Positions 1 through 64,000 of a stretch of 64,000 nt of DNA are shown in pieces. The notes below the pieces were generated by a model that was not told the DNA's origin, did not search any database, and was given only the letters and a program-made list of their open reading frames with translations. The translations under genes were made by a program, and so were the position numbers. This stretch comes from Rhabditophanes sp. KR3021 (lineage: Eukaryota; Nematoda; Chromadorea; Rhabditida; Alloionematidae). Each line of letters begins with the position of its first letter. Position 1 is the first letter of the stretch. The stretch spans positions 2,976,001 to 3,040,000 of the forward strand of contig CAUJLY010000002.1 of assembly GCA_963281155.1 (NCBI GenBank), written 5' to 3'.

Positions 1-75
1 AAAAATACACATATATGAGATGATGCATCCTTATTATACATACCGTTTCGAATTTTCTCTATAAAATTGCCCGTT

Positions 76-289
76 CTAAAAATCAGTAGTATCAACAAAC
101 TCTTTGATGGTGATATCAGCTTCTTTTCTGTTGAGTTCCAAGTTCATTTTAAGGGCCTTGACACAATTCAGGTTCCCAGAATCGGTATAAGTAATTTGAC
201 TTCTAAAGGGTATAATCGGGATTAATTCGATGTTTTCAATCACTATCTCCGAATTGTATTTCTTTCTTAAGAATGTTAACTAATAAAAT
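76..289 (-). pseudogene. Minus-strand coding remnant, unknown family
   Basis: An open frame of about 69 codons without an ATG ends in a TAG at 76-78. It is preceded by an acceptor-like TTTTATTAG around 290. Codon usage looks protein-like and the encoded peptide contains KKYNSEIVIENIEL. The start resembles part of the zinc-finger relic at 48.9-49.93 kb, which reads KMKYNSEAIMKI, so both may come from one repeated element. No family is recognised. It could also be the last exon of a real gene whose upstream exons overlap the plus-strand exon at 337-515. Confidence 0.3.
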
Positions 290-336
290 GCTCTAATTTA
301 AAGATATAATTAAAGTGCTAATAATTTTTATTTCAG

Positions 337-515
337 GAAACAATTCCAGAGGATCCAGAAATAATAATTTATATAGAGTTGATATGCATCCACTCACTTT
401 AAAATCACTTATCGCGGAAAAATTGCTGAAGGTTAAGGGTTCCGATGAAGCTGATGAGTACAAATTTGTTGAATCTGATGTTTGCCATACCATCTTAATG
501 CAAAAGGTGATCTAA
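337..515 (+). CDS. Probable 3' exon of a plus-strand gene cut by the window edge
   Basis: A TTTATTTCAG acceptor ends at 336 and is followed by about 59 open codons to a TAA. The peptide looks coding (it contains HPLTLKSLIAEKLLKVKG) but matches no family I recognise. The exon starts with two bases of a split codon, so an upstream exon is required. I could not place that exon in the first 330 bases. The last codons AAAAG|GTGATC could also be a 5' splice site, in which case the gene continues. Function unknown. Confidence 0.35.
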
Positions 516-722
516 CTTTAGTTTCTACTTCAAGAATACGGGATCTGATTTGATGTATTTAATAAAAAACACTAGCTTTTAATAATAAGTTTTTATGCCA
601 ATTAAATAGAAAATAAATAGTTTATTTAATCAAAAATGTATTTATTTTGTCGTCATTTAGTTTTACATAAATAATAAAATATGTCACAGTTTATCTTATC
701 ACAACTCATACAGACAAGACTT

Positions 723-1728
723 TTATTCCTCGTATATCTTGTAGCACATGTGATTATCTGTGATGGTGTATTCAGTTTTGTGGTATTGCATCCATTCGCT
801 CTCGAGACATTCTTTATATCCAAAACGGCTGCTTTCATCTAATGTTAATAGAGAATCCAATAACCTTCTAGCCTTGATAGTTGGTTTGAAATGGTAGTAA
901 GTCAAATCAGTAACTCCTTGTTTAGCTCTTTCCCCAGGATTCATTGGAACGTGGCCAGTTAACATAACAAATAAGACAGCTCCAATTGAGTACCAGTCGG
1001 AAGCGTAACCATCGTAAGGTTGTTGTAAAACAACATTCCCGGTGCAGTAGTCTTTTGATCCACAATAAGATTTGCATTTTTCTTGAGGTTCCATTGTCCT
1101 AGCAAATCCATAATCGACCAAAACCAAGTTTCCGTAATTGTCAAAAAGAATGTTCAGTGGTTTGATATCTCTATGAATGACTTTTCGCTTATGCAGATAA
1201 TTAACGGCTTCAGATAATTGTCTGATAATAGATGAACACATTCTTTCAGGTAATTTTCCATTACTAGCCTTAAGTAAATCAGTCAAAGTCCCTGAACTAT
1301 AAAATTCAGAAATAATTACAATTTTGGAGTCATTCGGCTCCGAAATATGCAGACATTTTGCCAAATTAGGATGATCGACAACTTGCGTAACATATAATTC
1401 TCTTGGCAAAAATAGATCTACACATTCTTTTGGTATTTGTCTTTTGTGGATAATTTTGACAGCAACTGTTTTGTTGAATCTAAAATAACAACTATAACAA
1501 AGTTAATTGAATTACTAACCTTTTCGAATACCCTTTATAAACAGTACTATGCCCAGTATGACAAATAAAAGGTGTTTCCAATTCAGTTCCAGTATTTATT
1601 AACACGTCGTTATAAGCAGGATAGAAGGAAGATGTGGCATCTGGAAATTTCGATCTGTAATAGGCATCCTTTTGCTTGTCGACACATACGTTATATGCAA
1701 AATTGTTGCCTTGATCGACCGACATCAT
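723..1728 (-). CDS. TSSK-like serine/threonine protein kinase
   Basis: There are two exons, 1520-1728 and 723-1479, joined across a 40-nt intron, giving 321 residues. The start is the first ATG of an ATG-ATG pair at 1728; the open frame continues upstream without another ATG. What is seen: a glycine-loop region CHTGHSTVYKG (about 59-69), VAVK with the ATP lysine, the catalytic loop HRDIKPLN (172-179), DYG in place of the usual DFG (192-194), and DWYSIG in subdomain IX. The order and the small single-domain size fit the testis-specific kinase (TSSK) / CAMK-like families, which are expanded in nematodes. HRD and the lysine are present, so it is probably active, although DYG is unusual. The substrate is unknown. 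A germline or sperm role is family knowledge only. Confidence 0.85.
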
Positions 1729-2069
1729 GATGGATGGAGACGGCTTTTGCAAATGCAAAGATTTTTTATATTTTTCTTTGTATTTATTGGGAGTGTTATT
1801 TGGAAATTTAAATACAGATATTTAGATTATGTGGTTCCAATTATTATCTATGTCTGGAACACGCATACATTGTTACGGGAATGATTGTTGGTATTCATTG
1901 CTAGGAGCTTATAAATATTTAAATTTATTATGGATGAATAGAAATATATTTAATGTCATTTATAAAAAAGTTTATTGTGGTTTAAAGCTCAAATAGTTAA
2001 TTGCAAACATTTAAATTAAGCAATAAAAAGTAAATAACATTTATACTTGGTAATATTCTTGGTATTTTA
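1729..2069. other. Intergenic, kinase 5' side and F-box gene 3' side
   Basis: This is AT-rich DNA between two genes that both read on the minus strand. It must hold the kinase promoter or leader and the 3' UTR of the F-box gene. I see no further gene and no clear acceptor-like trans-splice site next to the kinase ATG. Confidence 0.5.
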
Positions 2070-3108
2070 TTAGTATCCTTCTCGATTTTCGTCGTCGTAT
2101 TGCTCTTGATATTCTTCTTCAAACTCACCTTCAAAATCCAGTGCAACCGTTTCGCTAATGAATTTACCATCCTCCGTTCTACCTATGCTTCTCGAATAGA
2201 CACAAGTATAAACATTTGAAAGGGAATCGTTAAATCTGTGAACTCTACAATTCTGAGCTACTAATCTCTCATTTAAGTCCTCCACCATACACTTTCTATA
2301 ATGGTTTGCATTCAAAATTATCCTAATTTCACCAATTCTTCTTGTAACTATCTTAATGAAGAACAATCCGATAAAGTAATAAAGGTTTTCTGTAGATACA
2401 TCTTCATTGCATTTAAAGTCAATTGAGTTAAATTTGTTGTTATCAAGATAAGCATTCCACAAAAACGGATCATAATTCCCTACTTGTGAGTCCGTTTGAA
2501 AAACTAGATTAATTGAATCATGCAATTTTATAGCTGGATTTGATGCAAAGGATTTAAATGATGAAGAACCTGCGCATATTTCCATAACTTCCAATTCTTT
2601 TGCCCAACCATTACACAGCAAATCGAAATGTAGGAACTCGCCTTTACCTTCATAATGAAAATGAATTTTCCTTAGTTTGTGCGATGTTTGAAGTGAATCT
2701 TTAAAATCATATAAATCTTGTGAATAAGAAGAAAACGACACTCTTATAATAGAATTGTTATTGAACACTACCTTGCTCATATTAATATAAAGCTCTTCTT
2801 TTGAATTGACCTAAGCAATATAATGTTATAATGAAAATAATTACACTTACAGCTTTGACCGATCCTTTTATTTCTTTTGCCAAATTCTCTTCATAATTCA
2901 AATAAACATCAGCGAATTTATTGTCTTGATTAAAGAAAAACCGAATATACAAATCTGAGTAAACTTGATGTTTCATTTTAGACTCATATTTTGTGGTTAT
3001 AACATTGAAACGTTTACATGCTAGATCAATAGCTTGTCTGTCCTTAGAATCAACTAAAGAAAAGAGTTTGATGAGCAGTTCATTAGGAAGAATATTTTTG
3101 CTGCTCAT
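2070..3108 (-). CDS. F-box domain protein
   Basis: Exons 2851-3108 and 2070-2810 are joined across a 40-nt intron (donor GTAAGTGTAA, acceptor CTTAG), giving 332 residues in a consistent frame. Residues 6-39 form an F-box: LPNELLIKLFSLVDSKD followed by the typical LACKRFNVI. F-box proteins recruit substrates to SCF ubiquitin ligases through Skp1. The rest has no repeat or FTH motif that I can name. The C-terminus is very acidic (many E and D, then REGY). Large lineage-specific F-box families are typical of nematodes, and this appears to be one such gene. The substrate is unknown. Confidence 0.75.
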
Positions 3109-3880
3109 TATGGAAATAAATTAAAAGTGGCTAACACAAATGTTGTAAATTGAATGCTGATTTATGATCACAAAGCTTTGCAATTTATAGACAATGATCT
3201 AATCTCTTGGTGTGAGAAGTAAGATTTTTTTCACTTGCATTTATTACAGATATCTTTAATGCTACATCCTAATCTATTAGTTTGAGACTTAACAATAGTT
3301 ATTTTAGAATGTGGATACCCAATATCTGTGACACATGTGCAGACTAATTTATTAATGCGGAACCCACCAATGGATGCTACTTGAATTGTTTATGGGAAGG
3401 ATACAGAGACAAGTGAACTGAGTTTGTTATTATTAGTATGCGTAATTATTCCACATACTGTTATCGCAATTTTATTCTCTTCAAAAAGTAAGTCATGTAA
3501 CTTATATATGTGTCTGTTGTAAAGAATGCGAATGCTAAGTACCTTCGTGTATTTTCATTTCTTACAATATTTTTGCAGAATTATGAAATAATAAATTAAA
3601 ATGTTAATAATCGTCTTTATATAAGTAATTGAAAGAAACTTTCTTAAGTTAGTATGATGTTTGTACTAATTCTTGCAAATCAATTAACCCATGTCGATAC
3701 GGTGCAAATAGTTATAATAGCATTTTCGGTTAACTGTGGATCGAATCATATAGCGGTAGTTCTCCCGTTATACAACAAGCTGCCGCCCAAATTTTATTTT
3801 GCAGCAGACAATTATGCTCCCTGAATCTAACTATACTGAAAAAGTTTGCGAATGATATAGATGGGGCTGCAAAAATTCAA
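3109..3880. other. Intergenic region, nothing certain
   Basis: AT-rich DNA upstream of the F-box gene. I see no convincing exon on either strand until coding-like codons begin near 3.88 kb in the endonuclease relic. Confidence 0.5.
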
Positions 3881-3884
3881 TCAC

Positions 3885-4745
3885 TGGCAGATATTGATAG
3901 CGACTTTTGGCAATTGAGAGTCAGGATCAAACTGCCGCTGCATCAATCAAAAGAGGCTGAAAAGCCAGCAGGAGGAAGATTGAGCTCTTGAACAGCGGAG
4001 TTTTTGGTAACTTGTAAAGACTACTACAATTAAGTTCCAGGATACTGCTTTAAGTACAAAGTGAATGTATTTATGGTGTTTCTGGAATACTTTAAAAAGT
4101 CTTTGATTTAATTTCACCAAGCATCTGTTTGCCGGTTTGAGTTATTTTGAATGAGTTGACTTTGAGAAACTTCAAATTTGCTCATGAAAGTTTTGGAAGC
4201 TATGATGATCTTCTCCAATACTTTGGACATCTCATTCGATTTCGACGAAGCATTATTATTGCAAAGTGGGAAAAACTTCTGATAAGCCATATCGTTCAAA
4301 GTTTTTTAGATACAGGAAGGAAAAATCCGATGAACCTTTGACCGCTGATTACTACGTTGGAGTTAAAAGAAGTGTGGAGGTTGAGTTGTATGTTCACAAG
4401 ATGTTACAATTTGTACTTTATCATAAAATAGACGAAGATGCAATCTTGAATCGTGCTAGTGAAGAAGGTCTAAAGATTGTTATTGTCTGCCATAGTCATT
4501 CAGGGAAGCTGGTTCATCTGCCAATTGTTCCAATAAAGATTTAGATGGAAGTGTTTCTTACACCATCTTTGAGTTTGCAGATGCTTGCCCTATTTTTAAG
4601 AACTTGAATGGATTAATTTATTACTGTTGCGCCGTGCTTTTACAATTCAAGAGGGTCTGTTGCAAACTCATAAGAGCATCCAAATTTAGTTTCCAACAAA
4701 CACACCTTCTACACCGCCATTTTTACTAAACTGCTGCTAACAACA
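3885..4745 (+). pseudogene. Degenerate GIY-YIG endonuclease relic (copy 1, intergenic)
   Basis: Coding-like segments occur in three plus-strand frames, interrupted by stops and shifts. The clearest is an open stretch at 4266-4544 containing YYVGVKRS at 4350-4373, which fits the YIG half of a GIY-YIG nuclease, followed by a helix-rich segment and EEGLKIVIVCHSHSGK. In another frame from about 4519 it continues with NCSNKDLDG, corresponding to the ITNC..HG segment of the copies at 15, 52 and 56 kb. I infer this from motif order shared with those copies. The catalytic Glu region is not clean. It is broken and probably non-functional. Confidence 0.5.
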
Positions 4746-4926
4746 TTTATCTGTGTAAAGTTTTATGCTATTCATTTTAAAAGACGATTGATATGTTCAA
4801 TCAAATAACTTGATCAACTATTACCTAATCTTATTATTTATTAATCTACTTTAAGTATGCTGATGATGAATCTTATTTTTGATAAAACTACATAATAAAT
4901 AATTACTTAAAAATAAACAAAAAGTT

Positions 4927-5046
4927 TGCACGAAGTGGGGTTCGAACCCACGCCTCAATAATGAGACCAGAAAACTCCAGCTACACTCTGTGTAGAAGAA
5001 TAGATATTCTTGAGTCTGGCGCCTTAGACCGCTCGGCCATCCGTGC
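4927..5046 (-). tRNA. tRNA-Leu(CAA): tRNA-Leu(CAA) with intron
   Basis: On the minus strand, the acceptor stem GCACGGA pairs with TTCGTGC and discriminator A. The D arm GGCCGAGCGGTCTAAGGC is type II, the anticodon loop is CT-CAA-G, the variable arm is long (GTCTCATTATTGAGGC), and the T arm GGGTTCGAACCCC is intact. An intron of about 37 nt follows G37, the usual place in eukaryotic tRNA-Leu(CAA). The 3' exon resumes with T then TCTGG, which closes the anticodon stem. The copy at 7305-7424 is in the opposite orientation and differs only in the intron. Confidence 0.95.
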
Positions 5047-5166
5047 ATATATTTCTGGTTCCTAATCAATTCCAAGTAATTATGTTTCTCATTTAGATCT
5101 CATTAAGTCAATTAATAAATCATTACAGTATGTGCATAATAATTTTTTATTAATGAAAAAATACTT

Positions 5167-6114
5167 TTATTTATGCTTTTGTATATAGAGAAAAACAAGA
5201 AATTTTGTTTTCGCTACAGATGAAACCGTAAGCAATGCATATGGTGCGAAAAATATAATCATGCTTTGAATTGGTAAATAAATCTTAAAACAAATTTTAT
5301 ATAACTCCATCCAATGAAAAAGATTACTGATTAATAGAGTAATCTCCAGTATAGCCATGATTGAGAGTATTGCAAAATTAATTAACGAAAACTTGACCAA
5401 ATTATGATTGGGTTTAGAAAAATGATTTATAAATACTTTTGCAGAATTAGACTTTTTCAATTTTTTAATTAGGAAAAAGTTTATCACGCCAATGACGATA
5501 ATTGCAATTATGTATGCTCCGAGCATGATACCATATGTAACATAATTTGTGAGACGATCTAAATAGGAAGAACTAATCATATTATTGTCGCCTTCTAAGA
5601 CAAATGAGGCTGGGAAACGAGAAAAATAAATGAAACAAGCTAAAGGAATTATGAATGGCCATGTTAACAATAACAGTAACTTCCATGAACTGTATATTTT
5701 TGGATATTTCATAGGCCAGTTAATTGCGGTAAGTCTGTTAATGGAAACATTTATAGCAAAGAATGACGATAATAATACTTGGATAATATTTAGTGATAAC
5801 ATTTTACCAACTATATCGTAAGGAATGGTATTACTTAGATAAAAGCTATTAAATATACCCATCGCTGGAAGCCGAAATGTAATTGTCTCTTCAAAAATAA
5901 GCATAAGGTCTGATATTCCATTAATAATAAACATAATATAAAATTCTTTGCCAAAATTCGGATCCTTGATAGTAATCATTTTTATAAGAAAAATCAAGAC
6001 CAGTACATACAATATTGTGGAAAATATGTCGAATGTAATTACAGCAATGTAAAATATGTTTATCACTAAAAAGATTAAATTGGACATTGTATTTAAAAGA
6101 GACTTACGTTCCAT
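5167..6114 (-). CDS. Nematode serpentine chemoreceptor, srg/srv-like GPCR
   Basis: A single open frame of 315 residues shows seven hydrophobic segments. The intracellular end of TM3 reads NRLTAINWPMKYPKIYS, the position and pattern (NR.TA...P..Y..I) typical of the nematode srg superfamily (srg, srv and related). A basic loop IKKLKKSNSAK sits before TM6. It is predicted to act at the plasma membrane, most often in chemosensory neurons, with unknown ligand. The start is uncertain. ATG at 6114 is used here, but its context GAACGTAAGTC looks like a 5' splice site, so ATG at 6087 (MSNLIF) may be the real start, or an upstream exon may exist. It lies between two inverted tRNA-Leu genes. Confidence 0.8.
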   Translation of the reverse strand: MERKSLLNTMSNLIFLVINIFYIAVITFDIFSTILYVLVLIFLIKMITIKDPNFGKEFYIMFIINGISDLMLIFEETITFRLPAMGIFNSFYLSNTIPYDIVGKMLSLNIIQVLLSSFFAINVSINRLTAINWPMKYPKIYSSWKLLLLLTWPFIIPLACFIYFSRFPASFVLEGDNNMISSSYLDRLTNYVTYGIMLGAYIIAIIVIGVINFFLIKKLKKSNSAKVFINHFSKPNHNLVKFSLINFAILSIMAILEITLLISNLFHWMELYKICFKIYLPIQSMIIFFAPYALLTVSSVAKTKFLVFLYIQKHK

Positions 6115-6635
6115 TCCAAATAGAATAGATTTAATTAAAAGAATTCTTCGATGTATTGCAATACCTATGTTGTATACTGACTGGATTTTTCAAAATAAAG
6201 ATTATACAAATTATACGCCGCAAATAAAAACACATGTGAAAATATTTTTTATTTTCTTTTATAAATTCTATAAAGCATAATAGGGAATCATAAGGCATAT
6301 GAATTATTGTAATTAGTTATTTAATAAGTATGGTTATTTCTATATTCTAGAGTATTTACTCAAAATATATACATGTACTTTTAGCTAATTATCAGAAGTT
6401 TATAATTGGTGCTATAAATTGATCATCCATCTATCATATAAAATAAGAAAGTTAATATATACGAACAAAACTATATTTTTACGTATGATTTAATATATTT
6501 GGGTCTGTATTTAGTAATTGTCATAAAATGTGGCGCCGCTTTCTAGCTAGACAAAATTAAAAATTGGGATACTATTTTCGAGATTGTAATAATATATTCA
6601 CCTTCTACTACTCGATGAGCCTTAAAATATAAGCG
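6115..6635. other. Intergenic, GPCR upstream region
   Basis: AT-rich. Apart from a possible upstream exon of the receptor gene (see its start codon), I see nothing supportable. Confidence 0.4.
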
Positions 6636-7000
6636 AATATGTCTACAACGGACACTCACGACCCAAACTTTCTGCCCGTTACAGAGAGGTGTCTGTTAAA
6701 CTCAAATTTTTGATTTATATCCATAAAAAACTCTATTTTGGCAGATTTTGTTATTAATAATAGTCGGTTCTTCCTCAATAATCTTGTCTTTATTTTCATC
6801 AACTATATCACTATTAATTATTGCTTATGTAATTTCTCAAAATTCCTTTACTAAAACCATCTTCTAAGCCGAAGTCATCAAACTCATCCGTAACTACGTT
6901 GTCATCAATGCTTACGATATTGTTTAAAAGGAAAGTTAAAACTAAGCCTAGATAACTCATTGAAAACAGTATTAGATTCCACTGGCATTACTTTCTTCAG
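6636..7000 (-). mobile_element. Probable pogo/Tigger-like DNA transposon remnant
   Basis: On the minus strand, 6650-6715 contains AGACACCTCTCTGTAACGGG followed by GTGTCCGTTGTAG. This is the ACGGACACCTCTCT-type subterminal sequence known from pogo/Tigger elements. Upstream on the same strand, around 6830-6925, a short acidic coding-like stretch contains DDNVVTDEFDDFGLEDG, like acidic C-terminal ends of such transposases. No intact transposase is visible. Evidence is suggestive only. Confidence 0.35.
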
Positions 7001-7304
7001 AACTGGACATAATAAGCTAATTTAAAGTTTGACCCTTAATAGAGTGTTTGTAAAACTCAGATTAAAAAGGGGAATTAAAGCTAAAAAAGCCAAAAAATTT
7101 GATTTTTTGTTATAGACAAATTCGACTGTATTTAATTTTAATTCAAGACACTTAATGGATGAATCTATCTGAGTAACTTGGAACCCACCCAGAATGTCTT
7201 AAATAAATACTTTTGTACAAAACACTATTTTTATTGAAACGTTTATATATGCGTAGTAATATTTAAAGGAAAAATATAATTATTTTTTAAGTATAGATAA
7301 ATGT
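7001..7304. other. Intergenic, nothing seen
   Basis: AT-rich sequence between the transposon-like scrap and the second tRNA. The last tens of bases should hold 5' tRNA flank. Confidence 0.4.
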
Positions 7305-7424
7305 GCACGGATGGCCGAGCGGTCTAAGGCGCCAGACTCAAGAATTTACATTCTTCTACACAGTGTGTAGCTGGAGTTTTCTGGTCTCATTATTGAGGCG
7401 TGGGTTCGAACCCCACTTCGTGCA
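7305..7424 (+). tRNA. tRNA-Leu(CAA): tRNA-Leu(CAA) with intron, second copy
   Basis: The mature parts are identical to the minus-strand copy at 4927-5046. The roughly 37-nt intron differs at a few bases (AATTTACATTC against AATATCTATTC, and CAGTGTGTAG against CAGAGTGTAG). The predicted stem within the intron and the box A and box B promoters are conserved. The gene points away from the first copy, forming an inverted pair that flanks the GPCR gene. Confidence 0.95.
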
Positions 7425-7631
7425 AACTTTTTGGTATTACCATAGCATTTACAAAAATATCTTTTACTACTGCACTAGCCAGATAATATAAACAAAGAAA
7501 TGAGCAATGTAAATAATTAATATTTTTAAACTCTTGACAATAATTTTGTATGCGTCTATTTATATAGTGACTTTATTTCTAGCTTATTTTTAAAAGAACA
7601 CATAACTGATTGAATAATTTTTTATCATAGT

Positions 7632-10600
7632 CTAAGTTTTTCTTTTTAATAAAACGGGCAGTGCTTCTAGTTCAAGAAGAGTCCAGAATCGTTCCATTTG
7701 AGCTTCTGTTTCGTTGAATTTGAATACATTTGACAGAATGTTCATCTTTACATCTCCCTTAAGTTGTGCAATATAACTGTTGGAAGTCCATTTAAATGAA
7801 TGATCATACCACAAGGCACGACGATGATGTTCGTTTTCTTCTTGGTCCAAAAACTTAAGTTTTGCAAATGGAATAGAGTCCGTGATTACAGGGTACAAAA
7901 GCTTATTTTCATATCCATCGAAAATTCTTCTTAAACCACAAATTTGTTTATACATCTTTGAGCTGCATAAGTTCTCTTCATTTCTGGCTACAATACAAAT
8001 ACCGTGTACTAACAAACTGCCATGTCTAGCAATATACTTTTTAAGATAATCTTGATACAAAACATTGTAATTAAAGCCAGATTTGTTTGGATTTTCCGAG
8101 ATACCAGGAGTATCGACAACAGTAACGCTATATCCTAAATTAGTATTGTTAAATTGGTAGGCAGTAATTTCTGTGGTGTGAGAAAGATGTTCTGGATCAT
8201 TGATGTAAAATCTAAAGTTATTTTCAATTCCAACATCGTAAAGTTGATTACAGATTGAATTAATTAAAGATGTTTTCCCGGAATTCGTTGGTCCGAAAAG
8301 AATTATTCTCTATGATACGAATAAATTAATGATATTAGTAAAAATGATAATTACCTTTTGATGTTTTTTCGAAGAACGTTCTCCCCCGATAATAACCTTC
8401 TTAATGTTTGTATATTTGCAGACAGTTTCCTTGCAATTTGGCTTAATCATAAGATAACCTTGGTATCTATGGGATTCAGTTTTTGAAGACTGAATTTGAG
8501 CGGCAGTAATTTGGCTAATTTCAATTTCAGAACTAATGTTGTGAACGCGTGTTGGGTAACCATAAGATACAGAAGATCCAATGCTGACAATACTTTTTCT
8601 AGATTGGTTTCTTGGTCTGCCAACTTTACTTTTGATCAAAAAGTCTATTCCTTCTTTATTTAAAAAGTCAATCTGACCATTGGCAATTCGATCCTTTACA
8701 GAATGTCTAGATAATTCATAGGCCTTTAGTTCATTTTCTAACTCCTCAAGAGCAGCTGAATTGTATTCGGTGGAAAGATGGAATGAAGCTTCAGATGCTC
8801 TTCTTGATTGAAGATCATTTGATGCTAGACTTCTTGAGTAATGTGTGGTTGGTGTTTTGTCATTCTTTTGATCAAAATGCTTAATTAATTCAGAAGTATT
8901 AATATTAATTATTTCGGCAGCATTACTAGTAAGAGGTTTTTCTTGGGAGTGTTCAATTTTAGTAATTTTGTCTTTGACTAAACCTTCTAATTGAAATTGT
9001 TCTTCTTTATGTCCATGTGAAGAATCAGATTCAGCTTTTTCAAAAGTTGATTTTTTAACATTAATAGACTTCATATGATTATGTTGTGCCGTGTATGGTT
9101 CGTGAACTGCAGCCACGTTTTTATTTTCAAACGTATCATAAGGTATTGGTCGTTCAATTACTGTGTCATCTGAAGAGTTTGAAATACTATGGTTGCTGTC
9201 ATCGTTTGAAATACTGTGGTTATGATCATTCTGAATATCCTCATAATGTGTAGCAGATGCTGGAATATTATCGTTGCTCAACATTGATGCAATAGAATGT
9301 TTTTTAGTAGACAATTCTGTTAAAAAAGTTTCACTAGAATGATCGTTACGACTATGTTCATATCGTGAATGTTCTAATCCATCATTAGATTCAGAATGCT
9401 TGGCGTGACCTACATCTTTATTGCCATTCTTTAAGGTTGAAGTGTTGCTAACAACTGATTGGCGCTGGGATCCTTGATAAAGATTTCTATGATTGTCTTC
9501 AACTGAAAATGATTCTACAATTTTAGATACCAAAGACTCTTTTTTTGATGGCAAACTAGTTTCATTATATTCAGAAGCATTTTTAGAAAAGGCAGTTTCT
9601 ATGTGGTTTTCCAAATCATGTTCTAACTCATGTTGCTGTGATTTGAGAGAACCGTGATGGGAGTTGTTGTTTTCTACTTGCGTGTTTCTCAATAATGATG
9701 GATCAAAAACAAGATCTTCAATTTTGCCACTTCTGATGATTCTCAACTGATGACCATAAATTCGAGATTCAACAGAAGAACTGCTTGATACAGATAAACT
9801 TCTTCTATTTTTAAATCTATTATAAATAGTGTTTGGGTACTTAGATTGATCCTTAAGCTGGCGAATATGAGTATCTTCGTGGTGTTGTTGACTGGTATTA
9901 GTTAAATTTCCGTTACTAATTGCTCTGTGATGATGTAGATTATGTGTTTTTGAACCATGATTATTCCCAATATGTTCATGATGGCTATGCTTCTTTGCTT
10001 GATGTAAAGTAAATCCATCATCATGCTTCAACTTATGTAAATGAATTTCAGCGTGTTTTGCGTGATGCAAATAATGTGGTTCCATTTCTTTTGCAAGATG
10101 TAATTTGTGTTCGATATGATGATGAGTATTGTGACTGTGATTGTCAACAGTGTAATTTTCATCGTGATTTTGTTTTAAGTTGTGAATACTATTCTCAGAA
10201 TTGTGATTTTTACCTTGAAATTGATCTAAGTTATGATTGTGATGGTGTTCGGAGTGTTCTAAATTGTGATTGTGGTGTATAGGATGATCTAATTTGTGAT
10301 TTTTGATTTCCATCTGTTCAAAATTGTGACTTTCGTTTTGCATTTGATCTAAATTGTGATTTGCAAGATGATCAAAGTGACTAATATTGTGTTCGGAAGT
10401 GTGATGCATATTTTCCAAATGATAAACCGCCTTGTTATTATCTAGATGGTGATGGCTTAAATTTCCGTGATGTTCAATATTCATTTCCTTATGGTCGTGG
10501 GGATGATCGTTATTTCCTTGGTGCACATGAGTGTGATGATGTTCAATTTCTTCGTGCTTATGATCCTCAGTAATTTTTGTTTCATGCGAATGCTCGACAC

Positions 10601-11357
10601 TGTGTTCAATTGCTCCATGATTTAAATTCCCAAAGTGATTCTTTTCAGTACCGTCCATAATTTCCTTCTCCAATATTTCATTTCTATCCTTAATCAAAAT
10701 TTTTCCTACTTCAATTTCTCTATTTTCATAAATAGATTCAGCGTAAAATTTATTTCTAAGATGTTCGTAACTTTCAAATCGAGCCATTTCGAGAGAATTA
10801 AATAATCTTTCACTTTGACCATATCCAATGATTTGTTCAGTAAATCTCAACAATTCTTCTACTTTTTCAGCTAATTCAGATTTATTTAAATTATCAATTC
10901 TAATGTGCTCAGTAGCAGTAAATGGATAATACTTGTCTTCTAAATCTAGCAAGGAAGTGTAACTGTTTGTGTGTGGGAATAAGCATTCTTTGCAAATATC
11001 TTTTTTTGCGCCAAAATCTTTATCACAGACTTCCACAGGTAAATTTTGATTCTTAATATCTATTTCAACATGATGAACAATTATTTCAGAACTGCAATCT
11101 TCAAAATTATTATTGCTGGCAATATTAGAAGGTGCCATATTGGAATTTTCACAATTGCTTGCTAACATTTTATTGATATACGCTTCAGTGCGTAAGCCAA
11201 TTGCTGATGTATCCGCAGCTGTAAAAATACGGGACTTGGAAACAGCCCCTTTGGAAAGCAAAAGAATTTTTCCGGAAATAATTTGTTTGCAATTGATACA
11301 TTCATGATCTGCAATTCTGATTTCATGATTTTGACATGCAGGATAATGGTTAATCAT
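7632..11357 (-). CDS. His-rich repeat protein with C-terminal P-loop GTPase domain (family copy 1)
   Basis: Exons 8355-11357 and 7632-8309 join in frame across a 45-nt intron, giving 1226 residues. Near the N-terminus a CxxC-like motif HECINCKQ follows the ATG. Residues about 230-500 are strongly His/Asn/Asp-rich (for example HNHNLEHSEHHHNHNLDQ), then low-complexity Ser/Glu/His. A conserved pre-GTPase block (GQIDFLN..., YGYPTR, CKYTNIKKVIIGGE) leads into the GTPase: P-loop GPTNSGKT (1007-1014), DTPG (about 1067-1070), ITDSIPF near 1160. The last residues PVLLKRKT match copy 3. The fold is septin/AIG1-like by motif only. Function unknown; His clusters suggest metal binding (inference). TTTTTAG ends one base before the ATG, so a trans-splice site or upstream exon is likely. 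Confidence 0.8.
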
Positions 11358-11841
11358 CCTAAAAATAAATAAATACGAGTGATCAATAAATAAAATGCTA
11401 CAATCGACAAAAAAAGTTAAAAGTATATTTTAATCCTATTAAAATAGCCCACCCTAAACTAATAAAATTTATTTAAGGATAATAAAATAGTTTTAGGATT
11501 ATTGGCATGTATATAAAATTATAGAAGATCAAAAGTCAACAAATAACTTTTTTATTTAACACTCCAAATATAATCACAATATTTTTATCAGATGTACAAA
11601 TGTGCATCTTCAAATAGGAATTGTTAATAATAAAATATAGTGATGAATATATAGTTTTTAATCTGAGTTTTATCAAAAAATTAGACTCATATACAGATTG
11701 ATTTTGTCGTAAAAGCTCACTCCCACTGAAATCAGCTTATATGGCAATTTTTTGCAGCATTGGAATTTGTGATTAAAATAATATGTCCTGGTATTAATTT
11801 TTGTTGTTAATTGGGTATTACTTTTGGTGTTATATATAATA
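11358..11841. other. Intergenic between family copies 1 and 2
   Basis: AT-rich. It holds the 3' end of copy 2 and the start region of copy 1. The TATTTATTTTTAG acceptor at about 11359-11371 on the minus strand is the only signal seen. I looked for a short Cys-rich first exon like those of copies 2 to 4 and did not find one. Confidence 0.5.
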
Positions 11842-14800
11842 TTACTTTTTCTTAACAAGCATTAGTGGGTAAACTTTGGTTTCAAGATGCTAAAAAGTAA
11901 GATTAAAAAGAAGTTTTTAATAAAGATATTACCTCAAAGAAACGACTTAATTCTCCATCACTTTGTCTTACAATTACTCGATGTTTCAAAGGAAAATTTG
12001 ATTTTTTGTTAGATAAATACGATTGATAATGGACTTGATAAATTTGATCAAATGTAATACCTGTAGTATTATTTTTCAAATATTCAATAGAATCTTCGTT
12101 ACAAAACGGAATAGAATCAGTTATGAAGGTTGCCAGATTCGTTGAATGGTATTGGTGTCCTAATAATCGGTGTAATCCATGAATTTCCTTTATAATTGCT
12201 GATTTAAAAGGCAAATCTTCTTTTTTAAGAATGATGGCTGCAACATCAAGTCTAAAACGTTCATAATTTCCAACCATGGGTCTGAATAATTGGTCATATA
12301 GTTTACGATAATTGAATGTAGTTCTGTTGGCGTTGATCCCAGGAGTGTCTATCACTTTAAGTCTATATTTTAAACATGAATTATTAAACTCGTATATTGT
12401 GATGTGCTTTGTTGGCTTCAAATTATCATGATCATGCAAAAGAAAACGTATTTCGCTGTCAGGATTAGATCCATACAAGAAATTACAGATGCTGTTAATG
12501 AATGAGGTCTTACCACTGTTTGAAGGGCCAAACAAAACTATAGTTCTATCATCCAATGTTGATCCTTGTTGGCCACCAACTTTCAAAATATTTAATCCTG
12601 TGAGTGGGCAAACGTTATGTTCTGAAACGAATGGCTTGAAAAGCATTAATGAATTGTCATGAGTAAGGAAATGAGCCCCATTCTTAAGTTGATGAATTGA
12701 AGTATCCGAAAAATGTTTGTAATTTGCCGCGAATATTTGGTAATTTAAATCCTTTGTAGAATCATCATGACGAGGTGTTTTCATCCCTTCACTTCGAACA
12801 ACATTTTTTTTGTCAACAGAAGTATGATTTACAACTTTACTTTCAAATGCTTTTTTCCCATCAAGATTATCACGAATTACTTCCTCAGCATTATTTTTGT
12901 ACGTATCTACAATATTGTGATTTAATCTAGTGTGAAGATTTTGGACACAATTATCATCTTTGGGGTTTTTTTTGCTTGCTTTATCATTTGCATGGTTAAC
13001 TTTGGAAATTTTACCTTCGCTCAAAAATAGTTTATCAGATTCTTTAACCGGAGTTTGGAATTGTTCTTTGACGTATGAATCACATTTGGCGCCGTCTGAA
13101 TTTGATGAAATAAACTTTTTTTCAATTGTAGTTTCATAATTTTTACCATTAGTGCTCTTTTCATTTTTAATCACTGACTTGGTATATTCTTGCCTGTGTT
13201 TGGTTTTCTTGGGAACTTGATCATTGCACTGTTTACATGCTGCTTTGCAAACTACGAAAATAAATAAATTACTCAAATTATTTTACACAAAAGTAAATGT
13301 ATTATTGCTCATAAAACACGAATTTACACAAATATATTACTCATCAAAGAATAAACTCACTCTTGCATTCTTCACTTTTTGCTTGACTATCAACTTTTTC
13401 TAGTTTATTATTTTTTATACGAGCCCCAATTTGCACGCCATCAGCTTTGTCATTAACTCGGTTGTCGGTATAATGTAATACACTACGAGAGTTAAGTTTT
13501 TCATAATCAGTTTCCGTGTGTATTTTCTTATCTTTACTATCAAATTGTTGGCTATCATCAACGGAAATGATTGTTTTATGTGCGTTTTCATCTCTAGTAA
13601 GCTTAGTAGGATTGTTATCACCACTATTACGTGTAATGTCTTTTGGAATCAAACCGACTTGTTTATGATTATGTTTAATGTCATGAAGCGGAGCACTTGA
13701 TGTTGTCAAATCATAGTGCAAAGGCATCGTTGTTTGTTGATATGATGGCAGGTTAGAAAATTCCAAGCCACTTGTGTCACAATTAACAATCACACGACTC
13801 ACATTTTTTTCAGCGTCATGGAAAACATAATTATTAGGGGTATTTTGAACTTCATTGGTTGTTGAATGGCGTACTTCCTTTATTACCTGCTTTTGACGCT
13901 CTTCTTTGGGGTGCTCTTCTTCCTTAGATTTCTCATGATCATCTTTGTGTCCTTTTCCAAAAACACCTAAAACAGTATCTAATAAAGATCCTCTCCTTGC
14001 TTTACTGTCTTTTTCATGTTCAGTTACATTTTTCTTACCAACATAGTCAGTTCCATCTTTGTGTGGATCTTGTTCAGTATCTTTATGATCTTGTTCATCG
14101 TGTTTATTACGATTAAATAACACATCAATTAAAGAACCACGACGTTGAGTAGGTTCTTCAGCAATCATAGAAGCTCTTCTTTCTTCTCTACGTTTTTCAC
14201 TTAAGTCATGCAAAATTCTTGCCTGGACATCTCTCTTTTCATAAGTTGGAACGAATTCAGTTTGATCAAGTTCTTGTTCCTTCATTGTAAAATGGAGAAT
14301 GTTACTTTTTCCTTGATTAAAGTCAAAATGTTGTTTGCTTTTGTCGTGTTTAAAAAACTTTTCCAAAAGAGATGGTCTTCGTTCTTTGTTATGCATATCT
14401 TTTGGTTCTTCCTGTTCACCGGAACCAATCAATTTTCCGAACAATGATCCTCTTTTTTCAGAATCATGATTTTTCTTTGAATCAGAAACCCTTTTGTCAT
14501 GTTCGACTTCGTTGTTTTTAAAAATCAAATCTAAGTAATTGACAGGAGGTACAGCTTTATTCGGAATTTGTCCTTCTCCAGAAGCAGTATAATTGATAGA
14601 AGAACTGTGATATCCATTCCTTACATAGTGATCATCTTTGAAAGACGCATGTTTGATTAATTTTTCTTTTAGTACAGGAATGTCCTCACCAGTATGAATG
14701 GCTTCTTCTAAAGCATTGGAATGAAAAGCTACTAATTCCGTTTCTTTTGTAATCACATCTAAAAGTTTATTAATATTGAGCATTTTTGAATTATGCATAT

Positions 14801-15707
14801 GATTTACTTTAAAATTGGTTATTGTTTTTCATATTATTATATTTTTATTTAACTTGTGACGTGGCTGTGAGAAAGTATTAGCTCGCCACATTCTACTAGA
14901 GAATGTGAAGAATTGTGTATTGCGGAACTGAAGCACGATGTCAAGTTCAATGCCTCTAAATGTTTTGACAAAATTTAGCCAGAATGAAGAACTATTTCTA
15001 AGGAATACCAAGCCTACGTCTATTTTCTTATTGACTCAGCAAACGACGACAACATTCTTGCGCCTATGCAATCTTCAAGGGGATATTTTATGTCGGCGAA
15101 TCAGGGGGGTGATAAGATTAATCACCACTTCCTTACGTATAACGTTTACTAAATAATGTTGGTTTGTTTTTCCAGGAATGAGTCTAGAATGGTCAAGATC
15201 AAGAACCATCCAGCTGAAACCTCCTGTCTCTACTAAAGAACTGGCTGAAAGCTTGGAAGATTCAAGCGTCAGATCACCAACTGTGATCACGGCAAATACA
15301 TCATACCTGACGTCTATTTGCCGAATTCTGTGAATGCATGTGCAGTCGCCGACATCTTGACTGAAAAGATGTTTCAAGTGACGATGACTGGTAATGAGTA
15401 ATTTTAATAATATTTTAATTCCCTCGTTTGATTAGTTGGATTTTAATAAATACCTACCTAAAGGTTTGGGCGTATAATCATCTCCATCGACATCCCCTGA
15501 GTATTCGTATTCCATATACGATGAAGTGATATTAGGGACAGGGTCATTGTGTGCAACAATATCAGTAATTGCATTGTCAGCACGCTTGCGTTCCTCTACA
15601 CTCAAACTGTTATATCTAATTGGCTGAATGTGAACTTTATGAGTATTTTTGCCCTTAGTTCGACGCAAATTAGGTGTTTTTTGCTTTTTACTGCAACAAA
15701 AAGGCAT
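11842..15707 (-). CDS. Repeat-rich P-loop GTPase-domain protein (family copy 2)
   Basis: Four exons, 15458-15707, 13361-14758, 11933-13251 and 11842-11889, give 1004 residues with all phases consistent. The N-terminus MPFCCSKK is suited to palmitoylation (inference). Exon 2 carries four short repeats of the type [KR]RxSL plus a hydrophobic helix (RRGSLFGKL-like). A Cys cluster follows the second junction (CKAACKQC). GTPase motifs: P-loop GPSNSGKT (about 791-798), DTPG (about 851), FITDSIPF (about 925). The C-terminal exon of 16 codons reads HLETKVYPLMLVKKK, aligning with the ends of copies 1 and 3. Intron 1 (699 nt) carries an antisense GIY-YIG relic. A TTCTTAG acceptor lies 10 nt before the ATG. 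Role unknown. Confidence 0.8.
14880..15402 (+). pseudogene. Degenerate GIY-YIG endonuclease relic (copy 2), antisense in intron 1 of copy 2 gene
   Basis: Plus-strand coding segments fill most of the host intron 14759-15457. In order: CIAELKHDVKFNASKCFDKI; AYVYFLIDSAND at 15012-15047 (the GIY half); IFYVGES at 15083-15103 in another frame (the YIG half); DKINHHF from 15111, back in the first frame; ELAESLE near 15240 (the catalytic Glu helix); RFKRQITNCDHGK from 15258; and a C-terminal block ending in VNACAVADILTEK with TAA at 15402. The order GIY, YIG, R/H, E, TN..G is that of the LEM-3/ANKLE1-like (COG3680) GIY-YIG group, from family knowledge. Several frameshifts and stops make it a pseudogene. 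An AATAAA lies just after the stop. Confidence 0.65.
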
Positions 15708-15767
15708 TTTGAAATTTCTAAGAATTTAAAACAAAATTAATAATAGAGTAGATCAGACAATAACTCA

Positions 15768-15850
15768 TAATATCTCGAATCAAAGTTAATAGTATCTCGA
15801 ATCAAAGTTAATAATATCTTGGGTCAAAGTTGGTAATATCTTGGATCAAA
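15768..15850. repeat. Short tandem repeat upstream of GTPase family copy 2
   Basis: Four degenerate copies of a 23-24 nt unit, close to AATATCTCGAATCAAAGTTA, lie 60-145 nt in front of the copy 2 start. The third and fourth copies vary (CTTGGGTCAAAG, CTTGGATCAAAA). It could be a promoter element array or a simple minisatellite. Confidence 0.7.
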
Positions 15851-16379
15851 ACGAATTATATGTGGATTTAAATTAACAATATTCTGACTTAAAAAAATAG
15901 AAAATAAGTTTATGAAAGATTTAATTCAATAAAAGGGATGTTTGTTATGATTGTTAGATGATAAGCCAGCACGAGTCAAACTGTTTTTGTTTGCCATTAA
16001 TTATATCTATTTTTAAAAGCCAGCTAATAATTCTACAGACTTTACTTTTTTTAATCGCAGCTTACTCACAATTTGTATACATTTTTTAAAGACATGACTA
16101 TTTGTTTTGATGAAACAAACATTTTCCATTTAATTTGTTTATTTTAATTATTCTGATGAAACTAGCATTTTTTTAATTGTTCAATTTAATTACTTATTTG
16201 CCCACACACTAATGATGCAACTTATACAATAAGAGGGGATTCAATTAATAATAGATGGTTTTATTTCTTACGGATCGGTTTACAATAATATAATCTTACA
16301 TAATATGTGGTGGTTAAAAATAAATTGTTTATATTAGTATTTAATATTTGAACTGTAGCATTCCTTCAGTTACACATAT
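15851..16379. other. Intergenic, nothing seen
   Basis: AT-rich stretch between the copy 2 promoter and the 3' end of copy 3. Both strands lack coding-like frames. Confidence 0.5.
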
Positions 16380-19300
16380 TTAATGTCTTTCCTTTCTCTT
16401 CAACAAGACTGGTAGTGCTTCATCTTCAAGAACATTGAAGAATCTGTTTAATTGAGCTTCTGTCTCATTGAACTTGTACATGTTAGATAGGATGGCATGC
16501 TTGACATCTCCATTCATTGATGAAATGTAACTGTTAGATGTGAATTTGAAGATGGTGGTAAACCAATTGGCACGTCTTTTTGTTGAGAAGTCTCCCTTGG
16601 TGACCTTTGGTTGGAATACATTCTTTTCATCGTCAAGGAAGTTCAATTTGGCGAATGGAATGGCATTAGTGATTACAGGGTAAAGGGTACGGTTTTCGTA
16701 TCTGAGGAATGTAATAATCATATTAGTTTTAGTTTTAATTCTAATTTTAATAAACATATATTATGGATAATAAAAGTAATTCAATGATAGTTAAAGTAAA
16801 TGCAAAAGAGGAAGCAGGTATTCCCGCACACCAAAACATTTTGAATAACGTCATACAATATTTCCAAAAAGTCTTTTTACTCGATTGCTTAATTTTTAAA
16901 ATAGTACTCTAAACGACTGTTTCTTCAAAAAGAAGGTAATTATCACTACTTTTGTTAACTAATCAAAATTAATATGTCTTTCCTAACGACAATAAAGTAA
17001 GTTAACATAGTATGCATCACAAATGCAAAACAGAATTGCATGATGACTCAAGCTTCCAACAATAAAAGAGCTTATTTTGAGGTAGAATTAGCTGTAGACA
17101 CGAATAAGTATATTGTCAAGGAAAGCCATCGTCTAATTGCCTCAGTATTTGTCATCCACCATCATCCTTACATTGATTTGTCAATCACAAAAGTGGAGAT
17201 GTTCAAATCAATAAGGCAGAGAACTTAGCATGGGTTACATCAGGTGAAACTAATGAAATCCTTTGAATAATGTTTATGCTTCAGGGTAAGTCTAATAATT
17301 CTAATGAAAGTGCGAAGGAGGTTATTCAGTTGAATTAAGATGGGTGAAATATTTGATATTTATATGAATCAATTAGAAGTGCAGCACAATCCGTTGAATT
17401 ATGACCGAAAACTATCTCTAGATACATAAAAGATGGTGGTACTCATCATTGATTTAAATGGCAGTATTTAGATTAATTTTAATGTTATATCAATGTTGGT
17501 TTTATATTTTAATAAATATTTTTAACTTACCTTCCACAGAAAATTCTTCTCAATCCACAGATTTGTTTGTAGAATGGTGCTTGCCAGAAGTTGTCTTCAT
17601 TCTTAATTACAATACAGACACCATTGATAAGAAGACGTCCGGAAGCTTCAATATACTTCTTTAAATAATCTTCATATAACTTTTTGTAACTGAAAGCATG
17701 CTCGTTGGCATCAAGTGAAACTCCAGGAGTATCAATGATTGTTAACTTGTATCCAAGGGTGGTGTTGTTGAATTCATAAGCAATAATTTCTGAAGTGTGA
17801 GCAAGGTGTTCTGGAGAATCAACAACAAATCTGAAGTTGTGTTCTTTTCCAACTCCATAAATTTTGTTACAAATGCTGTTTACAAGTTCTGATTTACCAG
17901 AAGATTTAGTTCCGAATAAAATAATTTTCTAAAATGAAACAAAATATGTTAAATAAGTTGCAAATGATAGTGCTTAAGAAGGTAGTAAAAGGCAGTTTTA
18001 AATACTTAAAAATAGAAATGCATGATATGTGTTTAAAGCGACAAAATTACCTTGTCTTTGACACTCTTCTTTTGCTCTCCACCAACTACAACTTTCTTAA
18101 TGGAAGAATATTTGCAAATAGTTCTTTTAGTGGATACATTAAACAAAAGATAGTCATGGCTCTTCTCGATGAATGTGGCATGATTCTTAAGTTGGTAATC
18201 GGTGATCTCACTAACTTCACTAGTAAGATTGTCGAAGTTGATTTTTCTACTTGGGTAGCCGTATGAATAGGCAGAATCAATTGATAATCCACTCTTGACT
18301 GATTGTCCCTTGGCTTTTCCCACTTTGCTCTTTACTAATAAATCAACTCCATCTCCATTTAAGAAATCAGTTTGACCATTGGCAATACTATCATGATGAT
18401 GGGAATGCTTTTCAGTATGGTGATGCTCGCCATGAGAATGCTTTTCAGTGTGGTGATGCTCGCCATGAGAATGCTTTTCAGGTTCTTGGTCTACATGAAC
18501 TGATGAATGTCCAGCAGATTTATACAATTCTCTTTTAAGCTCTTCAATACTCTTGCGAGAATGGGTGTTAACATGATGTCCATGATGAGCAACAGATCCT
18601 GTTTTAGATGTAGCAATGCTTCCAATTGGAACAGTAACATGGGATCTGACTGCTTCAGACTCTTGAGTAAGAGTTCTTGAACGGGAGGTATGATGTTCGG
18701 TATCATGTCTAGAAGCACTAGATTCACGATGATGGTGGCGGTGTTTGTGCCCAGATTTGATTGAAGGGTTGGTGTTTCTTCTTGAACTCAGAATATCACT
18801 GTCGATTTCAGCAGTGTAATGGGATTTTGGAGATTGAGTCCTGGTGGTAATACCTGAAGCTTTGCCGACAACTGATTCACGACGTGAAGTGCGTTTTGAA
18901 GAAAGAGAAGATGATGAGCTTGAAGTAATATCGCTAGTGTGGTGATCGTGATGATGCTTGTCATGAGTTGGTTCATTTTTAAGGGTAGAAGTTTTACTAG
19001 AAATAGAAACTTTTCCTACGACAATTTCCTGGTCTAAAGCTGGAGTATGGCGTGACTCTCTGCGAGAAGAAACAGCTGTTGTATTTTTTGACGTAGCCTT
19101 AGAAGCAGTTTTTGAGGTGTGACGGCTTGAGTGATTGTCAACGACGAGAATATCACCTGGGTTGACCACAATATCATTGATCTTCACATCAGCTCCATAG
19201 TAATGAGTAGAACCGGCCTTGCTTTTAGTAACAGTATGTCTCGTCGATTCACTTGTTAAAGAACCAGTTGAAGAAGATGAAGATGAAGACGAAGAAGAAG

Positions 19301-21329
19301 ATAAAATAGAGTCAACAGTGTTGGTTCTGGTCTTCACGACAGTATTGTCAACAGTGAGACTGTCGCGATGAGAAGGGGCAATTGTGGACTTGCCTTTATT
19401 TGAAACAAGAATGATTTTGTTAAAGGAAAGTTCTTGATCATTAGTACTGTGAAGTCTTGAACGAGTATCGTCGTTGGCTCCATTATCGCTATGATCATAC
19501 ACTAGGTTTTTAACACCACGCAGTAAATCACTAACGTTGTTCATCAATTCGGGTCCTCCAACAATTTCTTCTCCGACATAGGCAACTCCTGAAGGCAATG
19601 GTAGGCTGCAATCAATGCAGTTGGCTTCGTTGATGTGGAAACGATGGGTATGTGGGTGGGCAGGATAAATGTCTTGATCAAGAACTCCTACATGTACTAC
19701 TTCTTCATGATGTACAGATTCATCATCTCCATTATGATGGATATGTGTAGCCTCATGATGAATATGCTCAACTTCATGATGATGTTCAGGTTCAACGTGT
19801 TCATGGTGATGTTCTGATTCAACGTGTTCATGGTGGTGATGATGTTCAGGTTCAACGTGTTCATGGTGGTGATGATGTTCAGGTTCAACGTGTTCATGGT
19901 TGTGATGATATTCAGGTTCAACGTGCTCATGGTTGTGATGATGTTCTGATTCAACATGTTCGTGGTGATATTCAGATTCAACATGCTCATGGTGATATCC
20001 TGATTCAACATGTTCAGGTTCAACGTGCTCAGGTTCAACGTGTTCAGGTTCAACGTGTTCGTGGTGATGTTCTGATTCAACATGCTCATGGTGATGTTCA
20101 GATTCAACATGCTCATGGTGATGTTCAGATCCAGCCTCATGGTGATCGAACTCTCCTTGAATAGACTCGAGATGGCCAACATCTTCAGCATAATCTCCGG
20201 GCTCAGAAACAGTAACGCCGGCACCGATTACTGGCAATGAAACTGCAGTTTGAAGCTCATATTGGATTTTTTCATTATCTGGATAATGAATTCCAATGTA
20301 AACTCTTTCTTCTCCTTCATTGTGATGGTCAGAATGCTTGCCGGATTCAATAATTTCAATTTGTTGGACTACTTCATCGCAAATGCCTTCGTCATGGTGA
20401 TGATGAGTAATAACATTATTAACAATGATTGTTTCCTCAGAACAATTTTGATGATGGCTTTCATGGACACTTCCTCCGTGACTATGAGTAACTTCGTCTC
20501 TGTGGATTGCACTTCCCATCTGATGGTAAATATGATTGCTATGAAGACTTGTTCTGCGACTTTGGTGAACACTTCCATTGCGACTTTGGTGAACACTTCC
20601 ATTGCGACTTTGGTGAACGCTTCCATTGCGACTTTGGTGAGCACTTCCATTGTGACTTTGGTGAACACTTCCATTGTGACTTTCATGATGATTGGCATGA
20701 ACACTTCCGTGACGGCTAGTATGTACACTGCCATGTACGCTTTCTTGAACTTGATTTGGATTCATTGTTCCAAAGATATCATTCAACAAACTGACATTCT
20801 GAGCTTGCTTGGGAGGTTGAACTGTACTGAAACTTCCATGGGATATTGTAGAGTGATGTTCATCATTGCTATCACTTTCATCACTTTCAACATGAACATG
20901 ATCGTGTGAAACATAACTATGTCTGCTGGATTGGTGACTTTTTTGGCTGTGTCCACTTTTATGACTACGTACACTTTTTTGACTACGATTAGAGATACTG
21001 GCAGTGTCGTAAGTACCACTGTGGCGTCTGTGCTTTTCTTCCACTTTGCCTCCTGATCCAGATTCATTTGCTGGAATAATGGATGGTTCATCGAGCTCAA
21101 TGTGTTTAACCACAATAACTTCTGATCTTTCAGATAATGCAGATGGAGCTCTTGGTCTGATTTCAGGTCTCTTGTTGATACTTTCATGCTGAACAAAGAC
21201 GGCATCTAATGTGGTGGAAACTTCCTTCAATTCTTTGGCATTCAAGTGGGAAGCTCTTCTTGGAGAGGCCTCCTTGACCACCTTTTTGTTCTTTTTCTTA
21301 TCCTTTTTATCTTTGCTACTAAAACACAT
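16380..21329 (-). CDS. His/Ser-rich repeat protein with P-loop GTPase domain (family copy 3)
   Basis: Exons 18051-21329, 17531-17928 and 16380-16701 give 1332 residues. The N-terminus MCFSSKDKKDKKKNKK is one Cys plus a polybasic stretch, a possible lipidation and membrane-binding signal. Low-complexity blocks follow: RHSGSVH-type repeats including tandem NGSVHQSR units (about 205-255), then about a dozen VESEHHHEH/VEPEHHHHHEH units (about 395-520), a conserved block with ANCIDCSLPLPSG, long Ser/Thr/His stretches, and the pre-GTPase block shared with copy 1 (GQTDFLNGDG, YGYPSR, CKYSSIKKVVVGGE). GTPase: P-loop GTKSSGKS (1099-1106), DTPG (1159-1162), VITNAIPF. Intron 2 (829 nt) carries an antisense HNH-like relic. 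TTTTTAG lies 9 nt before the ATG. Function unknown. Confidence 0.8.
17040..17292 (+). pseudogene. HNH-type (HNH_3-like) endonuclease relic, antisense in an intron of family copy 3
   Basis: An open frame starting at 17040 encodes a strand-rich segment (AYFEVELAVDTNKYIVKES) then HRLIASVFV. After a frameshift near 17192 it continues GDVQINKAENLAWVTSGE to a TGA at about 17268. The pair HRL(V/I)A..F and GD...N..ENL.WVT is the hallmark of HNH_3/NUMOD-type homing nucleases of phages and group I introns (family knowledge). The canonical NH.D part appears damaged (IDLSITK). The relic lies wholly in the 829-nt intron 16702-17530 and is antisense to the host. It is broken by at least one frameshift. Confidence 0.55.
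19780..20140. repeat. In-frame minisatellite encoding EHVE(S/P)EHHH units
   Basis: Units of 18-33 nt based on TTCAACGTGTTCATGGTGGTGATGATG repeat inside exon 1 of the 16.4-21.3 kb gene. They differ by whole codons (shorter PEHVE units at 20006-20060), so the frame is kept. The array encodes a His/Glu/Val-rich stretch of about 120 residues. Confidence 0.85.
20565..20695. repeat. 24-nt tandem repeat encoding NGSVHQSR
   Basis: Five near-identical 24-nt units (GCGACTTTGGTGAACACTTC plus CATT) lie in exon 1 of the 16.4-21.3 kb gene. Units differ at single bases, indicating recent expansion with the reading frame preserved. Confidence 0.85.
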
Positions 21330-22653
21330 TCTGATGGACTAAAAATAATAGTTATTAGTAAATAAAATAACGAATAAAATATAGGAGTGAAATGTTTGCG
21401 GAAATAAAATGAATTATACAACAATTCTTTGTAAATAAAAGAGAGCAATTGTTGTGAATGTAGTAGATTTTTGTAAAGCATCTAAATAAAGTACAATGAT
21501 TAAAATAGAGATTGAAGCTCAACATTAGCAAATACGAAAAATGCTGGTTGTCTTACGGAAATGAAACTATATGAAGATGTAGAAGACGCGATGATAAGAA
21601 AGATAAGAATTTAAAGTGAAGGTACCTATATGGCGTTGCATGTATTAGTTATGACGGTAAAAAAGGTGGAGTTGATTAGAGAGTTATTACGTTACATGAT
21701 TACTTGTAATTAGTGGAAGATAGAAGATGATAGTTTGTTAGAAAAAATAGGGCATTCACTTAATTGGATATCTAAAGGACTTACTTTGTGTTACCAAGAT
21801 TGAATGCACTGCTATCAGTGCATGATAAAGCAAAGAACGACTCACTAATTAGCTACTAGCAGTGAATTTAGCAAATAATCTTTTTTACGATTTCAGAAGT
21901 GACAACCATTATATCAGTATGTTGCTTTATTGTTCCGCCATACAATTCTGTCACAAACAACGTCACCGTTTAGATGTTGCTTACCAATAAGCTTATTATA
22001 AAAAGATGCCTACAAATGTACGCTCTTTCTATTTGAATAATAGTGATGACATCTAAATTATTATTTTTTAAAAAATCTTTTTCCCATTTTGAATGAAATT
22101 TTGTATGAGATTAAGTTGAGGTGAAATGACATTACTATTTTTTAAATACACAAAAATTTGACCAATTTAATGATTACTTAGATGTAATTTGTTATCAGTA
22201 ACTTACTATACGACACCAAGAGTCGATGACTAAGTTCAAAGAATGTATAAATGCAAAAAATATTTCAGAATTTATTAATAAAGATTACATGGTATAAACA
22301 GGTTGATAGAATCAATTTTATGTGGAATGGTTTAAATGTAATTCTGATAAAGCCAGCCAATAAAAAAGTAAATTTCAAATACGATAAGAAAAGTAAATAA
22401 CTTTAATAAACAATTTAAAAGTTTCTTTCGGTTAGTAAATTTTATTTGATTTAATGAATTTATAAAAATAATTTTGGATACAAATTATCAGTTTCGCGGT
22501 TTTAAACTTTTAAATATAACAAACAATGATGTAATAATTCGTGTTTTTGATGCAAATAAGATTTTCAAATCAAGAGATTGTTAGTTTTAAATGCATTCGA
22601 CATAACAGAAACATTACGAAGTTCGTTTGATTAGAATCGATATAAAAAGCAAG
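21330..22653. other. 1.3-kb intergenic region
   Basis: It lies between the start of family copy 3 and the end of copy 4. It includes the copy 3 promoter and the copy 4 3' UTR. No coding-like frame, tRNA or repeat array was recognised. Confidence 0.5.
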
Positions 22654-24826
22654 TTAAGAACTTTTCGGCTTTAACATAATTGATGTTTCATTTTCATCCA
22701 ACGACTAAAATAAATAAATATCAAAATACATGAGTCTATATTACCTCAAAATAAAAAGCAAATTGGTTTTCAGCGTGGGCTTCGGCATCAAAAGATCTAT
22801 TACGAATATGTGAATTTTCCATTTTATCCATGTAGCTATTGTAGTGATGGACATAAACGTCATCATGTCTAATTTGTAAATCATCTAATATAGTACATCT
22901 CAACTTGTCAACAGGATATCTCCAAACATTATTTGATTTTTTTAATGTAGTAACATTATGCTTGTCTGTCATATAATAATGTTCAAAGACTGATGTCACT
23001 ATCGGGGTTACGATGCCTTCATTCATTCCTTTACCAAACAACTTTTTGATTTTTTGTAACTGATAAGCGAAATTGACTGCTGCACCATTTCCTAGTTCAC
23101 CATTTTCCTTGATCATAATGTTTATTCTATCAATAGTAAATTGTTTCCTATGTTGAATAAGCGGTCTAAAGAGAGAGTGATACAAATTCTTAGCGCTGAA
23201 TTTTGAATCCAGCCCTGGTGTATCTATTACTCTAAGTCTGTAACCCAAAATGGTATTATTGAAGTTGTAGATAATAGAGTGTTTTGTTTTGAGGGGTTGG
23301 AAATTGGTATGATTTGAAGATTCTCTCGGGTAAGGCGATTTGACATAATTTTGATGGTTAACAGGAGCTTCGACAATAAATCTAAATGAATCAGATTCTC
23401 GGACATCAAACAGATAATTGATTAAGATGTTCAGATAAGAGGTTTTGCCTGATTCGGGAGCTCCAAGTAAGACAATAGTCTTGGTTTTTGATATTCTATT
23501 ACTTTTGCTCGAACCACCAATAGTAACGTATTTCAGGCCACTTTTGGCGCAAATTTCTTCTGTACGCTGTGGCCAGAAGAATGTTACAAATTTATTTTCG
23601 TTCCTAACACTTTCCTTATTTTTCTTGTGTCTTAATTGGTATGACAATACATTTTCTTCACAAATAATCTTAGGAGTAATGAGCTTTGAAGGTGGTTTAG
23701 GTACAGGCTTAGGATCAACATATTTTGGCTCAGGACTAAGAGGCTCAGGATTAAGAGGCTCAGGATAAAGAGGCTCAGGAGGCTCAGGCTCACAATCAAC
23801 ATCATATTCTGGCTCAGGATTAAGAGGCTCAGGATAAAGAGGCTCAGGCTCACAATCAACAGGCTTAGGATCAACATATTCTGGCTTAGGATCAACATAT
23901 TCTGGCTCAGGATCAAAATATTCTGGCTTAGGAACAACAAGCTCAGGATCAACAGCATGTTCTGGATCAACAGGCTCAGGATCAACATATTCTGGCTTAG
24001 GATCAACATATTCTGGCTTAGGAACAACAAGCTCAGGATCAACAGCATGTTCTGGATCAACAGGCTTAGGATCAACATATTCTGGCTCAGGATCAACATA
24101 TTCTGGCTTAGGAACAACAAGCTCAGGATCAACAGCATGTTCTGGATCAACAGGCTTAGGATCAACATATTCTGGCTCAGGATCAACATATTCTGGCTTA
24201 GGAACAACAGGCTCAGGATCAACAGCATGTTTTGGATCAACAGGCTCAGGATCAACAACATATTCTGGCTCAGGAACAACATATCCGTATGGCGGGCAGG
24301 TTCCTATATTTAAATTTTTAAGGACAATGTTTGAGAGTTCTTGGTGGAAATACTCTGTTTCAAATGGAAGAATACGTGCGGGATCAATGTCAGTATCAAC
24401 TTCGTTGTAAGCGTCCATCATAGCCTTATCAAATTCTTTTCTACTAATAACATCTTTTTTCTTGAGCTCCTCGAATTGATTTTGCAAATGTTTGCTCTTT
24501 TCAATATTTTCATAATAGTTTTGAAAATTATTTATTCTTTGAAGATAAGTTTGTTCAGTAATTAGAATTTCAGGAAAAGAATGGAATTCAAGATCATCTG
24601 GTAGTATACCAGGAAATTGATAGTCGATGTTTTGATCATCACTAAAATAATCAAATTCTCCTAAGTGCTTAAGAGACCCCCTTCTTTGACCAGTAGAAAC
24701 TTGGTTTACAGCTTTTTGACACTCTGTCCTTTCTTTATCAGTTAAGTCTCCATACCATCGAACGGCTTTGAGAGTCTCCTTCTTTTTCTGCCCGTCTTTC
24801 TTATCTTTTTTGCCGCAACAGCCCAT
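22654..24826 (-). CDS. Pro/Glu-repeat protein with P-loop GTPase domain (family copy 4)
   Basis: Exons 22745-24826 and 22654-22704 join across a 40-nt intron, giving 710 residues. The final exon (17 codons with stop) sits at the same place as the last exon of copy 2. The N-terminus MGCCGKKDKKDGQKKK fits N-myristoylation at Gly2 plus palmitoylation and a basic patch, so membrane attachment is likely (inference). A RRGSL motif is at about 48-52. Residues about 185-370 are a proline/glutamate/valine repeat built on a 30-residue unit (VVPKPEYVDPEPEYVDPKPV plus VDPEHAVDPE-like). GTPase: P-loop GAPESGKT (455-462), DTPG (about 535), PIVTSVF where other copies have ITDSIPF. TTTTTAG ends 2 nt before the ATG. 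Function unknown. Confidence 0.8.
23700..24275. repeat. Coding minisatellite with exact 90-nt period
   Basis: Within exon 1 of family copy 4, the string GCTCAGGATCAACAGCATGT starts at 23941, 24031, 24121 and (one-base variants) 24211, a period of exactly 90 nt or 30 codons. Shorter 15-30 nt sub-repeats of the same CAGGATCAACATATTCTGG type flank it. The frame is maintained throughout. Confidence 0.9.
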
Positions 24827-25250
24827 AACTAAAAATATATGAACGTTAGTAAAACTGTGTAAGTAACATAATAAGTATCATGTAATTCCCTACTACGTGG
24901 TTATCAAGAGAGAGCGAAAAATAAAGATCAATTAAAGATACCATTTTTTAAAATTAGTTTTATCTGTACACAATATTAGTGATTAAGAGTATCGTAGTGG
25001 AATTGTGCATCAATTTACAATTAAGAGCCCAACCTTTACAACAAGTAATCAAGTAATTAAGTATCATTTTAATAAGCTGATAATTATGGAAGATTACTTG
25101 TTTATAACAGTTCTTATTATTCAACAAGAATATGATGCGACGAGATGCACTGAATGAGACCTATGATGTAATCTTGGAAATTTACTTTACAGGGATTAAT
25201 TAGCAATTTATTATCAAAGTACTTTACATTCAAATTCATTCAAACAAAAT
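24827..25250. other. Intergenic, upstream of family copy 4
   Basis: Besides the ATATATTTTTAG acceptor at the edge of the gene, nothing is seen in this AT-rich DNA. Confidence 0.5.
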
Positions 25251-25254
25251 TGGG

Positions 25255-25462
25255 GAGCATTTTATGTCTTTTTAGGCAGTAAGTATTTAACACAGAAAAG
25301 ATATTAAACATTTTATGATTTTTAAATAGTAGTTGTTTAACACAAAAAGAGATTGACAATTTTATGAATTTTAAGCAATAAAATTTAACACAACAAAAGA
25401 AATGGAACAATTTACGGCGTTTAAATAATAACTATTTATCACAAAAAATGATTGGCATTTGA
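25255..25462. repeat. Degenerate tandem repeat, about 57 nt unit
   Basis: Four imperfect units of 54-60 nt share TTAACACA.AAAAGA, TTTTATGA and TTTAA(A/G)..ATA cores. There is no coding content. It is probably a decaying satellite. Confidence 0.6.
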
Positions 25463-25649
25463 ACTATTATTGAACGGTTTCATTTGATGATTGTGATTAA
25501 GATTAGGTAACAATATTATAAAATTCACAATAACCACGTAACAAATAATTAAAAATGTTTCGCCAATTACTAGTATTGTTTGGGCCACTGTTGTCATTGG
25601 AATCATATAAAATATTGATATATGATTAAAATAGCAATTGTATGTATTC

Positions 25650-26534
25650 TATTTTTTTCAGAAACTATACCTACAAAAGACTATGATAGAGGATTTCGAA
25701 CATCACTTGAATTGTTCAAAATATGCAATTCCTAAAGTGGATATTTCAATCGATGTTATAACAAGGATGAATCAGCATCTACAAAGAAAGTTGGTTACTG
25801 GATCTCATAAAGGAAGACTTTGTTATGTAAAAAATTTCGATAGAGAGAATGAAACAGCTTATGCTTGTTTTTACGGTGGGGCAATATATCTGAGTACGTC
25901 CCGTTTTGTGATTTGGATTCGATTGACAAGAAAGCGAAGATAGATCATTATTTGAAAAAGTACGCTGTTGATGAATTTATTTTAAATCTAAATTATTATT
26001 TATTTTAGATAATCAAGAGACCTTAATGGAATTTCAATTGTACCAGAACCTTTTCCAAGTATTTTCTTTGAAAGATCTTGCTGAAGATCCATAGTGTCTT
26101 TGGTTTTTGGAGTCGGAAACCATGAAAGAAGTCGAATAGATTTATCGACTTTGCAACTATTTTTTCGGATTATTCAGACTCCGGATTTTAGAAACACTTC
26201 TGGTCACCAACACAGATAACTCATCTAAAGGATCTCAGTGGGTTTTGATTTTAATTGATGAAACTCATAGAACAATTGAGTTATTTGATTCAGGGCTAAA
26301 ATACGAACTCCACCGTGAAACTTTCGGAAAGATTATAAGTTTGTAGATGGGATTTTAGTAAATTCACGTGTACTGTGAATAACGTTCCACAACAACCAAA
26401 TGAATATGATTGTAGAGTGTGTTGCATTTGTTTTGCAAAATGCTTCATCCTGAATCAACCTATCACTGTTTCTGAGGACGAGATCAAGGATTTGCATGTA
26501 AAATATGGTCATCAAGCTAATGATAAGTGTTTCA
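25650..26534 (+). pseudogene. Ulp1/SENP-like (C48) cysteine protease relic
   Basis: Plus-strand coding segments in shifting frames. 25661-25940 (after a TTTTTTCAG acceptor) encodes a cysteine-containing N-terminal part ending in ETAYACFYGG. A frameshift leads to EYVPFCDLDSIDKKAKID. Near 26225-26330 it reads SQWVLILIDETHRTIELFDS, the HW..lID....i..yDS block of Ulp1-like proteases, with Q where the catalytic His belongs. From 26352 it reads VPQQPNEYDCRVC, the Q....DCG(V) block with the nucleophilic Cys but R for G. The family role is to cleave SUMO or related modifiers. Stops, shifts and a lost His mark it as a pseudogene. It might be host-derived or transposon-derived. Confidence 0.55.
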
Positions 26535-26881
26535 GGTGCCGGCAATAACAATTCCATTTTTAAGTTATCAAAGAAGAAATGCATTTGTTCTTCGCCGTCT
26601 AAAAACTACAACAATTCTAATGAAAGAGGGTATCTTGAACAAGGAACTATTTACATCAACAATAAATGAGATGCTTACAAATGCAATTTATAAAAATATG
26701 CATTCAAAATTGCCAAAATGATTAAGAAATACCCATCTTAATCTAAAAAATGTTGATCGACATAGTAGAGTTTGCATGTGAATTTGGAAATGTAAAACAT
26801 TTAGAACTAGAATCCAAAAATATGTTCTCTATCGAATTGAACAACATTGGTATCTATACTCTTTTATTGGTGATCATTTAA
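26535..26881 (+). pseudogene. Truncated UDP-glucuronosyltransferase copy
   Basis: Beginning right after a TTTCAG at 26535, the sequence encodes VPAITIPFLSYQRRNAFVLR and on to the C-terminal anchor, parallel to the last 150 residues of the intact UGT at 27.4-29.1 kb (VPSISIPFFSDQTRNSNMLL). It has a stop after KLPK, a second after MIKKYPS, and a frameshift before VEFACEFGNV. The catalytic HGG signature and everything upstream are missing. It is a broken tandem duplicate whose left edge abuts the protease relic. Confidence 0.8.
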
Positions 26882-27402
26882 CTACATTATATTGTACTTA
26901 TGTTATGATTAAGAAGTGTGTTCTTTTTATGAGAATGTTAATGATAAGGAAAAAGAAGATTGATATTATTTAAATTTTTAATAAATTATCTTTGAACTTT
27001 CTTCGTTAATTTAACGTAAAATTGTGTTAAAATATGTGAAACTCTGTCAGTGCATGAAATTTTTACACAATTAATCGTAACTTGTTCTAAAAAAATTCAT
27101 CAAAACATCACTTTTCTTATCAGTTTCTCGTCATTAGTAGATTATATTTGCCATTATATATATAATTGTGGTAAAGTATTGTGCTAAAATGGTTATTTGA
27201 TAAAGAATCACAAAAAAACATAATTTTTAGATTGTAGTCAAACCATTTAATACCCAATATTGTAATGTAATTTTTGTAGCGAATCAATGTAAACTTTTAA
27301 AAATTTATATATAAGTAGATTTGTGCTGCCTGATAAGATAAGAATTATTAAAACTAGATATAAGGCTTTTTGTTCTCATGAAGTACATTATCAAAATCAA
27401 AG
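26882..27402. other. UGT upstream region
   Basis: A non-coding AT-rich stretch between the broken and intact UGT copies. It carries the TATA-like and GATA sites listed separately. Confidence 0.5.
27305..27342 (+). promoter_or_regulatory. TATA-like element and tandem GATA sites before the UGT gene
   Basis: TATATATAAG lies at 27306-27315 and TGATAAGATAAG at 27331-27342, 60-95 nt before the UGT ATG. TGATAAG is the known binding site of intestinal GATA factors (ELT-2 type) in nematodes, which fits gut expression of a detoxification enzyme. The role here is inferred. Confidence 0.45.
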
Positions 27403-29069
27403 ATGATTAAAAAAATCGTTTTGTTATTGTGTTTAGTATCAGCTGTTAGCGGATATAAAATACTTATACATAATCCTACAACTAGCTACTCACACGTTCA
27501 ATATCTGATTCTCATTTCTGATATTCTGACCGACGCCGGCCACGATGTTGTAAGTGCTGATTTATTAAGAACCATATTAATCATAAATTAGACAGTCTTG
27601 ATGCCTTTAGTGGATCCAGTTCTCAAAATTATAAGGCCTAAAAAAGCAAAATTAATCATTTTGGATACGGGTGCTAATTCAAGTGAAGTTGCGGAAGGAA
27701 GAAAAATGTTGGATGATCAGATATGGTTGGAAAATAGCAACAGTCCTTTTACAATATTCTCAATTCTTGAAAAATTTAGTCACGTATTACAAAAGAATTG
27801 TCGAAGTTTAATGAATCAAACTGACCTTTTAGATACTTTAAGAGCAGAACAGTTTGACATAGGCTTGTTAGAGACCTTCCAGGCATGTGGCTTCGGGTTA
27901 TTAAAATCAGTTGGAGTTAAGAGTATAATTGGCGGAAGGTAAGAATTTTAATTGTTTAAACAATAATTTTGTTATTTACCTACAGCGCTACAGTCTTGTC
28001 GGATGCCTACTACTCTAACCACGGTTTAGATTTTCCAAGTTACGTTCCGTGTCTTATGGGTGGCGACAAAATCCCTCTAACATTGTTCGAAAGAGCTAAG
28101 AACTTACTTTTTCACTATGCAACTATTTACTATTTTTCGAATAAAATGACGCAAAGTGTGCAAGTTGTTTTTAATGAAATGGAGAACAACGAAATTAATC
28201 TTCAAGATCTTCAACGAAATACCGCATTTGATCTCATCAACAATAATGTTCTTTTAGACTACCCATCACCTACAACTACAAAAATTGTTTCTATTGGAGG
28301 TATTGCGATAAAACCACACAAGCCTTTACCAAAAGAATACGACGAAATTTTAAACTTGAGGAGCACTAATGTTTTGGTTTCTTTTGGCTCGATCGTAAAC
28401 ACGACAACGATGCCTTTGAAATATAAAATGGGTTTAATGAGAAGCTTCGCACAAAATCCCGATGTAACATTTATCTTCAAATATAGCGAAAATGACATAG
28501 AGTATGCAAATGAACACAAAAATGTAATCTTCCAAAAATGGGTGGCTCAATCTGACTTACTAGGTGACAAGAGATTGAATCTATTTATAACTCACGGGGG
28601 CTTGAATAGTGTAAATGAAATGGCATTACATGGCGTGCCCTCAATTAGCATCCCCTTCTTCAGTGACCAAACTAGAAATTCAAATATGTTATTAAGACTA
28701 AATGTCACAACGATAGTCAACAAAAAGCAAATTCTTGATGAAAACTTCTTAGGAACAACTATTCAAAGAATGCTAACAGACAAATCATACAAAGAAAACT
28801 CTATGAAACTAGCTCAAATGATTAAAAAGTACCCTGACTTTTCAAAGGAAAAGTTAATCAAAATCGTTGAGTTTGCATGTGAGTTCGGGAATGTCAATCA
28901 TCTCGATTTGCCGTCAAAAAATATGACTTTTATTGAAGTGAACAATTTAGATATTTTAATCATTGCAATTTTAACATTATTAGCTGCCTGTTTTGTGACA
29001 TTTAAATTCATAAGACTGATTTCAAGACTTTTCGACTCAAGAATTAGCAACGATAAGAAAACAAACTAG
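27403..29069 (+). CDS. UDP-glucuronosyl/glucosyltransferase (UGT)
   Basis: Three exons, 27403-27549, 27592-27938 and 27986-29069, join in frame to 525 residues, the usual UGT length. It transfers a sugar from a UDP-sugar to small hydrophobic compounds in the ER lumen. Seen: signal peptide (KKIVLLLCLVSAVSG), the N-terminal ILIHNPTTSYSHVQY where the family has its catalytic histidine, GHDVTVLMP, the C-terminal nucleotide-sugar signature with THGGLNSVNEMALHGVPSIS, a transmembrane helix (ILIIAILTLLAACFVTF), and a cytosolic tail ending KKTN, a KKXX-type ER retrieval signal. A broken tandem copy lies just upstream. GATA motifs suggest intestinal expression. Confidence 0.92.
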
Positions 29070-29201
29070 GTGTTAAATTAATACATTTATTAATAAATTT
29101 TAATTGAAGAGTATATGTAATGTTAATCAAATTTGTATTTTAAAAGGTATTTCACACTTAAACTTTGTATGTTCATTAATTATATTTAATTATTCATTGT
29201 T

Positions 29202-31590
29202 TTATAAATTGAACATTTTTTTGATTTTTTCAGAATAATTTGTACTTTCATTAATGCCTAAAGCGTTTTGTTCGGTTAACTGCTCTTTTAAGCTTTTAAT
29301 CTCATCTTCATGAATAATGCTCATATCATCATCTGAAAACTCCTCAGGATCAACTGCTCTATCCAAATCAGTTTGAGTAAGTGTTCTTGTTGAACTAGAG
29401 TCATCATCTTCATTGAACAAAGTGTTCGGAACAATAATTGTAGCCCTATTTTCCATTCTTTTACGTCTTGTCTCTTTCAAATATGCAAATAATTTTGTAT
29501 CATAGGTTTGTACACGTTGATTTAATTCTTCGAAGTCCATATAAACTTCCTTACACTTGTCACTTACTGTATCACAAAACGGAGTCATATGATCCAAGGC
29601 ATCATAAGTCAATTTTAAATTAACCATTAGTTCTTCTTTATAGCCTGCTATTTCATTAAATAAAGCTAGAAATGTCAGTTCATTTTCATTCAACTTTTTA
29701 ATATAGCTCATACTGCTATCCTCATACGTTTTTACAATATTCCTCAACTTTCTAACTAAATTAAGATTATACTTTTCCATTAATTTTTCACAATCAAGGC
29801 TAGTCATTCTTTTGGAACCCAACTTATTCAACGAATCTTTAGATAACTTTTTGCTTAAATTTGATATTTCCGTTTTAAATACAATACTTTCTTTAATAAA
29901 TTTTTGTGCGTTGTAAACTATTGGCTCAATTTTTTTCAAGAGAGAATAATATTCGGATCCTCTTAAACCTATTTCTTCAAAAAAGTTCTTTTCAAATATA
30001 CTTTCATGAGTGTCTAACAGAGTAATTAAGTGCTCATTCTTCTCTTTGAAAAAATATAATCTATTTATATTTCGCTTGTTTACTTCATATTTTTGATTAT
30101 AAACCTCTTGATCTATTACAATTGATGCCAAATCTGCTAACATTTCATTTGGAACTTTATTTTTCCTGAGAAATTGTCCGGTTTTTGTTTTTATTTCAGT
30201 CTTCATTTTCAAAATTGAGTCGGAATTTTTGGATATTTTCAACAATGTTTTTGCAATAACTGACATACTACCACCTTTCCGACTGGCATTTCTTCTTATT
30301 TTGGAAATATTAATTTCATTTTCCATATCTCCTTGATGTTTTTTTATTGCGTCAACAAGTTTAGATTTTTTTAAATATTCATTTAGTAAATCTTTTGATA
30401 AATCTATTGCTTTTTTATATTTAGCAATTTTGACATCCCCATTTTCTTTTATATAATCACCATAAAAATCTTCGCCGTCGATATATATTGCAGACTGTAT
30501 TGCATCATTATCAATTGGCAAAGGAAATTTCAAGGGTATGGACTTGACATTGACCAAATCAATATTAATATCAATGATATTGTTGCTTACTTCAAATGTG
30601 GGTGAACTAATATCGGCATATGACTGTTGAATCAAGAGTAAGTCTTGTTTGACCAAGTGAAGGGAATTATTTTCTTTGAAAATCAACATTTTATCTAAAG
30701 CCATTTTAATAAGTTCTTCCGCACCTTCCTTGTTTCCGACCAAAAATAGATCCATACCAGAGTGATAGCATAGCAAACTATTTAAACGAAGAATTTTGAT
30801 TTCAATAGCATTTTGCCATTGCAATTGAATGTATGGCTGTATTGTTGGTAATAGCGTTTTTTTCTTAACAATATCGAAATAATCAATGCTTTTGTTCAAA
30901 ATTATTGCAGATTGTCTGTTGTTTAATTTCAATTTCATATGTTCATATTTAGCTGACTGGGCTTCGGCAAGCATTAAAATAAAAATTAAAGAAAGCATAT
31001 CTGAGGACAGGTCGGCCGAGTGATTATACCCATCGTTAGTTTTACGAGCATTTTTAAGCTCAATAATATATTCATAAACACCAGCTGCTTTTAAAAATAA
31101 AGTAGAAATGGTTTCATAATTTGTTTCTTCTGGAATTACATCTCTATACATGATTGAAGCTTCTTGCGCTAAAGCCAACCCATAATTAAAGAGGCTATTA
31201 ACTAACTCTGCACGCATCCCAACAAATTCTAAAAATTGAATATAAAATATTACCAAGTATATATTTACCGACACAAATAGCCTCTTCTTTGTCATCCCTA
31301 GAGAATGCATTAAACCACTTAGTGCGAATGGAACTATCAAAAGGGAGTTTTTCAAAATTATCTAACAACAAGTTAACTTGGTTGCAATAACCTGCAATAT
31401 CCTCCGCGTTCTTTGTATCCAATTTAAAGGATGCATGATTACGAAGACAATGAAGTAAGCTGATTTCGCGATTGATTAGAGCTTCTTTTTCTGGATCCAG
31501 CGTAACATTTTCATCAATTATTTCCCTGAATAATTCAATGAAATTAACAGGAATAGTTTCCCTAAAGTTAACATTTAAAAAGTCGATCAT
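29202..31590 (-). CDS. BRO1-domain protein, ALIX-like
   Basis: Exons 31269-31590 and 29202-31228 join across a 40-nt intron to give 782 residues. Residues 1 to about 380 form a BRO1 domain: MIDFLN, then a segment around LPFDSSIRTKWFNAF, then ALAQEASIMYRDV and a helical core. The remainder (about 400-720) is long and helical, as in the V domain of ALIX/PDCD6IP, ending in an acidic tail (FSDDDMSIIHEDE) instead of the Pro-rich tail of ALIX. ALIX-type proteins link ESCRT-III to membrane scission and endosomal sorting. HD-PTP-like or rhophilin-like relatives cannot be excluded without a search. An upstream TGATAAG lies near 31680. Confidence 0.75.
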
Positions 31591-32182
31591 TATGAACAGT
31601 CCGTAAAAATGACAATTGTAATGTATAAGTTATTTGAGAGCAATTAGTGATTTTATATGAATTGCAAAGTCCGCTTTTCTTATCAAAAAACGATGGTAAA
31701 TCAAGCGAATTGTTCGATAAGATAGTATTTAATTAATGCCTACGAGTACTATGCATCTAAAAAGTTATTCGATTCTTTGAAATACGTCAAACCTATAATA
31801 ATTTCTCGACCCAATTACCCATACAAATAAACATTTCTTGATATTGAAGGTGACAACATCTTTAAAAATATATAACATATTTGTTGGTGGTCACCAAAGA
31901 TAATAATCTTGGAAATCTAATAACTTTGATAACAATTAAGTGGTGGCAAAAATTATAAGACTCTTACATTTTTTTCTCATTCAAATCATATGAGGTTAGT
32001 TTCATTAGAGCGCTTTTTAATTTAATAGAGAATAACAACACGGGCTAATCAACATATTGCATGCAAACAAAAATTATAAGGTAAAAACACTTTTAATGTG
32101 GGAAATAATATAAGACGTTTTTTCTTTTTGCAGTAAACGACTTGGGAGTCTCTGTATGATTATAAAAATAGTATTTTACCGT
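31591..32182. other. Intergenic, nothing coding
   Basis: It contains the promoter side of the BRO1 gene (GATA-like TTGATAAG on the minus strand near 31680) and the 3' flank of the orphan gene. No exon seen. Confidence 0.5.
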
Positions 32183-33043
32183 CTATTTTGTATCGCACTC
32201 ATTGTTTAAATCAAGTCGTACGTTTATTATTATGGGAAGATCATTAAGTCCTTCTGAGCAAAAGAAAATTTTGATTTTCAATGGAAATTTAAATAGAAGT
32301 TTTTTAAAATAATGAGCGCTGATCAATATGCTTCCCTTTATAGTTTCGAGTACGTCAACAAATTTATTATCAACCGTGGAGGGATGGTTGAATTTGTTTC
32401 TAAGTTTTTTTGAATAGCTATAATCATAATTAGGTTTGTCCGTTTTGACTGCAACATATTGATTATATTTGCATAAATAGCCAAGACCCTTATGCTTACC
32501 ATATAAGACCAAAATTTGATTGGGAACGTCAATTAGTTCATGCAAGTTTGTAAAGACACATTGCATAGGATATTTGAAAAATATCAATGAAGGAAGGCGT
32601 GCTTTGTTGTTACCAAGATGTGGGCAAGGCAAGAATTGTAATATCCCTTTAAAATCATCTTCTAATTTTGACATATCATTCGGATTATTCTTATAAATCA
32701 TAAATATCCAAGTCATAAGATAAGTTTCAGCAACCGCATCCAAATAACAACTCCCAAATAATTTTGTATTTGCGTACTTTGCGGATTCATATTTGCCTTT
32801 AATTAAAGCAGATATAGTTTTTGTTTTCTCGTACAGTTCTTCAAAGTTTGAATCAGCAGTAAGGAGGAAAGTTTCGTTTAATGTGTTAATGAATTCCTTA
32901 ATATCTTGAGAGTAACGTTGATAAATTTTATTTTTAAAAGGATGGATCTTAGGGTCAGACTTAGCAATTTTTTTGAAACTTCTGCTGGCTAATGGTGGGG
33001 AAGCTACTTTCTTATCATCATCTTTATCCTTACTGCTATTTGT
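32183..33043 (-). CDS. Uncharacterised protein, 5' end not resolved
   Basis: The minus strand is open from 33055 to a stop at 32183, about 287 codons, but has no ATG for the first hundred or so. An acceptor such as AAAATTAAG (ending at 33044) or one near 33056 must join it to an upstream exon I could not place in 33056-33563. The protein begins with a charged low-complexity segment (SSKDKDDDKK), then helical segments (KIYQRYSQDIKEFINTL, YLDAVAETYLMTW) and a KFPLKIKIFF-type strand. No family recognised. Codon use resembles its neighbours. Confidence 0.55.
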   Translation of the reverse strand, partial: TNSSKDKDDDKKVASPPLASRSFKKIAKSDPKIHPFKNKIYQRYSQDIKEFINTLNETFLLTADSNFEELYEKTKTISALIKGKYESAKYANTKLFGSCYLDAVAETYLMTWIFMIYKNNPNDMSKLEDDFKGILQFLPCPHLGNNKARLPSLIFFKYPMQCVFTNLHELIDVPNQILVLYGKHKGLGYLCKYNQYVAVKTDKPNYDYSYSKKLRNKFNHPSTVDNKFVDVLETIKGSILISAHYFKKLLFKFPLKIKIFFCSEGLNDLPIIINVRLDLNNECDTK

Positions 33044-33055
33044 CTTAATTTTAAA

Positions 33056-33563
33056 CTACTATTCATTTAGGTAGAGAAAAAATAACAGCTTCACAATGAA
33101 AATAGCTTATATCAAAATAAAAAAACTAATTTTGTAATGTGATGAGCCATTTACAATAAGCTGAATGATCTTAAAAGGATGTTGGTAAAGATGGGATTAA
33201 GAAAGTTATCATCTTAATCTTAGGTGAATGACTTTTGAAAAAAGTAATTATTAATTGAGTTTATGTTAAAAGCGTCATCGAAGTGCGTGTATTATTTATT
33301 AGTGTGTGGTTAGTACTGTGATAGTTCATTTTAATTAAAATTACAAGCTGATTATCAATTTACATAATTTATTTCATAAAATAAATTTAAATGGTGGAAA
33401 TGATAATTGTGTTAAATTTGAACGATTAATTTGGCGAGAAATAATAATTTAAATGAGAAAAACCATACTTGTATTCTATTCTAATATACCCTTTAAATTT
33501 CCAAAGACCCACAATGAATTTCCAATAGACTCATAATTAAAAAAACTTTTAATTGACCAAAAA
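33056..33563. other. Intergenic, may hide a short first exon
   Basis: It holds the 3' end of the ING gene and presumably the 5' exon of the orphan gene at 32.2-33.04 kb. One candidate ATG is in ATGGCTCATCAC (minus strand near 33148), with no proof. Confidence 0.4.
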
Positions 33564-34451
33564 TTAATTCCTTTGAAATTTTTCTTGCATTTCTAAACAT
33601 TCCGGGCAATACCATTCATTTTCTGGCTGAGTCTTGATGTTTACACAAACATAGTGAAACCATTGATATCGACATGTTGGCGAGTCACATTTAATCATCT
33701 CTTCGTAAGCTTTTTCTCTGCAAAAGCACCAAGGGGTTTTGTCTTCACCATTATCATCTTGTGTTTCATTAGATGCATATTCGACCGATTCACATGAAGA
33801 TGAGAGTTCGTTTTGATAAATAATACTGCTTTTTCCAGAAACAGGAGGAGAGTATGACATTAATTGCCTTTTGATATTTGGAGATGCAAACTTTTGAGAC
33901 AAATTGTTGTTAAAGCTCTGATCAACAAGCAAAGATGAGATACGACGTCTGTTTGACTTTTCAGCTACCCGACGAGTCTTTTTTGGTTTTGTGGATAATT
34001 CGTCCAAAATTCGTTTGCTAGTCCCAGGACATTCTTCATCAATTTCCTTTGCGAATGTTGCGATATCTTTTTCATATTTTTCATTGTACGTTTCAAGTAG
34101 ATTCGATAGGTTTTTTGATAATTCAATTTTTTTCTTCTGCCGTTCCAAAAAATTGTCAAAAATGTCATTTATTTCATGGAACTTTTTCTCTTGCTCTTCC
34201 TTGGACATTTCTTCCTTGTGAGCAAAGTATTCCTCTTCTTTTGCGTGCAGAGATTGGTATTCTGAAGTTGTATTAATAATTTAGAATAAAAATAAGTTCA
34301 TACCTTCTGGAGTTACATCAAGTTTTCTAATTTCATGAGCAGTGTTCCTTAATTCGATAGGAAGCTCTTCCAACACTAAAAGCCAAAATTATACACTTTT
34401 ACACTTATTTTGTGACTTACAATCCAAATAGTTTTCTAAATGTCTCTGCAT
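33564..34451 (-). CDS. ING-family PHD-finger chromatin protein
   Basis: Exons 34421-34451, 34304-34375 and 33564-34261 join in frame to 266 residues, typical for ING proteins. The N-terminal ING helix region begins MQRHLENYLDLLEELPIELR, then a long coiled helix, a basic linker (KPKKTRRVAEKSNRRR, a likely nuclear signal), and a C-terminal PHD finger of about 203-252: WCFCREK, IKCDSPTC, WFHYVCV and WYCPEC supply the C4HC3 zinc ligands. Family knowledge: binds H3K4me3 and guides histone acetyltransferase or deacetylase complexes in the nucleus. It is divergently placed to the REXO4-like gene, with 276 nt between their ATGs. Confidence 0.9.
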
Positions 34452-34727
34452 TTTGAAATTAAGTCTAAACCTTGGTTCTTCAAGTAGTGGTGACTGCTTA
34501 ATTAGAAGGAGCTAATCGTGTTAAAGGATCTATAGTCTGAGAAATAGGATGAAAGTTCAAAATAGCAGGATCTTTTGATGATGACTCTTTCCTATTTTAA
34601 AAAGCTGGTTATAAGTTAACCTTCCTTTGGAATAACGATATTGAAATAGTGGTGATCATCAAAAATAATTCAACTATCATATAGTACTAATATATTATAC
34701 GTGTACAATCATTTGCTGCCTATTGTA

Positions 34728-35460
34728 ATGACTAATGCTAATCTAATAGATGCTTTTGAAGATCTGGGTATTTCAGTGAAACCGAAAAAGGGAAAGCGAA
34801 AAAAAATTGTATTACCTTGTGAAGTTTTACCCAAAGCCCCTTTAATTTTATCAAACAAAGGTGGACTGGCATTTCCTGAACGTATTACAAAGAAACTTAG
34901 TTTAGATTGCGAATTTGTTGGCGTCAAAGAAGCTGGATACCAAGATGCTCTTGCAAGAGTATCAATAGTTAATTATGATGGTCAAACGGTCTATGATAAA
35001 TATGTTTTGCCAGATGAAGAAGTCACAGATTACAGGACTTTTATTACTGGAATCACAAAGGAAACTTTGGTTGAGGTATGTTATTAAATTAACTTGCAAT
35101 TGAACTAAATTAACTTTGCAGGGCGACAGCTTTGCAAATGTACGGAATGAATGCCTCAAAATTTTTAAAAACAAAATCATTTGTGGTCATTCACTAAGCT
35201 CAGATTTCAGAGTTCTTAAGTATCGGCATCCTCACATTGATATAAGAGATACGAGTATTTTTACGGGTTTCAAAAAACATTGGCCTGGAAGGAAGTCAAA
35301 ACCATCATTGAAATTGCTAATGAAAAGAGTTTTTAATGAACAGGTTCAAGTTGATGTTCACGATAGTGTAAATGATGCTATATACGCCCTAAGACTTTAC
35401 AAATTACATGAGAAAGCTTTTGATAATGATTTATATAGTCGAGGATATGTTTTTCGATAA
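34728..35460 (+). CDS. REXO4-like 3'-5' RNA exonuclease (DEDDh), first tandem copy
   Basis: Exons 34728-35075 and 35122-35460 give 228 residues. A basic lead (KPKKGKRKK) precedes the exonuclease domain: ExoI LDCEFVGV (D and E), ExoII HSLSSDFRVL (D), ExoIII HDSVNDA (H and D of DEDDh). All catalytic residues are present, so it should be active. The domain core [20 protein letters not shown] follows REXO4, a nucleolar exonuclease of rRNA processing. It lacks the Lys-rich extension of its downstream paralogue. The start ATG is 34728; the frame extends upstream only to GTG. Confidence 0.88.
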
Positions 35461-35628
35461 ACTTTGCTATATGATGACACCTTGATCAAATAAATTTATT
35501 GTAAATTATGTTTTGTTTTTGCTAGGACACTGTATTCCAATATGTATCTATTTATTCTGTCAAGGAGTTGACTTTTTTTTGAATTTAATTTAGCTTCCAA
35601 TTAATTGTCATACTTATACATTGAAACT

Positions 35629-36471
35629 ATGAATTGGGAATCGCTAAAACAGGTACATTTTATTCTAATATTATAAAAAATGAATGTATTTTTTAGGCTT
35701 TAATAGAGAATAAGAAAAATGCAGCTCCAAAAGCAGTAGGATCAAGCTCAAAGAAAAAGAATAATCTTGGAATCGCTCAAAGCTCCAAGGCAATATCCAA
35801 GAAACAGGCAGTAGCAAAAGGTAAGGCTCATGGAAAAAGTGATCAAAAAGTGCAAGAATTTGACTGGACCAGTAAGGGAGGTTATATTTACCCAGATAAA
35901 GTAACAAAAAAACTTGCCCTTGATTGTGAATTTGTTGGAGTTGGAATTGACGGAAAGGGAAATGCATTAGCCAGGGTATCAATTGTCAATTACGAAGGAG
36001 AGGTTGTTTACGATAAATATGTCTGCCCTGAAGAACAGGTAGTTGACTACAGAACAGCAGTTAGTGGTGTTACAAGGAGTCAACTTCTACATGGTAAATT
36101 ACATATGCACTTATGTTACTAAATATCATTTTTTTGCAGGGGACACATTTGAAAATGTCAAAAAGGAAGTATCTGAACTTATACGCAACAGAATAGTAAT
36201 TGGACACGCTATTAATAATGATTTTGAGGTATTGAAGATTTTCAAACATCCAAAAAAGCTTATACGGGACACGGCCAAATTCGTTGGATTCAAATCATAT
36301 TTCGATGATTCTTTTAAGTCGCCTTCGCTAAAGTTGTTGTGCAAAAATGTACTGAGTTTGGATATTCAGAGTGGCATGCATGATTCAATTAAGGATGCTC
36401 AGCATGCACTCTTGCTTTATAAATCTCAAGAAAGAGCCTTTGAGAAGTCAATTAATAGTCGTTATAAGTAA
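35629..36471 (+). CDS. REXO4: REXO4-like 3'-5' RNA exonuclease (DEDDh), second tandem copy
   Basis: Exons 35629-35652 (8 codons), 35697-36093 and 36140-36471 give 250 residues. A Lys/Ala-rich N-terminal segment (about 12-65, with SSKKKNN and [17 protein letters not shown]), likely nucleolar, is followed by [20 protein letters not shown] (ExoI), [16 protein letters not shown] (ExoII D) and [11 protein letters not shown] (ExoIII). [10 protein letters not shown] and KKLIRDT are typical REXO4 blocks. It is a tandem duplicate of the preceding gene, only 168 nt away. The intron before GDTFENV is at the same position in both. Confidence 0.9.
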
Positions 36472-38437
36472 TCTTCACGCCATTTCATTGTTAACTTTTG
36501 TATTTTTTAATAAAACAATAAATTTTATTATCAACTGGTTGTTTATATCATGCATATTCAGTTTTATTTTTGTTTGTTTAATATTTGCTAGTCATCGACT
36601 TCCATTAACTTTGCATCCACCAAAATATCATTAAGTTAATGTACTCCACCATTGTAAGGTCACATTATTAGTACTTAGGGAATAAGAATATCTATTAAAA
36701 TTCATTCCTTTACCTTTCGTCAACTTCCATTTCCATCATCTATTTCCTCTAGCATTATACTTTAATATCAGCTTTCAAGCATGTCTATTTTCATATATGC
36801 TAACATTTCATGATAGAAGCAACAAGCTTACGTTAACAATGCACATGTTTCTAAAATATATGCTTTGTTGGTTGCGATGCTTAATAGATAAAGTAGTTGT
36901 TTTTATAAGATAACACGAAGAATGTTAGAATGAGTTTACTTTATTTATTTATATCTTTTACAAAAATTTAAAAAGTTGCCTTTGTCACTTTTTTCTACTT
37001 AATCTTTGCTGTAGCTTTAAATAATGTATAAAAATATAATCCCTATAAAGATGTAAAATTTTTAGACGCGTTATGAAAAGCTTAATTTGGAAATTATTCG
37101 GATACACTTATAATATTTATCCTTAAATAAAGTCAGATATCTATAAAAGAGTAACTTTTGAGAATTGCTTTTATTTATGCAAGAATATATGCTTCTTTTA
37201 ATCATGCTCTACTTCTGTTCTATTATTTATTTATAAATATTTTTTGATAATAAGACCGCCAAGATACAGAGTGAATTAATGCTACATACTAAAAAATACC
37301 AAAAACTACAACCGGATTGTTTACATTGAAGTTTAAATATTGAATCTAGCATGAGTAATTTTAGTTCCTGATTTTAACATGCCTCCCAACTTCTTTTAAT
37401 CATTTGAAACTGAAGAAGACTAAGTATATTAATTATTTTTAATGAATCATTAAATGTCATCCAAATGCAAGTCTTTATGACAAGGACCTTTAATGGTGTC
37501 ATAGAGTTTGAATGTTTTGCAGAAAATGGCAGTGAGTGTAATAAATTTACTTTCTCGCAAAAAATATACATTCTTTTTCTATTTCACTTTAAAAACATTT
37601 TAGAAAAAGTATTTACAATTTAATCTCTATTTAAATTGTCTTGTTCTTTCCTTTTAATTTCGCTTAATTTCATTTTAAACTATTTTATTAAATTTTCTTT
37701 TATTCCATCTTATTAGCCATCTACCATTTACAGATTTTTTTATGTGCCCTTAGTGATGTTAATTGCATACACTTTGGGTGTTGAAAGGGCAAATGAAAAG
37801 ATAGTGTTAATTAAAGCATTCAGTAAGAGAATTTGAATTGGTAAAACTGCGCACTGTAGCACAGTAAATATGCATATCAAAATGATGGCAAAGTACTTGT
37901 TCATCCCTAATTATGTTTACTAGTTGCTTGATACCAGATTAACATATTTGCCATACTCCAGGAAGTTCTTCTTAAGCGATAAATTACATTTTTCATTGAA
38001 ACCTTTTGACGTATTACTTCTGCCATACCATTGAATATTACAACACCAACACATTAAACATGACACTAATTAAGATATATTCAATGATTGATATTTTAAT
38101 TTATTTTAACTATCTTGTTAACTATATAATTCCATATTATAAAATCTATATTTATTTAAATCTGAAATGTTATAGTCAACAGCATTAAGCTAATATTAGA
38201 TATATGCCATTCTGTCGTTGACAAAAGTACTCTATAACTTTTATAAGTTTTATCTTTATCATAGCTACTAGTTAAAATGTATTCGTTGACATACAGCTTG
38301 GAACTTTTTATAATGTATTATGTTTGCGTTTAAATATGTATATTGTATATATTGATGCTTGGCTAGTTTACCACCTGACGTTGAAATAATTTGTTTTTGC
38401 TTATAAATTTATGTGTATTTAACATTTTATAGAAGCT
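36472..38437. other. 2-kb intergenic region, nothing seen
   Basis: Very AT-rich. Short open frames here lack coding-like composition. It must contain the 3' flank of the exonuclease gene and the promoter of the methyltransferase gene. Confidence 0.5.
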
Positions 38438-39706
38438 ATGAATTTTTTTAAAAATATCAATAATCCCACAAATATTACATCAACAAAGGTGCGTTTTTCA
38501 GAGGAAGAGGCTCGCAATATTGAAAAAGAATATGTACATAATGTATATACTCAATTAGCTGCTCACTGTTCTCCTATCAACAGATCTCTCCCCAAGTCTT
38601 CCCTGAAAGGAGGTAAAGTAATACAATGGCCGGTTGTAAAGAAGTTTTTGCGCGAATTTGATAAAGGCAGTATACTCATGGACGTAGGAACGGGTCAGTG
38701 TAAATACGAATTGGATGATGGATATATCATTGGGTTTGATTCATGTGCTGATATTTTAATGAAAGTTGAAAAAGAGATAATGTGGATGTATTTGTGGCCG
38801 ATTCATTTAGAATTCCTTTAAGGTTTGTTTGTTTGTTTTTTATTTATTAATTTAATTCAGAGAAAAATGCATGGATGGAGCTTTGGTCATTTCTGTCATC
38901 CACCATTTCACAACTCCGATAAGACGAAAAGAAGTCTTAGCCGCCATTGCCAAGGTTATGAAAGTTAACTCTCGTTGCTTTATTAATGCATGGGCGTTTG
39001 AACAAAAAAATAGCACGTTCGAGTCGGAAGACGTATTGGTGCCCTTTCATATAAGTACGTCGTAATTTAATTATTCAAGGAATTACACTTATTTTTATAT
39101 TTATTTGTACATTTATTTTTATTTTAATCTTTGATTTTTACAGATCCTACACCATTTGCCAAATTTCACAAAGATAGTACTAAAGAAGACCGAATCATAA
39201 AGTCAGCTATTGCGATTAATATTCCTGAAAATAATAGTACCCCTCAGTCTGGGATGACATCATGGTTCAATGACAAAGTTTATAAATATATTCCAAATAG
39301 CTTCAACAAAAATAATAGAGACAATAATGAGAAGACAAATGGAAATAATGTTATTCCGAAAATACCGCCAGCAATTCCTCGGATTATCGAAGGCCTAAAG
39401 AAGCAGTCAACCACCGAACAACTATTTTGCAATGTTAAAAGATGGAGTCCCGCAATCGGTAGAAAATTATTATCATTAGTGAAAAGTCCAAAAGATCAAT
39501 TCGTTGATGAATTAGTTGATACTATTTTAACAGGAGCATTAACTGACGTATTAAGTACATTCCAGGAAGTAACCTATTATAGATATTATCACGTTTTCAA
39601 AAAAGGGGAATTAGAAAGTTTGATTGATGAAGTTGAAGGACTAAAGGTTGTTGATTCATTTTATGATTCGGCCAATTGGTGTTGTATAGCTGAGAAAATT
39701 CGATAG
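38438..39706 (+). CDS. TRM9/ALKBH8-like tRNA methyltransferase with an apparent frameshift
   Basis: Three exons, 38438-38822, 38861-39054 and 39144-39706, give about 380 residues if one base is restored. Seen: EYVHNVYTQLAAHCS near the start, the SAM-binding DVGTGQCKYE (motif I), IIGFD (motif II), VFVADSFRIPLR, DGALVISVIHHF (motif IV region), and a C-terminal YRYYHVF...WCCIAEK. These are the TRM9/ALKBH8/TRMT9B blocks, SAM-dependent methylation of wobble uridine side chains in the cytoplasm. The frame is lost at an A5 run (38769-38773) in exon 1; six A would restore it, and both splice phases only work after that correction. Either an assembly error or a recent pseudogene. Confidence 0.8.
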
Positions 39707-39784
39707 ATATCACAAAATGCATAAAGGATAATAACAATAGTGAAAGAATTATATTTATTCAATTTAAATAAACCGAAATATATA

Positions 39785-39988
39785 TTACAACGTCGAATTT
39801 GAAGCACGGAATTTATCTATTATTCTGGCAATAACTTTTCTTGTTGAAATACTTTTTAGTGCGAATTCGTCTTCAATTGTTTGGAAGGTATTATGTAACC
39901 AATTTGTACAGTCTTCCCAGATATTAGCAGAAGCAGTTAAGACCAAACATGCAAGTAGAATACAAAATATTAGGTTCATTTTTTGCAT
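39785..39988 (-). CDS. Small secreted protein, paralogue pair member A
   Basis: A single exon of 67 codons. The signal peptide is clear (MNLIFCILLACLVLTASA). The mature part starts NIWEDCTNWLHNTFQTIEDE and is short and basic at its end. The pattern NI.ED...W..N.FQT recurs in the neighbour at 40207-40440, so these are tandem paralogues. ATG at 39988 or 39979 may be used. A TATAAAATAAG box lies 23-33 nt upstream. Function unknown; a secreted peptide or effector is possible (inference). Confidence 0.6.
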   Translation of the reverse strand: MQKMNLIFCILLACLVLTASANIWEDCTNWLHNTFQTIEDEFALKSISTRKVIARIIDKFRASNSTL

Positions 39989-40007
39989 AATATCCTAATA
40001 AAAGCGT

Positions 40008-40078
40008 TCACTTATTTTATACTAAAAGCTTTCTCTTGTTTTATGACTAAAGGCTTCCATTTATTTTATACTAAAAAT
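40008..40078. repeat. Threefold repeat with TATA-like cores upstream of secreted protein A
   Basis: Three degenerate units of about 24-26 nt, (T)T(A/G)TTTTAT(A/G)CTAAAAG, stand just upstream of the gene at 39.8-40.0 kb. On the minus strand each contains a TATAAAATAA-like sequence. The unit nearest the gene is the probable TATA box (40011-40021). Confidence 0.6.
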
Positions 40079-40206
40079 TTATACTTTACAACAACATAAT
40101 AATACCTTGGCAAACTTAAGTTGTATAGAAAACAATACGAATGATGTAAATGTAGTACACGATAGTAAATAAATTCTTTATTCAAATAAAGCATATATTT
40201 TTGTTA

Positions 40207-40440
40207 TCACATACTTTTATTCATAATGGACAAAGGTGTACTTTCAGAAATAATTGTTGTTGATGACATAGTGGAATTGGATGGTTCTGTTTTATTTGCT
40301 GAAGAAAATGTGCTTTTGACAGTTTGAAAAGCATTGCCTACCCAATCTTTGGCATCTTCCAAAATATTTCCTGAAATAGATCCAACTATAGCAAGGAAAA
40401 GAACTAGAAAAATAATTTGAAACTTCATCGTTTGATTCAC
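40207..40440 (-). CDS. Small secreted protein, paralogue pair member B
   Basis: A single exon of 77 codons. Signal peptide MKFQIIFLVLFLAIVGSISG (ATG 40428 or 40440). The mature part is NILEDAKDWVGNAFQTVKST followed by a Ser/Thr/Asn-rich tail with several NxS/T sites (NKT, NST). It shares the NI.ED...W..N.FQT core with the gene at 39.8 kb. It is preceded by a TATATAAAG box at 40458-40466. Function unknown. Confidence 0.6.
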   Translation of the reverse strand: MNQTMKFQIIFLVLFLAIVGSISGNILEDAKDWVGNAFQTVKSTFSSANKTEPSNSTMSSTTIISESTPLSIMNKSM

Positions 40441-40457
40441 ATCTGTTACTTCGAATT

Positions 40458-40467
40458 CTTTATATAA
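40458..40467 (-). promoter_or_regulatory. TATA box of secreted protein B
   Basis: TTTATATAAAG on the minus strand lies about 20-30 nt before the first ATG, a core-promoter position that implies a very short leader. Confidence 0.45.
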
Positions 40468-41311
40468 ATATTTTCAATGAAATTAATAACATGGATCAAA
40501 TTGAGATTATCTGTGCTTACAGCAAATAAAAAATTTAACCATATATGTACCAACCTATTTTAAAATGTAGGTAATGGATGTTTTTTAAATTACTCATCTT
40601 CTCAATAATATTACTATTGATAATGGAGATGTAACTTTGAACATTTAGTTTATGAACATAATAATTAAAAAATTTGATATCAGTTATGTAGAACATATGT
40701 CCCCACTCGTAAAATAATAACCTTTCAAATATTCTTTATAGACATATATGGATTCAAGTGATTATAAAAGAACCTTTGAATAATTATAGATAACAGCAAC
40801 AAAAACATAGAACTATGATAAGGAGTGCTGCTAAAGATTGAAGCAGGAGTAGTGTGATCAATTCAGTTTAATATTTAACTATATATCATTTTAAAAAGAG
40901 GTTACTAAATTTATTAAAATTAAATACAAAAATAGTTAACTTTTATTGAACTGACATTCTTTATATAAACGCATAGCTAACTAATTTACTGATTATCTTT
41001 AAGTTTTTGATGACAAACTACAACATAAATATTTTGTAGCATCAAAAAACAATTTCGGTCTCATAAAATCTTATTGGATTTTCCAATTTTTGAATTGATC
41101 ATGTTTTAGGGTATTTTGACTAGCTTAATAAAATAAATACTTTTGTACAATATTTTGCTATTTAGTGCATAGGTATTTAATGAATTGGTTGAACATTCAA
41201 TATTTTAATAACCATGATAAGCTATTATACTTGTTTTGATGCATTTTTAATACATTCTTGTTAATTATGTTCTTTTTAGTTTATGTAAAAATATGTGGAC
41301 GAATCCACTAG
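40468..41311. other. Intergenic, nothing seen
   Basis: AT-rich DNA between the secreted protein gene and the OST-alpha-like gene, divergent promoters. No coding-like frame. Confidence 0.5.
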
Positions 41312-42632
41312 ATGATAATTATGGCGTTGAAAATGAAAGTGAAACAAAATGTAGTTGATTCATATAGAAGTCTTCAGTCAAATTTCCAAATGATGCATGA
41401 TCCACCAACTGTTGGGGAGTGGCTTAAACAAATGTCAGCTTTGGATGGAATTTTATTAACTATCGCCTCGTTATCGGTATCGTTTGTTTTGTCTATTGGA
41501 CTAGGGAGTTTATATTTTGCTAGAAGATATATTAGTAATGAAGCTTCAAGGCATTGCATGACATGGATCACTTTGATGCTACCAATAACATCATGTTTAT
41601 CTCTAATTGGGATGTATTTTCCTAGATCTGCTTCTTTCCTACACATAATCGGAACAAGGTAGGCTTATTTTGTTGCATATTTTTAATCGCTCATAAATAT
41701 TATTTTATTTATACTTTATTTTAGTTATCTGATGATTTGTTTAACTATGGTGATAAGGTTAATGACATCATTGTTTGGAGGTGAAGATCAAGTATTGGAA
41801 TACATGAATGATCACAACATCGGATTTAACCTCAAATCACAACCATTCTGCTGTTGCTTTCCATGCTTACCCTCTCTAGAAGCTTCAAAGAAGAATCTAA
41901 AGATCATACAAGCATTAGTACTTCAAACAGTGTTTGTTCAAATAGTAGGAAGAATGTGCAACATCATTGCTTTTCTGGAGAATAGTTACAAGCATCAGAA
42001 AATTTATGATATCTCGAATATCACCCTCTTTGTTTCCATATTAGTTTCAATTTATGGAAGTGAAATTTTATATACAGTTGCAAAAAGACCATTATCTAAA
42101 AAATATCAGTTCGGAAAAATATATTTAAGCATACATGTGTCCCAGTTTCTATTTAATTTCCAAGAAAATGTTCTAAACCTTCTACAGAAATTTGATTTAA
42201 TCGAGCCTGGGCCATTAATCTATCCTGAAATTCGAACTTTATGTAAGTACAAATAATTACCTGTTTTAAAACAAATAGATACTTATCTATCTGTAACTCA
42301 TACGTGTATTTAATAATATGCATTTATAATTGAATTCTATATTTACGATGTGTACCTAATTGAATTTATTTCCAGACATTGCATCCTTCTTATTTTGCTG
42401 CGAATCTTTAATATTAAGTATAATATTATTTTTTGCTATTAACCCCTCAAATAACAAGATGTGCGATAACTATAAACTACCCGTTAATAATCGTCGTTTA
42501 TCGAGATTGGTGGAACTTTCAGAAAATGCGCACCTAGCGAATTCAAATCTACAAATAAATAATTCTAAAAGTATACCAAGTATATCATACGATACAAATA
42601 ATTCAAAACATTTACATCAGGCAAGATTATAA
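41312..42632 (+). CDS. OST-alpha-like (TMEM184-related) transporter subunit
   Basis: Exons 41312-41658, 41725-42242 and 42376-42632 join in frame to 373 residues. Seven hydrophobic segments begin near residue 45 (ILLTIASLSVSFVLSIGLG). A cysteine patch PFCCCFPCLPSLEASKKNLK in the loop after TM3 and the following LVLQ are characteristic of organic solute transporter alpha. Family knowledge: forms a plasma-membrane carrier for sterol/bile-acid-like solutes, usually with OST-beta. The C-terminal cytosolic tail is polar (Asn/Ser-rich). TMEM184-type relatives share the fold, so the substrate is uncertain. It is followed closely by the convergent DPH7 gene (100 nt apart). Confidence 0.82.
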
Positions 42633-42731
42633 TGAGGCCGTCGTGTATAAAGTTAATTTATGTATATCAAGAATCATTAACAAAATTTTAATCACAAACT
42701 GTGTTAATTTAAATAAATAATATCAATGAGA

Positions 42732-43679
42732 TTAATTATTTGTAATTTGATCTAAGTAAAGTTCCTTCCTATAAAAGCTACACGAAGCAAAAGTGTCATC
42801 TGCAATAAATGCTGCCCCATAAAATAAATGATTTTCTCCAACAGGGACCTCTTCATGCACCAAGGTTAATTCAGGATCTTTTTCCAAGTAAGCGTATCCT
42901 CCGTACATGCAAGTACATAAATAGTTTCCCTTTGAATTTTCGTCAACATGCCAAACGCCTCCTTTCAGTTCAATTTCATGTTTAGGAGTTGCAAAATTTC
43001 GTTTATCGTAAATTCTAAATGTGTTATTATAGTCTCCGTACAAAATTTCGTTACAATCATAACTGGACGCTTTTAGGAATGTTATTCCCATATCTTGATT
43101 CTTATGAACGGAAATCGGACTTTGTAAACCGGTTCTCAAGTCCCAATACTTCATGATTGTATCATCTCCGCCAGTTAAAAATGTATTACCATCGACAAAT
43201 CCTGTAGTCCACACTTCAGATGGCGTATTCTTATGCAAAAAATGGCATGTTTTGCTTTGAATGACATTGTAATTGTCTCTGATATCAATTATAAATATAT
43301 TTCCTGTTGAATCAGTTGTAACCATGATATCCTTTTCCTTACTTTCACTTAAATCCAACAAGAGATTGTCACTAATTTGAGGAGATAAAATATACGTTGC
43401 GTCAGTTGCGTCAATACGTGCTAATTGACCATTTGTTAAAGATGCGTAGATGTGATCTTTGCTTTTGTTATCAAATTCAAATCTAAACACGCCACTTGGC
43501 ATCTTCAACTGTTTCTTTAGATTCAACTGTTTATCTAAAAAGAATAGTGACCCCATTCGTTTTTCTTGATTGACTAATTCGTAACTGCTGAAGATTACTG
43601 CTTCTTGAGAAGCCATGAATTTCCCGTAATCAGGCTGTTCAGCCAAAGTGACTAATTTTTGCCTTTGAACTTTAGACAT
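42732..43679 (-). CDS. DPH7: WD-repeat diphthine methyl ester hydrolase (DPH7-like)
   Basis: A single exon of 315 residues, typical for DPH7 (RRT2/WDR85). WD-like blades are visible: IMVTTDSTGNIFIIDIRD, EVWTTGFVDGNTFLTGGDD followed by YWDLRTG, and the terminal block YGAAFIADDTFASCSFYRKE, matching the conserved SFYD..l.lW end of the family. Role: the methylesterase step in diphthamide formation on eEF2, cytoplasmic (family knowledge). A TTTTTTCAACAG acceptor ends 2 nt before the ATG, so trans-splicing or a 5' UTR intron is likely. Confidence 0.85.
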   Translation of the reverse strand: MSKVQRQKLVTLAEQPDYGKFMASQEAVIFSSYELVNQEKRMGSLFFLDKQLNLKKQLKMPSGVFRFEFDNKSKDHIYASLTNGQLARIDATDATYILSPQISDNLLLDLSESKEKDIMVTTDSTGNIFIIDIRDNYNVIQSKTCHFLHKNTPSEVWTTGFVDGNTFLTGGDDTIMKYWDLRTGLQSPISVHKNQDMGITFLKASSYDCNEILYGDYNNTFRIYDKRNFATPKHEIELKGGVWHVDENSKGNYLCTCMYGGYAYLEKDPELTLVHEEVPVGENHLFYGAAFIADDTFASCSFYRKELYLDQITNN

Positions 43680-44450
43680 TTCTGTTGAAAAAACTACGTT
43701 AGAAATGTATGCACATTAACTTAATATAGACAGATATTAAATGAGTTTTACCAGAGATAATAAGAAATCATATAGATGTAATTAATTTATTAAATGAAAG
43801 ATGATTAGAATAAACAAGACAATAAAGATTATTAGACAAAATAATTGTTATGATGTTAAATTGTTTGGGCGAGTAAAACTAAAGACAATAAAAATACCAA
43901 GGTTCCCACAACGATTCAAAACTTGCTTATGACGATTTTCCCACTGCGTATATAAAACAGACCCCATGTACCGTCAACAGATGGAGAAAGAAAAGAAACA
44001 CGTTGACATTTCGGCCATGGAATATATCCTCCACAATAACATGCAAAAACTAAAGCACATTTATTATCTAACTCCTATCATGATATACATTTAATTCGAA
44101 TAAACACTTTCAAATGTGTATCCTTTATTAAAATAAATGTTTGTCAAATAAAAGTAAATGAGTACATCTATTGTTTAAAAAATATGCATAAATACAAGTA
44201 GTTTTTGTTTATTTAAAAGCAAAAGGATCTATGCAATTATTGTTTATTAAAAATATAAAAAAACATAAATATGTATGTAATTATTGCTTCATTGGAAGTA
44301 TAAATGTCTTTTTAAAATAAGAAATAAGAAAAGGGAAATTAGCCTTGAAAATAAAAGACACATAGTAAGGTAAGAGTTTGATATCAGAAGGACAAACAAA
44401 GGTTGTGTCTGGTATAATGAAAAATGGAAAGTAAACAAATATATTACATA
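43680..44450. other. Intergenic between DPH7 and RdRP
   Basis: Besides a possible small plus-strand frame (43966-44094, listed separately), nothing is seen. It includes the RdRP 3' flank. Confidence 0.5.
43949..44094 (+). CDS. Candidate very small gene with TATA box
   Basis: A TATATAAAACAG at 43949-43960 stands in a locally GC-richer stretch before an ATG at 43966 that opens 42 codons to a TAA at 44094. Later in-frame ATGs at 43981 and 44017 would fit the TATA spacing better. The encoded peptide has a basic start (RQQMEKEKKH) and no signal sequence. No family. This is weakly supported and could be chance, or a non-coding RNA promoter. Confidence 0.2.
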
Positions 44451-47400
44451 TTAATAGTCGTTGAAATGAGAGTAATGGCGAATCTTATCGAACAGTTTCT
44501 GTCCGAGGTAAACACTAGCATCCAAGGTATCGGTGACGACAATCTTGGTTGGCATTTGCGGTGTAACGAAGGTGCAGAATCTGTTGTATGCTTCACAGGT
44601 CCCGATTGGTGTGACTAAATATTCTTGATCACTAGAGGTATGGCGTTTGTTGACATCAATTGATAATCTAATTTTAAGATCAGTTAAACCTGAAGCAGCT
44701 TTTAATTTTTCGACTATTTGTACCACGTTATTGGTGGTTCTTGGAATATGAATCAGCATATTTCCATGAGATAAAACCTGCTCTTCGACCTTTCTAGCTT
44801 TCGCACAATATTGGGGTAAGCATGTTAAAGATTGGGAAAATGCAAGAGCGTTGATGGTATCAGAGGCCCGTGCATACAAATCATCCCACTCATAATTCAT
44901 CAAAGCTTTATCATAATTCATGCCCATATCACAGCCAAACAAAGCATCACTAGTCTTGAACTTGTAAGAGCTACAAACACTAAATAAGTGCAAGCAAAGC
45001 CTTCCGATTCCTCCAATTTGTTCATTAATGTCAATACGAGTATTCAATTCTTCGGCAGTACAATCAGAAATACGATCGAGGAAGATTTTGCAATCTGTGT
45101 ACACTCCACTGTAGAAACCACATGACATTTGTATCAAAATAACAACTAAAAGTTTTGTCTCAATTTTGAATAGCAAATTATTCTCCTCACACCACATTTT
45201 GAAAAAGAAAAGTAATTTGCCGAGGTTAACGTATCTTTTCAAATATTTCTGAACTTCTTTCATATCACTGTCTTTCACTAATGGTTCAAGGAATTCCCTC
45301 AGTTTTATTCTATTGGCCTTAGTTTTGCAGTAGTTTATGATGTGATCACTAAGAAGTCTCCCAAAAATATCGGCTTCAAAAGTTTCCTTCACATTACTTG
45401 AGAGCATGTTAGTGTAGGCATTTTGTCTTAAAAAATCCCAAACAATCCAGGGGAAGGATAATATTTTGGATGAACTTCTGTCAGCCCTTTCAAACGCAAT
45501 TTTGTAACAAGCAACCCCAAATTGTTTCATTTGGACCGAAACTTGAGATACCGGTGTTTCAAGAATATAAGTCATATACTCTAATCCATCCTTCTTGTGC
45601 AACAATGGATAGTGTTCGTCCATCGAACAAAAATATTCAAGAATTTCTTTTCTAAAGGTATAAATAAGAATCTTTATCCTTTCAGCGATGATAACGTCGG
45701 CGTTAAAGTAAGACATAATATCTTCACGTTCATCAGTAACTCTGTTTCTTATTTCCATTCTGAACCCACTAAACAACTGAGCTTCGTCATCAATTCCAAA
45801 CATATCCAGCAAACTGTTGACAGCGGCACTGTACTTTATAAACAATTCAGTAACCTTTTCACGGTGTGTCTCCCATCCTTCGCACTCAAACAAGGGATTA
45901 ACTGAGGCATTTTTATCGAGACATCCTGAATTAGAAGACAATAAATTCTGTAATGTGTTGAGACGACGATATAACTGTCCAACAAGTCTATTTGATTGGT
46001 AAGAGAATTTGTAACGGGTCTCAATAAAGTCAGGAACGATTTTAGATTGTTCAGGTGGGCATGATTTTGTGCCTTTGGAAGTTAGCTTCTCAGGGAAAAC
46101 TCCCGTTTTTGCAAAATCCACAGCTTGATTGTGTTTCATGGCGATGTTATGGCAAACTTCAGACTCCAAACCATAAAAATCAGAGGCAATAAGATGAGCA
46201 GTAGCAATCTTTCCCACCGGATCTGTCTTGACGTAGTCAATCATAAAGTCCTTCATTTTATCATCCAAATCAATTGAATCGTAAACTAGAGACTCCTCTT
46301 TCTTGGAGGCCGTTGGTGTGAAGTCAAAAGCTGGCATACTGTAGTCAATGAAGAGTTCAGTATCGAAGAAAATACTGTATTCATCACCGTCGAGATCTGA
46401 ACCTGCCATTTCATCTGAATGCGGTCTCGGGCCATCTCTAGGAAATACAACAACGTCAATGAGATGATGAAGTTGGGGTATGTCAACAGCTTCAAACATT
46501 CTCACATCACCGGAAACAACTGTTGGGTTCTTAGTTATCATTACCTTTCCAGTATGAGTTATTCTCTTGACATCTACAAACTCATCCTTACTTTGAATGT
46601 TAACATTATCAGCATATTGAATGAATACTTGACCGTATTCTAAAGCGCCAGACTCATCAATAATTCCGAACATAGTTCTTCCCAAAGTGGATGGAATTTG
46701 AATCTTGAGTTTCTTTAATACCTAGAGAATTTTGGATCGTTAGTACTATATAATGTGATTTTCTTAATGATATTATAAATAAATGTGAATGAGATATTGT
46801 TTTGAAAAGACATTAATTGAAAGAGCGTTTATGCTCAGTGTTCAATGTTAAACATCTTAATAATGTCAAACTTTACTATTGAAGATTCGTCTTTTTGTTA
46901 TTCAAAGAGACGTGTATTATAGACATATTGGAAAATAAGAAACAAGTAGAAGCATTCTATATCGATGAATTGACTAGTAATGAAGCATTTGCCTTAGAAT
47001 ATGCTTTTATATCGGACCGTCCAGATGATTTGACAAATATCGACGGATCAGGTCAGCCTAACGATGTGACGTGGAAAACACTCTGATATTGTAGCTTTTA
47101 AAAAATACATCAATTTTAAAAGTTTGTTATTTAAAACTATTTCGTCTAATTGTATTTTTTTGAATTTTTCTTAAATTACCTAAAATGAAAATACAATTAG
47201 TTAAAGTGATTAAGGAAACCCCGACCTTACGAATTTGGTATATAGCAGCAGCGTTAATCAAAGACTTGAAAAAGGGCTCGGTTTGAAATGAAACAATAGA
47301 TGGTTGGATTAAATGCTTAACTCCGAAATGTTTGGTAGACATATCACAAAGACTCATATAAGCATGTTTTTCAGTTAACAAACTACTTCTCACATTTGAA

Positions 47401-50400
47401 ACATGGCGATCAAAAAGCTCATGCACACGCTTAACAATCTTTTCGTTGCATTGTGAAGATTGCATTTCCGATACCTGATCCAAAACATTAAGCAATGGTC
47501 GGTTCAGGGAAAGTTGTGAAGGAGCAGAGGGCTTTACGATCTCCAATTGCGTTTGTGAAACACTTCCTTTGAACTTCTTTTGAGATTGTCTAAATTTAAT
47601 ATCCAGTGGAAATTCTTTTAAATGGCCTTTTCCTTTAATCTTTAAATCTACCAATTTAATACCCTTTTCAAAAGCTTCAGTTGCGGCTTTATCCATGTAC
47701 GGATTAACTGATAATACTCCTTTAAATCCACGAAATCTAATTTGATAGCAGGCAGAAACGCGCTTGAAGTTTCGTAATGCTTTCAGAATATCATTAGCCA
47801 TCTTTAAGGAAACTGTAGCACAACCATCCGAAAAAATTCCCTCTTTTTCAGTAACCTTGTTGGCAGTCCAACATATTGTTGTAAAATCACTTTCAGTGAC
47901 AGAATTATGTTTGTCAATATGAGTTGCCTTTGCTTCCATAGCTTGAGTAAAACACTGTCCAATACGAGCCATCATTTTAGGAACATTTTCACGCTTAAAC
48001 GCTCCAAAATCTGTTCGAATATTGACAATTTCGGTTTTGTCGCCTTCATAGTAATAACATCCATTACTTCTCATTTGAGAATTGGAAGCTCCCAAATAGT
48101 TGAATGTTTTTCCAGCGACAACTATTCCCTCGATCATAATTCTGGATAAAACATCGCAAATGATCTTATCTCCTACAGAATGATCTTTCATAGACTTTCC
48201 ATCTTCGTCTTTGAAGATTAAACGGATAGTTTTTTGGCCATTAGGATCAAATTTCCTCAACATACGATTTGACATCATCTGTTCTGCCACTTTTAAGATA
48301 ACTCTTGTAGGAGTGATGATAGCTTTACGAACATAAATGTAGTCTTCTTTCAAATTCATTTCAGAAGCTCCCATAAACTTGCTTTGTTGTTCATAGATTT
48401 CACTAAAGAGAAGCATTACATCTTTGATAATAAAAGTTTCGTCAATTTTCCTCAAAGTTTCTTCAAGACTGTTCAAAGTAACAGAGGCATTCTGGCTATA
48501 CCGAGTGCAAATTGAATCAATAAACGCATCCCTCTTATTGATATCACGCAACAGTTGGTCAGCAATAATAAATCCACGACTAAATATAGCCTCAATCACA
48601 TACTTGAGTGGAAAAGAGTTTGTAAGATCTACTTTTCTAGTGCATTCAATATCTTGAAATGGGTGTGGAACATAACTTGTATGATCTTCTCTTTCAATCT
48701 GAAATCATTTATTAGCGCATTAATTATATTTATAAATTTAAGTATTTAATAGTTGAAGTTTCTCTATACTACATTACGATGCGACCCATACATTTCAATA
48801 TTAGCTCAAAGCTATTGATATTTTCACAATATTATGATCAAATATAGCTTTGTTACATTATTCTGATAAAGAGACAGACATATGTTAACAATTGTTGCAA
48901 GAACTATCAAGAAACTCTTTACTTAAGAGAGGAAATGAAACAACTGTTATACAGAAAGTATCAAAATCATTCTCCGAAGCTAGTGCCAGGTACGTCAGGT
49001 TTGAAAAGAAGGCAAATAATATTGGGCTCGAAAGGATTATGTGTCAGTATTTGTATTTGGTTATAAACAGGGATTATATTCTTTTAAAGCTAATACATTT
49101 GGATATGGGTGTCTTCTTATCATTTCTTTATAATTTTATATATTTTTACTGAAATATCTAGATTTTAACCTTGCTTTCTTTGTAATCCAAATTAAAATTC
49201 GTTTCACCATTGAAGTCTTTGAAGTTCCTGTTCTGATTGAAAATGAACCTCTTAAAGGATCCTCCAGACGACAACTTTCCAAAAAAATCAGTAAGGTTAT
49301 GAAAAGTAAACCTTTAGGAAAACTTACTTGAGTCTTCAAAAACTTCAAAGCGGAAATACGGAAGAGAATGGAAATAAAATAACTTAATTCAATATTCTTC
49401 CCGGCCAAAATTCAAGTTATCGGAAAGGAATTAGGTAAATTGTCTAGAAGCGAAGTGGTTACCCTTACTAAAGGAAAAAGTGTCTGCATTTTGAAACCAG
49501 AAGAAACTCCTTTTTAACCCCCAAGAAAGTCTAAGCCTGATTCCAGAATTAATTGTCCTTATTGCAAAGCACCTTATGCAAATAAAGTAAATCCAAAAGT
49601 TCATTTTAAAAATAGAGACTGTCGAGAGTTGGTTTTTTCATGCCAAACATTCGTTCAAAATACATCTGCAGTTGAAGTCGTAGATGCCATCAGGATAATG
49701 AAAAGGAATATTTACATGTTTGATAAGAACGAAGATTTTATTAATGATGTCATTTGGGATGAGTCTTATGGAAAGAATCAAATTACAGTCTTGAAGATGA
49801 AGTACAATTCGGAGGCAATCATGAAAATATCGAAAGCATCCTTATCAGAACCATCGGACTTCAAATCAAAAACTCAAATTCTGCAACATTTCTTTCGAAG
49901 AGGTCTTCAAACTGAATTCGGAACTTAATAGATGGTAGTCGATCTGATCATCGAAGAGTTCATTTACGCTTCTGATTTTATAAAGAAGATTGGCAATACT
50001 TTTTCTATTAGAATATCTCAATCCTATTATGCCATTAATCACAACAAACTTTTTTATCTCGTTAATTAATTTTCCATTACCTTGAAATTTTCAAAAATAA
50101 TATCCTTTGATGTTGCAGAACGGATTCGTTCCAAAATGTTGCTAAATGTTAAATGGTGCACATCTCGAAGTTCCATATAAAAGATACTGGATTCATGGAT
50201 GGCCTTCATTGAATAGTCGACTTGTGCTTGGCAAAATGTTCTAGCTCTTCGAAATTCGGTGTATTTCTTGGTGTATGTTTCAGTCACCTTAACAAAATAG
50301 TCTTGTAACGTTTTTACACAAACAGGTACGTCTAAGTGAAAACAAATCTTGAAGTCGTAAGAAAGAACAGGACTCTCATTGGGTCCTGGTGTCACACGCC

Positions 50401-51108
50401 TTGCTCTTTTGATGCTAACGGAAATCTTCTGGATTCCTTGATAAACTAAAGATAGCATTGCCGGCATATTTCGTGTTTGGTTATCAACCACATCGATTTG
50501 ATTTAATCTATTCATAAAGAAGAGAGTCATCATGTTAGTGTCGTGATAGAAATTACAGTAGATAGGCTCCGTTTCACTACCATCCAAATTTTTAACAGTT
50601 TGAAACCATATTTTGTTGCGAAGAGGTCCACAATCAAGATGGTCTACGGCGAAATGTTCGACAAGTATGTTTGGGTAAAACGAATTTGCCCACCCAAATG
50701 TTTTAACGGTCAAACATACATCAGCAAGACTAAAAGCATAATTGCAATGGTAAAGAAATTAAAAATTTACCAATAATCAAAGTAATCATTTGGCATGCGA
50801 CCAAGCTTTATACGGCATAAAATATTACTTGCTTCACTAGCTTCCATGATACTGTTGTGAAAGTCATAAAACAAAATACTATCTAATGGGGGGGCATTTT
50901 CCAAGATATACTCGATCCAAACTCCGAGATGTGGTTCTTCCTTTTTAATTGGTTCGGAAACACAAACACCAAACTTCTGTTTGATAGTTTCTAAAACAAC
51001 CGTTTGAATGAGATGGTTGACATGAGCATAATCACTCTCTTTGTCCAAAAGTGCTATATAGTTGATTTCAGCATGCAAAGATGGCATAACTGACGGCAGT
51101 GGATCCAT
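44451..51108 (-). CDS. RNA-dependent RNA polymerase (EGO-1/RRF-1 type)
   Basis: Exons 50771-51108, 50081-50729, 47226-48698 and 44451-46721 join in frame to 1576 residues, close to nematode EGO-1 length. The catalytic DLDGD (about 929-933, in GSDLDGDEYSIFFD) coordinates Mg2+. Flanking blocks STLGRTMFGIIDESG, YGQVFIQY and VVFPRDGPRPH are the cellular RdRP core. Role: makes secondary siRNAs on Argonaute-targeted transcripts in germline or perinuclear granules. The exon 3 donor is AAG|GTCGGG, unusual but the only junction that restores the frame. Two large introns (48699-50080 and 46722-47225) carry antisense relics. ATTTAG lies 2 nt before the ATG, so an acceptor or trans-splice site is possible. 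Confidence 0.93.
46842..47086 (+). pseudogene. GIY-YIG endonuclease C-terminal relic (copy 3), antisense in RdRP intron
   Basis: Plus-strand frame 46895-47086 encodes CIIDILENKKQVEAFYIDEL, then TSNEAFALEYAFISDRPDDL and TNIDGSG. The E..(A/L)E..(L/F)I......LTN..G.G pattern is the catalytic-Glu end of LEM-3/COG3680-like GIY-YIG nucleases. The GIY and YIG strands are not visible, so only the 3' part remains. It lies wholly in RdRP intron 46722-47225, antisense to RdRP. Its flank (47171-47225) is shared with the relic-bearing cyclase intron at 56.1 kb. Confidence 0.55.
48890..49927 (+). pseudogene. Zinc-finger-like coding relic, antisense in RdRP intron
   Basis: It fills most of the 1382-nt RdRP intron 48699-50080. 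Coding-like plus-strand pieces in order: 48892-48990 (KVSKSFSEASAR, then a donor-like AG|GTACGT); 49180-49325 (KKISKVMKSKPLGKL); 49403-49515; and 49530-49927, which contains INCPYCKAPYANKVNPKV then HFKNRDC, a C2HC-like zinc ribbon, and ends in a double stop. At least three stops or shifts break it. No reverse transcriptase or nuclease core is seen. It could be the N-terminal region of the same element family as the GIY-YIG relics; there is no direct proof. Confidence 0.45.
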
Positions 51109-51599
51109 AACTAAATTTAAAACAACCTTTCAGTATGGAGAGTTGTTAGTATAATAAATGGTCTCTTTCAAAGTCTATTGGAGACAAGCATACCTAATAA
51201 AATCATTCTTTTTAAAATGGCTCATCATAGTACATAAATACAATATCTTGATATGATATTAGGCGATTTATTAAAAAGTGCATGTCTTCTGCTCTTGAAA
51301 TAATTACATATTTGATCTTGGAACTAATTTAATGTCAATTCATTTGTCTTCTATTCAAAATACATATTACAAAGTATTTAAAAATATACAGATTATAAAG
51401 CATATATTATTAAGATTGTTTTTTAAACAATTAATTGGATGAAGGATATTTCGTCATGTGAAAATATAATTATAAACATGTTTTTTGATAGTTTATGTCT
51501 GAAAATGTACATACGTAATTATTAAATTGTTACTGACTCAAAATTTATTTAATAATATTTACAAATAAGTTAAAATGCATTTTCCGATGCCGAAAAAAA
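51109..51599. other. Intergenic between cyclase 3' end and RdRP start
   Basis: AT-rich. It contains the RdRP leader (AAATTTAG acceptor at about 51111) and cyclase 3' UTR. Nothing else supported. Confidence 0.5.
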
Positions 51600-54500
51600 T
51601 TAATTCAAAACTAAGAAATATGTTTTCATTAATCCTTTGCCTTTCACGTTTATGTTGCCCCTACATTCAAACTCAAACCCATCGTTTTCTAGTAATTGTT
51701 TTACCTCCTCCGTCACTTGAATCCGTCCTGGAATTCCTGAGCTATCCATTCTTCTAAAAAAGCAAGAATGAATATTTGGTAAAAGATTTCCAATCATTTA
51801 AATTTGATAAAAGATTTTCAATCATTTGAATTTTATAAAGGATATTTTTATGAACTTACGATGCTACATTTACTGTGTTCCCCCACACATCATAGTGCGG
51901 CTTTTCCATTCCGATGACACCGGCCACCACATGTCCAATTGATATCCCAATACGAAGTTTGAAGTTGTTAAAAGAGTGTTCATTAATAAAATCAAGTTTC
52001 TGCAATAATTCAATAGCAAACTTAATAACCGCTACAACGTGTGTATTTCCATTTGTATTGCCATACAATCCACTTGCAGCCATATAGGTTGTCGATATTG
52101 TTTTGATTTTTTCAATACAACTGAATTCCGGCTTGTTTAATAATTGATCAAAATCAACAATTATCTCATTCAACAGACGTAAGCATTCGACTCCTTCATT
52201 GTTAGCATCAAGTTCCATATAAAACTTGTCAAATTCGGTTATAGTTGCAAATATTATGCATGCGAAATCTCTGGCTTCACTGTAAAGTTCACTTCTGCGA
52301 TTAGGAAGTCTTGTCAAAAAATGATTGGCAACATGGGCTGAAAAAGATGCTAGTTAAATAATGTATTAGACTGTCGGTGATTCTAAGAGAGATGATGGAA
52401 TCAACCATCACTTCAGCAACTTCAATATTACTCTAAAGAATGGTTATTTATTCGGTCGAAGGGAGTCTAAAATGGACAATCAGGAACTATCCAGCCAAAA
52501 CTCTCACCTTAAGCTTCCAGTTCCTACTCAAGAGTTAGCCGAAGACTTAGAATTCATCTTAGTCGAAAGATTCAAGAGGCAGACCCCCAACTGTGGCTAC
52601 GGAAAATGTACTATGCTTGAAGTTTACCTTCTAAACCATGTCAATGTCTGTGCTGTTGCTGACATCTTGGTCAAAATGATGTTTGATCTTAAGATGGCTT
52701 TTGATATTTAATTTACGTTTTTGTCTCTACTTTTAATTTTAATAAATTCTGTTTACCTGGCAAGATATTTTCTAATACTTTTCTATTCTGCAAATGTCTT
52801 TTCTCCATTTCCGTTTTCTCGTCAATAGCTTGAAGCTTCCAAATGAAATCGTATCTTGCTATTAATTCTGACCTTCGACTTTGTAAGCTAATTAGCACTA
52901 CAGCAATGAGAATCAGGAATGTAAATGATAACTTAAGGAAACTGTCCGTTGCATTAGCTTCAGCACAATATTTGAGCAAGTCAGGGAAGGGTGCAAACCA
53001 AACGGCGAGAAGGCAACTGATGCAAATAAATATTGTAATTAACATTTTTTCAACTGCTAACAAGGACATAAATACACAAACTGATAACATGATGAGCAAA
53101 ATACAATCTACGATAATTTCTATTGGTAGATGGCCAAATGTATTTACTGAATCACATTTAGATAATTGCAAGATGGTTGTTGAGTTTTCAATTAGTGTCT
53201 CAAGTTTAGGTTCGCATCGGAAATGACACTCACTAATTGGGTCTATGAAGAATTGTAGAAATATAAAATACGTGAATAAGCAAAATATTCCAAGTATGAA
53301 AATAAATTTGTAAAAGCGGCTTAGAGTATATGGCTTCCGTTGACGAGTCTGCAATTAATTAAAAGTGAATATATTTTGCAAACTTTTAAAAACTCACTAG
53401 AAATGATTTCAGTACCAAGTACGCTACGACAATTATAATTACACAAACTGAAAATAGCCCGGAAATAGCCAATGAATGGTTGTACAAACCCCCAATACAA
53501 AGTACACCTGTTGCAAGAGCAAATATCATTAAGGCACACGATATTTGACCTAGAACAGAGTTTTCTTTGTAACGTAAAAACTTTTCTTCCATCTTCGATT
53601 TCTTAAAAATCAGAGTGCCAGGGGAGCAATACAATTGTTTCCATGTTTCTTTGTTGATTGCTTGGATACCCTTTAAAACGATAGATTACAACTTTTATAA
53701 AAAATGAATTTTATAATATATCGGTGTTTAATGAAGCTTAAGATCAACTACATAGATGCTAATATTACACAAATAAAATGTTTTTTGAAAATCAAAAAAT
53801 AAACTACGAGGATTTAATAAATCATTTTTTGTATACTTAAATGACTACTCATTCATTTTACACCGAATATAACTAATTATTTATGTACAGCTTAATTACC
53901 TGCATTAAATAATTCTCGACTTCTTCTTCTATATCTACCACTCTAGTAGCACCAGGTTTTGAATCAAATCCGGCTAAACCAAATATTTTCTTAGAAACCG
54001 GCGCGACATATGTTTGATGAGCTTGTAATTTAGGATTTTCTTCGGCAACAACGAAGTATGTTTTGACATTATGCGTCGCTAAATAATTAGACCTAGTTTC
54101 ACCATACCCAGGTTCAACTTTATAATTATTACCTAGGGCTAATAATGTTGCTTCCGTAATGTGAATTCTCCCTGGTAGCCCCCCACTCTCCATGTGATTC
54201 GCAAGCGTGGTGTCACTCGACCTGCAAGCAAAAATAAAGATATAAATAAATATCAGCAAAGAAGAATTCATCAAATCTTTCTACGTACCATACATCAAAC
54301 TGCCACTTCTTTAATCCCAAAATACCACATTGTGCTTTACCCTAAACAAACATTCAAATCTGAATATAATTTTAAACGAATTACCGAATGAACACCAATG
54401 CGCATGTTAACGTCGACCCCATGAAGTTCTCTAACTAATTTGATTGCATCTATCATTTCAAAACCCATTTGGACGGCACATACTGCGTGATCGTCTCTCC

Positions 54501-57171
54501 GTTCCGGCAGTCCACTCACGCAGTAGTAGCAATCTTCAAAATTGTTATTATTATTTTAATAAAATCAAGAATTGTTTACCTCCCAGGATCTTTATGCGCA
54601 TGCAGTGGTTCTGATGTGCTATTTCGTCGAATCTGAATGAAAAAATATTATTTATTCATTAATTTTAAATTATTTGCTTTTTGTTTATTTACCTTGCAAA
54701 TAATTCATTTAAAGTTCTAACTAAATCCTCTGCTGAACATTCTGAAGCCAAATTTGTGAAACCACAAATATCCGCAAATAAGATCTGCAAAATATATTTT
54801 ATACTTATTAAAATCAACATACACTTATGTTTTCATGCTTTCTGATATAGATCTTGTGAAACATTTTGTCAGTTTGATCACTTTCGTTGAAATCTTTCTT
54901 CATTTCATGAGCTATATGTTTTGGGATGACCTTCAGTGATATTTTATTAAAATAGGTGTTTAAATGTGTTTTTTGAATAAATTTTTGGTCAAATTATATA
55001 CATACCAACCTTTGCTGTAAGGCTTTTTAAATTTAAATATCAGCTAAAACTACTTAATGTCACTACAATAATGTGAATTGTACGTAAAGATTTAAGATCT
55101 TTCGCCGTGTTTGAAGACTTTGCCTTTCAACATGTTTAAAACCCTTCTCTTAGGAATAATTAATTAGAGCTGACTCATCAACTTTTGATTACTTAATATT
55201 CAAATTTAATGCCTTCACAAGCTCTTCTAATAATTTACCCATTCATTTTCTTTATACTCTTAGTAGATATTTAATGCCACGTTTTGTTTTAGGTCCTAAA
55301 CGACTTTAAACAAACTGTATTAGATCGTCTTCTTGCCAATTCGTATCTCCTTTTAACACAGTCACTAAGTAATTGCCTTACACACACTTAAATTATTTTA
55401 CTTATTGTTTAATATTCTCTTGCAATAACTTTTAATTATTTTTAGTACCAAGATCTTCTCAATTGGAGTTTATTAATTTAAGATGGCAAAAAAAGAAGGC
55501 ATCAAGAGAGTGGCTACAGAGATTACCCGTATGATGAAAAATGCCAGTATCAAAGAGGTTAGCCAAGAAAGTTTTCCAAGGTTGAAGGTGGTTTCCTTTT
55601 GTCAAGATGTAATGCAGATTTGCACCAAGAACCACTGCTGTCAACAAAGCCTACATATATTTTTCTGGATCCAGAGCTACTGGAAAAGTGTTGACTGAAG
55701 ACAACGTATCTGATGACTTTGACTTGCTTGAGAAATCAATCTTTTACGTGCGAATCTGAAAAAGATGATAGACTAGATTCGCACTATTACAAATTCAAAT
55801 CTCAGTTGGAAGGAAACGATCTATTCGATAGGAAGGAAATGAGAATGCCGAAATCATCAAGGCTGGATTTGAAATGATTGTCGTTATGGTGCCTGTCAGT
55901 TCTAAAGTAATTACTGAGAACCTCGAGTTCATTCTCATGGAACGTTACAAGTGGCGAATCACGAACTGTAATCATGACAAGTGTTCTATGAAACAAACCT
56001 GCCTCCTCAATTCAATCAACGCCTGTGCAATTGTTGATACCAAATTTTAAATTATTATCTTTTATAGTTTTTTAATTGACTATTTTTTATAAACTTTTTT
56101 AACTTCGTTCCATAAATTACCTAAAATAACAAAAAATTAGTTAAGGTCATTAAAGAGATCGTCACCGAAAGTAAAATATTTTCTTGTTTTTCATTTTCTT
56201 GAACTAGTGCCATCCTCGACTCAACACATTTTCTAGTTTCTCTAAATGTTTTTCTTTGCACAAGCTCGATCGGATAATAAACAAATATTCCGATGATATT
56301 CATAGCAAGAAGCAGAAGGAATTCAGCTATCAAGCTTCGTAGATCTGTAAAGTGCAGGTAATGTGTTACAACAGTAATTATTGTCAACACAGAGGCAGCC
56401 AATATTGAAGGTCTTAATTGAAGTGGTAGTAGTGTATAACAAATAAATAGAAGTAATAATGACATGCAGGAATGCAACAAGATCGGTATTGTTCCAAGCA
56501 AAATTGAACTGGTTGCCACTATCAGAATTGAGATCACAACGGCATTCGACTTCGTAAGACAACATGACACAAATAATATCAGTGATATTGTACTCAAAAT
56601 TATAAACTTGATCCAATCGTTGTTAATAAAATGTAAAGTCAGGCCAAAGAAGCATAACGTCAAAACACAAGTGAGAGCTGGCTAAAAGCAAAATAAATTT
56701 TATGATATTCATAAATCATTTATGTTTTAAACTGAGATGTAATAGATCATTTTTGACTTTTTGAATCATCAACTACTTCACCTTTAATCATCAATTTTTT
56801 TCAACCTTAATCAACTATTTTTTTATCGAATTCCAGTGTTCCGTTAATTCGTGACTGCTATTATACGCTTTAAATATGCAATTCATTGTAAACAATGTTT
56901 AAAAATAACCATTAATCTCCAAATATAATTTTTAATTTCCAAATTGAATGCAAAAAACAATTTTAAAAACATGATTTACCTTAAGCCTTCCTCCGTTCAT
57001 ATGGTTAAAGTATTCAGGATACAAATTATCGTGATGACACAACTGAAATGCTAATGACTCCGATTCTACGTCTGCATCTATAGTATCCAAAATTTGAGAA
57101 TCTGTGATTCCCGACCTATTCCAATTGTTTTGTAATGGTTCCAAGACAGACGAGTCCTTAGGAAAACCCAT
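51600..57171 (-). CDS. Transmembrane adenylyl cyclase
   Basis: Twelve exons (56980-57171, 56166-56681, 54823-54930, 54693-54784, 54580-54632, 54385-54533, 54289-54341, 53900-54221, 53398-53670, 52757-53348, 51860-52337, 51600-51753) join in frame to 993 residues. The N-terminal tail and first membrane cluster (about 65-215) precede C1: [20 protein letters not shown] and [12 protein letters not shown] with the two metal Asp, and [11 protein letters not shown]. The second membrane cluster (about 520-690) precedes C2: [25 protein letters not shown] and [18 protein letters not shown]. The Lys and Asp in C2 fix ATP rather than GTP. It converts ATP to cAMP at the plasma membrane, usually under G-protein control. 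The introns between exons 2/3 and 10/11 carry antisense GIY-YIG relics. Confidence 0.95.
52340..52711 (+). pseudogene. GIY-YIG endonuclease 3' half (copy 4) forming almost a whole cyclase intron
   Basis: Cyclase intron 52338-52756 (419 nt) is nearly filled by one plus-strand open frame, 52370-52711, the best preserved relic. It reads [19 protein letters not shown] (YIG strand end and R/H cluster), a variable loop, [18 protein letters not shown] (catalytic Glu helix), NCGYGKC, then a C-terminal block ending in [12 protein letters not shown]. The N-terminal GIY strand and the start are absent; the only late ATG is 52472. TTTTAATAAAT follows the stop, close to the host donor. The 52472 ATG alone would make a 79-residue fragment. 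Confidence 0.65.
55441..56049 (+). pseudogene. GIY-YIG endonuclease relic (copy 5), antisense in cyclase intron
   Basis: Lies in cyclase intron 54931-56165 (1235 nt). The open frame 55483-55698 starts [16 protein letters not shown]. In a second frame, KAYIYF near 55650 is the GIY strand and SIFYV near 55738 the YIG strand; shifting again, [20 protein letters not shown] supplies the R/H helix, then [39 protein letters not shown] (catalytic Glu helix and TN), and SINACAIVD before a TAA at 56049. This is the longest copy and shows the domain order most completely, but with several stops and frameshifts. Confidence 0.65.
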
Positions 57172-59140
57172 GTCTGCGCTCTTTAATAATATATTAGTTG
57201 TTGACGAATTAGTGAATTATTTATTAATTTTAAAGCAAATATTTTTAGGTGTGATATGCTATTGAAAAAATGAAATATTAGCTGTTTAAGAAAGGAGGAA
57301 GTTGGGGTTAGTAGATAAAAAATATTAAGTCTCAATGATAAGCGTAAAAAAATAGAATATCAATAAGAAAAGGCACTGATATACAAAAAAAACAAAAAAG
57401 AGTAAATTTAAAAGGCAGGATTGGATTTTTAGATAATAAAAACATATTCATTTTGATAATAATAAAATAAAATACGGAAGGATGATTAGACTTTAAATGT
57501 GAGTTTGTTTACAGTTAAAAATAATTTTCCGCATAGAATATCATGCAATAAAAAAGATGAGTGGGACAATTATTAATTGTATATTTCACTAATTATACTT
57601 AAGAGTATAATGGATATTTATTGGTTGAAAGTCTTTGCCAAAGTTAATTAGTTAATTAAAAATACATTAATAGGTAAAATGATGAGTAAAAGTTGATATG
57701 AAATAAATATCAAAAAGAAACTACATTTTAAAGTATGTATTCAGTCAAAATTGTTCAAAGTATTATATTAATCACTTAAACTTATTATTAGAGCTAGCGG
57801 AAGACGTCGCCACTCAAACACTGATGCTATAGCATATTCTTTTTTGCAAATGCCATCAAATACATTTTAAAGGGTGACATTTTTGAAGGCCAATATTATT
57901 CCATCTTCAAGCATAATTGAAGTGAGGTAATGGGGAACGGTGTGTGATTTAATATAGTGTCTTCACAGACAGCCACGGCCTTTATTACCAATAGCAAAAA
58001 TCAGTTTAACCACAACTATTCAATGAAAACATTCATGTGCCATCAACAAAATATGTTACTTTTTTGTTTTATCTTTACTTTATAATAAGGGCGAAACAAA
58101 TTTAATATTTAATATGAAACATGTGGTTGGGTGTGAGAAGTAGAAAAACGATTTTGACTGAAACCAATATTTAGACAATTTTAATATTATCACAATAATA
58201 ATATGTTCGAAAGTATTTGTTTGTTAATGGGTTTGAATAAACCTTTGTAAGTTTGGTGTCATAAATGTTTGGCAAAACAGAAAAACTCAGAAAGCTTTTG
58301 TAAACGTTTCCAGTTGGTGTAAGAACAATAAGCTATTTAAGAAAAAATTGAAAGCTTAAATTTTGAAGATTGCTAAATAAATGCAAGAAATTAAAATAAG
58401 AAAGGCTGTTTACGGACCTTTTTAACTGGTATATGATTTTAGTCATGTACTGATAATATAAATAGAACTTCCGTCATGCTCAAACATTGCTTAATCTCAA
58501 TTCATAGACAAATGTGTAGTTGGAAATTTGCCTTTAAACCAACCCAATATCACTGCATTTAAAGTCACAACTTTAAAAAATAATATTATTGTGCATAAAT
58601 ACCTGGGAACGAAAGATGAGATGGTCAAATGTGTTTGGCACACGTTGGAAGGTGTAAATTGAATGAGTAAATATTAATTTTATTTTATTTAACTTTATTC
58701 CATTCTATTTTATTATGTTATGCATTACTTCACTCTGTTTAGTTATCTATAACTCAACCATCTCTCACTTAAAAACAGTTAAAATCAAATAAATGTTTAA
58801 TCTCCTTTAATTGATAACATTATTTTGAGCCTCATTACTAAAAAATTATTTGATAAGACAACATGGTGATAATATATTTTTTAGTATCACCCATAACTCT
58901 TTGAATCAAAGCTGGTATCTGGAAGAAAGATATATGTATATGGTTATAGTTTTGTAAACGCACATACACGTACATATTTAAAAATGTTGCTAATGGAAGA
59001 TGAATAGAAATAATAGAATCTGGAATGTGTGAATGCGACCATGTCTTCAAGGATTGTGTCTCGTTTTAACAGCTTTTATGGTTGAGTGTAGGGTTTTAAG
59101 ATGAAAAATAAGTACAATACATTATCGAAGGATAAGAATG
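57172..59140. other. Non-coding region upstream of the cyclase gene
   Basis: AT-rich with no coding-like frames. It presumably includes the cyclase promoter and 5' UTR. GCGCAG immediately before the cyclase ATG could be an acceptor. Confidence 0.5.
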
Positions 59141-59151
59141 TTTTGGAGGAA

Positions 59152-59228
59152 GATAATATAACAATAATACGGAAAAATTGATAATATAACAATAATACAA
59201 GATTATGTAACAATAATACAAAATTATG
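59152..59228. repeat. Short tandem repeat ATAACAATAATAC
   Basis: Three units of 21-28 nt share (A/G)TAACAATAATAC, separated by variable AT-rich spacers. Simple repeat, non-coding. Confidence 0.7.
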
Positions 59229-62200
59229 ATACCAACGGAAGTAGGATGTAAGATGAAAGATGTACCACGGATGTATATTAGAACCTATTATGATGTAAAA
59301 AACTAAGACGAACTTTTTAAATTTTGTCAATGAATGGGTGTGATTAAAAGCTTTGACTGTCAAACACTGTTCTTAAAAAGTCTGAATAACAAAATTAAAA
59401 TATAAAATTGCAGGCTAAAAAATTAGATAAATTACCAGGGATTGCCGATGAAGTTTGGTAAAGTTACAAAATAGGTTGCATAATAAATAACACTTAATGC
59501 ATTTACCCTTACAACTTTCACAAAGTATTTAAAAAAGTTTAAGCTAACATATTTCACAAAATAATACAAAAACAGCAGTATAATTTATTTTAAGCGATGT
59601 TTGAACAATATTATAGAAAAATATTTAGGAATCATATTAAAATGTCAATTCTAAATATATAAAAATATAAAATTGATCTAAGACATCGTCACTTTTTTAT
59701 TCATCGAATTGAATCTAATCAAGGAAAAAGCTTAATAAAGACAACTTTTGTAAATAAAAATCGAACCCAGAACAATTTTACTTGATACAATAAAATTTGG
59801 TATGATAACAGGTAGGTGATCTATTAATAGAAGTGTCGGTAAGGTACTTTTTCTTTTCAGAAAGAGAAATTTTGCGTTAATGTGATAGTAAAAGGACTGA
59901 TTACAATCTTAAATTAATGGTTATTTAATCATAATAACTATTTATACGCAAGCAAAAATTAAATTTCGTACATCTATTTGATTGTAAGCAGAAAAAATAA
60001 TGTACGTCACCTATTAAGGAAAATGAATCTGAAAATGTAACTTTTTAAAATGACTCTATTTAAAGAAGTCAAATGTGAAGATAAAGTTAACCAAATGACA
60101 TGAATCAAAGTTTGGTAAAAGTTTAATGCAATTAAAATGTATTTACAAGTAAAGATTTGTCAAAAAATGTTTCTATTGTTGAATGATGAATTAAAAAGAG
60201 CATCCAATTGTGGTAATTTCCTTTTTGTCAAAACTACTTAATGAATATCAACACATTTTAAAATTATTCAAATCTACAATCACAATAACTATAACTTACT
60301 CTGCGACCGGGAGTTCTTGAAGAACGAACTGAATAAAGAGACATGGAAAATGTTTAATGTAAATTAAAATTGAAAAATATTGACTTTGTAGGTGCCAAGC
60401 ATTATAATTACAAAAATCCTAGAAACAATTGAAATAACATATGTAGATGTATTGTATGTATTGGTGTTTGATGGTTTAAACGGCAAATAAAAAATAATTG
60501 GGCATTTGATATAGTTCTGAATAAAATGAATTCGTTTTTAAAAATTAAAAAACAAAGAATGAATTGATAATATTATAAAATATGATGTGGCAGGAAAATT
60601 AGCGATGCATGTGATAAACAATTTAGAGGTTTCTAATAAGAAGTATTTAGTGTATAAACAAAAAATCATTTGTATAATACGGCTTTTGAAAGTTTTTATA
60701 ATAAAAGGAATGCTGAAAGTGTTTCCATTTTTTGATATCTTGTAGCTGTTTTCACAGAAATTTAAAAAAATATACGTTGCAAATGATTGAAGGTTAAGGA
60801 AATAGGGTGTCAATGCTATTAGTAAATGTTTTGTAACGGACGAGTTCAAATATTCATGTTTAAAAGGATTTACTAATTGAGTTGCACAATTAAACTTAAT
60901 AAAGTTTAATGGTATGTAATTTATTGTTTTAGGACCAGTAAAGTTGTGAATATTCAATGGGATTGATATATGTCTTTTAACTTCGTTAAATATTCATACA
61001 GCAGTATATTTAGTTTGACATAGAATTACTTTTAAATCCCACCATGTCATCTTAATGTTTTTACTCAAGCTATAAGCATATATTTCCGGGTCGAACTTTG
61101 CCTTTGAAAATTAAAACAAAAAAGATTTGGCTAATATAGTAAATATATGGACAAAAAGTTGATAGATATAAACTCACAGTTTTGTTTTGTTGAAAGTCAA
61201 AAAGAAATATTTAATATTGTTAACTGTGATATATAAATCTACTTATCACACATGAAAACATTAGCGAAGGATATATACACAAAATTAAATGATCATTATA
61301 AAAAATATTTTTATGTTGTTAGCTAATGGCATGGAATATACCATTTATGAGTAATTCGAAGTATCAAGAATTTAAATTACCATGTCGTCTTAAATTTTTA
61401 TGCGCATTTTTAATGATTTCTCAATCGAAATCTTTATTTGGCTGTTTTCAAAAAAATTAAAATATGCTAAACATATTTACAGTCAAATACGTATTTAATG
61501 GGCAAAAAAGGATATGAGGCTAGTTTTATCCTAATGATTTGAGGGCTAATTAGTTTGAATGTGATATTCAGGAAAGTCATTTTGAAGGGACAGTTAACAA
61601 GGTTCTAATTTATATTTTATATGTGACTTTAGGGTTGTTTTTTTGAATAAATGTATGTGTTTAAAAAGTGCGTTTTTAAAGAAAATATAAACTTCTCCTA
61701 TTAGATTCTCTTTCATTGGGATATAGAAAATGAGAAGAGATAATATATTTATTGCCTTTACCACATTTTGAGGAAAAAGATAGTGAAGTGTTACAAAAAT
61801 TAAATGTAGTAATTTGGTAATGTAGTAGTTTCATCGTACCAATTCAAAAAATATAATAGAAACCTGGTACTTGAGAAAAATACGAAAAGGAGTCATGAAT
61901 GTCATTGAAAAGGACAGATTCAGCTATCAATCAAGAAAAATACAATATGAAAAGAGAATGGAGGATGAGTCAAAGAGTTTGTTACTCCCAGATTGCAAAA
62001 GTTAATTGTACGAAAGAAATTCCAAAATTAAAACACAAAAATAGATATAAAAATGAACCAAATAAATTGTTATGTTTATGATGATGAAGCGTGTAAATAT
62101 TTAGGGGAAAGTTTAAAGAACTTCTCTAGATACACACAAACTTTGAAATTTTAAAATTCCATACCAAGTTAATTTAATTTAAATATAATTTAAGTATAAA

Positions 62201-64000
62201 TGGTATTGGTATGTAAAGAAGGGCTTTAATTGTGACGTTTCTGAAGTCGGAGCAATTTTTTCTCTCTTATCAAAGGGATTTAGTTTTTATTAAATTTATT
62301 TATAAGTGCATCAACCAAACCAATTTGAGAATGTCGTGATATTTAAAGATAAAATGATTAGGGCCTGGTGGAAGCATTGCGTTTAATGGTAATACACAAC
62401 ATATTTGATTGATTTTGATGTCTGGAAGGCTTTAAAATGATACGATTTGCGTAAACTCAAATAAATAAACTTGGAAGATTAAACAATCACAAAACTTAAT
62501 TGACAACAACTGAGAACATATCATTTTATATAAATTCGGGATTAATAAATGTTTATGGAGTATTATGTAGTTTATGAAATTGTGCCTGTTTTCATTTGCA
62601 TTAAATGAATTTTTCAACATTTTACATGTACAATCAAATATTTTATAACGAAATTAGGCTGGTTTTTAATAAACTTGTATGAAAAAAGTACTTATCCGTA
62701 ATGGTTGGGTAAATCTTAAAACAATAGCCGTTTTTGGTCTATGCTTGTTATTATTTATTTCACATCCCAAAGACAAAATAAAGTTTTGTTGCCAGTGAAG
62801 AAAGATATTAAGAAATAATTTTCGGAAATATTGACGACAGCCATGAAATTATTGGGGATAAATATGTAGACATAATTTTGAAAGAAATAAACTTACTTAC
62901 CACACTAGAAAGATATAGAAAGTAAGCCATATCTTGGGTACTACGGGTTCCATGAAAAAACAGTCCGTTTGCAGTCATTGTCTTTATAATTATATTTGCA
63001 GACAAAAAATAAAATTACCCATTTACAGGAATTTTTTGATTATAGTTTTTATTTGCTACTGTTGAAATTGATAGTAGAAAAGGCTAGTTTGAAATAAGGT
63101 AATAGAGGTGTTAAGGTAACGAAGGGGGAGTGATCATGATCAATCAGATATCAAGTTGAACAAAGAAGGTATTATTTTCACGTTTGAGTAGTTTGTTTGG
63201 AAAGGGTACGTTTTATATTAAAGATAGTCGATTTATAGGTATAAGCTTGTTTGAGTAATAAACTTTTTCATGATAAGGTGACGATTTGATTGATTAAGTA
63301 TTTGGGATTCCAACGAGGGACTATCTTTATAAGACCTCATCTTAAAGTTATTTTTAAATATCGTAAAGCATATACACATTATATTTATCCATAAAAATGC
63401 ATCAATTAAAGTTTTGTACATAGACTATTCAAATAAAACCTGTAGGTAATATTGGACAGCTACGTAAATGCAAATAAACACACATGTATATTGAAAGTGA
63501 TTAAAAAGGAGTTTTTTAATTAGCTTGTGACGCACTCCATTCTTCCCTGCCTTTCTTTGTCTTTTATTTTCAGTTTCCTCAATTACCTTACACCTTGCAC
63601 TTGGCAGAGATACTAGCGAAAATGTATTTTACAAAACTTTAAACACTGCCAAACAAAAGGCAGAAGTTATAACCCATATAAGACTCTTGAGAATTAATTT
63701 GTCATAAATTTAAAATAGAATAAACTAAAATAAAATAAAGTCTTTTTGTGCGCACCACAAGTGTACAAAATATTTATGTTGTTGCTGACTTTCATTAACT
63801 TTTTGTAAAAGATATTATTTTGTATGCAGAGTTCATTTTAAAAGGCAATAAAATAATTCGGATTGAGGAAGACAAACTTAATGGGCATCTCTTTCAAAAA
63901 TTGTATTTTATCGGAACAATAGAGTAAATGTCTGATTTGGCTAACTTATATGCCCCCATCATTTATGGAGTATGCATATAAAAAATTTGAGCATTAAGCT
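59229..64000. other. 4.8 kb of AT-rich DNA without recognisable genes
   Basis: Open frames up to about 139 codons occur, but their composition (Phe, Leu, Ile, Tyr, Asn from AT-rich codons) looks like chance. No tRNA, repeat array or domain motif was seen. It could be a long intron or UTR-side region of a gene beyond the window. Confidence 0.45.

Follow-up and report, generated by a model that had tools for sequence, protein, structure and literature searches.

How a predicted spliceosomal intron of a cyclase gene came to consist almost entirely of a reading frame on the opposite strand, one with the features of a decayed nuclease gene, is the question raised by this locus of the nematode Rhabditophanes sp. 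KR3021. Within the 64,000-nucleotide stretch of DNA that was analyzed (the window), the host adenylate/guanylate cyclase gene lies on the minus strand and is interrupted by a predicted spliceosomal intron of 419 nt (52338–52756, minus strand), which splice-junction scoring delimits with the good predicted sites CCAG|GTAAAC and TTTTTCAG|CCC. Predicted splicing yields the in-frame product ...VLENILP-A-HVANHFL..., with the intron in phase 1, and the exon frame downstream of it matches Guanylate_cyc (PF00211). Nearly all of this intron is occupied by an element antisense to the host, including a plus-strand frame of 113 codons running from stop to stop (52370–52711). The initial annotation had drawn attention to this frame nearly filling the intron, and in this respect it was correct, as the translated open reading frame, the splice sites and the in-frame spliced product all agree.

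Read on the plus strand, the element starts with the 5′ terminus CTAGTTAAATAATGTATTAG (52350–52369), about 20 nt that by eye resemble the main form of the 5′ end shared by other copies, TTAGTTAAATATTGTATTA. On the host strand the same bases read TTTAACTA, a branch-point-like motif close to the acceptor, and they may serve as the branch point of the cyclase intron. The following frame (52370–52711, plus strand, with the stop codon TAA at 52709–52711) corresponds to the decayed C-terminal part of a GIY-YIG-domain ORF; it begins downstream of the first GIY strand and has suffered two small deletions, of 2 nt and 1 nt. Next come the element 3′ UTR and 3′ end (52712–52746, plus strand), with AATAAA at 52741–52746 and no poly(A) tail after it, in keeping with the 3′ end common to the copies (stop, short UTR, TTTTAATTTTAATAAA). 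The residual bases (52747–52756, minus strand) contain the host 5′ splice site GTAAACAG, and such bases vary among copies. A YVG-like strand end and an R..INHH cluster had also been reported for the frame. The Tyr of Y-V-G is indeed present in most of the family (29 of 38 copies), whereas the window copy has T at this position; the R assigned to the cluster is not the catalytic Arg, since the window copy carries Gly at that site, just before I-N-H-H, where 26 of the 38 copies have Arg (consensus K-D-D-R-I). Judged by its sequence, the window copy is a remnant that is internally deleted and has no predicted intact nuclease ORF.

The assignment to the GIY-YIG nucleases, likewise proposed at the outset, received no Pfam support from the window copy by itself but found support elsewhere in the family. 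The 113-aa translation of 52370–52711 alone matched no Pfam family, whereas the ORF of the better-preserved copy L025 matches the C-terminal domain LEM-3_GIY-YIG (PF22945) at 23.1 bits (E 8.1e-5), under the curated cut-off of 27. This domain was matched by 2 of 7 family members. L051, which has the family 3′ terminal motif and an antisense placement, exceeds the cut-off of PF01541 (22.6 bits) with a score of 26.9. L046, L049, L052 and L053 exceed it too, and by eye L049 and L052 look antisense-placed as well. A BLASTP comparison of L025 with a LEM-3-like domain from the same genome gave a 33-residue alignment (E 0.003). The best PDB match of L025, a GIY-YIG protein aligned over F-Y-V-G..R..H, was not significant (E 0.16), the family profile had no matches in the PDB, and an AlphaFold model built from 6 sequences was uninformative (pLDDT 38). 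At the level of the family, the motif order GIY..YIG, Arg, His, Glu, Asn is present, and besides the Tyr and Arg already mentioned the residues are kept in 25 (Gly), 28 (His), 33 (Glu) and 33 (Asn) of the 38 copies. Diversity at codon positions 1, 2 and 3 was 0.18, 0.15 and 0.36 over 60 conserved codons of the 38 aligned copies, with 0.365 in the 3′ UTR, and dN/dS over the conserved coding part of these copies was 0.18, indicative of purifying selection. Source copies therefore encoded a functional protein over a long time, even if stops are now present in many copies. Taken together, the data support the view that predicted introns of this family encode a putative homing-type GIY-YIG endonuclease. 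Elsewhere in the genome, a LEM-3-like GIY-YIG match (C3:1774619–1775038) and a reverse transcriptase match (C3:1777376–1777858) share a strand and are about 2.3 kb apart, a proximity that may be coincidence, and further LEM-3-like GIY-YIG matches occur near one end of contig C6 (4280–4693, 74913–75203, 165721–166011 and 278436–278666).

The intron at 52338–52756 belongs to a dispersed repeat family of Rhabditophanes sp. KR3021 (Alloionematidae, Strongyloidoidea). Its sequence has at least 39 other matches at 70–80% identity in the 44.8-Mb, six-contig genome (40 including the window scored, of 82 candidates), and protein searches gave at least 157 matches with a better-preserved copy (150 of 379 candidates scored) and at least 151 with another family member (150 of 542 scored); all of these counts are minimum values, and some copies account for more than one match. 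The 38 loci used for the family-wide counts were those most similar in DNA sequence to the window copy, a biased choice. Although contig C6 makes up a quarter of the genome (11.2 of 44.8 Mb), just 1 of the 40 scored DNA matches falls on it; this contig may be a sex chromosome or may be protected in some other way. No relatives outside Rhabditophanes were found in a search of 5.8 billion proteins that depends on shared 5-residue words, the matches (5 of 21 and 6 of 802 candidates) coming only from Rhabditophanes sp. KR3021. Likewise, no relative was confirmed in viral contigs, where 20 stretches fitted a pattern, and phage matches were not significant (best E 0.5). One UniRef protein of this species (P0003) equals locus L017 minus its predicted introns, as read by eye. 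Five other UniRef entries of the species with unrelated names, P0002, P0004, P0005, P0006 and P0007 (SHSP, TSSC4, ACT, TFIIS and DSPn), include pieces of the element, and the gene models there may therefore be element fragments.

Longer copies have a 5′ UTR and their own predicted introns, and they encode an N-terminal region with no known domain, two C2HC-type fingers (C-x2-C-x12-H-x5-C, twice, as read by eye from L010) and the C-terminal GIY-YIG domain. A GIY-YIG domain at the C-terminus, a common 3′ end and many short copies are also what would be seen if a retroelement, either Penelope-like with reverse transcriptase and GIY-YIG or moving as retroposed mRNAs, had left 5′-truncated copies in genes. 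We regard this as very improbable, for the short copies are not simply truncated. N-terminal pieces are present in 18 of the 38 loci, and several copies have N-terminal parts joined to C-terminal parts, so that many short copies are best described as internal deletions; a 5′ UTR profile matched 33 of the 38 loci (11 of these being its own training sequences), and 23 of the 33 matches start no later than model position 24. Such N-terminal parts and 5′ UTRs upstream of short copies rule out simple 5′-truncation of the LINE type. Poly(A)-tailed retrocopies are ruled out in turn, as no poly(A) was seen at the aligned 3′ ends of the copies; together with the first predicted element intron, which by eye is retained in about 10 of 14 aligned copies, the missing tails argue against a spliced mRNA intermediate. 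Pfam reverse transcriptase is moreover absent from the two long ORFs of L017, none of the 37 RVT_1 places that were found falls on one of the 40 DNA-match places, and the longest single copy (L037) measures just about 2.2 kb. With respect to the other ends and cores that were sought, the match between inverted termini did not reach significance (8 of 14 positions matching, p 0.10; terminal inverted repeats), and group I or II ribozyme cores gave no Rfam match in 52200–52900 of the window (E up to 10) and none at the gathering threshold in five loci. As a separate observation, nine matches to reverse transcriptase all score the same (E 3.9e-38) and have open frames of up to 1377 aa (L054–L061), which suggests a recently active retroelement.

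Most sampled copies lie antisense between exons of unrelated genes, with ends 4–31 nt from predicted splice sites. The host genes encode the cyclase (PF00211), aconitase, glutamate dehydrogenase, galectin, peroxidase, RGS and other proteins, names that except for the cyclase were read from the spliced products. With a codon model whose training ORFs came from these loci and from the window, the sequence outside the 3′ end reached a coding score of at least 5 in 37 of 43 copies antisense to the element and in 8 of 43 in the sense direction, the antisense score being higher in 40, not better in 3, and short of 5 in 6. Outside the 5′ end the corresponding numbers were 24 and 4 of 34, with antisense higher in 30; random positions in the window served as control (26% on one side and 17.5% on both, n = 600). 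A donor-like ACYT was found at most 45 nt past the 3′ end in 36 of 43 copies, vs 42.5% in shuffles. Eight other loci were found through the GIY-YIG family PF01541, and L047–L052 among them look antisense by coding pattern, L046 and L053 being ambiguous (reading by eye). The family thus consists of similar sequences that occupy whole predicted introns of unrelated genes.

The copies are gene-like, with UTRs, introns, an ORF and AATAAA, and could for that reason be host genes nested in antisense that multiplied through ordinary duplication; similarity between copies, however, ends near the element ends, and the flanking exons read as different genes. That the ORF arose by chance in an intron rich in AT is excluded by the 40 DNA matches, the codon-position pattern and the dN/dS of 0.18, and we consider these two explanations, jointly, the least probable of those weighed here.

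The window itself holds three family copies, all on the plus strand with their hosts on the minus strand. The second lies in a predicted intron of another minus-strand gene (14759–15457, minus strand; profile match 14864–15451, plus strand) with the junction CTTTAG|GTAGG / CTTTTAG|; the acceptor at 14759 scored second-best after 14807 and was preferred because it is located at the element 5′ end. The third is a partial copy, recognized by a profile match (55729–56039, plus strand), in a predicted 1235-nt intron (54931–56165, minus strand) between ENILLS and VIPKHIAHEM of what is apparently the same cyclase gene; its exon edges were set by eye, and the junction scan gave other acceptors. Each of the homologous cyclase-domain halves of this gene holds one of the two copies, at points that are close but not identical (ENILLS|VIPKHIA and ENILP|AHVA).

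Whether such introns arose with the element or were there before it is the point on which the remaining alternative differs. It holds that the element inserted into pre-existing introns, that antisense copies survived selection, and that the old intron was later trimmed by deletion; a poly(A) signal, in whatever element, would itself lead one to expect an antisense bias. The bases left over between the splice sites and the terminal motifs bear on this directly. Both junctions could be placed in 23 of the 38 loci, and among 19 of these the leftovers had a median of 29 nt (11–47 nt). Native introns go down to 38 nt (crude set, n = 22), so the leftovers of 42–47 nt in 4 of the 19 are enough for a short native intron, but those in the other 15 are at most 37 nt. 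Furthermore, the joined flanking exons match paralogous places that are uninterrupted at the insertion site in 21 of 23 cases from four host families: 3 of 3 for the cyclase, 11 of 11 for the peroxidase (some with merely 6–7 residues before the junction), 4 of 5 for the galectin, where the fifth match falls short of the site, and 3 of 4 for RGS, where the fourth ends at the junction. For aconitase, no paralog match was found. Judged from these paralogs in the same genome, the introns appear to have been gained at their sites; intron loss is formally possible, because the paralogs are often distant. Random insertion would also predict many intergenic copies, a class that our sample was not built to count.

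Duplications shared by the end of the upstream exon and the end of the intron provide a further line of evidence. They measure 8–18 nt in a few copies and are statistically modest overall, and some of them span the splice junctions themselves, which again speaks against insertion into older introns; all in all, we judge that alternative unlikely. Long examples are L036 (AATATTTCGCCAG|GTTC vs AATATTTCACCAG|GTTC), L022 (TTTTACAG|GTCT at both junctions), L027 (ATTTTTCAAG at both junctions) and, provided that its intron is GC-AG, L009 (CTTTCAARGCAA); L051 carries TTCTAG|GT at both junctions. The junction test took the 23 placed loci and 4 of the 8 PF01541 loci. Left out, as one or both junctions were unplaceable, were L016, L017, L018, L020, L021, L023, L025, L028, L030, L032, L033, L035, L038, L040 and L044, and among the PF01541 loci L046, L048, L052 and L053. 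With a preset interval, the 27 placed junctions gave p = 0.039, and 30 loci searched freely gave p = 0.0105. Most copies show no clear duplication, and junctions were set partly by eye with both sides visible, which may favor the duplication result. At junction positions −4 and −3, picked after inspection of the profile, 32 of 54 bases match where 15.8 would be expected, a result reached in 0 of 20000 permutations. The bases adjoining GT and AG vary among copies, so that the splice sites are probably target-derived, and the same variation disfavors copying of an intron lariat. The earlier suggestion that the element created or occupied the intron is supported by the antisense placement in unrelated genes, the small leftovers, the junction duplications and the uninterrupted paralogs.

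We consider it likely that Rhabditophanes sp. KR3021 harbors an introner with an antisense GIY-YIG nuclease gene of its own, of which the cyclase intron, with its predicted splicing, is a dead, internally deleted copy. In the process that we propose, the product of the gene carried antisense to the host would combine two C2HC-type fingers with a LEM-3-like GIY-YIG nuclease domain. The element would enter exons as DNA, at or beside AG|GT-like sites, and a short target stretch would be duplicated on insertion, with GT and AG supplied by the target. On the host strand, the element 5′ end TTTAACTAA would provide the branch site, and the spliceosome of the host would excise the entire element, which would therefore be nearly silent for the host. 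The antisense orientation would shield the host transcript from the AATAAA and the introns of the element. The target cut may be made by the encoded GIY-YIG protein, alone or together with another enzyme. That the family is an autonomous introner of an animal nucleus, whose own zinc-finger GIY-YIG protein is the transposase that cuts AG|GT-like exon sites and so makes spliceosomal introns, is a tentative proposal, conceivable but on balance doubtful.

The origin of spliceosomal introns and the mobilizer of introners are open questions. If our reading is correct, a constrained nuclease gene in introns of a free-living animal with a compact genome would make intron birth testable in one system, from cut site, duplication and splicing to insertion. 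An autonomous introner, if real, would define a transposable element class of its own, new to science. As a cellular analog of homing introns that disperses, it would directly bridge homing endonucleases and spliceosomal intron gain.

Several known systems share part of these features. Penelope-like elements have a C-terminal GIY-YIG domain and keep introns, as the Rhabditophanes family does, but reverse transcriptase was not found in the long ORFs of the family that were searched. LEM-3-like GIY-YIG proteins (PF22945) have the domain and the order of catalytic motifs in common with the family, whereas the Rhabditophanes copies are dispersed, mostly broken, joined to C2HC-type fingers and score under the cut-off. 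Introners, or introner-like elements, are reportedly the subject of Huff et al. 2016; their splice sites arise in part when the target is duplicated at AG|GT-like sites. In a 2022 survey, introners are similar sequences that form whole introns in unrelated genes, as in Rhabditophanes, and transposase-encoding elements were sought as candidate mobilizers; nematodes, endonucleases and the word antisense do not occur in its main text (PMC9860276). The present family differs in its own, decayed nuclease gene, its antisense orientation and its nematode host. A paper on intron gain in nematodes does not mention Rhabditophanes (PMC9169325), and no report of a Rhabditophanes GIY-YIG intron family was found among the matches listed (the best 10 of 97 and 12 of 515, by titles and abstract openings, with most subscription papers outside this scope). 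The shintrons of mirusviruses are described in a 2025 paper as spliceosomal homing introns with GIY-YIG or HNH endonuclease genes, and its authors note that eukaryotic genomes apparently lack equivalents of such nuclease-bearing introns (PMC12768974). Shintrons and the predicted Rhabditophanes introns are alike in that a spliceosomal intron bears a GIY-YIG endonuclease gene. Shintrons, however, are viral and gene-specific, whereas the Rhabditophanes family resides in an animal nuclear genome, antisense and with short duplications, in genes as unrelated as those for the cyclase, aconitase, glutamate dehydrogenase, galectin, peroxidase and RGS, without site-specific homing or specificity for a target gene. 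Among the systems compared here, the mirusvirus shintron is the nearest relative in kind of the Rhabditophanes family.
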